Origin: Thelonectria olida
Taxonomy: Eukaryota; Ascomycota; Sordariomycetes; Hypocreales; Nectriaceae
Direction: 5' to 3'
DNA length: 64,000 nt
NCBI GenBank assembly: GCA_020736575.1
Contig: JAGPYM010000036.1
Coordinates: 248,001-312,000 of the forward strand
In this document: in pieces, positions 1 through 64,000 of the stretch
Position numbering within the stretch: the stretch's first letter is position 1
Layout: every line of letters starts with the position of its first letter
The notes under the pieces: generated by a model
Told to the model about the DNA's origin: nothing
The model's database searches: none
Seen by the model: only the letters and a program-made list of their open reading frames with translations
Position numbers and translations under genes: made by a program

Positions 1-1351
1 ACGACGAGGCCGACAACCATGCCTCCTTGGATGACGTCTGTCAGGAAGGAGATTTTGAAGCCTCCAAGAGCTGGAGGGACATATCATTCAGTACAGCTTT
101 CGGCGCTCTCATCAAGGGGAAACATACAGGTGTAGATGGTTGTGATGACACACTCAACAATAATGACGGGAAGGCCGTCCAAACCGGTCAAGGCGTTGAC
201 AACCTGTCCGATGGCCGAAAGCTCGGCCACCATATATAGGAAGAGCGTGACAAGAGTCATGAAGCTGAGATACAGCATGCTAATAGTGCCATAGCGTTGT
301 CGAGTCCATTCTGTAAGAACAAAGCCTTCAGGGCACTTTCTGCGAATGATGGGACCGAGCCAGCCAAAAGTGAGAATTGGCAGAGCCGACGCCAAGGCGT
401 ATACAATCATACCCTGGACGCCAGAGATAGTGGCGAGCTCAGGATACGAGAATAGGATACCGGATCCGAGTGCTGTTCGAGTCAGTTTTCACAAGATCTC
501 GGGGTGTAAGGGGAGAAGAGGGGAGATATCGGAGCGGCAACACTTTTCCCACGCAAGCATTAACTTGATCGAGTATTACGGTACAGTCTCAGCCTCGCCT
601 CTGCAACAAGGCGATATCTCTCTAGATGGCACATGACCAGGCCAGAGTTGGATACCGCCAGATTGCCTAGACTCAGCGCCCGTAGTGAGCCGCATCCTCT
701 CCCCCAACCCCGAGATACTTCATCTATCTCTGAGCGGAGTGGGATGTGCCTGTCCGTGGAACTCTCTTGTAGCATCCATTGAGCAGGCCGCGCTGGAGGG
801 GATTAGTAGCATCAGAGAGTAGACGAAAGTATCTCGGGGAGAAAGGGGAGAAGATTGAAGGATCTTTGTTGGTACGAACCTGCTCGTTCAGTTGGGTCGT
901 TGTCGCCGCCGCTGCCGCCGCTGCTGCTGGCGTGCTACTTGACCAGGAAAAGGATTGAGATGAAGTACATCGACTTTCATGGTTGGTTCAAAAAATGCCA
1001 CCGCTCCAGGGGAGGAGATGCTAGGTCATGAGAGCTATGTTGCTCTACTCACCGGAGGCGATGAAGTTCAAGGCCAAGGGGAAGGCTGTCATGGCAGTTA
1101 GCCCAGGACGGTGCGACATTGAGGGCGGGGGATCTCCAAGAGTTCTGACCAGTCTGGGTTCCGTTTCCAGCAAGGAAATCGGCCTTGCTCTGCTTCCTCA
1201 TCCTCCAGGCGATGCCTGTTCCCAGTATGCTGTATCGTCACTGTCAGCCTCTCTCTTGGTTTGGGCTCGGCGAGCAAGATTGCACAAACAGGAAGAGGCC
1301 ATATGTGACGTAGATGATGGCGTTAGACGCCTGAGACGAAGGATGGCCCAT
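1..1351 (-). CDS. Sodium:solute symporter family transporter, urea-permease-like (3' end cut by window edge)
   Basis: Partial gene reading leftward off the window. Proposed exons are 1290-1351, 1150-1229, 1053-1085, 128-472 and 1-70, and all junctions keep phase. The protein starts MGHPSSQASNAI and has a first membrane segment around residues 10-30. The signature GPIIRRKCPEGFVLTEWTRQ and a following LGGFKISFLTD segment after the 57-bp intron (71-127) are typical of the SSS family related to fungal Dur3-type urea transporters. Such proteins are plasma-membrane cation symporters with about 13-15 helices; only the first few are visible here. Branch points (CTAAC, CTGAC) precede each acceptor. 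The intron at 473-1052 is unusually long at 580 bp and could hide another exon. Family assignment is firm; the substrate is inferred. Confidence 0.8.
473..1052 (-). other. Unusually long intron containing an inverted repeat
   Basis: Lies between two exons of the symporter whose phases match (G + CA giving Ala). It contains a perfect 13-bp inverted repeat at 708-720 and 827-839, with imperfect extension on both sides of the arms. A third related motif is at 496-518 (ATCTCGGGG followed by AAGGGGAGAAG). This looks like a small MITE-like or hairpin insertion, but no target-site duplication could be confirmed by eye. Confidence 0.4.
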
Positions 1352-2501
1352 AGTGAAGTAGCTGAGGCACGGCTCGCTCTGTTATTCAAGTTCAGGATGA
1401 TGGGCTTTTCTTGTTTGTCGAGATGAAAAATTTATCAGGTAACTTAACTCAGGGCAGGTTCCTACCGAGAGAATGAGGGTGGGCCATGAGCCATAAAAGT
1501 CAGGTGCTAATTACTCAAGAGCTGCCTCTCAGAAATTAATCATGGCGGCCGCTGCTACTCGATTGGAGTTAGTCAGTCCTCTGGCTCCGATGGAACCAGT
1601 AGGGCCGACTACTTCGTAGGTATGTAATGATCAACCGGGCCGCCTTTGACCTTGGGCATTTTCTCTTGTCATATCAAACTTGAACTATCGTGCCATTCCT
1701 CTACTCCGTAGTGTACCAGAATACCTAACCATGCACGGCCTTATCGCCGTCAGTCATGCACGGCTGTAGACCACCTAATAATTGACCGAGCAAAACTAAA
1801 GAAGTCGAAGCAACATGTAGTGGGGGGCAGCCATCCACTAGCCGCCACAGTCACCCGCCACACGCTAGCGATTAGTGAGTAACTAGCAATTGTCTCGTTT
1901 TGCCGCACACGATATTCACCGCTTTCCTCCCTCGTCAAGAGTATCTCAAAGTAACAAGTCGTCATCGCAGCCTCGAGAGTATCGATCTTGCCATCGAGGC
2001 GGGTCCCGAGGTTATCCATCTTGTCGTTGAGAGTGGTCAACTGCGATACTATAACGCCTCTAACATCGGAAGGCATCAGCCTCGACGTGAAGAACAACGC
2101 CGGCCATGGGTTTAGACATCGTGAGATGTGAGAGCCAAAACCAATGGACGTAAGAGACAAAAGATGGATGCAATGGTAAATCAATTCCTCTACCTGGAAG
2201 AAGTGCTGCGGGAGGGGCAGACAGCTTGGGATAACCTGGGACATTCAAACAAGGAAACATCCGGCCAGTAAAGAACTCAAGTTCTTTCTAGATAGCCTCT
2301 TCTTAAGCTCGTGCAGCTTCTCTCCAAACATCCCATGTGTTGAACGGGCTTCTCAAGGAAGTTATAATAACGTTTGAGTCGCCTTAATGACCGGAGTCTT
2401 CTTATTCAGAATATTATTTGTCTATCGTAACGAAATACGGGGGATGGATTTGGTTTGTCCTAAATCATAACCCAAAAGCAGTCAAAACACCGTCGTCATC
2501 A
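1352..2501. other. Intergenic region between symporter and REV3
   Basis: The left part is the presumed promoter of the symporter. The only protein-like sequence is a minus-strand reading frame around 1750-2076, listed separately. No RNA gene or recognisable transposon was seen. Confidence 0.5.
1750..2076 (-). CDS. Doubtful small ORF with coiled-coil segment
   Basis: Starting from the ATG at 2076 the frame reads MPSDVRGVIVSQLTTLND and continues with a heptad-like stretch (KMDNLGTRLDGKIDTLEAAM), then a less structured tail ending at 1750. The pattern resembles the coiled-coil core of uncharacterised fungal hypothetical proteins. No domain, intron pair or conserved family could be recognised. 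It may be the last exon or a remnant of a gene rather than a complete one. The neighbour downstream is the REV3 3' end on the same strand. Confidence 0.25.
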   Translation of the reverse strand: MPSDVRGVIVSQLTTLNDKMDNLGTRLDGKIDTLEAAMTTCYFEILLTREESGEYRVRQNETIASYSLIASVWRVTVAASGWLPPTTCCFDFFSFARSIIRWSTAVHD

Positions 2502-5500
2502 TTACCACTCTAGCAATAGTCTCTCTACCCCCTCAGTCAAAGCTTGAATGGTCGGTCCACTGGCGATCCTCTCGTCTCGGGTCTTGGCAATTTGCCTCAT
2601 CCTCGTCCAGAACACAGGGCAGTCCTTGCTGTCGCAGCTTACCTCCTCCAAAGGCCCAAGGCCCGAGCAACTGCGACAGACGGCAAGTACTTCTTGAAGT
2701 CGACGTTCCTCGGTGGCCACGCGGTTCTGCAGCGCCATGAGCGACGCTGGAACGTTGGTGCGGCAACGAGGACAAAGAGGGCTGTCCTTGTGGGCAAACT
2801 TAGCTCTGCACACAAGGCAGTGCGTAGACTTCATATACGATTCCAAAGTCCTCTTCTTGCCACTCATTGTCGTACCACGGTGTACTCGTCTGACCTTGGG
2901 CATCTCGTCGTACCACTGCCGCACGTTGGCTCCGACGAGGTTGAAGATGCGTTCCAGAGGGGGGATCAAGTTCTTAGAGATGTAGTATCCTGCATCCAGC
3001 TGCCAGTGCGGGTGGCTCAGCAGCTCTTCAGGCGCCACGCATCGATCAATGAGTCGCGCTCCAGGGGCGCCAGTGATGACGACGTATGGTACTCGTTCTC
3101 CGTACTGAGGCTCTGCGCGTGCATCCTCTAGCATACGCTTGGTGCTGATCAACGCTCCAGCGGGAGGTGGACCTTTGTCTGAGTATGTCCCTAGCCGGAC
3201 TTCTTTCGCGAAGCAAAAGTCTTGGACCGAAACATTGTTGCGCATGATCTTGCCGCATTGTTGTTGAAAGTACGCCTTGATCTGGCTCAAATCTGCCGTT
3301 TCAAAAAGAAGTCTCAGAGTCTTCTCTTCAATCATCTGTTCGGCTGGCGTTCCATCTCGGCGGACCGTTTCGATTCCTTTTGCGTCGAACTCCGGGTTGA
3401 TCTGGTCGGGGCTTTCGTACTTGTATCCGACGTAACGCTTCTTGGCCAATAGCACACAGGGGTGGTACACCTTTTCAAACTTCAGCTTGATAGGCTGAGG
3501 GTTCATCTCTGTGACGGCCTTTGCCATTTCGTTGCCAATCTCGAATGCCTGGGCTTTTGTTCGACCCTTTAAATACACAAACAAGCTGTCCGTGTCGCCA
3601 TACACCACCTCGGCCCCCCATCGCTCGACCGAATGAATAAAGGCAACGGCCTTCTCGAGAGTTTCTCGTCCGGTTTGTACGATGCTGTCCGCAATCTCCG
3701 AGCAGGGCATGCGGCCTGAGAAAGATGCGGATGTATAGCCGTAGGTGACATTGGCGAGCAGCTTTAGTGCAAGCTGCCGATTGTTCAAGAGTTGTTGCAG
3801 CGCCCTGTCATCCTTGTCTTGCTTCATGCCGCTCTTGACCATGACTCTCGTCTCCAAAATTTCCGTGAGCATCTTGGCCAGAAGTGATTTGCGAATTCCT
3901 GTCTTGGCGTACATCATGCCGTTAGGCGCAATGTTGATGTCATCTTCAAGCAATGCTAACAGTCCCTGCTGCCTCTTATACTCCGTGAAGCCCATCTTGT
4001 TCATGCCTCTCCAAGTCGTGATTCGCCCCAAGAAGGTAGAGTAACAGTAGTTGTACGCAATCATTACGCTGGGATACAGACTTTGAAAATCGAGTACTAA
4101 GAGGGGACTGTTGTAGAATGCACTTTGCGGTTCCATGACAAGCGGGAGGCATTCGAGAGCATTTTGGCCGCCGACCTGCTTCCGGCTGGGGGATACGAGG
4201 ATTAGGTTCTCAGGCTTCGCAATTCTGAACATGATCGACTCGACCTTAAACTGAGACCCGCGTGAGAAGACTGAGAAGAAGTCAACACCCAAAAGGCGAG
4301 CCTGTTCACTTGTCCTCGCAACAAGCTCGTTCGCCTCAAGTATCTCAATATCTAGCTTCGTTCGGTCTTGGTAGTATTGGAGCAACCGATTGAGGTCTCG
4401 GTGTTTGCCATTCGTGTACCAGGTAGTCAGCGTCTTCCAGGCGTAGTGAGGAATCCGTCGATGGAGTAGGTGCCATACAACATTCTCCATCGTGTATTGG
4501 AGGAGGTTCAGCTCGCCTCGCATTGCTCTCCAGATATTGACCATGTGTCTGCCAGTAACCCGAATGGTCGAGGTCGTGTTGAAGCCCCATCGGTCGTTTT
4601 CTTTGCCGAATCTTCCATGAGACGAAGTCTTCATGCGAGAAAACTCGTCGCATAGGTTATAGTCGTATTTGAGTCTCGCCCTCTCGATCAAATATCCCCA
4701 AGAGCTCCCATGCACCTCGTACCCCGTGAGAATATCAGGGTCATGGGTTCGGACAATCTCAACCATTCGAACCATCAAGTCCAGCTCGGATTTCTCCTCG
4801 ACGACTTCGGTCCGTGTCTGGCGTTGCATCTGCCGCGGCAAGTCACTGTCGTTTGACAACACAACAATCCCCACTTGGTTTGCATCTAACGAGTGTTGGC
4901 TATCAAGCATAGTTCCATCGGATTTGAGAGCCCAGAATATGCACTGAACTTCATCCTCCTCAGGGTTAGGCACAAACTTGGCCCTGGTGTTGACATGGAC
5001 TTCCAGGCTCATCGTGCTCATGTACTGGACTTCGTGTTCAACGCTCGTTGACTTCTTCGCTTGCGAGTATTTGTACCCATGCTTGTTCTTGGGCGTGGGA
5101 CCCTCAATCTGGGAAAAGTAGTCCCTTGGGGTCGCTAGGTAGCTAGAAGTCGGCTCTTCCGTTGCACGCTGTGTCTTTTTTTCCCACCAGGCTTTCACCT
5201 CGTCGCAAGGAGGCGGAGGCTTGGCAAACTCCCAACTCCTCCATGTACAGCCTTTGCTCTGACGCTCATATTCACGACCAGTGGCTATTTTGTCGAGACT
5301 AGAGTTCTGCTTGAGGCCATAACTGACCAGAGAAGTACCCGTTGGGTCAAATTGGGGTAGAAAGGGGAGCGTATTACCTTCGAGTCGAAACTCTCGGCCT
5401 GCGTATTCCCGGGTTCGAGCTGGTACATCTTTCTCCCTGCCGTAGTAGGCATCTTGATGGATGGCGTCTGGAAGTTGATAGTCCTTTAACGAGACAGCTA

Positions 5501-7615
5501 CTACCGAAGAAGAAGGAGGAAGAGCAGAGATTATGAGGACTCGAGAATCTGACAAGCTCCCGATGACTCGCTGGGTTTTGTCCTGCGAATCACCTTCGAG
5601 CTCTAGCCCGTCAAGGCCGCTCGACGGCAAAGATGAAAATTGAAATGATTCGGATTGAGATCCAGTTCCTTCACCATGAGGAATTAAGGTACTTGGATTA
5701 AATGAGACATGCTTTCTCGGTTTCCCTTCGTCGCTCCGTTGGGAGGATGACAACTGGCTTCGTTGGCTAAGACGGAGTTTGGTGCTGGGATCATTTTGAT
5801 CCTTCACAATCGCGAAGTTCAGGGTCTGATTGGAGCCAGTTGTCTCATTCGAGAATTGTGAAGGGGGGCTCGCCTGAGGAGGACGCTGAGACGCAGATAG
5901 ATTGGATCTGGACTCAACTGATCTGGCTCGATTTTGTCCATCTATTTGGCCAAGCACTTTGGGACTGGCTGAAAGTGATTCGTTCAGCTTGCTTCGTTTG
6001 GCAGGATGCGATGAGGATGATACATCCGGTAATGAGCGCTTGGATTTAATTCGATTCAAGACATCAGGCTGAAGGAGTTTGGGCGTCCGACCGATCAAAC
6101 CATCAGCATCCGCAATATCGAGAAGATCTTGCGTGAGCGGAATGTCGGGGAGCTTGCCTGTCAGTAAACCACTCTGGCAGATACCAAGAAGCGAAAGCTC
6201 ATCAGTTTCATGAAGAGCGTCCGGGTAGGTGGCAATGTCGGATTCGTCCCCATTTGAACGGCTTGAAGTAGCTCTTGAACCCTTCGCAGGGTCCTTCTCC
6301 CCTAGAGAAACGAGCGTCGCGATAGCCTCTTCATCTGAATCATTGGGGGGGAAATCGTCATGACCTTCCAATTGAGAGGCTTTTCTCTCGTCCACAACAA
6401 TGCTGGCGGCAGGGTCTTGCCCAACCTGGCTCAAAATTCCAAGAGCAGGAATTAGGTTGGACGGGAAAAGGTCTTCAACAGATTGTAAAGCAGTTTTCAC
6501 TTCGTCTTCAAAGGGTTTGGGCTTCGTAAAGGCGTCGAAGCTGAGCTCAGTTACACCCCTCTCAGCTGTGATAAGATCCCGAATCTGATCACGATACTCC
6601 TCTTCGTGAATCCAGCCTTGTGATTGCGAAGGGCGTGGATCTGCGGACATTGAAACAAGAACTTCGGGGGGGAACGGGCTGTTCCCTTGACCTAGGTGTT
6701 GTATCTTGCGCTTTCGTCGTTTTGTCTCGTCTTTCCAGAGGCCTGCCATGCTGTGCACCAATTTCAGGTCATTGGGTAGGGGGCTGGTGCGTTCAACAAA
6801 GTCGTGATGTAATGATCGTTCTTTCACGAGGTTCCGGTTGAGTATGTCCTGAACGCACAGGTCCACTTCGATTGAGCAGTGGCTGACCCTGGGCAACGTG
6901 GTTTCGTTGGTGATTAACTCTGCCGGGATGGACCAGTCATGCCAGAGGTGGGATGAGTTTGAGCCTTGATCGTGATTTGGGACAGGAGATCGGAAGTGAG
7001 CGTTTGACGTGTCCAGATAGTTACAGCCATACAGGTTGTAGTCGGTCATGAATTGGAGTAGATACTGAAGATGAGCTTCGTATGGCTGGAATTTGTTTTT
7101 CATTATGGCGCCCTGTTGAAGAAGATCCGCCAATCTCGTCATGACGATAGGATTGAACATGTAGATTTTCAGGTAAAACCTGTAACCCACATGGAAGCCA
7201 TAGAATGGAACCCCCTTGACTAGGGTGATTCTGGCGACATATTTCATCTTGTCCGCATTTTGATCACGTCGATAACTGACGGCTAGGGCATGATCAATGG
7301 AGAGATGAAGACGATAGATGTACGCACCGACTTCAAGGAGTCAGTAACATCATGGGGAATGCGACTAGGATAACACTCACCTTCACCAGGGTCTAAGTCG
7401 CCCTCATACTCCACGTACAGGTACGGGAAGGCACCATGAATATGCGCGCAAACTTTCTGACCAGTTTCAGTTGACCCAAAGACCCTAATAACAGGTACCT
7501 TAGGTCCTTTGAGGATTTCCGATGGCCCAACGTCATTGCGAAGCTGCGGATCGTAGCGGGTGGGTGGCGCCTGGTAATGATCGATACAATTCAGTCTGAC
7601 TCGGAACAAGTCCAT
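2502..7615 (-). CDS. REV3: DNA polymerase zeta catalytic subunit Rev3
   Basis: B-family translesion polymerase that extends from mismatched or damaged primer ends together with Rev7 and Rev1, in the nucleus. Exon 1 is 7381-7615 and exon 2 is 2502-7330, separated by a 50-bp intron; the product is 1,687 residues. The N-terminus (MDLFRVRLNCIDHYQAPPTR) is the Rev3/Pol-delta-type N-terminal domain. Polymerase motifs are visible: DFQSLYPSVM near residue 1158, KLLANVTYGY about 100 residues later, and YGDTDS near 1321, which carries the catalytic aspartates. The C-terminus from about 1581 holds two four-cysteine clusters, CLVC...CPRC and CRSC...CDSKDC; the second is the Fe-S-type CysB site that binds Pol31/Pol32 in the family. 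The middle third is low-complexity, as usual for Rev3. It shares a divergent promoter with SLU7. Confidence 0.97.
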
Positions 7616-7993
7616 TTTCCTCGTTATTTCGTTCCATCAGGCCCAGTCATGGATATTTGGATTTGCGCATTGTCGTGAGAATAATTGTGATGACGAGCTC
7701 TATCACGGTTCACAATGCGCATTGACGCGCCGGTCACACGTGGTGGATGCCTGTCGGGTCGCGCAGTCACGTGGCGATAAAAGCCGATTTCAGACTCGCC
7801 TCTTCGCTGACATTGTTTCGAAGACATTGACAGCTACCTGCCAATCGTAATATCATCTGCCTTGAGCTTAGGCTAACAGGTACAATTTCCCTGGGGACAG
7901 TTCAAAAACTTTCTCTATTCCTTGCATGAAACATATTTTACCCACCTCATCTCCCCCGAGCCGTTGGTTGAGTCCTCATCATCAGCGTTCACG
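7616..7993. promoter_or_regulatory. Divergent promoter REV3 / SLU7
   Basis: A 378-bp gap between the two start codons. It contains two CACGTG E-boxes, at 7737-7742 and 7768-7773 (the second as TCACGTG), 31 bp apart, which are candidate sites for a Cbf1- or USF-like bHLH factor. No TATA box is obvious. Confidence 0.5.
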
Positions 7994-9382
7994 ATGCCGC
8001 CTCCAAGACCACCCACTGGCGCTGGTCCAGCCAACAAAGAAGAGAACGAATACATTCCCTCCTTCATCAGTAAACGACCCTTCTACGCCGGCCAAGACGA
8101 TGACGACAACGACTACCTCAAACATCAGCGTCGCGAGGAGAAGGAGGAAAAACCGCAATGGTATGACCGAGGTCGAAAGGCTGGTCCTGCCGCAACGAAG
8201 TACCGTAAGGGCGCGTGCGAGAACTGTGGCGCAATGACACATAAAAAGAAAGATTGCTTGAATCGGCCGAGAGCGAAGGGCGCGAAGTGGACGGGCAAGG
8301 ATATCCAAGCCGATGAGGTGATCCAAAGTGTCAAAATGGGATGGGATGCCAAGAGAGATCGCTGGAATGGCTATGATGCTAGAGAGTATCGGCAAGTGGT
8401 GGAAGAATTTAACGCCATGGACGACTTGCGCAAGCAGGCGCGGACTCGTGATGGCGACAATGATGAGGAGAGCGACGAGGGCGATAAGTATGCAGAAGCG
8501 AGCGACATGCGCAAACATCAAAGCACCGCGACTCGATCACTACGACTTCGCGAAGACACCGCTAAATACCTATTGAACCTTGACCTCGAGTCTGCCAAAT
8601 ACGACCCCAAATCCAGGTCATTAGTCGACAGTGGCGCGACTGCCGACAAAGCCGCGGAGGTCTTTGCGGAGGAAGGATTCATGAGGTCTTCCGGCGACGC
8701 TGGCGAATTTCAAAGCGCACAGCGACTTGCCTGGGAAGCTCAGGAGAAATCAGGCGACACCAAGCTACATCTTCAAGCCAACCCTACTGCGGGAGAGTTC
8801 TCGCGAAAGAAGGCCAGAGAGGAGGCTGAGACGAAACGCGCAGAAAGGGACAAGATGTTACTGGACAAGTACGGCACAGAAGGCCAAAATACGATGCCAG
8901 ATGCTCTTCGAAGCATGACTGTCACGGAATCCGAGAGATTCGTGGAGTACGACGAATCTGGTCTGATCAAGGGTGCGCCGCGGAAAGCAGCCAAGTCAAA
9001 ATATCCCGAAGACATCTTGAACAACAACCACACAAGCACTTGGGGTAGTTGGTGGTGCAATTTCCAATGGGGGTACGCCTGTTGTCACTCGTTTGTAAAG
9101 AACAGCTACTGCACAGGCGAGGAAGGCAAAGAAGCTTGGGAAGCGGCCGAGCGACAGCGCAGTGGAGCGAATTTACTTGAAGACAAGGCCGAGGAGAGTA
9201 TGGAGCCGGTCAAGGACGATGCAAGCCAAAAAGAACCAGCAGATGTAAAGGCCAAGAAACGGAGTCGAGAGGAGATGTTGAACGGAGTGACGGAGGACGA
9301 AATAGACGAGTACAGGAAGAAGAGGACAGCGGCGGACGATCCCATGGCAAAAATGCTAGGCAAGGATGAGCTTCTCTCGTAG
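7994..9382 (+). CDS. SLU7: Pre-mRNA splicing factor Slu7
   Basis: Second-step splicing factor that helps choose the 3' splice site in the spliceosome (nucleus). Intronless, 462 residues from the ATG at 7994. An in-frame ATG at 7922 is possible, but the residues it adds do not look like the Slu7 N-terminus ([20 protein letters not shown]). A CCHC zinc knuckle [14 protein letters not shown] lies near residue 75, followed by the Slu7-family segment with [32 protein letters not shown] second family block, [20 protein letters not shown], is present near residue 335. The acidic/basic C-terminus is typical. It sits head-to-head with REV3 and tail-to-tail with RPS9. Confidence 0.97.
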
Positions 9383-9708
9383 CATATAGCAATACTTAAT
9401 AAATCCCAAGGACAACAATCGTCTAACCAACCTAAGAACACACAAATAGCCAGGATTCATTTCACAGTGAAACGTAGGTGGAACAGTATTCAGGGCGGTC
9501 ATGAAATCTCGTTGAAACTCATGTACACAGCTGGGAAGAGCAACTTGGGGTCTTTTTTTTGTCGTTACCAATCGGCGAAATCATTCCATTTTTATCCTCT
9601 GGCCAACGCCGCAAGCTATGAAGAGAATCCCCTTCCCATAAGTGGTATTCCGCCCCCAAGAGCCTTAGATCCGTAGGAGAACTTTTATAAATGCACAATT
9701 TGGTACAT
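9383..9708. other. Convergent 3' region SLU7 / RPS9
   Basis: A 326-bp spacer holding both 3' UTRs. There is an AATAAATC-like signal just after the SLU7 stop near 9398. No gene seen. Confidence 0.5.
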
Positions 9709-10415
9709 TTACTCCTCGTCCTCCTCCTCCTCATCACCCTCACCGCCCTCAGCGGCCTTGGCCTTCTTTCTGCGGACACGGCCGGGACGGCCACCACCGA
9801 AGGGAGAGGTGAGAGCAAAGTCAATGTGCTTCTGGGAGTCGAGACGGACGATAAAAGAAGGAACGTTGACGATCTGCTTGCCAACACGGATGTGGCGCTG
9901 GCGGATGAGGACACGGGCGTGGTGGATGGACTTGGCAAGACCGAGCTTGTAAACGCAAGTCTGGAGGCGGCGCTCCAAGAAATCCTCGATCTTCAGGGCC
10001 AGGACGTAATCGAGCTTCATGCGGGATTCGTCGAGGACACCGACACGAACGAGACGGCGAATGAGGGCATTGCCTTCGAAGAGACGCTTGGGGTCCTTCT
10101 CGTCGAGGGTAAGAAGCTGACTGTGTACCTCATTAGAAATGTCAATGTCAGGTGCGAACCACTGCGAACGTACCGGGCAGCACGACGGATCTTGGACAGA
10201 GTCAGACCGACTCGCCAAACCTCACGCTTGTTGCGGAGGCCATACTCGCCAACGAGCTTAAGCTCAGAGTCCCTGGATATACGGTCAGTCTTCGTTCACA
10301 ATCGACTTGAACAGAGACAAGCTCATATTCAGTGGCCGGTGAATACTGACAATCGAGCGGCCTCGAAGGGACGGCGGGGGACACGCGAGGTCTTGGAGTA
10401 GGCGCGAGGAGGCAT
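9709..10415 (-). CDS. RPS9: 40S ribosomal protein S9 (uS4)
   Basis: Cytosolic small-subunit ribosomal protein of the S4 family that binds 18S rRNA early in assembly. Exons are 10351-10415, 10174-10272 and 9709-10120, giving 191 residues, the usual length. It reads [21 protein letters not shown], then the S4 core including [21 protein letters not shown] and the S4 RNA-binding loop [20 protein letters not shown], ending in an acidic tail. A further intron (10417-10468) interrupts the 5' UTR one base before the ATG, with donor GTGAGT and an acceptor ending ACGACAG. Head-to-head with RPL21 over 373 bp, as expected for co-regulated ribosomal genes. Confidence 0.97.
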
Positions 10416-10788
10416 TCTGTCGTATGGTTAATTGATGTACGCAGAGAAGTTATTCTCGATGGACTCACTTGGCGTTCTCCTTGGTGGTTGGCGGGAGTTG
10501 AACTTAGGCACACAAGTCAGAAATCGTCAACTTGTGTGGAGGTAAATTTGGCAGTCCGCTATCACGTGAGGTAAATTCGAGAACCCTAATGGGGCGCCAG
10601 TCCACCCACGCACACCCGGGCGCCCTTGCCCTAGTTACCTCGCGGAAAAAAAATTCGGATTATCCTAGGGTCCGCTCCCACAAGCCGCCTTCGAAATCCA
10701 CAACACCAAGCGAAGCACTTCACCATCTCTTTCGCCAACCCACGACTACTAACCCCAACCCTCCGGCGTTCGCAGCACACGATTCGAG
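10416..10788. promoter_or_regulatory. Shared RPS9 / RPL21 promoter
   Basis: The 373-bp divergent promoter contains TCACGTGA in 10561-10570 (a Cbf1-type site) and, 12 bp away, AACCCTAA at 10582-10589, which matches the Tbf1/telomere-repeat consensus. Further CCCTAG-like motifs lie at 10628-10634 and 10664-10671. Paired Tbf1 and Cbf1 sites are the known ribosomal-protein promoter arrangement in several ascomycetes outside Saccharomyces. The RPS9 5' UTR intron lies at 10417-10468. Confidence 0.65.
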
Positions 10789-11476
10789 ATGGGTCACTCA
10801 TACGGAAAGAGAGCGGGCACCCGCGTACGTTCAATCGCATTTACAACTGCCAGGACGTCGAACTGACATCGTTTTTAGTATGCCTTCAGCCGCAACTTCC
10901 GCCAGAAGGGCATGATCGCCCTGAACACCTACCTCAAGACCTACCAGTAAGTTTTGCCTTCCCGAGAATGTTTTGGCGCAGTGGTACTAACTCCGTTTTT
11001 CAGCGTTGGTGATATTGTCGATATCAAGACGAACGGTGCTGTTCAGAAGGGGTAAGACGACTCCCCAAACCTTTGCGAAAACCGCGACTTGCGAATATCG
11101 ATGGGAAATATGTGATGGAACAGGAGGGCTGACAAGGAATCATAGTATGCCCTTCAAGGTCTACCACGGTAAGACCGGTGTCATCTACAACGTCACCAAG
11201 TCTGCCGTCGGCATCATCATCTACAAGAAGGTGAAGCACCGCTACCTCGAGAAGCGCATCAACGTCCGAATCGAGCACATCCAGCCCTCGCGATCACGAG
11301 AGGACTTCCTCAAGCGTGTGAAGGCCAACGCTGAGGCCAAGAAGCAGGCCAAGGCCGACGGTGTCCCCGTCTCCGTCAAGCGCCAGCCTGTTGGTCCCCG
11401 AGGCGCCCAGACTGTCTCTCTTACCGACTCTCCCCCTGAGACTGTCACTCCTCTTCCCTACGAGACTACTATCTAA
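10789..11476 (+). CDS. RPL21: 60S ribosomal protein L21 (eL21)
   Basis: Large-subunit ribosomal protein of the L21e family. Exons are 10789-10824, 10879-10946, 11004-11051 and 11146-11476, giving 160 residues, the standard length. The first exon encodes [12 protein letters not shown]; the protein continues [20 protein letters not shown] and [20 protein letters not shown], the KOW-like core. All introns are short with GT donors (GTACGT, GTAAGT, GTAAGA) and AG acceptors, and phases close exactly. RPL21 next to SLA2 is the recognised MAT-flanking arrangement in hypocrealean fungi. Confidence 0.97.
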
Positions 11477-12615
11477 AAAGACGTGCGGGGTTGTGTGGCT
11501 TGCTTCTTATTTGCTTGGGGTGTTGCGTCCGGATGGGAAAGAAATCCACATGGCAAGGGCTTGCATTTTGATGTCCATAGGGAATAAGACTCAATGACAT
11601 CCTTGGGAACAGACAACATCGTCTATATTGGATGAATCTCTCCAGTGACTTGCGCCCGGCCTACTTGATACCAGGCGTTGATTTGGGTGCGTCAAGTGGA
11701 CTGCTCGTCTGCCGAACCATTACTCAATACCAAAATCTTGGAAACCAGTAACCAAAACTCTACCTCGCTCTCAGTTCGTGTATGCACGGCAGATGCTGTA
11801 TTCCATTGGCGTATCGTAGTGTTCTCGAAACAGCTAACTTACACATGAATTCATTGCTGCATGTTCCTATCTGTAGGTACTTCATACCTGACCCTTTCGC
11901 ACCTTTTTCTTCAGATTTGAGGCCCACACTTCCTTCTTTCTTTCCAATAACGATTCTTCGAATCTCTAGTTCCTGCGTTTCCACCAATCCTGGAGGCTTT
12001 CCGTGCTAGAGTTGGAGTTGCAAATACATTGCCCTCCGCCTCCAGAATCAAACTGCACCTGCGCCCCGCCAGTTGTAAACCGAGCACTCACGAAGTATGT
12101 ACGTATGGTGAAGATCTTCTCACTTGCAACCATTCCAGAAACAGTAGCCTTTCCCCATATTAATTTCCCCCAGCCCATCAGGTCTTTTCTGTAATCTTAA
12201 AAGGCTCTATTCAGGTGTCTTTATAAAATTTGTACGTATTTTCAGTGTCGGTACGTAACTGTATGACGCCGCCTCCCGCCGTCGCGGCCCAGCCACAGAC
12301 AGCTGTCGCACTCCCAAGCCAAGACCAACTTTACGAAGTACGGACAAGTAGGCTCCGACATTTGTCACAGCTGACGACAACTCGACCTCTGCGCTGGACT
12401 ATTTCATACTCTCGGGGCGACTTCTTCTTTCCTCTCCAACGGTTTTTCTCTCTTATTAATACCCTTCCTCTGTGTCGCATTACTCGCGCCGGCGGTGTCG
12501 GACCACGTCGCCTCGTCATTCCAGGGGCTTGTCTACAAGCTTCCCCTCTCCTTCTTCCTACATCAACCATACCTACCAGTAGCATCGCGGAGCTTATCCG
12601 CCAAGACAAGCAGAT
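11477..12615. other. Intergenic region RPL21 - SLA2
   Basis: About 1.1 kb with no supported gene. The last 300 bp before SLA2 are pyrimidine-rich and likely hold its promoter and 5' UTR. Confidence 0.5.
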
Positions 12616-15600
12616 ATGGCTGCCGTCCGTGGAATGGAGCACACCAAGTACGTGAATTTGTATTGCGCTGAACCGAGTGGATGTTAACAATCTGCGCCTT
12701 TGAACAGGACCGATCAGGAACTTGCCATCAACATCAAGAAAGCCACCAACCCCGAAGAGATTTCTCCCAAGCGCAAGCATGTCCGAGCATGCATTGTTTA
12801 TACGTGGGATCATAGGTCTTCTGCCGCCTTCTGGGCTGGCGTGAAGGTGTATGTTAACCAGCCTCAGTTGTCCCCTTTTGTCCCTGCTAACGCCGTCATG
12901 ACAGTCAACCAATCCTCGCCGATGAAGTCCAGACGTTCAAGGCCCTTATTACGATCCACAAAGTCCTCCAAGAGGGCCATCCTAGCGCCCTGAAGGAGGC
13001 AATGGCGAACCGAGCCTGGATTGATAGTCTCAACCGTGGCATGGCCGGCGAGGGAATGCGCGGTTACGGGCCTTTGATCCGCGAATACGTTTATTACCTC
13101 CTCGCGAAGCTGTCCTTCCATCACCAACACCCCGAATTCAACGGCACATTCGAATACGAAGAGTACCTAAGCTTGAAGGCCATCAATGACCCTAACGAAG
13201 GCTACGAGACCATCACCGACCTGATGGTCCTACAAGATAAGATTGAGCAATTCCAGAAACTCATCTTCTCCCACTTCCGGAATGTCGGAAACAACGAATG
13301 CCGTATCGCAGCGCTGGTTCCCCTTGTTCAGGAGAGCTATGGCATTTACAAGTTCATCACGAGCATGTTACGCGCTATGCACTCTAGTAAGTTGATGTTA
13401 ATCGACTACATCAAAACACGGAAAACTAACGGCAATCAGTGACTGGCGACGATGAAGCTCTAGAGCCCCTCCGACAACGATACAATGCCCAACATTACCG
13501 TCTTGTCAAGTTCTACTACGAATGTTCCAACCTCCGATACCTGACGAGCCTGATCACCATCCCGAAGCTGCCTCAAGATCCACCTAACCTCCTAGCCGAA
13601 GATGACGACGCGCCTGCCCTCCCGGCTCGACCGAAGCAAGAAATTGAACGAAAGCCATCTCCTCCACCACAGCCCAAGCAAGAAGAGCCCGACGAGATGT
13701 CCGAGTTTTGGAAGAGCGAGTTGGACCGTCAGAACCGTGAGTATGAGGAGCAGCAGCGAGTTCTCGAGGAGCGTCAGCAACAAGCCTTGCTTGCACAGCA
13801 GCAGGCTCAGCTTCAGGCCCAACGCGAGTTCGAGGATCAACAACGTGCTTTGATGGAGCAACAGCAGCGCGAACAGGAGGCGCTTGTAGCTCAGCAGGCG
13901 CAGTGGCAGACACAAGGCCGTCTGGCTGAGCTGGAACGAGAGAACTTGAATGCGCGAGCTCAGTACGAGCGAGACCAGCTTATGCTCCAACAATATGACC
14001 AGCGTGTCAAGAATCTTGAGAGTGAGCTCTCTCAAATCCAGAATAGCCTCGGCCAGCAGATGGTGAGCAAGGACGACCAAATCAAGGCGTTGCAGGAGCA
14101 GGTCAACACCTGGAGGACCAAGTACGAGTCACTTGCCAAACTCTACTCTCAACTCAGGCATGAGCACCTTGATCTCCTCCAGAAATTCAAATCTGTCCAG
14201 CTAAAGGCCGCCAGCGCTCAAGAGGCTATTGAGCGACGTGAGAAGCTGGAGCGCGAGATCAAGACCAAGAACCTAGAGCTGGCTGACATGATCCGTGAGC
14301 GTGATCGCGCGCTCCACGATAAGGACCGTGTGAGCGGCAGCAATAAGGACGAGGTCGAGAAGCTCAGACGTGAGCTTCGAATGGCCATGGACCGAGCTGA
14401 CAACTTGGAGCGCAGCAAGGGCAACGAACTGTCCACCATGCTAGCCAAGTACAACCGTGAGATGGCCGACCTAGAAGAGGCTCTCCGCAACAAGTCGCGG
14501 GCTCTCGAGGATGCGCAGGGCAAGCTCCGAGATGGCAGCTCGGACCTTGAGCAGCTTCTTCGGGACAAAGAAGAAGAACTCGAGGTCTACAAGACAGGCA
14601 TGGATGAGACTCTCCTGGAGTTAAGCCTGCTCAAGCAGAACCAAGGGGAAACAGATAATGCTCTGGACGGACAGATTGACGCGCTCATCCTGTCTAACCT
14701 TGACAAGATCAATGATATCATCGACTCAGTCCTTCAGTCTGGTGTCGCGCGTGTCGACGACGCTCTGTATGAACTGGACTCCTCCATGCAGGCTGGTAAC
14801 CAGAACGCCTCCCCTTCGTTCGTCCTGTCTCAGATTGAGAAGGCGTCTGCCAGCGCTATGGAGTTTGCTACAGCATTCAACAACTTTATCGCAGATGGCC
14901 CCAACAGCACTCACGCCGAGCTAATTAAGAACATCAACGTCTTTTCGGGAGCGATTGCAGATGTGTGCAGCAACACCAAGGGTCTTACACGTCTGGCTAC
15001 TGATGACAAGAAGACGGACGCATTGATGAACGGGGCACGACAGTCTGCACAGTCTACGGTCCAATTCTTCCGTGGACTACAGAGCTTCAGGCTCGAAGGG
15101 ATGGATCCCCTACAGAAGACGGATGTGGTCATCAACAGCAATAACGATGCGCAGATGAATCTGCAAAAGCTGAACAAACTAGTCGAGGCCTTTGCGCCAG
15201 GCTTCGGCAAGCTCACCAACAAGAAGGGAGATCTAGGAGATCTCGTCGACCAGGAACTGAGCAAGGCAGCGGATGCTATTGCAGCAGCGGCCGCCCGACT
15301 AGCCAAGCTCAAGAACAAGCCCCGTGACGGCTACTCCACGTATGAGCTCAAGGTGCACGACTCGATTTTGGACGCAGCGACTGCAATTACGAACGCCATT
15401 ACACAGCTTATTCAAGCAGCGTCGGTGACGCAGCAAGAGATTGTACAGGCCGGACGCGGATCATCCTCCCGAACGGCTTTCTACAAGAAGAACAACCGAT
15501 GGACGGAGGGACTCATCTCGGCTGCCAAGGCGGTGGCTTCTTCGACGAACACGCTCATTGAGACTGCGGACGGAGTCATCTCGAACCGCAATAGCCCAGA

Positions 15601-16061
15601 GCAGCTGATTGTCGCGTCCAACGACGTGGCGGCGTCGACGGCCCAGCTCGTGGCGGCGAGTCGTGTCAAGGCGGGCTTCATGTCCAAGAGCCAAGAAAAG
15701 CTGGAGCAGGCCAGCAAAGCTGTGGGAGCGGCATGTCGCGCATTGGTGCGCCAAGTGCAGACCATGATCAAAGAGCGCAGTCAAGAGGAGGACCAAGTGG
15801 ACTACTCTTCACTCGGGGCCCACGAATTCAAGGTGCGGGAAATGGAGCAACAGGTAAGTTTGTCTCTTCCCCATGCGAACAAGGGCGGCGCTACGGGGTT
15901 GTCGGCCTTAACGGCTACTCCTTCAGGACAGGCGACGATCAGGATGAGGACGAGAGCTAACCCAACCATGACAGGTCGAGATCCTCCAATTGGAGAATTC
16001 GCTAGCGGCCGCGCGGCATCGTCTAGGAGAGATGAGGAAAATCTCTTACCAGGAAGAGTAG
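12616..16061 (+). CDS. SLA2: Endocytic adaptor Sla2/End4 (HIP1R homologue)
   Basis: Cortical protein linking clathrin-coated pits and membrane phosphoinositides to actin. Exons are 12616-12647, 12708-12848, 12905-13386, 13440-15853 and 15975-16061, giving 1,051 residues as expected for Sla2. An N-terminal ANTH domain (residues about 5-270, with TDQELAINIKKATNPEE and the ITIHKVLQEGHP motif) is followed by a glutamine-rich central coiled coil (about 305-620) and a C-terminal talin-like I/LWEQ actin-binding module (from about 810). The last 121-bp intron must be removed to reach the natural end; reading through it gives an unrelated tail. SLA2 is the classical border gene of the MAT locus, and MAT1-1-2 follows 866 bp downstream. 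Confidence 0.96.
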
Positions 16062-16927
16062 GGCGGGCTTGGCGTGGCGGAGGGCTAGGCAGAATAGAGG
16101 TCAAGCGTCGGACGGGAGTCTACTGCGCCGTCTTGATGGCAGAGCTTCGGACACGGGACATGGTAATTATGTCAGGTCAGCCGCGAGAGAAAAGATTGTT
16201 TATAGCTTCTCAAGATCCCGTGACCTAGTGAGGAATGCGAATGTCGCTCGTCGTAGTGATCTCTTGTTGGTCAGACAGTTGGACTACCAAGCCCGGTGCA
16301 ACACACCCAGTGCTAGAGATTATCGAGACGGGGACGAGAACTGCCATCATGTACTGCATTATTATAGTCAAAAATGCCGATAATCTAGGCATACAATAGA
16401 GGTCGATACAGGCCAAACCCTGGCATTGCATCTGTCTCAATAAGCTTCTCTCCATCCGACCCCCTGTCCTCCAAAGACCGCTCAAAATCCGCCGCTCCAT
16501 CCCCGTCCCGTGTTGGTCGGTCCCGTAGTGTGAGTTGTAGAGCGAACCTAGACGGTGCGCCTTCGACGTCCCTTGAAAATCCACGGGAAGAAATAATTCT
16601 CACGCCAGGTCGTACTCATAACCGCTTCCTAGCAAATGACGGGAGCTTACCTGCCTCCCTCACTGGGAGTTTGTAGGGAAAGTTGCAGTCGCGCGAGCGT
16701 CGCTGTCAAACGCAGCTGTTGTACAGCTGCCCGCCAGCTTTGAGCACTTAGGTACCGACCTATGTTACGTTGCCTTGCCTGAAAGTGAATCACAACCTTT
16801 TACTCTGGCGTTTGCTTTCGCCTCTTGGCATTGATTCCGATCAAACAGCGACTCGTTCAAAACAAAACGTTGGTTCGGACCTAGCCTTTTCGCAACTTCG
16901 ATCCTTCATCATCCGCATGCCGCGACC
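16062..16927. promoter_or_regulatory. SLA2 3' region and MAT1-1-2 promoter
   Basis: An 866-bp spacer. It contains the minus-oriented copy of the MAT-region repeat (16617-16754), ending 173 bp before the MAT1-1-2 start codon. No gene was recognised. Confidence 0.55.
16617..16754 (-). repeat. MAT-region dispersed repeat, copy A (inverted)
   Basis: Two blocks, read on the minus strand. Block 1 is 48 bp (16707-16754) and matches 23667-23714 at about 44 of 48 positions. Block 2 is 80 bp (16617-16696) and matches 23406-23485 in the opposite orientation at roughly 90% identity. Most differences in block 2 are C/T or G/A transitions. Block 1 contains a 19-bp hairpin with arms GCAGCTG and CAGCTGC around TACAA. 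Confidence 0.8.
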
Positions 16928-18414
16928 ATGGATAACCTCCTCTGCTACGAGCCTCTCTGGGCCGATGGTGCCTCGACGGCTTTTCGCTTCCCACAGAAGG
17001 ATATCCACGATCTGATCCTCAAGTGTATGAAGCAACTCAAGCTTGATTCGCCCACCGAAGCCATTGCCTCATCGATTGGAGGTAAGATCTCACTGTCGCC
17101 CTTTTCTTCGTATCGAAGCTCACCACATTCCAGACATCATTTCGACTGTCCTCGAATTTCTGGACACATTGCTTCGAAATCAGTCCGATGAGAACTTCAT
17201 CCTTCAGAGAGCCCGAGCTGCCGCCAACACCGTCTCTATGCCTCCTGAAATTGCAATTCGCAGTGCTATTGTGGCATGGTACCTGTCTTCCTACACAACC
17301 CTGCATCGACCTCGGCCAGATACACCCCAGCCCCTCTTGGACCAGTCCAACGCTGCGGTAGCCCAGAGAGAGGGAGCAATTGACACCTCGATCGCAAACT
17401 TAGGTTACTTGGCTATGCTTACGTTGAAGGAGATGTGGGTTCCGCCTTCGGATAATAAACTTCGAGTTGCGTCCCTCATATCAAACGGCACTGTCACGTT
17501 CCTAGTCGTCGGCATTCTGATCATCCCCCATCTTGGGAACGAGGTCAACTGGCCTGACGAGCTCTCGAAATTCGGTCCTCTGGCCCCTTTTGAGACGCTT
17601 CTCAAAACATCTTGGGCTGTTGCGAGAGAGAAAGTTCCTGGTTTCGTGCCACCTCCCGGCATCGAGTTTGGTGCCACAAACGCTGAAGTCAAGCTTAACA
17701 AAACTGGGCACACCCTAATGACCAGTGTTGGCGAAGGAGGAGAGTGGTTTGAGGTCCCGTATTGGCATCCCTGCAGGGTTGTCCCTGGTTCTGCGTGGAA
17801 CAGGTTCATAAGAAACACGCACCAGCACATTTTCCCGACTAAACCACGGGATGAACTTACCAGCGAGGTTTACTACAGGGTTCCCAGTTCAGCCTGTTCT
17901 CTCGTCGACAGAGTCCGGGAGTACTACCAGGAGCTTCGCACCCATTTTGATCAAGTTCGTCATGTCTGCCTATTCGATTATGACAACACACTGACATTCA
18001 AATTAGGAGGATATAGATCGCTATCCTCCTGTTAGCGAGGAGGCAAAGGCCGAGCTATTCGTTCGATTGGCTGAGGCTACGGGGCTTATGTATCCCATCA
18101 ACCGACCATGGGAGGAAGTAAGTTTCATTCGTGACCCCCAATAACTCAAGGCTTACCAAATTCCAGGAAACGAATGATGTGGAGGAGCTCGCAGACCTTG
18201 GGTATATGTACGAGCTGCCTTTCGTAAGTTTATGCTGTTCTCAGCTTCCCGTCAAACACGGCTAACTTTAGTGACCCAGCGCAAGAAGCCTGCCAGTGAC
18301 ATGAATGGGTATTTGACTCTTCCGTTCCTGAACAGCCTTGTGCATTCGTTTCGGATGGGTGTTGAGCCAGTCCCTACCGAGATGGGGCTCGTTGCATTTG
18401 GTTTCAATGGTTGA
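16928..18414 (+). CDS. MAT1-1-2: Mating-type protein MAT1-1-2 (PPF-domain family)
   Basis: Idiomorph-specific protein needed for sexual development in Sordariomycetes; its molecular role is not settled. Exons are 16928-17081, 17134-17954, 18007-18117, 18167-18223 and 18280-18414, giving 425 residues. The N-terminus MDNLLCYEPLWADGASTAFR and the central region (AIVAWYLSSYTTLHRPRPDT, then YWHPCRVVPGSAWNRFIRNT) match my recollection of hypocrealean MAT1-1-2 proteins, including the conserved P/W/F-rich core. Donors are GTAAGA, GTTCGT, GTAAGT and GTAAGT, with branch points before the acceptors. It lies next to SLA2 and is separated from MAT1-1-1 by 3.5 kb; normally it lies between MAT1-1-1 and MAT1-1-3. 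The second donor (GTTCGT) is the least certain junction. Confidence 0.85.
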
Positions 18415-21400
18415 ATACTCCTGGGCTTCAACGCACCAAGTTGGCAGTCTCGTGAGGGCGGTCAAATTAGGGATGCGAGTTGTACTATTCACTATGGGCT
18501 TTGAGTGATAGATTGCCACTAGGTTTTCGCAGATCGGTACTCCCTTGGAACTTGGACGGTCACGCCAGCCCTTCGAAGACGATGGCAAATACAGTGCATT
18601 CGATTGACATGATTCCTCCGCTCCCCTTACTACGTTTATCATTCTTGCTGGTGGCTTTTTCACAGAAAGGTGCTCACGCACCACCCCCACTTGCGCGATC
18701 GCGCCCGATCCCTGTTGTTCAACCCAGGTCGTAGCTTGGCCAGATTCCTTCCCCCGTCATCTCACGTTCGTTTTCGCAAGATTAACATTGATGAAGCGCG
18801 CCGCTGTGGAGCACGAGATCTGATTACTGAAACGTTGTTAGTCCGTGAGGCTAGTTCCATCGTAGTGGATCGACATGATGTCGCTACCCTCCATCTCTTC
18901 GGACCTTGGCAAACCGTGTAATCATCTCGCAGAACTTAATTTATTCGGCCATAAGGTGTCTCGTCTTGTCTTCCTTGGAAGAAATCGACCCGGTTATTGG
19001 AAAGCCGAGTCTCTAAGGTTTGGTAATCTAGAACTCTCTCTTGGGTCTTAGTTGGCTTTGGCTGAGACAATTTAATCGTGTCGGGCTGAGCTGAGCCGAA
19101 CTGCAAGGAGGGGATGGTGCGTCATGCAGTTGGTTGTCCGTAAGCAAAGCAAAAATAAAGAGTCAGACACGGGATTGAGGGGCTGCTTCGTAAAACCAGG
19201 CAAACACATCCAAATTAGAGCACTCCCTGCTTCTCCTTTCTCACCCGTTGTTCCCTCGCGCAAGGCACATGGCACTTTCTTTCAAGCTCTTTTCTTTGTT
19301 CTCACAAAAAGAAGCAACGGAAGCCCGCTTTGATACGGGCATGTAGGGTAGTCTCTGTGGCACTTGCACAACCCACCCACGCGGCCCCTCATTTTCCCCT
19401 CGCCTCCTCATCCCACTTTGTCTCATTCAGTCTAGCCCAAGTCTGCTGCCAAAAGCGGAGTCTCACCAAGTCCCTGTCCCTGCAAAGCGCCTAGCGTACC
19501 TGCGTAGTACAGTACGTTTATGTATGTACGTGCAAGTAGGGAGGCTTGAACGAGGCTTGCTGACACTATAGGACGGGACTGGCGGATCCCCCGCGTAAGG
19601 AAGGGAATTAACTGGATTGCGGATGGCGGATGTAGGCGAAAAGTGCGTATCAACGGTATTGTGCCAGACACATCTCGACTTCTGTTGGCTCCGATAGACA
19701 TTGCAAGCAAGAATGTTTGCTCGACTCATCACCAACAGGGCTTGTGGAGAAGCGCAGTGGAGGGTGGTAGACATGTAAGTCTGAAAATAGTCAGCAGGCT
19801 TGTTTCTATCCGCTGTTTGCCGTTGTGCAAAGATAGACTTGCCGTTGCCGTCTGGGGTCGAGCGTGCATGATGATGCAAAGAGTCCATGGCGAACCGTGT
19901 GAAAACCGTCCAGCGTCGTACACCCGTTGGTTAGTGCAACGCAAGGTGCCGGCGACTTGAGTCCCTTACTTACATGCCAGTGTTGCAAAGTGGGCTATGC
20001 ATGTCTATGCCAAGGTCCCCGAGAACGCCACACCTTGGCAGAATGTAGCATCGAGACCTTCTTGCCAACATCTCGGACTAAGGAATCGCGCAGGAACAAT
20101 CCGGTTAACTCCGAAAAACCCTGTCGCCATCTCCATGTTATTGCGCTTCTCCCATTTACGCAACTGGCCGTCTGGCCGTCTTGATTCGCCTCCTGGATAG
20201 CCACCCTTCAACAAGGCTGATGGATCTCAAGGAGGGGATCACCGGGCTCTCGTTGCGAAGGTTATGCCAAGAGGGGCTTGACTCTATGCGGTATGCGCGA
20301 TGGGCCAGCAGCCCAGCCTTGGCCTGCGCTCAAAGTCAATCGATTGACATGGACGAGATAGGGAGTGGGATTGAGCCATTAGAGAGCACTGGAACACAGC
20401 TGCGCTTCCACCAACACATGATGGAATTGGAGCGCACATGGAAGGAGGGTGAACTCGGGGCGGCCAGGCGGGTAACGTAGCCGATTTCCATTTTCAATAT
20501 TCCATTCCTTTTTTGCTTTTTTATTTGAACTGCTTGGTTGACCCAACCAGGCTCAAGCCCTCGTTGCCCTCGTTGCCTAAGGTACGTTGCCTAAGGTACG
20601 TTGCCCAAGTTTCCCAAGCTGCGTTGCCCTGGGCCACGCACAAAACCCCTTGTTATTGAATTGGCCGAAAACAACAACAAGCTGTGAGAAGCCCTCTGCG
20701 CACTCGAGCTCCCCAGGTGAGGTTCAAGTGAACTGCCGATGGGAATCAGAAGAAATGTGGGGCAACAAGCGGAGGGGAGTGTGATTAGCAAGTTCCACCT
20801 CTATCAAGGACCCCTGCCGCAGATCCACGCACAGACACATGCCGTTTGCAAAGGTGGACCTGACAAGTGCGCGTGCCCCACTCTCGTTTGCTCAATCGGG
20901 ACGCAACGCAAACCACCCCCCGGTCCACTGTCGCCTACCCTAGTCTTGACTTGGCCCGTGCGACGCAACGGCACCCCTGCCCCTGCTTTCCTGCGAACTC
21001 CTGCGAAGAGCGAGTCTGCGAGTGCCCCTCCGCAACAGGTACAACTGCGCGGCTGGTTACCAGGCAATTCAACAAGTCACTCACGCAGCCAGCCCAGGCA
21101 GAACTGCATGAGCGTCGCGATCAGGTACGTACCTCTGTGTGAAAACTCTGCTCTCCTCGATCCCAACGTGACGGTCGCCCTCACTGCGATCGAAGTCAGT
21201 CAAGGATCAAGGTACGTTATTTCAATGAGGTAAGATGAGGGTCGAGATGCTTCCCGTAGGTGGCTTCGATGCATCTGCGGCGGGCGTCGCTGGCGGGAAG
21301 GGAAGCCGGCGCAGTGGGCCAAGGTGCCTAACGGAACAAGGTGGTAGGCATGTCGGTTTTGTTGCACGAGAGAGCTCTGTCGCACGAGAGCCGTAGGGCA

Positions 21401-21919
21401 TGCACACCTGTCCTCTCGAGGCCTCTATTTGGCTTCTTCTGAAGAGGAGACGTATATCACCCAGTTTATTCGGCCAGCTTCGAGCTACGAGAATCTTGAC
21501 CACTCGATCATTTCACAATGGCGAGAGAAGAGAGTTTGAATTGGCCAGATGTGTACCCAGGCAAGGAGTGAGTCCGCGACGATTGCACGCGATGCCATTC
21601 GGTGCGATAAAAAACAAGGTACCAACCACCTTTTCCCACCAAGGTCCACCGTCGCGTGTCTGCGACCTTCCACAGACTTCCAGGAGGAGAAGCCACCACA
21701 GTAATTATCTTTCGGCCAAATGAACATATTGATTGACACTTTCAAGGGCTGAGCTTATTGTTACGGCGGAAACAGAGTTGCACAACAAGAGATAAACGAT
21801 AATGCTTGTTTGATAGCAGACATTCGGAAACTCGCTACTTCTGAGGTTGTAATCTACCATTGCCTCCCTTCGCCCATACCGGATCTTTTGTTGTACTATG
21901 AACACGTCTGTTTATGAAC
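18415..21919. other. Gene-poor spacer inside the MAT1-1 idiomorph
   Basis: 3.5 kb between the 3' ends of MAT1-1-2 and MAT1-1-1, which converge on it. Reading frames are short and have no protein-like composition, and no transposon signature was recognised. A short tandem of CGTTGCC(T/C)AAGGTA-like units lies near 20570-20620. Base composition is ordinary, not AT-rich. Confidence 0.5.
20570..20625. repeat. Short tandem GTTGCC-containing repeat
   Basis: Several copies of a roughly 14-bp unit (CGTTGCCTAAGGTA and variants) lie in tandem within the MAT spacer. No coding sense is apparent. Confidence 0.55.
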
Positions 21920-23183
21920 CTAGCCATCAATCAAGTAGTGGAAGTCTTGCTGAGGGACATAGTTGTTGCCCTCATTACCAGTTACTACAAGGCGTTAGAT
22001 TGGGTGCATGACATAAAGGTGAGTGGGTTGAACTTACTTCCAAGCTCCGAGAGCTCTGGCACAACGTGACCAACAGCAAGATCGATCTCACGAGGATTGT
22101 CGTTGTCAACGGGATCGGTTTGTTTGATAGCCGAGAACTGAAAAGTGTGGTCGATGCGAAGACCAATGTTGGTGTCGTAGTAAGGTGCCCACTGAGTTGG
22201 ATGAGGCCGCGCCATCATGGCGTTGGAGACTTCGCTCATATTGTGAACCTGAAACAGGCGAGGAGGGTATTGATCGAAAGCTTTAAGATTGAAGTTCGGC
22301 CCAACGAGCTCCTCAGCTGCCTCACGAGGACGCACAATAGCGTCCGCCGTAAAGTCCAGCTTCTCCTGTGTGATCAGATAAGGTGTCTCAACGGGCAAGG
22401 TAGACGTGGTCATGATTCCGTTGGTGTTCGCGCAAAGACGTTCCATAAGTCGGTAGCCCTGCTGGGAAAGATATCCAGTGTTAAGAAGGGCCTTGAGGAG
22501 CTCGATTTCAGTGGATGGAACGACCTCAATCTGAGTTGGAGCCACGGTAACAGCTGGGTCCTGGACCAATATCTGGGAGCCTGTTCCATCTTCCCGAAGA
22601 ACCCAACCAAGAGTAGGAAGGTAGACGCTGGGATCAACGATATTCATGATGGGGCAGCAGATGGCAAGAAAGCCTCCGAGTGAGATGTTGCACTTCCCAA
22701 CCTCATCGCGGGCGAAGGAGTAGACCTTGGCGATCAGAGCCCACTTGTTTCTGAAAGGTTCCTTACCCCACAGGGTCGTCAAGAAACCAGAAGCAATTTT
22801 CTGCTGGGCTTCCGGGAAGAGTCTGAGGTAGTAGGCTATTGATAGTTAATAATGAAAGCGCTGCTGGAGAAGAATTGAGACCTACTGCGGAAAGCCATGA
22901 AGGCGTTGAGGGGTCGCTGAGGACGGTCACCGCTGCCGTTGGCGGCTGCCTGGGCGGGAGGATTGGCTGGAATGGAAGCCGCAGCGATGTTTGGCTGATC
23001 ACTGACAGTAAGATCTTCAGGCATATTCTTGAACCAGTTGGCAGCGACGGCAAAGAAGACATCATCGTCAACGATGGACAACAACTGCAAGGCGGAGATG
23101 TTCTTCAAACGTCGCATGAGTCTCTCCTTGACGTCAGCTGACTTCAAGGTGAGCTCTTGAGGAAGTTTGGGAAGTGAAGCCAT
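21920..23183 (-). CDS. MAT1-1-1: Mating-type protein MAT1-1-1 (alpha-box transcription factor)
   Basis: Master regulator of MAT1-1 identity; nuclear DNA-binding factor controlling pheromone and receptor genes. Exons are 22886-23183, 22038-22835 and 21920-21984, giving 386 residues with exact phases. The alpha-box begins near residue 87 with RPQRPLNAFMAFR and continues YYLRLFPEAQQKIASGFLTT and LWGKEPFRNKWALIAKVYSF, the hallmark of MATalpha_HMG proteins. The first intron (50 bp) falls inside the alpha-box at the position conserved in Pezizomycotina. A second intron (22037-21985) with TCTAAC branch point leads to a short last exon ending HYLIDG. It diverges from MAT1-1-3. Confidence 0.96.
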
Positions 23184-23405
23184 CCTTGGTTGCTGTTATT
23201 GTTGTTGTTGTGATTGTGGAGGATGGATGAAGAAACAGGAAGACGAACATGGGAGATTTATGTGAGGGGGAGTGTCTTGAGCAAGGGTGTGGGTCAAGGA
23301 AGAAAATGCCCCTGTAGGGTGTGGAAATATCATCAGTATGAAATCATGAAGAGCGAGGTACGTACCTAGGTGGAGAGGGCTGGGGTCTTGTTTGAACGAC
23401 AGGGG

Positions 23406-23714
23406 TCGCGCAACTGCGACTTTCTCTACAAACTCCCAGTGAGGTAGGCGGGTAAGTTCCCGCCATTTGCTAGGAAAGCGCTTTGGAAAACTTAACCTGA
23501 TTACCTACCTACCTAAATAGGTACCTAGGTAGGTAGGTACCTGGGTAGGTAGGTAGGTACCCAGTTGTCAGTGAGTCACAATGGGAAACAAATAGCCATT
23601 CGTGTGCCGGGGAACAATAGCAAGAGAGTGCATTGTGTTGAGGGAGGTACCTCGGACAATAGCTACTACCTAAGTGACCGAAGCTGGCGGGCGGCTGTAC
23701 AACAGCTGCGTTTG
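23406..23714 (+). repeat. MAT-region dispersed repeat, copy B (permuted)
   Basis: Block 2 at 23406-23485 and block 1 at 23667-23714, both in plus orientation, so opposite to copy A at 16617-16754. The block order is 2 then 1, whereas in copy A read 5' to 3' it is 1 then 2. The two blocks are split by about 180 bp that includes the TACCTAGG simple repeat. Sequence just after block 2 (GCGCTTTGG...AACTTAACCT) is shared with copy C. Confidence 0.8.
23504..23562. repeat. Self-complementary TACC/GGTA simple repeat
   Basis: Runs of TACCTACC followed by GGTAGGTAGG form a near-palindromic tract able to fold into a hairpin. Shorter relatives of TACCTAGGTAGG occur near 50370-50408 and 54012. Confidence 0.7.
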
Positions 23715-23857
23715 TACCTACCCGTTATTTCGCCCCAGGAGGTCATGTTGGAGATTTTTGAGCCACTTTTCTTCTTCATTCTTCATTTCACAACTGGACG
23801 TTGCCCTTTTCCACTTGCCTCCTCCATCACCAACCCGCCATACTTGACACGAGCAGC

Positions 23858-24610
23858 ATGGCTACGTATTCGGAGATCCGGGGAGACTTCCGCCCTGATA
23901 ACGCCATCACCTTCGTTACGATTCAGGCTACCGGAGACATTCATGTTTTCATCGCGGATTCATATGGCCTTATGTTTGTCAAAGGTGTCGCGGACAGATT
24001 CAGGTAAGCCTATTGCATGATAGGTTAAATGGAAACACGACTAACCTCAGCAGCCAAAAATGCCAGCAGCCAGTAAAGGTGTTCCATGATGACGCTGTCC
24101 ACAAGTATCGGCTCTGTCCTCTGTCATTGGAGCTTCTGGAAAACCCAACACTTTACGATGGGTTTCTTTTTGAGCGTGGTATGTTCAACGAAAACAAGTG
24201 TATCTCCGAACGTTACTGATGTCGGTTTCAAAGATGAGTCTGATCGAGCCGTGGCTCAGCGAAAGCTAGACCAAGCAAAGAAGGCGACGGAATTGCAAAC
24301 CCACATTCCGCGCCCCAAGAACAAGCAGTCCCTATATCAACAAGCGATGTCACCTGAAATAGCCCGTCGTCACCCTGGAATCACCAGTCAGGCAGTCTGT
24401 GAGTTTCTGCATCCACATAATACTACATTTGAATCCTTCTAACGTTGTGCGCTAGCCGCTATTATTTCGGAAATGTGGAAGAATGAATCCCTTAAGGTCT
24501 TGGCCTTTTGGCAAAGCATGGCTGACGAAGAGGAACGGCAGCATAAGCTGTTGTATCCGAACTATAAGTACGCACCCCCAAAATTTATCTCAGAAAAGAA
24601 ACTTGGTTGA
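23858..24610 (+). CDS. MAT1-1-3: Mating-type protein MAT1-1-3 (HMG-box transcription factor)
   Basis: MATA_HMG-type DNA-binding protein of the MAT1-1 idiomorph. Exons are 23858-24003, 24054-24178, 24234-24398 and 24456-24610, giving 196 residues. The HMG box occupies about residues 115-190: HIPRPKNKQSLYQQAMSPE, RRHPGITSQAVS, then MWKNESLKVLAFWQSMADEE and YPNYKYAP. The third intron splits a serine inside the box, the position conserved in all fungal MAT HMG genes. Intron 1 ends in a CAGCAG tandem acceptor (24050 or 24053), so one extra serine is possible. The protein stops soon after the box, so the C-terminus is short. The HMG sequence and N-terminal part fit MAT1-1-3 better than MAT1-2-1, from which the neighbouring alpha-box gene also argues away. 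Confidence 0.88.
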
Positions 24611-24983
24611 CGAGTCAGCTAGGGATTCGGCTGGAGACCCGGCTCGGGATTTGGCTGGGGATTTGACTGATCTCTGATCTCCATATTGATTCTTACTGAG
24701 TCAAGAAGCATATTATATTCCCTCCATTCTACGATCCTGAGGTGATTTAGAATCCCCCCAGCCCACGGTCCTGAGGCGACTCAACTCAAGTAAGCAGTTG
24801 CTCATGGTTCTCCCTGTTTATAGATTGGGTTCTAACAAGTGCGCACAGCTTCGAACACGGGTGGCTTAGCTTGACGGATTTCATACCCTGACCACGAATA
24901 ATGAGCGAATGATAGATGAAGGGTGAAGGCCGGTATGGATGCTCGCTTAGGTTGACCATGGTGCCGTATAGGTGTCTTTTCAG
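24611..24983. other. Intergenic region downstream of MAT1-1-3
   Basis: Begins with a degenerate repeat of GGGATTTGGCTG-like units (24622-24670). No complete gene seen. Confidence 0.4.
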
Positions 24984-25815
24984 CTTACCTGGGCGACATC
25001 AATCTTTCACTCTCATTCCAAGTCTCTGGTGGTAAAGGTCGGGGTAAATGGAGGCAATGGATGGTGCTCGAAGTAGTTACCACCAAAGAAATCAGATCCC
25101 TTGCTGGGGATCATTCACTGAGATCAATCTTCCTCGACCGTGCAATCGTCATTGAGTGAGACCTTACCTACCTACCTATTCAAGTGCGTTTACTATTGAT
25201 GAACCCCAAAAACCTGGAAGGAACTTTCCATGGATAAGGTAGCTTGAAGGTTTCCCGGGCAGGCATTGTCTCCTCCAAGTTTTAATTTGCAAGCAAATCT
25301 CCCACAACTTCCTCGCTTCGCTTCGCCTTAGTCCGCTTCCCCTTTTTGTAGACAATTCAAGAGGCTCGACTGTTGCAAACGTTTGGTATGACTTTGCGGG
25401 TGACATTCTGGTTAGGTTCCATTCGAACCAACCTGCACCCGCATGGCTCTCTTGTTTTCAGGTTCCTGACGGCCAAGAAACCCGCTGGTGGAACGCGACG
25501 GCGAATCCATGGGGCGGTCCTATGAACCAAGTCTGGGCCTACCTTAATGCCATTCATGGTCAAGATGGGGAGACTTTTCCCGATCTCATTCAAGGGAGAG
25601 ATCTCCTCAGTCTGCGTGAACAGCTGCTTATATTCCCTTGCCACCAGGGATTGCTGTGGCAGACGGCGTGGATGACGGAACGGGCCATGATGGATCTAAA
25701 CAGCCGAGTTTCCGGGGTCTACGCCATCTCCTTTAAGAGAACTGAACCGTCGGTGAAATTGGACCGTTTTTTTTCAACTTTGATGTCCTTTTTCCGCTTT
25801 GATCAAATAATCTAA
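24984..25815 (+). CDS. Unidentified candidate gene between MAT1-1-3 and COX13 (5' end not found)
   Basis: Two protein-like exons join in phase. Exon a (24984-25155) follows a GTGTCTTTTCAG acceptor and reads YLGDINLSLSFQVSGG through SIFLDRAIVIE up to a GTGAGA donor. Exon b (25263-25815) follows a GGGCAG acceptor and includes NVWYDFAGDILVRFHSNQPA and RWWNATANPWGGPMNQVWAY before a TAA. The tryptophan-rich composition looks coding, but I recognise no family and find no convincing initiator ATG upstream. It could be a real idiomorph or accessory gene, or a remnant. An optional intron may end at 25351. This is where APN2 would normally be expected, but the sequence does not resemble APN2. Confidence 0.35.
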
Positions 25816-25946
25816 TAATACAAGGCTAGGGATTAGTACGTTGGGTAGGCTGAGATAGGTTTGCTTGTCCTTTGGTTGCTTGTTCCTTTTCCTTCTTCTC
25901 ACTCTCGTAAACAGCGCGAAAGAATGCAGCAAATGTGAAGAGAGTA

Positions 25947-26820
25947 TTAGTACGAGATTGAGAGCATCCCATCATTTTTAGTAAGGTACGTAGTGAACAA
26001 GATGAGTGAATCCTGGGTAACATCTGCGTCATATTCCTTCAGGATTCTCAGTTTGGTAGCCATACAAAACCTTTGGACTGTCTTCTGGAGCAAAGCCAAG
26101 GTGTTGTCAGAGACGGCCATGTAGGTAAGAGTGGCTTTTACGGTCAGCTCAATAACATCGCCATCTCCGAGCTAGGGAGCCGAGCAAAGGTCATCAAGAG
26201 CCGTGGCTAGGTCTTTTTGAATGAACCTCTTTGCTGTAATTCTTGGCTTAATCCAGATACGAGCTTCGGCAACCTGTTCGTTCAATAGACCTAAATCGTG
26301 GGCAAAGGCTTTGATCCGGACCTGGGAAAACTCGTGATCGGGACAATGCACTGCGATTGCGAAATCCAGAGACTCTTTCCCAGGCCGGCCGATAAACTAT
26401 ACAGTCCGAGCACTAGTTGTGCAAATGCCTAAGTAACTGGAGACGAGAAAGCCGAAAGCAAGTTCTGTCCATTGCTGCTGTGACCCGCCATCTTTATCCA
26501 TTAACTGCTGCAAGTTATCCTGTAAATATCGGTTAGCTCCTTACTCAAATAAAAAAACAAGTGAAAGGGAGGCAATTACTCACATCCTCGTGCTGGGGTC
26601 AGTCGCTCCCATGCAGTCGACTGAGCGGACTCATGGGGTGCCGTCTGCAAAGCGTCAGTTAGCCTGCTACTGAAATTATAAGTAAGAAGGAACCGAGCAC
26701 TTAAATCCTAACTCTGGGGTTGGCCGTTATCGTTAGGAGTGAGCTGGACGTACTCATCGGATGTGGGTTGAGCATTCTCGCGAGGCGCGGATGAGAAGTT
26801 CTGAGTTTCTGCAAGCCATG
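25947..26820 (-). pseudogene. Decayed unidentified gene with two in-frame TAG codons
   Basis: The minus strand shows several exon-like blocks with good splice signals (introns about 26645-26712 and 26520-26583, both with CTAAC branch points). From 26519 down to 25947 one frame is continuously protein-like: GQNE-type residues, then RPGKESLDFAIAVHCPDHEF, IKAFAHDLGLLNEQVAEARI, and LGDGDVIELTVKATLTYMAV near the end. It is broken by TAG at 26397-26399 and at 26172-26174. Each TAG could derive from CAG by C-to-T change at a CpA site. The second exon also fails to keep phase with the third. I do not recognise the family. Most likely a pseudogene beside the MAT locus. Confidence 0.45.
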
Positions 26821-27175
26821 GGAGCCGGAACGAAGTGTCACTCAGCCTGCTTCCTGGAAAACTTGTCTTGGCGGCAGGCCTTTATGCTCATAACGCGCAA
26901 AAAATTACCGTCTGATCTTAAGAGTAAGTTTGCGAACATTGGAAACTCAAAACTGTCCTTTCACCACTAACTACCACAGTCACACTCTCTCCCATCGAGG
27001 CGAGCGGATAGTATGAGGTCACGTGATTGCGAGTCACAGGGCAAAAAGTTTGGCACCTGACAATTGAGGCAGCACTGATTGGCGGTTCTAGCCGAGCTGG
27101 TCCAAGGAATGACCTGATCTCACATCACAAACTTGTTTGTATCCCCCAACTCGTCAATCAACAACATCGCCCACG
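26821..27175. promoter_or_regulatory. COX13 upstream region
   Basis: Contains GTCACGTGA at about 27018-27026, a CACGTG E-box common in promoters of mitochondrial and ribosomal genes. Possible 5' remnants of the decayed minus-strand gene lie at its left end. Confidence 0.45.
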
Positions 27176-27903
27176 ATGTCTGCCGCCCGCCAGCTTACCC
27201 GTACCGTCCCGCGCTTCGCTGCGCAGCTGCGCACTCCCGCCCAGCGCCGCCTCGCCAGCTCCGCTACCGAGAACGCCTTCATCAAGGAGCGTGAGCACAT
27301 CAAGGAGCACGCCAAGGGCACCACTGGTAAGTGAACCGACGCCAAAACAGCTCAATTGGAGCCATTGGACCAATTGCTGACCTTGTGCAGAGCTCTGGAG
27401 GAAGATCTCCATCTAGTACGTGCCCCTCTCGCCATTGAGTGAATTTACGATACCTGCGTCGATTTCGGACAATCGGATGGTCCTGGAGGACGATGCCGAG
27501 GCTGTGATTATGGTGGAATGATGCTAACAGGATTGAAGCGGTGTTGCTCCCTGCCTCGTCCTCGCTGGCGCCAATGCCTACTGGCTCTGGAATGAGCATT
27601 GGGAGCACTGGAGCCACCTGCCTCCTCTGGAGGAGCGTGTTGAGTACTCTTACCAGAACATCCGCTCCAAGAACTACCAGTGGGGCAATGGTGACAAGGT
27701 GAGTCGATACACCCAATTGATTGAAATGAACACGGCTAACGATAATTAGACTGCCTTGTAAGTTATCCGTATCCTCCGAGCTTCCCAAAACCGATACGTT
27801 TGCCGATACCAAATCCATCTCCTGCCTGACCTTGGGCAATGCTAACTCTCGATGCAGCTGGAACGACAGTGTCAACTACCACAACCCTAACAAGGTTGCC
27901 TAA
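27176..27903 (+). CDS. COX13: Cytochrome c oxidase subunit VIa (Cox13)
   Basis: Small nuclear-encoded subunit of mitochondrial complex IV. Exons are 27176-27326, 27391-27415, 27539-27698, 27750-27757 and 27858-27903, giving 129 residues. The N-terminus (MSAARQLTRTVPRFAAQLRT) is an arginine-rich mitochondrial presequence. One membrane segment (GVAPCLVLAGANAYWLW) precedes the conserved HLPPLEERVEYSYQNIRSKN and the FPWGDGD-like NYQWGNGDKT motif. Exon 4 is only 8 nt long, yet phases close exactly and the tail FWNDSVNYHNPNK matches the family. COX13 is a right-flank marker of the MAT locus, normally following APN2, which is missing here. Confidence 0.96.
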
Positions 27904-28320
27904 GCTGGGAACCTTCAGGCTAGACAATTGATGGACCACTCCTCCGGGACGCACATTGTACATGTTTCCTAGACTCGAATTGACTGATTTGAATTGCTGC
28001 GTGTACTCTTTATTAGCGACGTCATCAGCTGTAGTGAGGGATCTGATTCATTTAACGCCGGCTACCTATCTCAAGTACCATCCATTACCTCCATCCACAG
28101 ATACTAGAAGTCTATCGTGATTCACCCAAGAACTCGTTTCTTCTTAGTGCGGAGTATACCCAACGTTGATCTCGGAGGTTTATCTTCGTGTAGCACATTC
28201 ACTGATGAACAGCAGGCCGCCAACACCCCCGCGCGCTTTTGCGTCCAACCCGGCTCCTGTTGCATTGCGAACTCAAATTGCTGTTATTGCGGTTATTACG
28301 TGGTAGGTAAGGTAGGAGGC
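27904..28320. other. COX13 3' region
   Basis: About 400 bp with no supported gene, leading into repeat copy C. The expected next MAT-flank gene, APC5, is not present. Confidence 0.5.
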
Positions 28321-28436
28321 CTCAAACTCCCAGTGAGGTACCTAGGCAGGTAAGTTCCCGTCATTTGCTACCTAGGCAGGTAAGTTCCAGTCATTTGCTA
28401 CCTACCTAGGCAGGCGCTTTGAAAACTTAACCTAAT
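28321..28436 (+). repeat. MAT-region dispersed repeat, copy C
   Basis: Matches block 2 of copies A and B (AACTCCCAGTGAGGTA, then GGTAAGTTCCCG and CATTTGCTA) and shares the downstream GCGCTTTG...AACTTAACCTAAT with copy B in direct orientation. It contains an internal tandem duplication of a 30-bp unit (28341-28370 and 28371-28400, one mismatch). Block 1 is absent. Confidence 0.75.
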
Positions 28437-28744
28437 CATATAAAGAGCCAGCACTTGTCCACCTCAAGCACTTTTTCCACTTCCAGCACTTTTTCCACAA
28501 GGACATTAAATATTCCCGATACACACTTCCCAGCATCTTCAGACTTCGAGGCCATCTTACCCTTCACGAGAACGTTTTTCCCAGCCTTCGTCGATCACAT
28601 CGCCACGACACCAAAAAACCGTCGCAAAAATGTTCAGAATAGCGTAAGTGCTAGCTACTAGCCCTACCTCTCTGTCTTTCAACGGATTTTTACTAATAAA
28701 TAATAGGAATATCTTGAGGAGAGTGTAAGGGTTAGTGTGGTGTG
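28437..28744 (+). promoter_or_regulatory. TATA-containing region with a well-formed intron
   Basis: A TATAAA box at about 28440 immediately follows repeat copy C. A GTAAGT donor near 28642, a TACTAAT branch sequence and a TAATAG acceptor near 28707 define a typical intron of about 65 bp. The open frame across it (ending VQNS|EYLEESVRVSVV) has no ATG. The only ATG, at about 28630, gives an 11-residue peptide. This looks like the 5' part of a transcript whose coding sequence is unclear. Confidence 0.35.
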
Positions 28745-28895
28745 ACTCGCCCGTCAATAGACCTATCCGGCGAAGCCAAAAAGATCAACCAGTTATCTCA
28801 CTGCGTGAGAGAACTGCACCACACACCGGCCTATAAGGAGCCACAGGCTCAGCTCCTTACAGAGAGCGCAAGTGCCTGCTGGCCGTCGACCTGGA

Positions 28896-29275
28896 ATGAT
28901 CGAGTGCTCCTTAAACGGATCGAGAAACGCCTTCCGGAGATCGAGAAACGACTTCCAGAGGTCGAGAAACGACTTCCAGAGGTCGAGAAACGACTTCCAG
29001 AGGTCGAGAAACGACTTCCAGAGGTCGAGAAACGACTTCCAGAGGTCGAGAAACGACTTCCAGAGGTCGAGAAACGACTTCCAGAGGTCGAGAAACGACT
29101 TCCAGAGGTCGAGAAACGACTTCCAGAGGTCGAGAAACGACTTCCAGAGGTCGAGAAACGACTTCTATCACCGGAAGTACTGAAGTACCTCGAAATCAAA
29201 GCCGCTGAAGAGCGGCGGTTGCAGGAACTTGTGGACAAGATTACCTGGTGGCGGAAGGCCAAACGAAATTCCTAA
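28896..29275 (+). CDS. Minisatellite-encoded repeat protein, frame uncertain
   Basis: Twelve tandem copies of a 21-bp unit dominate this stretch. One frame, open from 28736 to 29275, encodes heptads (I/V)EKRLPE followed by a non-repeat tail with LKYLEIKAAEERRLQELVDK, but it has no ATG. Another frame has an ATG at 28896 and encodes RNDFQRS repeats to 29183. The amphipathic charged heptads and the natural-looking C-terminal tail favour the first frame, which would then be a downstream exon. No homologue recognised. Confidence 0.35.
28916..29166 (+). repeat. 21-bp minisatellite, about 12 copies
   Basis: Unit GTCGAGAAACGACTTCCAGA plus G. The first one or two copies carry A for G in the first codon and other small changes, and the rest are essentially identical. 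The length is a multiple of three and the unit lacks stop codons in four of six frames. Confidence 0.95.
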
Positions 29276-30249
29276 AAAGCAATCAAGTTTGTTGGTAGAT
29301 GGTTGAAGAGCAATAATTGCAATGCTCTATCCCCAGCACGACGGAGTTTCACAAGATTACCCGGGCCTTTCGGCCAAGGGAGAACTCGCTGGCTCCGTCA
29401 GTGTAGCGCGCGTGCGGCCCAGAACATCTAAGGGCATCACAGACCTGTTATTGCCTCAAACTTCCATCGGCTTGAGCCGATAGTCCCTCTAAGAAGCCAG
29501 CGTACTGCCAAAGCAATACGGGCTAGTTAGCAGGTTAAGGTCTCGTTCGTTATCGCAATTAAGCAGACAAATCACTCCACCAACTAAGAACGGCCATGCA
29601 CCACCACCCACGAAATCAAGAAAGAGTCGGTTGAAATCGCCCTAAAAATTCTGTTCAGCTATGGAAGTACGTTGGCTCCAGAATTATCTCATGGCTGTTG
29701 GCCAATTTTAAGCGATAACAATGCAGCGATAAGCGAAACTCGACACCTACCTTAGGTAGACAGGAATAACACGGTACATGATGGCCGTTCTTGTCCGTCT
29801 CTATCACAAGGCCAACGCAACTACCCGTAATATTGGAGGCTTTGTGGTGTGGGATTCACGGGCTTGTGCGTTTGTGGCTTGCAAGAAGTAAGACATCGGG
29901 CGGCAACCCCTCACTTCCTCTGCCCGGTTTGCCCTCCCTCGAGAAGCTGAACTTGACGGAGGGTTGATGGGAATGACGGGTACTCTGGCAGGCCCCGCGC
30001 TGCTTCTCCAGGATCGATTCCTTTCTTGCTCCATCTTTCCGGCTTGGCCTCTATTGTCTCTGTTGTCTCCTTGTTACTCGTCTAGAGTTAAGCTTCTTCC
30101 TCCAGGGCATCCATCGTTTAGCTCTCAATCGCCACATCGCATTCCAAACTCCAACGTCGATTGCTTTCTCGCGGCTTGAAGATCGTTAGCTCTACGGAGA
30201 ATTACCCTATCTTACCTAGACGTTGCCGTTACTTACACGCGAGTCCACC
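29276..30249. other. Intergenic region
   Basis: About 1 kb without a supported gene. The right part is the presumed promoter of the bZIP-like gene. Confidence 0.5.
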
Positions 30250-31431
30250 ATGCCGCCATCACCGAACACAAGGGCAATGAGTCGAGTACGTGTATAACAA
30301 CACCTCCCTGCTAGACGCTCATTTTCCTAATGCAACCACCATATTGTAGCCAATGACCGAAAAGCAAAAGGCCAAAATCCGCGACGGAAACAGGTCTACC
30401 AGCCGTCGTGGCATTATCGCCATGGTCCGCAACTACGAAGACCATGGCATCCAAGCCTCGGCCAGCTACCGACAGACCGGCCTGCAGGTCTCTTCAGAGA
30501 ACCAGATGCTGCGCGCCATGATCCAGAGGGCCGGCATTAGCGACCATGAGACCACGCACTACCTGCGAACGGCTCCTCCACTGTCTAGGGAAGTCCTTGA
30601 CTCGTATCCCTACGAGGAGCGGGATCCGCTTGAGGCTCAAGCCGATCGTCAGGCTTTTGCCATCGTCCCACAGCCGCCCAACGAGCCTGACCTGAGCCAG
30701 GCCCGGGTATCCCGGCGACCCCAGACTTGGGATGGGACCAACGCCGGGGCTCAACAGAGCCGGCCCGAGGGCTCTAGCGCTGTCATCGGCCAGCACCAGC
30801 ACCAGCACCAATCTGCCGCCCAGGGAGGGATGCGTCAAGTCTTCGACGAGGACAACGACCAGCAGCTCCCATATGCCGGAGACAGCGGCTATCAGTCTAC
30901 CAACGAAGATGGCAACCGTGGAAACAGAAGCCTCCAGCTCACCAACGAACACACCAGTGAGCTCCACCACGGAAATGGAGGCTTTCAGTTCCAGTCCACC
31001 AACGGACACATCAGCCTGCCGCCGCCGCATTACGGGGGGAGAGCGCCGGTCAGCTTTCCAACCATACCAGCAATGACCAAAACTTCAACTTTGGAAGCCT
31101 CCAGCAATTTTCATCGTACAATGGACAAAGTAGCCATCAGTACCCCAGCACCCAAGGCATCAACGCCGGAGGCCAGCCGTCCTATAACGGAGAAGGCAGC
31201 CGACAATACTCCTCCAACGGGGACCAGAGCAGCCCTCAGAGCTTCAACGGAGGCAATAACTATCAGCTCTTCAACAGCGCCAACCATCAAGCCTCCTTCG
31301 CAGACAACGACCATTACCCCGCTGACATGGCAGCTGATGATTACCTCAACCACGAAATGGACGATCAGTTCGCCAACATGGATGAGGATGAGCTTGACAG
31401 GCGCATGGACGAGCTCCTCAGGTTGGAGTAA
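30250..31431 (+). CDS. bZIP-like transcription-factor-type protein with a probable frameshift
   Basis: Exon 1 (30250-30285) encodes MPPSPNTRAMSR; after a 64-bp intron exon 2 starts at 30350. Residues from about 15 to 75 (KAKIRDGNRSTSRRG, then ENQMLRAMIQRAGISDHE) align with the fungal bZIP pattern of a basic NxxxSRxxR region plus leucine-zipper/ENxxLRxLL tail, but the basic region is degenerate. The rest is Q/N/S/H-rich and disordered. At a run of six G (31034-31039) the natural-looking frame changes. The original frame continues to 31450 as an S/T/P-rich sequence. The +1 frame instead gives an N/Q/S-rich region and an acidic C-terminus ending DEDELDRRMDELLRLE at 31431. A lost G or a sequencing error is likely. 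Function as a regulator is inferred. Confidence 0.55.
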
Positions 31432-32076
31432 TCCTGAGTATCAGGGATAGGATTCAGGTTAAACACAGGGCTTAAAGGCATAAACATGGACTTGGTTGGA
31501 TATTGTTTATTGGTTAGGGATTGGGATGATAGGCTTAGATACATAGGTTTAGCTATCTTTGCTTGCTTCCTTTTTGCGCGTGATGTTTAGGCACCTACTC
31601 TGCAGACTTTGAGCGTCCAGTGAGTTGATAGGGGTCGCAATGTTTTAGATGAGATGCCAGACAACCTGCTGCGTAAACATCAGTGCTCCTGGCAAGCTTC
31701 CATGGATATCTTGTGCGTTCTGCGTCTTGCGGTTCGTCGACGTATCCAGGCAGCTTTGCATGTAAGAGCAGCCATCGTTCGAGGCTTGGTTTCTCTATGG
31801 AAAGCTCCCGTTACTCCAGAATCATCTAGGGCTGGGATCAGATGAGCTTCTCCCCATTCTTAGGTCCTCGTGACTCCCTCTTCTGTGAGAGTAGAGGTTT
31901 AATAATGGTTCCAGCATGCGTGTTCCCGAACGTTGACGCAAACCTTGCCCGGCCCTTGTGAGACGAACAATGAGGGTAAAGAGCCAGGGTCAACTCAGTC
32001 TTTTCGCCCTTCACATTGGCTTCCTCAACCCATAGTAGATCATCTCGACGAGGCGACTGCACTACCTGCCGACACC
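31432..32076. other. Intergenic region
   Basis: 645 bp; short open frames only, no supported gene. Confidence 0.5.
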
Positions 32077-32615
32077 ATGTCAACAAACGACTCGCCGCCA
32101 GCTTACGAATCCCCTCCACCTTGCGGCTCGCCGCCATCTTATGTTCGTTGCCATGTTTTATTCGGTCTTGAAGGCCCTGCTTTACTAACACAATACAGTC
32201 GCCCGCCTCCACGCCAGCCTTAGTCCCCGGTACGCCGTATGAAGACTCCGCACAGCGCCAACAACAGCAACAGCGAGTAGGGAAAGAGGAGAGGCTGCAC
32301 CGTCAGCAGCAAATACAGCATATACATCGAGAGGCAAGTGAAGGGGAACTGAAGCTCCAACAGCACCTACAACATATGTTTCGAGGGGCAGAGAAGAAGA
32401 TACTGCAGTATGTCCAGCGCATACGGCATAAATATCGAGAGGCAGAGCAAGGAAGATTGCAGCGTCTACAGCGTATCCAGCAAGAGGCAGAGGAAGAGAG
32501 AATGCAGCATCTGCAACATATGCATGAAATATTTCGAGAAGCAGAGAGCAAGAGGCTAAGGCGTCGGCAGCGTCTACAGCATGTACGTCAAGAAGCAGAG
32601 GGAGAGAGGTTGTAG
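32077..32615 (+). CDS. Small PPxY and coiled-coil repeat protein, truncated by an in-frame stop
   Basis: Exon 1 (32077-32142) encodes MSTNDSPPAYESPPPCGSPP and SY. A 56-bp intron (GTTCGT donor, CTAAC branch, TACAG acceptor) leads to exon 2 (32199-32615); the product is 160 residues. PPAY and PPSY are candidate WW-domain ligands. Exon 2 encodes Q/R/E-rich heptads in imperfect units ending in (R/Q)EAE, for example LQRLQRIQQEAEEERM and LQHMHEIFREAE. The TAG at 32613-32615 interrupts the pattern; the same frame continues with another unit (RLHRILQETDEERLER) to a second stop at about 32725. A CAG-to-TAG nonsense change is a simple explanation. No family recognised. Confidence 0.5.
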
Positions 32616-35600
32616 CGCCTACATCGTATCCTACAAGAGACGGACGAAGAGAGACTGGAGCGAACGAAGGGAATACTGGCTCGCAAGCAAAGTTTTTTTA
32701 TCGTCCTGGAAATGCAGTGCTATTAAACTGCATATACAGATCTATGAATACCTACCTACCTACCCAGGGAGTCAGTTTAAGTACATACTGTGTGTTTTGA
32801 CCACCTGGGAGTGACCTCTATGTCGATGGGTGGGTAGCGTGTCGAACGAGGTACAATTGAGAATATTTGTTATCTGATCTTTTGCAGCGAGGCCGGGTTT
32901 GACCGGTCGAGAGCTAAGTAAAAAATTTCACACATATTTCGATGACATTGCATATGAATCTAAGGTGGGCGCAAGGAAACCCTTCAAATTCAGCTACCCT
33001 AGAGCGCGGATGTGATTGCTGGCATCTAAGTCTCAGTCTCAGGTTCCTGTTCAAATTGACTCTCGCAAGAGGAGCATCTCTTCAAACTCAGGCAGAATGA
33101 GAGCAGCGATATCCAACCAAGCGACTGACATGCTTGGGTTTAGCTACATACGCAATGTTGCATGGCTGGCTTACCATTGGCTTATGACGCTCATGATTGT
33201 ACATGTTGACGGGATATTCCTGTCACGGTGCATGAGGGCGTTGAATTTTGCGGTTAGTCACATCTCAGGTGATCAATGGACCGGAGATCCGATCATCTTG
33301 CAATGCACGAAAAGCAAACTCGCCGAATGACCTTCCACAGGCGAAAGAAAAGAAAAACAGTGTCTACACAACATTGAAGCCGATCAACATCATGACAGAG
33401 TCATCACAACGTTCCCCACCAACGGGAGCAAGGCCGGCGAATGACGAGTAGGCTACGGGCAAGTCCGTTGCACCATTGATGGACTGGTGGCTGCACGTAA
33501 TTGGTCGGAAAATGGTTATGCGGAAAATGAGATGAAGTGTTAATGCGGCAGAAGCGGGGAGGGGAGGGACCCTTGTTGACGAAGTGGTTCTCGGCACGCG
33601 TGTTGTGCGTGTGTGTGTGCGTGCATGCAGCGTGTTGGTGTTGCATCTGTTGTTGCTGGTGGCTATTTGTTTGTTTTGTTTTGTTTTGCTCGTCATGTGT
33701 CTTGCCTTGTTTTGCTGTTGTCGGCAGTAACGGAGGGAATGCTGGGCAGATTCGAACAATGCGAAACCTCCATCCTCTCTCTACTGTGCGAAGATGAGCT
33801 ATTCTGGGACCACTGGCCCCAGCCTTGGCGTCCTCGGGGCAGCATGTGCGCGGTGGCATTGCCGAGTCGTCATCACCGAGTCCCCGTCCGTCGTGAGCGT
33901 TTTTCGGTCTCTCCTTCACGAGCCCCGGCCGGAAGCAAGGAGGTCCCGCCTCGCTCACTGATCACTGATCACGGGCGTTTCGGCTGTGGTTTCTTGCTTG
34001 TCCTCACTGCCCTTGTCATCCTTGCTGCCAGCTGTCGAGGGTCGGTAATTAAGGCTTCAGCCGGGCCAGGCAGCTCCTTGTCCTCCCTCTTCCTTCCCGC
34101 CCCGGGCCCCGGATGGGGGATGAGCTGGACGAAATCAGCGAGGGAGGAGTCGGGACCTTCAGCCAGCCCAAAGCCCAGCGTCTTTTCTTCTTATGATTGA
34201 ATCCGTGGATGAGGGCGTCATCATCTGATCGGCTTGTGGCGCTCCGTCTCCAATTAGACCCGGTGGCTTTCCACGACAGGCCTGCCATCTCAGCCTGTCA
34301 GTGTCTCGATTCGTCAGCGCAGAGCCGATGGCGTCCATGGCCTCATCTCATCTCACTCCCAACGGCGGCTAAACGCAGATTCTAGTTAGCCCGTTTGCGT
34401 TTGTCCTCTCCTCGTCATTGCTGATCAGCCCTCTCATCCGGGTAGGGGATTGACTTGCGCCATATGATTGTTTGCTTTTTGGTGGACGGGCACCTACTAT
34501 GTATCTAATTCGACAGGCTATCTCTATTTGTGCTTACTCACACGTGGGATGCGTTGGCAATCTGGCATTGACAGACATGTATCTGTTGGGGATGATCGAG
34601 GCAGCGATCCTGGGATGCCCATTATGCGAATTGCCATTGATCCATGGAGCCAATTAGCACATTTCCGTATCATCCCCTCTCCAAGAAGAAAGCCGGGGTC
34701 ACGGATCCGCTTGGGGTCATTGCACAGTTGGGATTGCACAGTTGGGAACCGGGTGGCTTGGAGTACTTCCTACGAATACATACATGGCTGATCGCATTTC
34801 TATCTCACACATTGAGACGGCACTTTGACAATTGACCAACGCCCAAAGCTGGGATGATTAGATCGCGGTGGAAGCGTATCCCCTCGCTCTCCTACGTGCG
34901 GAGCATATCAATTATTAGAGGAGCAGTGCAGAGTTACCTAGCTACTGCAAACTACCTAGGCGAAGCGATCCCCATCCAACACCCTGGCTCACCTCGACAT
35001 TGCTTTCCAGGGTACCCGGGAGAGCAGTCCAATAGTACGAAGCTGGTACCTGGCTAACGAGGGAGAGCGTCAGCGAAGTGCCACGTTCCCACTCTCCGCG
35101 TTCCACGTCCATCCCAGTCTAGAAGTTTTTTACCCCTTCACGGGTCCCCAAGATGAAGCCATCAGCGCAGCTTCTCACAAAGTACCTTGTTACCATGGCC
35201 CAAGAGGCATCTTCTTTCTCCTCTTCTCAGAGGCTGTGCAGCAGCAGCTCTAGTCGGCGCAGGGGGAAATCACCAGGCGCTTTGCAGGATGCCGTAACAG
35301 GGAACGATGATGGACAAGGGCCCAGTCTCCTCTCCATCGCTCTTCGCCCTGAACATGACTGCCCAGTTCGAGTACGGAGCAGAGAGGCAGCGGCCATAGC
35401 TCCCTTCCAGCTGAGCCCAGAAGCTTGGAAAACAGGCAGCTCTCTGCGCACAGTCCCGGTGCACAGCTCACTCGCTGGACCTGGTATCTCGGTCGAGGTT
35501 TCGTTCGTTCAGTCCAAGTGACTTGTTGAGAAGTAAATAAAGAAGTGTGCGTGAGGTAACTTATAACGCACGTCTCGGCAGGAGAGTAGCTCATCAATAG

Positions 35601-37190
35601 CCGAGCACCTGTCTCTGCCTCCCTTTCGCTGGAGCTCTATTGCTGTTCCAGGCTCTCGGACTCTGACAGGTTCCTTTTCCCTTCTTCTTCCCTTCTGATG
35701 ATAGACTGACGAGAACCTTTCTACCTGCCCATCCTGTTGCAGACGACTGCCGGGAGTTCACACTAGAGTCCCCCACCCCTGGCCCAATCACTGCCCTGAC
35801 GTGCCATCTCGCCTTCCTTCGGTCCCCCTTCGCTATAACGGAGCCGTCCTATCGCATCGCATCGCGTCGTCTCATTTCCTTGCTGGGCCGCCTCGTCTAT
35901 TCATCCATCCCGTCGTTGGTTCTTGTCCCCTTTCTCCTGCTTCTCTGGCCTCATCCACTGCAGACCGCTTTTGGAGCAAGCTCGTCTTTCCTTGGTTTTA
36001 CTTGCCTATTGGGCGTGATACATCCCACCTTGTGTACTAGTTTAATCGTTTTCCTCTTCTCTGTTTCTTAGATCAGCTGTTATTTTCGTTTTCGGTACTC
36101 TGTGCCCCTCTTCACTCCCTCACACCGGCCCTCCGCCGACGACGAACCGACGCCAAATAAGCCCCGTCACCGCTTGTACTCCTAATCGGTCGATCTGGGT
36201 TGGTTCTGGATTCTGGAAGCCAGAGCGGGAGCGAAGCATTCAGAGTGACAAGGCCGGTTCTGTTCTTGAGGCAGCGGCGTGACCCCCACCACAAGGCCGA
36301 AAACAGACCCGACCTGCGCGCGTGTCACTTGTCGTTGGGACTTGGACTGAGAGTGTGCCACAGGAACCGTCTTCGCTGCTGTCTCTCCACATCCGCTCGC
36401 ACACCGGCCGTTTTGGGTGCCGCTGATGAACAAGCCCTCGGTGCCCCGTCTGCGCTAATCGGGAATGATCAACAAATCGACTGTCGCGCAGCTTTGCCAG
36501 TTCCATTCCAGTGCGTCCAGCGCCGCTGCACAACACTGAGACGGCTGCGACGCTGCCGCATCCACCACGAAGCACAGCAGCCCGCGTACGTCGTGCAAAC
36601 CACCACCAGAGTAGTACTTGTACTAGCACCGCTCCCTCCACTGTTTCGACGGTACCCGGCTGGCTGATGACAGGAGCTTCTCTCCGTCTGCGCAGTGACA
36701 ACAACGTGGTCTCGGCTTCTGTGGTTGGCTTCCCGTCTTTTTTTTTTTCTTGCTTGTTGTTGACTCGACGAACTGCGCTGCACACTGCCGTGGACATCTC
36801 TGCAACCACACATCCATTCATTTCCTTCCTTAATGCTCCTCTATTTTTCCTTTTCGCCTGGCTTCTTTGTTTCTCAATTGTTTGCGCAGTCCGGACTGCT
36901 TCTCTCCCACTCTGTCTGACCTCTCTCCTCTTGTTCTCCCTGCAAGGCTCATCTCAGCTCCGCGCTGGCACACCCTTCCCCAGCTGCCCTGCAATAGGCC
37001 AGGCAACTTTAATCACCCACCAAACATCCACGTACCTGGAACTTAGCTCACTCCTCGAACACAAACAAACAACACCAACACGCACGTCAAGTCCCCCCGC
37101 GACGGGCCTGACAACGCCGTCCGTCCGCCCCTCTTGATGGTTCCAAGATTCTTCTAGGGACCTCAGCTCATCGAGGGTCGTTCGAACATC
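32616..37190. other. Long gene-poor region and ApsA leader
   Basis: 4.6 kb. No protein-like frame with splice support was found. A (TTTTG)n-like tract lies at 33668-33690. The part from about 35,600 to 37,190 is strongly pyrimidine-rich and C/T-biased, as in long promoters and 5' leaders of filamentous fungal genes, and probably serves the ApsA gene. Confidence 0.5.
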
Positions 37191-40100
37191 ATGGCCTCCT
37201 CGCTGGCTTCCGACAAGCCCAGCTTGCCGGCCCCTCGTGCTGCGGCCAACGACCCCTTCGTCACATCCACACCCGCGCCCGCCCGCAATCGTTACTCCAA
37301 TTTCGACCAGGACCTCTTCATCGCCGGTCCTGCCTCGTCACCGGGCCAGGCCAAGCGTGCTCTTGAGGCTCATCTCGTCGAGACCGAACGACGCCTTGAC
37401 GAGGCCGGAAAATTGGGCACTGCCCTCGTCTCGCAGCGCAAAGCTCTTACCGAACAACTTCAGGAGGTAGAAAAGTTGCAAGCTGAGGGCGAACTCAATC
37501 CCGAGCTGCGCCAAAAGCTCGTCGACATCGAAAAGGAGTACCACAATCTCGCTAGAGAATCCGCGAGGGCATTCTTGCCCAAGCAACGAGTCCCCAGCAA
37601 TGAGGCCAACCCTAATTCCCCCTTTGCGCCTGAGAGCCGGAGCGGCAGGGTAAGTATCATGCGCTTCCCCTCAACATCTTCTAAACGGAATCGAGAGACT
37701 GACTCCCTTCATCCAGCGTTCCGTCAGTCCTTCCAAGTTCGAAAGCCAGGCGACCGGTTCCCCCACCAAACTTAGCGTCCCAAATCGAAAGATTCGCAAC
37801 CAACCCTCGAACCGAGTCCACGACATCGAGTTCGCCGCTGAAATCAGTACCTCGCTCATCGCCCAGGTCCGCAATCTCCAAGCCTTGCTCGCCGAGCGAG
37901 ACGAAGAGGTCAAGGATTACAAGGAATACAATTCACAGCTTGAGAGGGATTCTGAAAACTTGAAGCAACGCGCCAAGACTCTCGATGAGAGCGAGAACCG
38001 CTACAAGGAGGAGAACTGGAACCTTGAGACAAAGCTACAAGAGTTCGCTTCCCAACAAAAAGAAGCCTCCGACCGTGAGAAGAAGCTCACTCAATCCCTG
38101 AACGCCATCACCGCCGAAAAGGTGACAGCGCAAAGAGAGCTTGACGAAACCAAGGTCACTCACGCCAGACTCATTGAAGAATATGCCGCTGCCGTCAGAA
38201 ATCATGACATTGAACTTGGCACAGCGAAACGCAAGATTGGCATGGCCGAGGGCGAGCGAGCTGCCATGCAGCGACGGATTGACGACCTCACTGGCCAGAA
38301 CCAGGAGCTGGCGAGGGCCTTCTCTACCCAGCGCGCTAGAGTCGCATCGATGGAGTCTGCTCCTCGTGCCAGTGATGATGACTTCGAGTCTGCTGCCGAC
38401 CACATTACGCCTGAGCACTCACCTCCTCAGTCGCCTATCAAGGGCACCCCCAGACATGCCGTTTTGGAGACCGAGACGATGAAGTCATCCCTGCACCACG
38501 CTCAACGTACCATCCAGAGCCAGCGAGGTCTGCTTCACCGAGAAAAGACTGAGAAGCTTGAGCTCAGACGGATCATCCAGGACCTTCGCGATGATTTGGA
38601 AAAGGCCAGGAACGAGTCCAATGAGACAAAGTCACACCGCCGCAGCCGTAAGAAGGAATCTAAAGAGTTTAAGAAGCCCCCTGGACTACTCGGCAGCTTC
38701 CGTTCGAGCAAGCACGAAGTGATTCAGGACGACGCTGAATGGGAAGACCAGGGAGATGTGTCTCCTCGGGCTATGAGCTCACCTATGACAGCAAGCACCA
38801 TCACTGTTAGAAAACAGGACCGAGAATTGGCCTTCCCCATCGAATCCGTCGAACACGACACTGCCAACGAAGCTAGCGAATCCGCATTTGAGACCGCTAA
38901 TGAGCGCGCGACCGAGACCGAGGATTTCCAGACGGTGAATGAGGAGTTCTCTGGTAGTGACGATGTTGAGACCGAGACCGAGGGCACTTCACGTGGCTTC
39001 GGCAAGATGAACAAGCCACCCAGCCTTCCCTCTGTCTTGTCTCGACATGCTTCCCGAAATTCCATCAATAGCACCGCATCTACCTCTGCTGACGAGGATG
39101 ACTTTGTCCATATGAGGACTCCGACCGGCACTCTGTCCTCCAATCGAAGCAGCCGCTTCCGGCTCAGCCGTGGTATCTTCAGCCGCTCCCGCCAGGCTAG
39201 TGAGGAACCTAATCTGCAGAGCAGCCCTGCAAGCTTCGTGAGTAGCAACCGCGAAACTCCTCAGGGCGGCCAGAGCCTCTTCGCCGAACTGCAAGAATTC
39301 GACGGTAGTGATGACGAGTCTGTTGGAGCTCACTCTCCAAGTCGAAGAGGTCGTTCCGTGACTCCTGGCTCTGTTGGTACTCCATTTTCACCACCGCCAC
39401 CCGTGCCGGCTGTTCCTAGAGTTGTCATGGTGGACTCTGGTGTCATGACTGAGCCGGTTGATATTGCCCCGGCTCGTAGTGGAATACAGACACCACCTCC
39501 TATTCAGTCTGGTCTTGCGCCGGAGGGTCACGACGAGTCATTGCCGGCTTCGCCTGTCAGTGTGGTGGCAGCCGCTCGATCAGCGTCCATGTCGTCTGTC
39601 GTCGACACTTCTGGCGAGCGTCATGTGTCGTGGCCAATCGACGAGCTCATCAGCAGTTCTCGACCCGTGTCCATGTCATACAGTGATGCCGGCGCACAGC
39701 ATGATCCTGATATGGAAGAGAAGCTCGCTCAATTCCCGGCTCCTCCAAGACTGTCGCCCATCTTGCCCCCCACGCTCAGCATATCCTCCATTTCTTCTGA
39801 AGATATTGAACCCCGAGAAGAAGCACCGCCATCTCTTTCCATGGTGTCCATCTCCAACCAGAGCGTTGAGCCTGTGGCCGAGCCCGAAGTCCCCCCACCG
39901 GACCTTAGCTTGACGAGTATTATTGTCGAGCACTTGGAGCCTGTTGCTGAGCCCGAGGTGCCTCCACCGGATCTTAGCTTGACAAGCATTGTTGTCGAAC
40001 ATTTGGAGCCTGTAGCTGAACCCGAGATTCCTTCTCCAGCCCTCAGCCTGTCCACAATCCTTGGCCAGCATGTGCAGCCTATTGCTGAGCCTGAGGTCCT

Positions 40101-43100
40101 TCCTCCTGCCCTCAGCTTGTCAACTGTCTTCGGTGAGCATGTGGAACCCATCGCTGAGCCCGAGATTCCTCCTCCCTCCCTCAGCTTCTCCACAGTCGTT
40201 GGTGAGCACGTCGAACCCATTGCTGAGCCCGAGATTCCTCCTCCTGCCCTCAGCTTGTCAACTGTCTTCGGTGAGCATGTGGAACCCATCGCTGAGCCCG
40301 AGATTCCTCTTCCCTCCCTCAGCTTCTCCACAGTTGTTGGTGAGCACGTCGAACCCATTGCTGAGCCCGAGATTCCTCCTCCTGCCCTCAGCTTGTCAAC
40401 TGTCTTCGGTGAGCATGTGGAACCCATCGCTGAACCAGAGATTCCTCTCCCCGAGTTGTCTTTGACATCGATGTTTATGGAGGAGGTGACGCCAGTGGCA
40501 GAACCAGAGATACCTCTACCAGACTTGACTCTCACAACCGTTGTCGCAGAGAATATCGAGCCAATTGCGGAGCCGGAGACTCCTGTGCCAGAGTTAAGCT
40601 TTGTTGCAATTGCTGCTGAGGAGCTTGAGCCAGTACCCGAGCCACAGACACCTCCCCCAGCACTATCCTTTGCTTCAGTCAACACCCAATCGCTTGATCC
40701 CGTGGAGGAGCCTGAGGTTCCAGCTCCAGAGCTGAGTCTGTCCACCATTTGTCAGGAGGCAGTCGAGCCTGTGGCCGACCCCGAAATTTTGCCAGTTGTC
40801 GTGGTGCCTCCGCCTCCATCGTTGAGCATGTCCGAAATCCAGCGAGAACATGTGGAACCAGTTGCTCTCAAAGCACCTGAGCTTAGCATGTCTAGCATTT
40901 TGGGAGAGCACATTGAGCCGATCGCAGAGCCTGAGCCGGAACCTATTGTTCCTCTCCTGCCCTCGTTGAACCTGTCAGCTCTCTGGCACCAACACGTGGA
41001 ACCCATTGCGGAACCAGAGCCTGTCCCTCCACCGGCACCGACCCTCACCATGTCAACCATCGTCGGTGAACATGTGGAACCTATCGCGGAGCCGGAGCCG
41101 GAGCCTATTATTCCTCCCGCACCTCAGCTCAGCCTGTCTACAATCCTCGGCGAGCATGTTGAGCCTGTAACAGAGCCAGAACCGCCAGTTCCCGTTGTGC
41201 CCCAACTCTCCATCTCGGTCATCGTTGGCGAGCATGTTGAACCCATCGCTGAGCCTCAACCTCCTGTTCCCCCTATGCCTCAACTCAGCCTGTCAACAAT
41301 CATTGGAGAGCATGTTGAGCCTATTGCAGAGCCCGAACTCCCCGTACCACAACTCAGCATCTCAACTATTCTCGGCCAACATGTCGAGCCTGTTACTGAG
41401 CCAGAGCCACCTGTCCCCCCTATGCCCCAGCTTACCATGTCGTCAATCATCAGAGAGCATGTCGAGCCCATTGCTGAGCCGGAGCCTCCTGTGCCCCAAC
41501 TCAGCTTGTCAACCATTGCCAGAGAGCACGTACAGCCGATCGCGGAACCCGAGCCAGTCCCTGAGGTGCCCGAGCTCACTATCTCATCTATTCGAGGCGA
41601 ACTTATTGAGCCAGGTCCTCTTGAAACACCTGACCTTGCACTGTCCACGATTGCCGCCCAGGAAGTTGAACCTGTCGCCGAGCCCGAGAAGGTCATTCCC
41701 CCGCCATCCCTCAACCTGTCCTTAATTCGTGCCGAACATTGTGAGCCAAGAGAGGAGCCTCAGCCAGTTCCGACCCCCATTGAGCTGGGCTTTTCAAACC
41801 TCTCCACGGAGCAGGTTTCGCCAATCTCCGCACCCGAACCCCTCCGCCCCGCCCTTGGATTATCTCCTATTCTCAACGAGAACGTCAGACCTGTTCTGGA
41901 GCCTCTGCCTGCACCCCCTGCTCTAGTTATGTCTTCCATTGCTACGCAGGGTGTTGAGCCGATCAGCCCTGTGCACAAGGTCCCCAGTTTACCGGCATTC
42001 GGATTCTCGTCGATATCATCCGTCGAAACCCAGCCAGTTGCGGCCCGAAGTCCATTTAGAGATGGCTTTATCCTACCGCGGGACATGAATTCCCCATTCA
42101 TGGAGAGAGACCTCCCTGAGACCCCCACCAGCAGATCTTTTGGACGTAGCAAGAAGAGGGACTCATCGCCAATCATTGCCGAAGATGAGACTAGACAATC
42201 TCCCAGTGACTCGCCAGAGGCAGAGACACCCGAGTCTCAGCGACCCTTCAAGGAACTCTCAACCAACTCGGATGCTCGGCCCTCACGCAAGGCTCCCGTT
42301 CCCACCAGTGACCAAGGTGCCCAGACTTCACTTACCGCTGATGTCATCGATGCCATGTTCAAGACCAGATCTCGTCCTGGTTTCAGCCCTGAGAAGAACT
42401 TGTCCGTCGCTAGCTTCGGAACACCTGGAACGACTGGTACTGTTCGGATTCGCCGATCTCAGGAAAGCTTTGGCAGTCCTGTTCGTCACAAAGGCAAGAT
42501 GCTCGACGATGGTTTTGACTTGAGTCCTATGCGAAGGCCTGGTAGCTCGGCTAGCGCAGCTAGTGGTAGGGGATCTATTCTCGATGTTTCTCCTCTTCCT
42601 GGAAATCACCGCCAAAACCTCGAACCTGCAAGAACCGGCTCATCTCATGGCGTGCAACGAAACATGGGACCCCCTCTGTGGCCAGCTTCTGCCCTCAAGG
42701 CACGACCAACGACTCCGAACGAGAACCTGTCTCCTGTGTCCCGTGGCACCCCAACTCCTCGGGCCCGTGGCGCGTATGACCATCTTGAAGCTCACTCACC
42801 TACAGGCCTCACCGATGCGTCAAGGAAGTCTTCAGTATCGTCGTTCGCGTCTGAACTCGACTCCAGATTTAACATGCGCCCCGGTGAGATTGGCATGGAC
42901 GGATTTGGACCTAACACAGATCCTCGCATGATTCAGGCCATAACGCAGACCATGATCGGCGAGTATCTCTGGAAGTACACACGCAAGACCGGTCGTGGAG
43001 AGATGTCAGAGAACCGACATCGTCGATACTTCTGGGTGCACCCTTACACGAGAACCTTGTACTGGAGTGACAGAGATCCCTCAAGCGCTGGGAAATCGGA

Positions 43101-43905
43101 ACTCAAGGCCAAGAGCGTTCCAATTGAGGCCGTACGGGTTGTGACGGATGACAACCCTATGCCCCCAGGACTCCACCGCAAGAGCTTGGTCATCATTTCT
43201 CCCGGACGGACTGTCAAGTTCACATGCACCACCGGCCAACGACACGAGACCTGGTTCAACGCTCTCTCATACCTCCTTCTCCGCACCAACAACGAGGCTG
43301 TGACGGATATTGACGAGATTGGCACCAACATCACACGCGAAGATGTCGAAGAGTTCAACCCTCAGTACGGTCGACGTGTTACAAATGGCACTCGACCACG
43401 AGGACCCGCATCCCTGTCATCATACAACTCTCGCACGACCCGCAACGAGTCGCCCGCTGTTGGGATGTCTATGAACATCCCAACGCTTACATCCAAGACA
43501 CCGCAGCGTCCCGCCATCGGTACATTGAGCAAGCTCAGCGGCTATTGGAAGGGTAGCCAACTTTCGGGCACCTTCTCAACCCGACGTGGCCGTGTCCCTA
43601 GCCCCCAAGACGTGGGCATTTACGAAGCAAGCGAGGCCCACGATAGTGCCGAGGACCTGCGCGAAATGATCGAGCGTCAGGATAGGGAATCTGATCGCCT
43701 CGAAAACGTACGAGCATGCTGCGATGGTAAGATAAACCTAGATCGAATCGTTGTTATTGACCGGTGACTAACTCATGATACAGGCAAGCATGACGTTGGC
43801 ACCCTGGGACATCTGTCCAAACGCGGCCGCCACCCCCACGACGGCCACTCACATCCGAGACTCTTGAGCTCAACAAACATGGGCTCGATGCGTTCTCGGG
43901 CCTAG
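37191..43905 (+). CDS. apsA: Nuclear migration / cortical anchor protein ApsA (Num1 family)
   Basis: Cortical protein that anchors dynein, and in yeast mitochondria, at the plasma membrane and so positions nuclei in hyphae. Exons are 37191-37649, 37717-43726 and 43784-43905, giving 2,196 residues. An N-terminal coiled-coil region (about 50-450) with FDQDLFIAG and VHDIEFAAEISTSLIAQVRN matches the Num1/ApsA membrane and mitochondria-binding segment. Residues about 837-1590 hold some 32 imperfect copies of a 20-22 residue unit of the form LSLSTIxGEHVEPIAEPExP. A C-terminal Mcp5-type PH domain (about 1891-2014, with MIGEYLWKYTRKTGRGEMSE and HRRYFWVHPYTRTLYWSD) binds PI(4,5)P2 in the family. Units 6-10 alternate STVFG/STVVG almost identically. 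Confidence 0.95.
39770..42030 (+). repeat. Coding tandem repeats in apsA
   Basis: About 32 units of roughly 60-66 bp encoding a proline/glutamate-rich 20-22 residue motif. Within about 40100-40440 a higher-order unit of roughly 132 bp (two motifs) is repeated with near identity, which indicates recent tandem duplication. Confidence 0.9.
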
Positions 43906-45351
43906 CTAGCCCCATTCCGACGATGATGGAGGCAGAAGACACCGCCCAACTCGACTAGTCGTCTCTTGACGGCAACACACTCTTTTCATGTCACTAGACA
44001 AACCTCTCAACTGTTACGACCACCAACATCCTCACGGAACCTTTCACGATGCTGATGATTTCTTTACTCTGTTAATCGGTTCTCGTCACTGTACCAGAAT
44101 CGCAGCTCATGTGTCGCCTTCGAGGCTGATAATCCAATCCCTAGCCAACTCTAATGGCTTACGACGCGTCAAGTCTTTTTCCTTGTCTCTATTTCCTAAT
44201 ATCCTATGAAATCGAACCTAATCCCGAAAAAACAAACCGGATGAAAAAAAAATAGCAAGAACTACAAGAGGTCATGGAAGCATGACTAGACATCTTTTCT
44301 TTTTTTGTTTTACGTTAGTGTTAGTTGGACCAATGGCGGGTGAAACCGGCGGCTCAAAGGTGTTTCGTCCTTTTCTGCCAGGGAGGTGATGGTATTATCT
44401 GAAGCAACCTCCTTGCTTACGCTGGGTGGTGTCATTTTCTATACGAGTCAGCTGGTGGTGTATTGCTATCGTGGTTCTACAGGGCCAGTCTTTTTGACGC
44501 AAGCAAGGACATTATCAGCGTTAGACTAGATTGTACAAAGCCAAAATACCTGGAGGGGGAGGGTGGTGTAGTGGACGGGCAGCCAAGCCAAGTTGGGGGC
44601 GGAGCAGTTGATGATGGGCTGTACCAAGAAGAATAGTTTGCGATGGGAATTATTGACGACTGAATGATATTTGTGTTGCAGATTGATGCTTTGAGCAAAT
44701 GTCCCTCGTGTTGGGCAATCTTGTGCGACGGTTCTGTGTGATGATGGCGATGACTTCACGATGGAGATGGGCCTTACACACCATCAACTGCCTAGGTAAG
44801 TTGACTCTTCGCCTCGTCGACTGAAGCGGCGATTGTAGTCTCGTCCTTCACATGCGCCCGTTGGATTGAGGAAAACAGGATTGTATTCACTGGTCGGCCT
44901 CCCGCATCCGACGTCGACAAATGAGCATGGACGCAGAGTCGTGATTCTTCAACACCAAGACGCAACGCAACGCTGAACGGGAAGAAGTGTGTGTGATAGG
45001 GCTTCCAAATGGGGAAAGATTGCGGCCTGCGGCGACACGTGTCATGCCATCCGTCTGCCTCTGCTCTACGCCTTACGTTGGCGACACCTTCTTTAGCCAT
45101 GAGCTGGAGCATCAGAAGCTGCGCTTTTGAGGCGGGCGCTTGGAGATATATTTCGCCGACCAGAGACACAAAAATGTCGAAGGATAGTAGCTCAGCCACC
45201 TCTGAAACTCTAAGCGCCCGTCTATGCTCCGGCCTTAATCCCAAGGACAGCTCATGCATTTTCCGCTTGGTATGAATGCGATTGAGCTCTCAGACACAAG
45301 GCTGATCTGATCCACTCTGACAACTCATCCAAAAATCGACACCCGTCCATC
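43906..45351. other. Intergenic region
   Basis: 1.45 kb; no supported gene. Confidence 0.5.
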
Positions 45352-47164
45352 ATGCCGGAAAAGGTGGTAGAAAAAACGAAGCGGCCGCCTGCGCAGAACA
45401 AACCAGCCTCGTCGCAGGCTTCGCGAGACGCAAGCGGCCAGGCCTTCGCGACGAGGCTGCAGAAGCTGTGCGCCGACTTTGACGATCTTCGCAAGGATGG
45501 CGCCGGCATTCAGGCTTACGATGACGTCTGCGCCAAACTGGCCCAGGCCAACGCCGAGGCCCGGAAAAAGGATGAGAGGGCGTCCCGACTGGAGGCTGAG
45601 GTCGAGCAGATGAGGAGAGACAACGAAGCCGTCACGAGAGCGTTTGAGAACAGGTTCAAGGCCTGGGATACGGACCAGAGCCAGCGTGTCAGAGATGTCG
45701 AGGAGCTCAAGACGCTGAGGATCTCGTCGAGGAGGTACGAGGCGAAAGCCGAGGAAGCGACCCAGAGTGCGAATCAGCTGCAGTACGAGGTGGACAGCTA
45801 CAGGAACCAAGCGAAGTCGCTAGAAGGCGAGGTGATGGGCCTCAAGGACAAGCTGGACCTTAAGAGCATTCAATGGAGACAGAAGAGCGAGGAAGTGGGC
45901 AGGTATAAAGACATGCTCAAGGTGCTGCAAGATGATCTGGGACGGCTGGTGTTGAATCCGGCAAAGGCGTGAGAACTACATCCACGGGTCGCTCAATATC
46001 GTTCACAACCTCTGACTGCGATGCTTCTAGGAGAGACGTCTTCAATAGCCTGGCAACGCAGATACATGATCTTGTTTGGAGCCACTTCAACCAAGCCATC
46101 CCAGATCCCGCTGTGAGTATCGAGACGAACAACACCCATGCAACAAGATCTGATGAGCTCTCCAGGCACCCATCAACGTCGCTGGTCCACTGTCTCGCAT
46201 CCCGCTCGTGCCGTCCGAGTCGAACGCGGCTCGATGCATGCGTTGTGCCTTTGCCGAAGCAGTCATCGCCCAGCAGCTGGTGGCCAGCATCTTCCGTGAC
46301 CAGTATCTCGTCGACGACGACACCCAAGTCCACCTGAGCGGCCTCTTCCAGTCCTTGGAGTGGCTGGACAAGGTACATCCGGCGTCGGCAACCGTCATTC
46401 GGTGCCAGATTGCAAAGATATCTGAGGACTCGGGCAAGATGCAAGAATTGCCCACTCAGGCGGCCAATGCCGTGCGAGAGGTCCTGCGGCCTTGGCTCCG
46501 AGGCGACATACAGCGGGAACGCGAGCTCACGGAGGCACTGCGCCTAGTTTTCTACGACGCCCTGGTGCTTTGGAAGGACCTGCAGCGGACTTCCCAGAGA
46601 GCGGAGGCCTTCATCGAGCTGGACGGGCCGATCTGGGACCCCATGGCTGACTCGAAGCCCGACTACGACGCCGTCCCGCGCGAAGACGGCCAGAGCGAGC
46701 AACACCCTTCCTACGCCATGATCCATCCAATCGCGGTGCTGTTCCCGAAGATCTACGTGGGCGTTGACGACGAGTGCGACGCGTCCGACGACGAGGGCGG
46801 CGACGAAGACGTGCTCTTCCACGGGTACGCCCTGTTCCACACGCAGGCGGCCGTCATGGCGGCGAGCAAGGAGTGGACGCAGTCGCAGCCGTACCAGCGG
46901 CCGATCCGGCGCAGGACGAGCGAGCACGGTCGGCGGGCGTCGGTGCTGGCGCCCAAGGAGGCGGCGGCGGCGGCGGCGCGAGTCAACGGGATCCTGCCGA
47001 CGTCGCCGGAGACGTCGTATTCTCAGCGGATGGCAGCTTCGCAAGCCCCCCCTCCTGGGACGAGGGCGAGGGATAGTGCTTTGGCTGCATCGAGTCTGTC
47101 GTCGAATCGGAGCCAGAGATCAGGGAGTGGGAGCGGAGTGGGTGGTGGTGGTGGTGGGATGTGA
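45352..47164 (+). CDS. Uncharacterised coiled-coil protein
   Basis: Exons 45352-45968, 46031-46112 and 46166-47164 join in phase to give 565 residues. The first 200 residues are a charged coiled coil with heptads (ERASRLEAEVEQMRRDNEAV, then SANQLQYEVDSYRNQAKSLE). The second part is alpha-helical and starts around VFNSLATQIHDLVWSHFNQA; it includes ARCMRCAFAEAVIAQQLVAS and ends in an acidic patch (DDECDASDDEGGDEDV) and a glycine/serine tail. No catalytic motif is visible. It resembles conserved hypothetical proteins of filamentous ascomycetes; I cannot assign a function. Reading past the first donor gives a false stop after 206 residues. Confidence 0.75.
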
Positions 47165-48629
47165 GGGGGTTGGCTGTTGGTGGCTTGGTCTTGGTATTTG
47201 CCTTCTGCCTCACAGATTGAGAACTGGGCAACGGAGGCATAGTTTTCACTTTCAGCTTTAACTGGTTCTGCATTTTGCCATTAGGTCGTAGTTTGGCATT
47301 GCATCTCCAAGGTAGTTAGGTTGTATGGTAGAGAAGACGGAGTGGAAGCAACAGTTGGTGTCGAATCTCTCAACTATCATAACTCACGATGGACCACAGA
47401 CCAGGCCAAGACTGGGCTGCATCTCACACGTCCGGCCAGCGGAGGCTAATGGAGCTGTTTGCACCGGTGATGGGTTCATGTCGTTCTCAACGCCCTCGCC
47501 GGTCTCTAGCGCAGCCGTGTCTAAGGCGCAATGTGGCATCGACCTGTCCTCGTGCCCAAGAGCAAACAGGACTCTGGACTAGCCGATGGAAACACGCATC
47601 GATACGAGGAAATGAGGCGTCGTCTGAACCAGAATGACATCACACGAAGGCTCAGCGTCTGGAACATGGCGAATCATGCCCGGCAGGAGTCCACTTGAGC
47701 AGGAAGCAAAAGAGGGGTCGGGGAAAGTGCACCAGAAGGAGAGCAGGAGAGGGCTGACCGGCAAGGGATATCACACCTGGGATGTGACGAGGGATGCATA
47801 CCCCTACATGATAAGTTGGGACGTGAGAGTGGACGGTGACGATCCTTGCTGGGGGGAGAGAGGGGGTTGAGGCCTAACAAGGTGGTCGAGACTGATCTAG
47901 CTCCTTTTTTCTTTTCTTTTTTTCTTTTTTCCCTTTTTTTTTTTATCGTCTCAGTGAGTAGGGCTGCCTTCTTTTACAATGGTTGAGGTTCGTATAAGAG
48001 AGGAGTTGCTGGTTGTCGTGATGAAAATATCTGCTTCTTGGGGTGTCCTGTCCAGCCTCGATATTATTAATGGTGCAGTAGTACGAATACCTCTTGGACA
48101 TTGAACTATACACGACCCCGCCTAACATTAACCGCGCATTTTCTTTCCTTCGTCCCAATTCCCCTCTTTCCAGCAGCGTTGCATTCGACTCCATCGATCT
48201 TCGCCCGTCTGTCTGTTCCTCCTCGTGGCTCGTGGAGCACGACGAAGCCAGCGCCGCTGTCCTTTACTCGTTTGGACCTGGTCGAGATCTGTAAGTGAAC
48301 CTGTCTTGTCGATCTACGATTCGATGCAATAGTCCCAAAGACTAAATAAATTAAAAATAACAAAACAGGGGACCGCCGACTCCATTCCTCTGTCGTGTCG
48401 TGTCGTGTCGTGTCGTGGGTGTGTGAAGTCCGGGAACGGCGCCCGGAACGGTCCGACCCACCCCCAGGCTAAGTCCTTGGAGTCTTGTGATCGTCTGAAA
48501 GGACCGGGTTAACAGGTCCTTGTGTGTAAGTTGCCCGGTTCCTTGCAAGTCCATGTCCCGGCTGACGGCGTGAACAACAGCAACAGCATCGTCACCAGCT
48601 GTCTCGGTTGACGCTTGTCGGCCCTCGTC
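47165..48629. other. Intergenic region with T-tract and pentanucleotide repeat
   Basis: 1.46 kb. It contains a pyrimidine tract of about 45 bp at 47900-47945 and a (TGTCG)5 microsatellite at about 48393-48418 upstream of the phosphatase-like gene. No gene seen. Confidence 0.6.
48393..48418. repeat. TGTCG pentanucleotide microsatellite
   Basis: Five consecutive TGTCG units about 215 bp before the start codon of the downstream gene, so within its promoter or 5' UTR. Confidence 0.9.
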
Positions 48630-50180
48630 ATGGCTCCTCCCACCGAGAAGCCGCAGGGAACATCTTCCGAACCCCCGCAGAACACTCCCCCTGTGCCCAC
48701 CAGCGACACTGCTCCGGAGGCCCTGCAGGATCCTGCTGCACCTCCAGAGCAGACTCCATCGGGACCTTCGGGATCCCTGCCCCAGCAAGACCCGGTTTCT
48801 GAGTCTCCAGAGACACTGCCGAAGTTGGCGTCGGAAGCGCTAGCGGCATCTTCGTCCGACTCCCCTGCGAGACCGTCTTCTGTGCCTCCTCCAGAGACTA
48901 CCTCTGCGGCCCTGCAGAAAAGCGCCCCCAAGAAACCCACGCAGACTTCCTCTGAGACAACGGAGGAATCTTCTGCTAATGGGGAAGCCTCCTCCAAGGC
49001 CCCCAATGGGGGGGACTCTAAAAAGGACAAGGACAAGGACGAAGAGGACAACGAGCCTCCTCTCATCGACATCGTCTTCTTCCGACACCTGATGAGCACG
49101 TCCAACACGGTCGCGCCAGACGGCGTCGTCGGCCAGCCATTCTTGCGCTTGAGCAGCGAGCAGATCGTCAAGTGGGCGTGGGACGATGTCAATCAAGGCA
49201 CCGCCCAAGGCGTCAAGCGAGGCGAATACTTGTGGGACGGGCTGACCAAGAATGCCGTCGACAAGACGAAACATCTCTACAAGATCTGGGACAGCGTTCC
49301 TGACATCTATCTTGTCATGTCGTCGCCTCTGACCAGGGCCATTCAGACGGGCAACCTGATCTTCTCCAACCACACCCTCTGGGTCCACGACTGTTTCCAG
49401 GAAGCTACGAGTTGGCCTCAAGATTTCCAAGCATGTTGGTATCGCGACCAGGGTAGATCGTACACATCGTACCTTCAGCTCAAAGGCGGCGATGGCAAGG
49501 ATAGAGGCCACATCGTGAAGAGGGAGAAGTTCGACGTCACCAACGCCTTCTTCCTGTCCAGGGACGCCATGGATGACACCAGAGACCAGCGTCTCAAGAC
49601 CGTCTTGGCCGCGCCCACGCTGGAAGAGCTCGAGAAGCGCGGCGCCGAAGCTCGCGCTCTCCTCTACGACGTGGCCAAGAAGCTGCACCGGCAGCACAAC
49701 CACAACAAGACGGCGGCGCAGAGCACTGGCAAGCTCGTCGTCATCTGCCACGGCGGGTCGCTCAACTTCATCACGCAGGACTTTTGCTGCGACTTTACTC
49801 GCGAAAACGACAAGAGCGAGTGGAAGTGGAAAACGTCGAGCGGTCTGGTGCACGGCGACGCCGTTGTCTACCGGTTCAAGCCCACGGCCGACGACAAGCA
49901 TAGGCTGGTCGAGCAGCCCGAGACCAAGGCGTACAGGGATGCGCTGGGCGACAAGTACCGCGTCTTGAAGGACAAGCGCCGCGAGTTCAAGAACCCAGAC
50001 GGCTCCGTGGTGGACCACAAGGCCGAGTACATGAAGTTCAACGAGAAGGTGGCTCGGGACGTGAAGAAGACGTACGAGGAGAACCCCGAGGTCTTCAGGT
50101 ACCTTCTTGGAGTGCCGGGTCCGACTATCGAGGGGACTCTGGGCACTTCGATCTTGCATCTGCGTACCGATGACTCTTGA
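48630..50180 (+). CDS. Histidine phosphatase superfamily protein (phosphoglycerate-mutase-like)
   Basis: Intronless, 516 residues from the ATG at 48630. The first 140 residues are a disordered P/S/T/E-rich region ending in a KDKDKDEED acidic stretch. The catalytic fold begins with IDIVFFRHLMSTSNTVAPDG, where RHL stands in place of the usual RHG. It continues with the helix PLTRAIQTGNLIF, and a second histidine motif VVICHGGSLNFITQDFCCDF lies near residue 375. Both catalytic histidines are thus present. Many fungi encode such proteins with unknown substrates. The change of RHG to RHL and the long insertions suggest a divergent branch, possibly with altered activity. Confidence 0.8.
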   Translation: MAPPTEKPQGTSSEPPQNTPPVPTSDTAPEALQDPAAPPEQTPSGPSGSLPQQDPVSESPETLPKLASEALAASSSDSPARPSSVPPPETTSAALQKSAPKKPTQTSSETTEESSANGEASSKAPNGGDSKKDKDKDEEDNEPPLIDIVFFRHLMSTSNTVAPDGVVGQPFLRLSSEQIVKWAWDDVNQGTAQGVKRGEYLWDGLTKNAVDKTKHLYKIWDSVPDIYLVMSSPLTRAIQTGNLIFSNHTLWVHDCFQEATSWPQDFQACWYRDQGRSYTSYLQLKGGDGKDRGHIVKREKFDVTNAFFLSRDAMDDTRDQRLKTVLAAPTLEELEKRGAEARALLYDVAKKLHRQHNHNKTAAQSTGKLVVICHGGSLNFITQDFCCDFTRENDKSEWKWKTSSGLVHGDAVVYRFKPTADDKHRLVEQPETKAYRDALGDKYRVLKDKRREFKNPDGSVVDHKAEYMKFNEKVARDVKKTYEENPEVFRYLLGVPGPTIEGTLGTSILHLRTDDS

Positions 50181-50784
50181 TGGATGAATCTTTTCGTTAC
50201 TCTTACGATGACCATGACTTGATTTGCCAGTGTGAGGAGAGTTCTTAGTGCAGTGTTCTGCCCTACCCACGAACATTCACACTCGTTTGGTTGATGCCTG
50301 GAATAGCTAGAGCGAAGCCAGGAAGGGAGTGCTCTCGGTCAGCTCCTTGATGAGACATGCTATCGCCTACCTACCTCCAATGGGTGCGCACCTAAGTTAG
50401 GTAGGTAGCTTGAGATATTGGTAGCTTAGGATATTACTTGGGGCTTTCCAATTACACCGAGGACTTCCTTCATCGCAAGCAGATGCCACTCCCGGTCCAT
50501 TGATTCTTCGTCCACCTACATCATCTCCATTTCCATTGTCTAGGTAGCAAGGGACATTGGTACCGGCAATATCCAATCCCACTACACGACAATACTAGAC
50601 AATACAATGAGCGAATCTTGTCAGCCCATCTAGTAAAATTGGAAAAAGTGACTGAAGTGGAATGACTACCAAAGAGATAAAATGCGTGCATGAAAGCGTG
50701 TGAAAATGACACAGGCCGAGTCAAACAAGAGTGCGACTTAGATCCAGTTCTCATTGTCCGCCTTTGCGGCCACGATAGCTTCCT
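50181..50784. other. Convergent intergenic region
   Basis: About 600 bp between two 3' ends, with a TACCTACC...GGTAGGTAG inverted simple repeat at 50369-50408. No gene seen. Confidence 0.6.
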
Positions 50785-51526
50785 CTATATGGCCTCGTTA
50801 ACGTAAGCAATAGCCCCTTTCATCTGACCATGATACACCCCCGGCCTACGCCCCCCAACACGGATCCAGACGTCCTCATTCGGGCGTGCTTCCATCATGC
50901 CCTGCCATTCATTCACAATTCGTAGCACTTCTTCATGAACGCTCAAGGGCCAGTTGAGCTCCCCCGCCGCAGGGTCCAAGAGCCGCGCTCGGGGGAAGCC
51001 TAGCAGGTAGAACCGGCCGTCCACGCAATGGACCAGGTCCGGGTCGAGCTCGGTTTCAATCCCAGCCGCCCTGAGGGCCTGCACCATGGCCGTGATGCGA
51101 GGAATGAGGAAGTTGGAGTCCATGCTGACCTCATCCTTGTTATAGACCGACTCGCCAAAAAGTTCAGACACGACGACACCGGGGCTGTTGCCGAACATGG
51201 TGAGGCCCAAGAACCGAGGAGCGCACGGCAACTTGTACTTGTCGACCCTCTCCCAGACTTCGCACTCGTGGGCGAACCCATTCTTTACGGGAAAGTAGGC
51301 GGGGGCTTTTCTCACGACGACCCGTGATGGTAGGTTTGGGTCATCGATGGCGATTCGGACCATGTCATTGCAGTACTCTTCCGGCCTCCATTCGAAGGCT
51401 TGGCCTACACCGTGGAAGATACGACCCTTGAGTTCGAAGGAGAAGTCATGCTGGCAAGAAAACGTGAGCTACGATGCCAACTGGTCTCGGGTGATTACTT
51501 ACGTCGGGGTTGTGCATGATCTGCAT
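50785..51526 (-). CDS. Protein-kinase-fold-like uncharacterised protein
   Basis: Exons 51503-51526 (8 codons, MQIMHNPD) and 50785-51450 are separated by a 52-bp intron and give 229 residues. The layout recalls a reduced kinase fold often found in fungal genomes: FAHECEVWERVDKY, CAPRFLGLTM, a hinge-like VVVSELFGESVY, an ALRAAGIETELDPDLVHCVD segment where the catalytic loop would be, and RFYLLGFPRARLLD where the DFG loop would be. The canonical HRD and DFG residues are not preserved, so a pseudokinase or unrelated role is likely. Assignment is by pattern only. Confidence 0.65.
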
Positions 51527-54500
51527 TGCGGACGGTGTCGGGTGTTGTATACTAAGCTTTGGTAGAAGTTTGAGTAGAGGAACAAGAGGATTGAGCTTCG
51601 ATTGAATGGATGGAAATGATGGAAAAGGGAGAAAAGTCGAAGCCGAGGGGCACCAGATGCTTTAAATAGTCATCAGGCTGGCGACTCACGTGTAGGTCGC
51701 CTCCCATAGCCCAATCAAGGCTCCCATACAACTGCCATCCCGGCCAGTGTCTTGGTCCTGCAGCTCTGAGAGGCTGTTTACCTACCGCCGCCCTTGTCGC
51801 ATACTGTTGGTTGTGGAGGAAAGATAGCGTCGATGTATTCCAAAGACGGCTTGCGTTTGGTAGAGGAGGCCGAGAATGTTATGTAAAGGGCACTGATCGT
51901 GGAGGTGAACTGGGCAAAGGGAGGCTGATCTGCGTGTCGACGATGTGCCTCTACGATCAAGAGCGTTACAGACGAGACGTTCTAGTGTAGTTGCGGGGAA
52001 ATAGAAGCTTGAATGAACACTTCGAGGCAGAGGAAAGTATCCGCCAAGGCATGGCTGACTCACTTGAGATATCGCAGTTGGAGTAATCCATAAGAACGAC
52101 AATCAGCTTCCCCTAAGCCTCGTGCACATGTGAATGCCCGCGTTGTCTGTCCATGGTGTCTTGTAGCTCTACGGCTTGGGACGTTTCGAGTATGACGGTT
52201 TACTGAAGATGCGATAAAATCGATCTATGATCTGAGTTAACCCTCTGAATGTCTCTCAAAGACCCTGAGGCTCATCTGCGGAAGATCTCGAGGTCTGTCA
52301 TTTCCCGCATAGGAATCGAGACGACTGAGCAGCGGCAGTTGACCATCACCTTTGGGCTCACATTTACGGCTGGCTGCCCGAGACTATCCTTCGCTCTCTT
52401 CTGACGCCTGCATACACTTCTTTACTTGGTAAATAGTTGTTCTATTCGTACGGTGATATAGCTTGGGACATGAAGGGAAAACGCCCATCAAACGAAAGTC
52501 GATAGGATCATTACGACGGCTAAAAACGGCGTCCAACTACAATTTCACAGCAAAACATCTCTACCCCAACTATGGTACCTACAATTAGAAGAATTATTCC
52601 GCACTCGAAGATGCATCCAATGAAGTCATATCGAACATGATCATCTCCTGAAGACCACTACTATCACTGCCAATTCACCGCGACCGCCTCTCTCCAGCTC
52701 TGCCCTCACAGCCCAACCCGCCGAGCTCAGGACTCTCAAGAATCGGGGAGTCGGGCTGTGCTCCGCCGCCTACATGTGGAAAATGCACATGTACCTCCTT
52801 GGAATTTCCTTTTTCGCTGTTCGAGATCCTCGAGGACGGGAGTGGCAATAGGGACTCCAGCTTGGTCTGTCGCATGAATGCCTGGAATGAAATGGCGGTC
52901 AACGCGACATGTCGCCCGTCGTCATGCAGGAGGCACTCGGACTGTGGTCCAGAAACCTCCAAAGAGGGGGAAGAGAGGTGAAAGTGCAAATGTGCCGGTT
53001 CTCGAGCGACGGCGAGTCGAGGCTGCACAGGGATGGACACACCGGCAGTCTTGGTACTATGGTGTTGGGTGCTCCTCGCCCAGTGAGATAAAAGTGCACT
53101 TCATTACCAATATGTGTTCGACCATGATTCCCCAGGGATCAGCTTCACTCCTCGATGGGCGATGGCGATCGAGATGCACCCTGGAAGGCTCCAGGTATCG
53201 AGGCCTCAGGGGCAGCGCAGCCCGCGCCACGCGAGGTGAACTGCTAACCATTTTCATCCCGTCTCGCAGACGTGATATCTGAAATGTGAGATGTGAGATG
53301 TGAGATATGATCAAGACGTCGAGACAAGGCGGCCTTTAGACCCCCAACCATTGGATATCCTGCGAGGAGATCCATGGGTGGCTGGAAACTATTGACTGGG
53401 CATTTGCGCAGGATTTGTTTCTGTTTTGACGACAACTGAGACAACGCATGACCCCTTTGTTCGCATAGTCCGCCCCATGGCTGAACATGAACATAGGAGA
53501 AGCAAGATAGGTCGTCTCCTCGATGTAAATGGATGTCACGATGGCACTCGGGCTGGTATCCGAAACCACCAATGCAAGCCATGTCGTTATCACGCGTCTG
53601 AGTGTAACATGAATCCTGCTCGTTTCTGGTCAATCACCGGGAGGAAACAACACTTACCCAACTTAGCGCAAACGCGTGATAAAACATTCATATGTGAGTA
53701 ATTGGTCACGGTGGTGTTGTATGTTTAGACGTAAGAAAAGTCGGCATGAAGATTCTGCTTTGCTCCTGGGTATGTCTCTCTTGAAGGTCATTTTTGGTGT
53801 CAACGGTCGAGAAGCGAAAATCGTAAAGTCAATAATGACATGCCGCAGGCCCCAAACCTTAAAGGAGAATCAGGGTCCAGATTCAATGCTACGGCGGGCC
53901 CGTCGACGGAATGAGTGAGAGGGTGTGAGCACTGTATATATGGGTGTGCGGCCATTAGGTAGAGGGGAGCTGGAACGGCACGGAATGTGTCTGCTTGGTT
54001 GGAGTTTAGCGTACCTAGGTAGGCAATTAAATCGCCAGTGGACCTGACGGCTTTAATTGAGAACTCAAGTGACTTTGCGATAGGGCTGGGGTAATTAGCT
54101 GCTGGACGTCGGGAGGGGAGAGCGGACTATCTGGTCGGGCGGAGACTAACTGGACACCAATGTCGAGAAGACGGGATCCCAACTCTTTGCCACTCCGGAG
54201 CGGGACGACAGTGGGCTTGTGGGCTTGGAGGAGGGAGGAGAAGGCTCCAAGGGAGGGGATAGAGGCGGGGGGCGGTGGTCGTGCCGTCAGCCACAGTGAG
54301 AAGTATCTCAAGATGATGGCCGCCATGGCTGTATGGTGAATCCGTTCTGGGGTTAGGTGGAAGTTAAGGATCGGGGCACCCAGGCCACCGGTGATGGTGA
54401 ATGGCCGGCTTACGACACGGCTCTCGCGTCTCCTCGTGTGAGGAGTAAGCTCCATTGTCATGACGGCTCCCATCTGTCGGATCCTGGACCTCCCTTCTCG

Positions 54501-56587
54501 GGGGCCGGAAAACGGCAAGCTCGTGCATCCGACCCCATGGGGCTGCCCTAGCTTGGGAGAAATGCTGGAACTCCATTGCCAAGATCTGATGGTGGGATAT
54601 GGACACTTCAGCTGCGACGCAAGGGAGAGCGATTACTATTCGGAAATCCTCGCAGTGCAAAGAGCAGGGCTTGGTTCAAGCGAGGGAGAGATGGAGACGT
54701 TGGCGGGCAAGGCATCCGGGTAATAGCCAATGTGAGGCATGTCCTCCCTTGAACTCAGCCTCGCTCATCAAATATCCTTGAGGAGATGAACTCCCTTTGC
54801 GAGCTAGGGGCACAGCGAGTCGGAGATGTGAGCTCTCTCACTCTCGGCAGTTGGATAGAGGAGACGTGATGTCCTCTGCCCTTGACGGATCTCAATAAAA
54901 GCACCCTCCTTCATCTTTCTAATTTGGAAATGGTGCGGCAATCCCACCCAATCGTTCAAGGCCTCCAAAGCACGCACTTTGATGACTCCAAAATGCGGGG
55001 AGGCTGAAATGATGATCTGCCGGCGGCACTAGAGAAGGGCTATCCAACCATGGCACTCGGGTTGCCTCTTTGAGTCTGTTTGCCATTCCACAGTCAAAGC
55101 CTGGAATGACCAATGATGGGTTGAATCATTGTTTAAAGGGAGGAAACTACCTCGCACAGAGACAAGGCAGCCGTTTCTCCTCGGACCGTCGCGGGCAAAT
55201 TACAGGCGTCGCTCGTCACACCCTCTTCATGCACGTTTCGTTTCTTTTTCTCAGTTGCGGTCCTCGTTGCCAGTTTGACCGCGTAATTCGACAGCCGAAA
55301 CCCTGCATTCCAGCTTTGTCCAAGTGCGTTGTTGGGGGCGTTCCCCAGCCTCTGCCGCGCTTCGCACTACTGCGCGGCTCGCAACACGACTGAGGAAGAA
55401 GCAAATCGCAGAGCGAGTCTTGTGAGCGGCAAGGATCCGTGTGACGAGTGTGCACTTTCATATTCAGGGATGAAATCGTCCTCCCTCATTGGTCGCCTGA
55501 TGACATATTCTGTTTCGCCGGTGCCGTTATCTCTTCTCTCAGTCAGCCACTTTGACCTGCTGTCCTACCGACCCCCAGCGCATCGATCGCACGTGCACAA
55601 GCAACAGAGGAAAAGAGACACACGATGGAATCTCTCATGGTTGGCGGTGCACAAGGCAAACATGAGGGCGGAATTGCCTCGGTACGGCGCTTAACATGGC
55701 GAGGCAGTGCCCACAATCTGGGGTTGTGCAATCTTTCCTATTACAGACTAGACGACGACATCCGACGTCGAAACTCAAGGGCATCAGCTAGTAGCAAGGA
55801 GAAAAACTCTTAATAAATCCCCGCTGGCAGCATCGTGGGATCGATCCGTCGGCCCAGCGCGCGCGAACGGCTTTGGTTGACGCGAACGCGGAGGTGCCCC
55901 CTTTGGACCCCGATCGGCAGACCAGCTCACCCCGCGCCCCCCTCCCCCCCCGGCCAAGACCAGGCTTGATGGGCTCCAATCCACTTGGTGTCAATGGTTT
56001 GATCTCGGTGCCTCGAGCTCTCTCTTGTGGCGGGTGGGTGAGTGGGATGCAATGATGACCATGGGCGCTAGGCTGTGGGACAAAGTCCACGGAGGCACTC
56101 CTCGAGCCAACAGCCAACAATCGCTGAGCAACCCTTTTCGGGTGCGAAAAGACGGCCGGACCGTGAGACCCGGCATTAGACCATTCGGTGGAGTCCATCC
56201 TCTGAATTGAACAATGAATTGGATGTCTCGGTGCCGTGCGGCCGCTCATTCTCCGTGCTCTCAGACACATCCCAGGACGGCCGAGGCGGATACGGCAAAC
56301 CGAGGACACAGGGAGGGAGGGCATCAGTGATCCCGTCGACGTCCAAGACAGACACGGTCCTCACTCCTCGGAAAATACATAAAAGGGACCCGAGTCGCCT
56401 GCATTGTTTATTCAACACGCATCGTCATCGACGTGCAGGACTCCCCAACTGCACCCGCCTTGCCTTGCCTTGCCTCGTTGCCCACTCCAAACTCCCTCTG
56501 TGACCAATCGGCGTGTTTTTGTTGTTGGAACCTCGCCTTCTTCTGCCCCTCTCTTTCTGACATCAACATCGTCAAATACCGTCCATA
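51527..56587. other. 5-kb gene-poor region
   Basis: Several open frames of 100-180 codons exist, but none shows domain-like sequence or matching splice signals. A short tandem (GAGATGT)n lies at 53281-53305. TACCTAGGTAGG occurs at 54012-54023. No RNA gene or transposon was recognised. Confidence 0.45.
53281..53305. repeat. GAGATGT heptanucleotide repeat
   Basis: Three to four consecutive GAGATGT-type units. Confidence 0.8.
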
Positions 56588-57729
56588 ATGTCGCAGACTG
56601 CTGGACCTAGCACGGCCAGGGCACGCGGCGCAGCAGGTCGTCGCCGCAAGGCCACGCTTGAAGCCACCTACAGGCTGCAAGTTGCTTTCTCCTGCCATCT
56701 CTTTTGGCTCTGACGATCCGTCGCTTTTGGACAAGTCTGACCGTTTTTTCTCAGGGACCCTCATCCAACCGCTCCGCCTCCGCCTCCTGCCAGAGTAAGT
56801 TTCCCCTCGTCCATCTTAGTGAAGACGGAAACTAATAACATCCCTCCCGTCCAGGTCCTGAGGCCTGGCCCGATCTATGCCATTCCGAGTGCTACTGGGC
56901 GTATTCCTCCCATGAATGCCTACCCTCTACCATCGCCAACCGGCAATCTTGTTCCCAACCCTCTGGCCAGGCCCATCGTGTCCTCAGCTCCGCCGCTCCC
57001 AGAGCTCCCGCCATCATTGAGCATCGACATTCCGCGGCATCCAGACGAGCAATCATCCCCCGACGTAGGTTTGTCCGAAGAGAGCCGCGCCATTGGCGAA
57101 CTGGCAGTGACGGCGATCACTTACCTGGTCCAGCAGCTCCTGGCTGCTCATTGCCTCATCGACAGAATTGAAACCCTCCGCGAGCGCAACCGCAATGAAA
57201 TCACCTTCCGAATCATCATGCAGCACTGCAACCCGACTCTCGGCTCCTTAGCATCCCTGATGTTCAACGACGAGGAGAAGCAGCTCATCCGCTTCTCGCT
57301 GTGGGAGACGACTAGCCCCTTGACGTTTGAGAACCTGGCAACCGGGAAACTGGACATGTTCGAGGCATACCTTCGCAGTCCACGCCTACTCGCCCGAGCG
57401 CTCAATAGAAACAACGACGTGTACGAGCCTGTTTTGGGTACTTATCTGAGCCGCGCAATGGATGCTTGCGTAAGTGCTGCTGACCGTGCTTTCAGGGAGA
57501 AGATGCTAATTCGCAGCAGAACAAGCTGCTTCATTTCATAGATGCTCCTAGTGCAAGCCGAATCATGAATAGTTCAGTACTTGACGACTTTGAGTATGAG
57601 CCCCCGGGCGGGTGGATTCGGGATGATCTTGCGGGGTCCGACGCTGGTCTGCTTACAGACAGCGAGGACGAGTACGAAGAAAACGATGACGATTATCTTT
57701 ATATGAAGTCGTTGAAGCCCAAGCTGTGA
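56588..57729 (+). CDS. Unidentified proline-rich, helical protein
   Basis: Proposed exons are 56588-56673, 56755-56794, 56855-57469 and 57517-57729, giving 317 residues. The N-terminus MSQTAGPSTARARGAAGRRR is basic. A proline-rich region follows (about 30-110), then a helical domain including ELAVTAITYLVQQLLAAHCL, RFSLWETTSPLTFENLATGK and YLRSPRLLARALNRNNDVYE. The C-terminus is acidic (TDSEDEYEENDDDYLYM). The junction between exons 1 and 2 is uncertain: the only in-phase donor is a GC site (TACAG|GCTGCA), and the alternative GTTGCT donor breaks the frame. Introns 2 and 3 have canonical signals. No family recognised. Confidence 0.6.
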
Positions 57730-59191
57730 CTTGCTGGCACTCACCAGATGGTGAACAGGTACATCTGGACGGATTACTATATGATTAGTGGAGGGACATC
57801 AAGTGTGTTCAGAACGGTCTGGTCATTTCCGTAGTAGTTCCCTTAGACACCCTCCGACGGGCACTGGGAAGAAAGGCGGAAAAGAAGATGAAAAAAGACA
57901 ATGGTAGCCAACTCTCCTCCCTGCCCCCAAATGCTAGGGATAGATTGAAGGATTGACATGAGTTCTGTTTCGAAATAGAATGGATGTTGAACCTGTTTCT
58001 TGTCAGCCAGGACACTGTGCAGCTACTTTAGCGTGTGATGGGTGACGGGTGACGGGCGGTGGAAGATGGGTGATTTTCCAGATGGCGTCAGGCGCTGCCG
58101 TGCCGTCCATGTACCGGGCTTCGAGTGTGTAACTGTGTTGTGTGCTAGTTATTCCCGGCGTGGGTGGTGTGGGAGTGGTGATGGTGATGGTCAGTGGTGA
58201 TGGCGTGGAGGGAGGAGAAAGTTGTCGCCCTGCCTTGTCCAAGTCTTTGCGCCTGTGGAGAGCTCTGAGTGGAGAGCTTGAGCGGAATGGCCATCAGGAG
58301 GCCCGTGTGCAGATCAAGGCCCCTGCGAGCCTGGGCCAACATGGAAGCAACGACAAACGTCCACACTCCACAGCCCAAAATGTGGAGTCCTGTGAGTGGA
58401 CTCTGCTTAGCGCGAAGTGGACCCTGATGCAAATGCGTTGGAGCTTCGCTGCTTCACGACTTAACGGGAGATGGATCAAGGATCATCACTCGAAGCCCTC
58501 GACCCCACTCCCCATGTTTGCCTCACTCGCAGAATCGCAAATGTCGGCCCTCTCTCGTTGCAGAAGCTCAGGCTTGCCGCCCGTTATGTTGATTTCGCCC
58601 CTCTAAAGCTCCCCTGCCGTCACTCACATGTCCGGACGGAGCCCCGAGTCCCCTGTCCTGTTCCTTCCACGCGCAAAATGATGAAGGGCCAACCAGTTTG
58701 ACAGCCCAGGGCTTCGCCCGCAAGCCCGAACCTGGCACGCCGGGCGACAAGGCCAGCTCCAGATCCGCATCGCACATGTTCGAACTGGCGATCAGATTCA
58801 ATTGGGGCGTGATCGTCGTGGGCGCGCCTCGGCTTTGTGAATCTCCCGTCGAGTCATTGCACCACGTAATACTCGGTTTGCAAACCCCCAGCAAAAGAGG
58901 CAGAGAAATAACCACCAGATACCTATTCCCGTGGCCGTGCAACGTGCCATGCAGCGGCCAGGCCGTCCAGCATCACTGACCCGCCGTAGGCTGGCCGTTG
59001 GGCCAACGGCTCCCGAGTTCATGGAGACGAAGGCAGGCACCATCAGGGAGACGATGGACGAAAACAAGGCAGAATCTCAGGTCAAATGTCGTCATAAATT
59101 CGTTAAAAATGGCTATCGTATGAGTGAACAAATACAGTACATGGAAGAAAAGAATGGTCCCAATTATTCCGCCCTGTCACACAAAGCCCTG
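57730..59191. other. Intergenic region
   Basis: 1.46 kb between two 3' ends; no supported gene. Confidence 0.5.
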
Positions 59192-59698
59192 CTACTTCTT
59201 CACATAATGGTCATAGATGGAAGCATCGTAATGGGGGTTGCCCATCCACCCAAACACCCTCTCGCCCAGCTCCTGGGTGCCACCATGCCGACCCAGGGCA
59301 CGTGGATCGAGCTGTTTCCTCTGGGGCTCGTTGGTGTCGGGCGCCGTGAGTACGTTGACAACCCACGCCAGATATTCGCCGTCCTGGGAATACCGGCCGT
59401 CCTGGAATTTCTCAAAGGCGGACGGCGGCCGCGGGGACTGCGTGGGCGTCGACGACTTGTGGTAACGCGAGACTGTACGCGTCTGGGTCGGGGTCTGGGC
59501 TTGGCTGTAGTAAGGGTGGTATCCGCAGAGGACTCGAGAGTCACGGCCGCCCTGCATAAAATGTAAAAAACAGGAGGTTAGTGAAATTGTGTGTGGCGAG
59601 CGGGTGAGATGCAAGGGAGGCGGAGCGAGTGAATGTAAGACGACGGGAGGGAGGTTGGAAAAGAGGGTGAATGTACATACCTGGAATTGTTGGGACAT
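59192..59698 (-). CDS. Small uncharacterised protein
   Basis: Exon 1 (59681-59698) encodes MSQQFQ; a 129-bp intron with CACTAAC branch and a TATGCAG acceptor leads to exon 2 (59192-59551). The product is 125 residues. It begins with a Y/Q/T-rich stretch (YHPYYSQAQTPTQTRTVSRY). A compact helical part follows (SAFEKFQDGRYSQDGEYLAW), and it ends FGWMGNPHYDASIYDHYVKK. The splice signals and composition support a real gene. No domain known to me. Confidence 0.6.
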   Translation of the reverse strand: MSQQFQVCTFTLFSNLPPVVLHSLAPPPLHLTRSPHTISLTSCFLHFMQGGRDSRVLCGYHPYYSQAQTPTQTRTVSRYHKSSTPTQSPRPPSAFEKFQDGRYSQDGEYLAWVVNVLTAPDTNEPQRKQLDPRALGRHGGTQELGERVFGWMGNPHYDASIYDHYVKK

Positions 59699-62321
59699 GT
59701 TCCAAACTGTTAAATGCTTGGTCCTCTTTATGTATACTTTGTATGTGTGTGTGAGAGTGTGTGATTAAAGGTGTCTCGGAAGATGGATGGACGCCTGAGA
59801 GTGAGGTTGAGGTGGAGTGGGAATTATATGGATATTTTCCGAGCTTCGGTTTTTGGTCTTCTCTCTTTTCTCGGGAGCTCACAGGCTGCTTTATAATATT
59901 TCGACTTTGGGCCAAACTACCGTCAAGGCTCGGTAAACGCTGGACAGGCAAGGAAAAATAAATAACAGCGCAGAAAGTGAGCGAGGCGCAATGGGACGGC
60001 TACGTGCGTGGGCTTGTGCAAGTGGTGTGTGGTGCGTGGTCACGTCCATTGTCCCCGCATCCGGTGGACGGGCATTGACGAAATGTGCACTTGTGTAATG
60101 CAGTCAGAATGCCTGTCTGCCCGAAAGTGCGGGAGATTGTTGGCCCAAGGATAATTCCATAGTGACTTCGTACGCACAATTGATTACCTGCCCAAACGAG
60201 CCATAATACCTTTGGCTATGACATGACATGTCCGGGGGGACGTTGGGGCACTGCAATCCCAGGTGGATGCCCCGTTGTCTCTCGCCTAGATAGAGTCCAG
60301 GGCCACCAAAGACGGACAATTTCGGGCAGTGTAAGGCAGAATCTTCTCACGGCACAAGCACTCAAGAGGCCCGAAACGTGAACCCGCTGCGGACTGCGGT
60401 TGACTGCTGCCCCGCTTCGACGAAATGGTCCATTCTGGTGTCGGCGGCCTGCATGGTGCTGTTGGTGTCTGGTCCTTGGCTGCATCTGCATCTACGCGCC
60501 GACGTTGAACACTTTGGATCCTCAAGTATGGGGTCTCGAATGCTCTTATGACCAGAGACAGAGTGTGTGCGTCTTGCTCACACCGACTTCTGGTATCTCA
60601 GTGTTGTGGCTGTGGTGGGAAGGCCGATGCACCAACTTCAAGATGGATGTAGTAAGATGCAGCTTGTCGACCGCCATCCATATTTGGCTGGGGCTCGCGT
60701 TATTCCTTTAATCCGAAGAATCGAGGCCATTTTTCATTTACGATGATTACCATGGCATTGTACGTAGGGGTTCTTTCACGAGCAGCAAGTGGCTCTTTGG
60801 ATCCCCTCCTCCGATGGCCTTGTTCATCCGATGATCCGACCAACACCATGCAATAAAACTCGAATAATCCTGGGTCCAACAGTTTCCTCCCTGCTTCCAA
60901 CTCAAGTCATCGGAAATGGAAAAGACGGTGATGAGATACGTACCCGTGCCCCAGTCTCCCTGTCATTGCCTTGTGCATGTCTCTCGTTTTGACACTTGAT
61001 TTTTCATATTCTAATTGGGTCGTGGCAAACTCTTGCCAAACCACACTTCGTGGCCGATGCTAACGCTCATAGCCAACTTCACCCAGGAGCGCATATCGAA
61101 GGAAATAGCACCTTTTCACGGTTCCACGTGAGTGATTTTGACTGCTGGGGCACATGGAGCTTTGGGCATTTTCGCCAGGGTTTGCCTCGAAATCAGCGCT
61201 TGTTGTGTTGGTCGAGTTTCGAGTTGGGTGCAAGTCCCCGGACAACTCTGTCAGGGGTGGCCTGGCAAACAGATAGGTTAGTTCCCGGCTTACGCGCCAG
61301 TGGCCACTGACTTACTCCCGGCCTTGATAGTGCCGTTGTGAGTGATCAGGGTCTCGTGGAGCTCATGAAGACCAACAAGCAAACACTTTCGTGGCTTGAG
61401 GCGTCCGCTGCAGCTGTATTCCCGGGGGCCAAAAGAGAGACGACTTTGACAATTGGCATCGAACTATGGGGCTGTGTGCGAAACACTGTGTCAGCACTGT
61501 ACGACCCTTCCCCCTCGTCCTGATGTCTTGCTCAACCCAAGGGCAATGGACGATTCGCCCAATCAAAGGTGTTTATTTCAGAGCATTGATCCCAAAGAGC
61601 TCCCTGATTCGTGCTTTGGCCTGTCTTGCTTTGGCGCGAGTCGGCATGACAGCCACCGACCTGGACCTCCATGTCAACAAGCTCCGAGACGCAGCGTCAG
61701 TCGCAAACTCTCGCACCGCGACCACGAGAGATGCTTGTACTGCTTTTACACTTTGCAGCAACCCTAAAGAACGGAATAAAAGCAGAAGCACCCGACAACA
61801 TCCAAAGTAAACAAACATCCCTCCTGCACACTTTCGCAGTAAACACGAACTCGTTTCTCGACTCACCGGCCAAGCCTTCGTCGCTTTCTGGTTGCAGCCA
61901 AGAATCGCATTCTCGATCCCCAAAGACCATCTCCCACTTCGAGTGTGGGAACTCAGTCACATCGGCGCGCCACCAGCTGAAAATCAAAAGGAATTCGGGG
62001 TAGGCATCCTGATCCACACACCCCATCGAGACCTATGATTGCCCGCTAACTTGCGAGACAGCTCAAACGCAAGGGAGATCAAAAGAGTTCAAGAGTATTG
62101 AGCACTCGCGGCTTGTGGAGATTGCCCTCTTCCCCCGTGCTTGGCGAGGCGGGACTCAAGCTGATCAACGCCCTGGATCCCCCCTCAACAAGCTCGTTCA
62201 TCTTTCTCCCCGATCAGATTCTCGGTCTGGCTTGCGGCTTTTACGTACTTAATTAGACGGGCCCCAAGGCAATCAGGAGGCCCTGTCCCTGTTCCGCTGT
62301 CATACCAACTCAGCCAAGTTC
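59699..62321. other. 2.6-kb gene-poor region
   Basis: Holds the promoter of the small minus-strand gene on the left. Short open frames only; no supported gene, RNA gene or transposon. Confidence 0.5.
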
Positions 62322-62978
62322 ATGGACCGTAATTCCCACTTTGCCTCGTCCGCTCCCACTACGACTCATCCGACCAAGGCGACCTCGTCCGCCATGGCAG
62401 CTAATCCCAATTCTATCAAGGCATCGCCTTCGATCTCCTCTGCTCCTACACCACCCACTCACGAGAAGAAGAAGTGCAGCAGCACTTGTGCCATCGACGA
62501 CTCCGACGATGAGGACTACGAGGAGTCTCTAGAGGACTTCAAGAAGTCCATCGAGTCCTCCTGGTCCAGCTGCCGGACCCGCTACCTCAACACCGCAAAC
62601 AGCAGCAACAACAGCAGCGTTGCTCGACGGTCCAACCTCACCCTCATGTTCGAACGAGAAGAGCAGGCAGAGAAAGCGCGTGCTCAAAAGCGAAAAGAAC
62701 TAGAGGAACAGGGCATTCTGACGGGCCCGGTGTCAACAGAGCACAAGCGTGAACACACTCCACCACTTGAAGCCACAAACGCCCACAACAACAATGACAA
62801 CAGCAACCTCTCCACAGCCGACACTTCAGGTCTCCAAGTCACACCTCAACAACGGATACCCCCGATGAACAGGGACTTTCACTTCCTCAAGGATGTCTAC
62901 AACCTTGACAAGCGGAAGCCATCCGAGGAGGACCGGCAGTTCTGGCATCGGCAGCTGAACATACCAAACGCGTGGTAG
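62322..62978 (+). CDS. Uncharacterised, mostly disordered protein
   Basis: Single exon of 218 residues. The first 45 residues are S/T/P-rich. An acidic segment CAIDDSDDEDYEESLEDFKK is followed by a helical part (NLTLMFEREEQAEKARAQKR), an asparagine-rich linker and a well-ordered-looking C-terminus (RDFHFLKDVYNLDKRKPSEE, ending LNIPNAW). A second ATG at 62395 is a possible start. No family recognised; codon use and composition support it being genuine. Confidence 0.55.
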   Translation: MDRNSHFASSAPTTTHPTKATSSAMAANPNSIKASPSISSAPTPPTHEKKKCSSTCAIDDSDDEDYEESLEDFKKSIESSWSSCRTRYLNTANSSNNSSVARRSNLTLMFEREEQAEKARAQKRKELEEQGILTGPVSTEHKREHTPPLEATNAHNNNDNSNLSTADTSGLQVTPQQRIPPMNRDFHFLKDVYNLDKRKPSEEDRQFWHRQLNIPNAW

Positions 62979-63625
62979 ACGGGAATTGGATCAATGTTTG
63001 ACGTCCACTGGCATGGACTATGGGCAATGCATAATGGGTAACGGGCGGCGGGTAATGGATACCAGGATACCAAGTCAAGGATCTAAGGGCTCAAGGGTCT
63101 AAGGATATGTAATGAATGATACCTCGGTCAACGGTTTGAGGGTCCAAGGTCCGAGGTAATGATCCTCAGGGCACGGATTCAAGGTTGGCTTATTTTTTTT
63201 TTTTTAACGTTAATGATTGAGTTTGCGATCGATTACGGGCCGGGAATTGGCGATTTATTACGTAGCACGTCAGTCAGCATGGAACTGCGGTGGACGTTGA
63301 CTAGCACCCGAAGTTAGCAGCGTCAGGTAGATGGGATCGGCAAGGTCCCGTCGGGCAGCAGGCAACTAGGGACCTTCCATATTAGGGCAGCACTTCCAAT
63401 GAAAGGCAGCAGGCAAGGCGGGCAGGCAGTTTGGCTGTGCGGTCAGCGGGTGGTCAGTGCAGGCAGGCGCCTAGGCAGTTAGGGTGGCAGTTGTGGGTGC
63501 TCCCTTCCCGCTGGGGCTGTGGAGCCCTCGTCCCAAAGCACGTGACTTTTTTCCTACCTTGCGCGGGCTTTTGCATTGTTTGGCCACGTTCGGGTTCCGA
63601 CAGCCCTCCTTCTAGAAGCTCACAA
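62979..63625. other. Intergenic region
   Basis: About 650 bp with degenerate GGGTCTAAGG/AAGGTCC-like repeats (63060-63175), a 14-bp T-tract near 63193 and GGCAGGCAG-rich sequence (63405-63475). Presumed promoter of the last gene at its right end. Confidence 0.5.
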
Positions 63626-64000
63626 ATGATCCGGCATCCGTCCCAACGAGATTCGCCAGCAGCCCACATCGACTCTGAAGAAGCGCGGTCCCTTTCTTCT
63701 CAGTCCGATGCCGCGCAGTCCGTCGTCAGCAGTGCCAACGTCAGCGTCATCAACAGCGAGCCTTCCGGCGACGGTCCTGTAGCTGGAGCCCTTGAGTGGG
63801 AAGAAGCCGGTCTAAAGCTACGGCCCATTATTTACTTTGGGCTGAACCCCCTGGACGAGCGTTCGACCAGTCTCCAGCGGGATGCCATAATCTCCATTGC
63901 GTGGATCCAGCCAAAGTCCATTGGTGTAAAACAATGGGACTTGGGCTTGCCCCCCGAGTGTATGTCCTTATGTGACTGTATCAAGCAGGTTCGTGAGAAG
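63626..64000 (+). CDS. Unidentified protein, 5' end only (cut by window edge)
   Basis: Open from the ATG at 63626 (MIRHPSQRDSPAAHIDSEEA) to the window end. A serine/valine-rich N-terminus leads to a more ordered part LKLRPIIYFGLNPLDERSTS and ISIAWIQPKSIGVKQWDLGL. A perfect GTATGT donor at about 63960 suggests the first exon may end there at PPE. No family can be assigned from this fragment. Confidence 0.5.
   Translation, partial: MIRHPSQRDSPAAHIDSEEARSLSSQSDAAQSVVSSANVSVINSEPSGDGPVAGALEWEEAGLKLRPIIYFGLNPLDERSTSLQRDAIISIAWIQPKSIGVKQWDLGLPPECMSLCDCIKQVREK

Follow-up and report, generated by a model that had tools for sequence, protein, structure and literature searches.

The mating-type locus of Thelonectria olida, a member of the Nectriaceae (Hypocreales), raises the question of how a conserved order of mating-type genes comes to be broken, and of whether inverted repeats at the ends of a rearranged segment are sites of recurrent switching or traces of a single past event. 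The window analyzed here is a stretch of 64,000 nucleotides from a contig of 362,467 bases, which belongs to a genome of 52.5 Mb in 165 contigs. Its features are collected in Table 1.

Gene order at the MAT1-1 locus

The genes in the window follow the order SLA2(+), MAT1-1-2(+), MAT1-1-1(-), MAT1-1-3(+), and COX13(+), and ribosomal protein genes, named S9 and L21 from their S4 and L21e domains, lie leftward of SLA2. The order from SLA2 to COX13 had been proposed in an earlier note on the same DNA, and the gene models and Pfam domains bear it out. The locus carries the features of a MAT1-1 idiomorph, namely a MAT1-1-1 gene with an alpha box, an adjoining MAT1-1-2, and a MAT1-1-3 with an HMG box, and all three MAT genes are intact reading frames. 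The MAT1-1-2 and MAT1-1-1 proteins are each 100% identical to a T. olida protein in the databases (B0T10DRAFT_448785 for MAT1-1-2, an NCBI T. olida protein for MAT1-1-1), and the database model of MAT1-1-3, in which intron 1 is spliced differently, has 206 aa and an HMG box. The alpha-box family has a single match in the whole genome, which is MAT1-1-1 itself. The HMG-box profile gave 11 genome matches, four of which were inspected and none of these judged to be MAT1-2-1, a result to be read with the fact that boxes split by introns can escape the profile, as the one in MAT1-1-3 does, being absent from the 11.

Table 1. Positions of the MAT1-1 genes, their flanking genes and the repeated blocks in the window.
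Feature	Position	Strand	Remarks
SLA2, main part	13430..16061	+	I/LWEQ and ANTH domains in open frame 13430-16228; left flank of the MAT genes; the stop at 16061 follows from our reading of the last splice
Block A, left copy	16626..16696	+	matches the reverse complement of 23406-23476 at 90% identity
Block B, left copy	16707..16754	+	matches the reverse complement of 23667-23714 at 92% identity
MAT1-1-2	16928..18414	+	425 aa, four introns; PF17043 (Pfam MAT1-1-2) on the main exon
MAT1-1-1	21920..23183	-	386 aa, two introns; alpha box PF04769, E 1.6e-36
Block A, right copy (A')	23406..23476	-	inverted partner of 16626-16696
Right-junction interval, 190 nt	23477..23666	.	includes a 70-nt TACC/GGTA palindrome, 23495-23564
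Block B, right copy (B')	23667..23714	-	inverted partner of 16707-16754
MAT1-1-3	23858..24610	+	spliced models of 196 or 197 aa, intact
COX13	27176..27903	+	COX6A family, E 3.5e-50 on the spliced protein
Third copy of A, partial, internally duplicated	28323..28436	-	past COX13; oriented like the right copy

The usual order of the three genes in a MAT1-1 idiomorph is 1-2-3. Ophiostomatales, Neurospora and Podospora are described as having the three MAT1-1 genes in a common order and orientation (PMC3583454), and in Nalanthamala psidii, another member of the Nectriaceae, SLA2 is listed as gene 15401 and MAT1-1-1, MAT1-1-2 and MAT1-1-3 as genes 15404, 15405 and 15406 (PMC8914235). The T. olida locus has the same three genes adjoining SLA2 as the canonical locus of Sordariomycetes represented in these accounts, but in the order 2-1-3 (PMC3583454, PMC8914235). 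In Fusarium graminum, MAT1-1-1 and MAT1-1-3 bear the tags 1492 and 1490 on contigs of equal stated length, which leaves room for one gene between them, presumably MAT1-1-2. Flipping the block of MAT1-1-2 and MAT1-1-1 in T. olida yields SLA2(+), MAT1-1-1(+), MAT1-1-2(-), MAT1-1-3(+), and the canonical strand pattern of MAT1-1 is +,-,+. The segment with MAT1-1-1 and MAT1-1-2, of about 6.7-7.0 kb, was thus very probably inverted once, giving the derived order 2-1-3, and the inversion may be fixed in T. olida, of which one assembly was examined. The proposal of the earlier note that 2-1-3 is a rearranged order holds in this respect: one inversion of that size gives back 1-2-3, and repeats are found in both breakpoint intervals. 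A derived MAT1-1 order with readable breakpoints shows how a conserved order can break.

Inversions at MAT loci are already known, in Sclerotinia sclerotiorum and, within the Nectriaceae, in Fusarium neocosmosporiellum. In the latter, a homothallic species, the MAT locus was inferred to have undergone one or two inversions, one of them involving MAT1-1-3 together with MAT1-1-2 (PMC6568001), so that the statement in the earlier note that none was known in a hypocrealean MAT1-1 idiomorph needs tempering. What stands is narrower: in the searched passages of the open-licence literature, no report was found of a 2-1-3 order or of breakpoint scars of the kind described below in a MAT1-1 idiomorph. 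F. neocosmosporiellum and T. olida share the family and an inferred inversion that includes MAT1-1-2, and differ in that the former is homothallic, in that MAT1-1-3 was inverted there with MAT1-1-2, and in that the passages describing the rearrangement do not mention repeats at the breakpoints (PMC6568001).

Inverted blocks at the two ends of the segment

Blocks A and B sit in the SLA2/MAT1-1-2 and MAT1-1-1/MAT1-1-3 intervals, which are both of the intervals that a flip from 1-2-3 to 2-1-3 must break. Inverted repeat blocks flanking the segment had been claimed before, and were confirmed with small corrections of their coordinates. The two copies of A, 71 nt long, have 7 differences (9.9%) and a longest identical run of 19 nt; those of B, 48 nt long, have 4 differences (8.3%) and a longest identical run of 21 nt, and transitions account for 9 of the 11 differences across both pairs. 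The arms are separated by 6,709 and 6,912 nt for the two block pairs, and beyond the blocks the flanks of the left and right copies score 0 or 1 against each other, with no detectable similarity. In searches of the 52.5-Mb genome, A gave E-values of 2e-20 to 4e-20 and B one of 1e-11.

In a comparison of the 64-kb window with itself (low-complexity filter on, E<=1e-4), only three of 26 pairs were inverted: A, B, and A against part of the third copy (28323-28370). This scarcity of other inverted matches supports a reading of the blocks as scars. An unfiltered and finer scan of positions 13000-27000 adds the TACC palindromes at 23495-23564 and one 31-nt pair of 74% identity. Outside the MAT region, no copies of A or B were found by genome DNA and pattern searches, and a 29-base pattern of B and a 26-base pattern of A, allowing up to 3 mismatches, each occur at exactly 2 genome sites. 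Dozens of copies throughout the genome, a prospect raised in the earlier note, were searched for and not found. A genome-wide mobile element as the origin of A and B was rejected, given their presence in the MAT region only, although the genome DNA search passes over very common words, so that its copy counts are lower bounds.

The arrangement of the blocks, a point absent from the earlier note, is informative. Each block is inverted relative to its partner, yet their order is not mirrored, being A, 10 nt, B on the left and A', 190 nt, B' on the right. Because the order is the same on both sides, the blocks are not the parts of one interrupted inverted repeat; had they formed a single inverted repeat, B' would precede A' on the right, and one recombining pair therefore cannot have spanned both blocks.

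A 70-nt palindrome lies within the 190-nt interval at the right junction. Its predicted fold reaches -21.3 kcal/mol (z -3.56, with 1 of 200 shuffles equally good), and it is the third strongest hairpin locus among 6,393 windows of 70 nt. The interval has no genome match besides its own reverse strand, which reflects the palindrome, and on this ground templated filler was rejected as its source. The palindrome is a plausible fragile site. On the left side, the junction (16626-16754) folds unremarkably (z -0.79), and the left copy of B contains inverted arms of 8 bp set 3 nt apart and, as a single strand, folds at z -2.02, which 5 of 200 shuffles equal; the fold of the right copy is no better than that of shuffles (z -0.11).

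A third copy of A, likewise absent from the earlier note and followed by a TATAAAG motif, lies past COX13, which means that A was not duplicated solely at the inversion. In a core of 48 columns, the left and right copies differ at 4 positions and each differs from the third at 5; over all 58 shared columns, the numbers are 5 for left and right, 12 for left and third, and 13 for right and third, the added columns being poorly aligned ends. The right and third copies also have an outer flank of about 25 nt in common (0 of 300 shuffles reach its score); this flank is missing from the left copy, whose score is reached by 99 of 300 shuffles.

Scars, repeats or promoter elements

The reading that we prefer, with a probability of roughly 0.5 for the inversion and its mechanism jointly, is that A and B are scars of one old inversion of MAT1-1-1 and MAT1-1-2 that came about through staggered breaks. 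The ancestor would have had the order SLA2 - A - MAT1-1-1(+) - MAT1-1-2(-) - B - MAT1-1-3(+) - COX13. One staggered break would have hit A in the interval between SLA2 and MAT1-1-1, and the other would have hit B in the common promoter of MAT1-1-2 and MAT1-1-3; filling in of the overhangs, or unequal cuts in sister chromatids, would have kept a copy on either side of each break, and religation of the middle piece in inverted orientation would give A, rcB, MAT1-1-2, MAT1-1-1, rcA, B. The blocks would thus have arisen together with the inversion. Inverted duplications at the ends of an inverted segment are a published mark of staggered breaks (PMC5080602, PMC7584159), and a similar footprint can be left by replication-based repair (PMC7584159), so that the term staggered break is used here for a class of break-and-repair mechanisms.

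Inverted duplications are indeed present at both ends of the segment, and the order A, rcB ... rcA, B, predicted if both breaks were staggered, is the order seen, so that the unmirrored arrangement of blocks that are each inverted fits staggered breaks and not one inverted repeat. The nearly equal divergence of A and B (7/71 and 4/48) is as expected of a single event. The reconstruction also gives an ancestral MAT1-1-2/MAT1-1-3 spacer of about 364 bp, in our judgement an ordinary size for a common promoter. The 190-nt interval on the right is left unaccounted for by the model, and the flank common to the right and third copies of A, absent on the left, requires that the left flank was lost later. 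The O4 inversion of Drosophila subobscura bears inverted duplications from both of its breakpoints (PMC5080602), and the T. olida blocks resemble these in being each inverted and in having the predicted order. The parallel has limits: O4 is an insect chromosomal inversion that was checked against non-inverted chromosomes, while the comparison for T. olida covers the inverted state alone, and the T. olida blocks are much shorter than usual for such scars, with A present in a third copy as well.

That third copy leaves room for A as a repeat older than the inversion, and a pre-existing local repeat is the main rival to the scar reading, even if we consider it unlikely. The inversion would then be real but would have arisen by ectopic recombination between inverted copies of A, which would form a three-copy family local to the MAT region, and B would have been duplicated separately, for example when a piece bearing A entered the MAT1-1-2/MAT1-1-3 promoter and produced the 48-bp duplication of B. 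The nearness of the third copy, its core divergence about equal to that between the other two, and the extra flank that it has in common with the right copy all speak for such a history. The separate duplication of B is its cost, since B must also have been positioned so that the flip inverted it too; moreover, the blocks are short, with identical runs that are now only 19 and 21 nt, though they were possibly identical at the time of the flip.

The blocks could also owe nothing to the inversion and serve the MAT genes as promoter modules, their likeness being due to selection or to copying from one promoter to another. The distance from A to the start of the gene is 231 nt for MAT1-1-2 and 222 nt for MAT1-1-1, and A is turned the same way toward both genes; these near-equal distances are expected of promoter modules and a matter of chance under the scar model. 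The third copy of A is intergenic as well, and the inverted repeat in the left copy of B is of a sort that could suit a dimeric binding site. We nevertheless regard this origin as improbable: the blocks end abruptly and exceed ordinary binding sites in length, B is oriented toward MAT1-1-3 in the opposite way to its orientation toward MAT1-1-2, and both blocks coincide with the two intervals in which the breakpoints must lie.

Recurrent inversion between the repeats, a possibility raised in the earlier note, is not borne out. In S. sclerotiorum, a segment of 3.6 kb lies between identical motifs of 250 bp, its two orientations segregate 1:1, and one gene is truncated (PMC3574095); the motifs were identical in all 36 of the 36 isolates examined (PMC3574095). 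T. olida resembles this system in that inverted repeats bound an inversion of a few kb within the MAT locus (PMC3574095). It differs from it in the size of the segment (about 6.7-7.0 kb), in its short, diverged and unmirrored blocks, in its intact genes, and in the single orientation present in the one assembly. That the orientation of MAT1-1-1 and MAT1-1-2 alternates between generations in T. olida is accordingly very improbable: the segment does have flanking inverted repeats, but long, near-identical and mirrored ones of the Sclerotinia type are absent, since the arms are 71 and 48 bp long, differ at 8-10% of their positions, contain no identical run above 21 nt and stand in the wrong relative order, against 250 identical bp. 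After a new flip at A, B would stand next to A' in direct orientation with respect to B', and no mirror state would result; nor is any gene broken by the flip. The length and divergence of the repeats and the order of the blocks were the grounds for rejecting a Sclerotinia-type switch.

An assembly error at one or both junctions is scarcely credible. A single assembly stands behind the locus, but both junctions lie deep within the 362,467-base contig, the window contains no N, and imperfect repeats of 71 and 48 bp are not long enough to cause an assembly error of this kind.

Inverted repeats that flank a MAT segment, then, need not be switching sites. Where several blocks are present, their order helps to separate the two cases, since a kept order points to breakage scars and a mirrored order to a possible recombination pair, and this way of telling scar from switch is usable at other MAT loci.

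Promoters, spacers and surroundings

Under the staggered-break reconstruction, MAT1-1-1 retains 222 bp of upstream DNA plus A, MAT1-1-2 173 bp plus B, and MAT1-1-3 143 bp plus B, and the ancestral spacer between SLA2 and MAT1-1-1 comes to about 857 bp. Each MAT gene would then have kept its proximal promoter. Since the proximal upstream DNA stays with each gene, the flip need not have swapped promoters, and the exchange between MAT1-1-2 and MAT1-1-1 suggested in the earlier note is doubtful. We tentatively suggest, going by the DNA sequence, that staggered breaks placed in promoters may have changed the gene order, and perhaps recombination with the opposite idiomorph, and that expression may have stayed unchanged thanks to the duplicated overhangs. 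If this is true, a staggered inversion sited in promoters would be a documented route to a new order of mating-type genes with no loss of fertility.

The spacer between the convergent MAT1-1-2 and MAT1-1-1 (18415-21919), at 3.5 kb, is unusually long. Five open frames in it or reaching into it have no Pfam match at E<=0.1, no second copy of the spacer was found in the genome, and a comparison of 89 MAT1-1 proteins with the window (a query set with no MAT1-2-1 protein) gave no match in the spacer. A hidden gene, a MAT1-1 pseudogene and a repeat were therefore rejected as its content. Between MAT1-1-3 and COX13, an open frame of 190 aa (25243-25815) looks coding and likewise has no Pfam match at E<=0.1.

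Beyond SLA2, left of the window and about 20 kb from MAT1-1-2, there is an open frame of 604 aa with an Exo_endo_phos domain (C96:242838-244652, minus strand), which we take to be APN2. A search for APN2 by its GRF zinc finger gave a sole match, on contig C100, which was dropped on account of its 2OG-Fe(II) oxygenase domain. In related species, APN2 is described as adjoining COX13, on the opposite side of the MAT genes (PMC3583454). The flanks of the MAT genes seem to have been rearranged too.

Some further observations concern repeated DNA in the window and elsewhere in the genome. A tandem array of a 21-bp unit (28920-29165; 11.7 copies, 98% matches) is open in several frames. Diverged direct repeats at 39868-41591, the first with an offset of 69 bp, lie within an open frame of 2037 aa that has a C-terminal PH domain of the Mcp5 type, a family named after the meiotic cell cortex. 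Four of the HMG-box matches (C123:77223-77414, C150:46725-46916, C93:208852-209043 and C93:72155-72346) are all in frames of 184 aa with near-equal scores, and these frames, spread over three contigs, may represent a gene that travels with a repeated element. The Exo_endo_phos family has 73 genome matches, many of them (for example C83:127928-128593) in LINE-like open frames of about 1,200-1,350 aa, whose length suggests LINE-type copies with little mutational damage.
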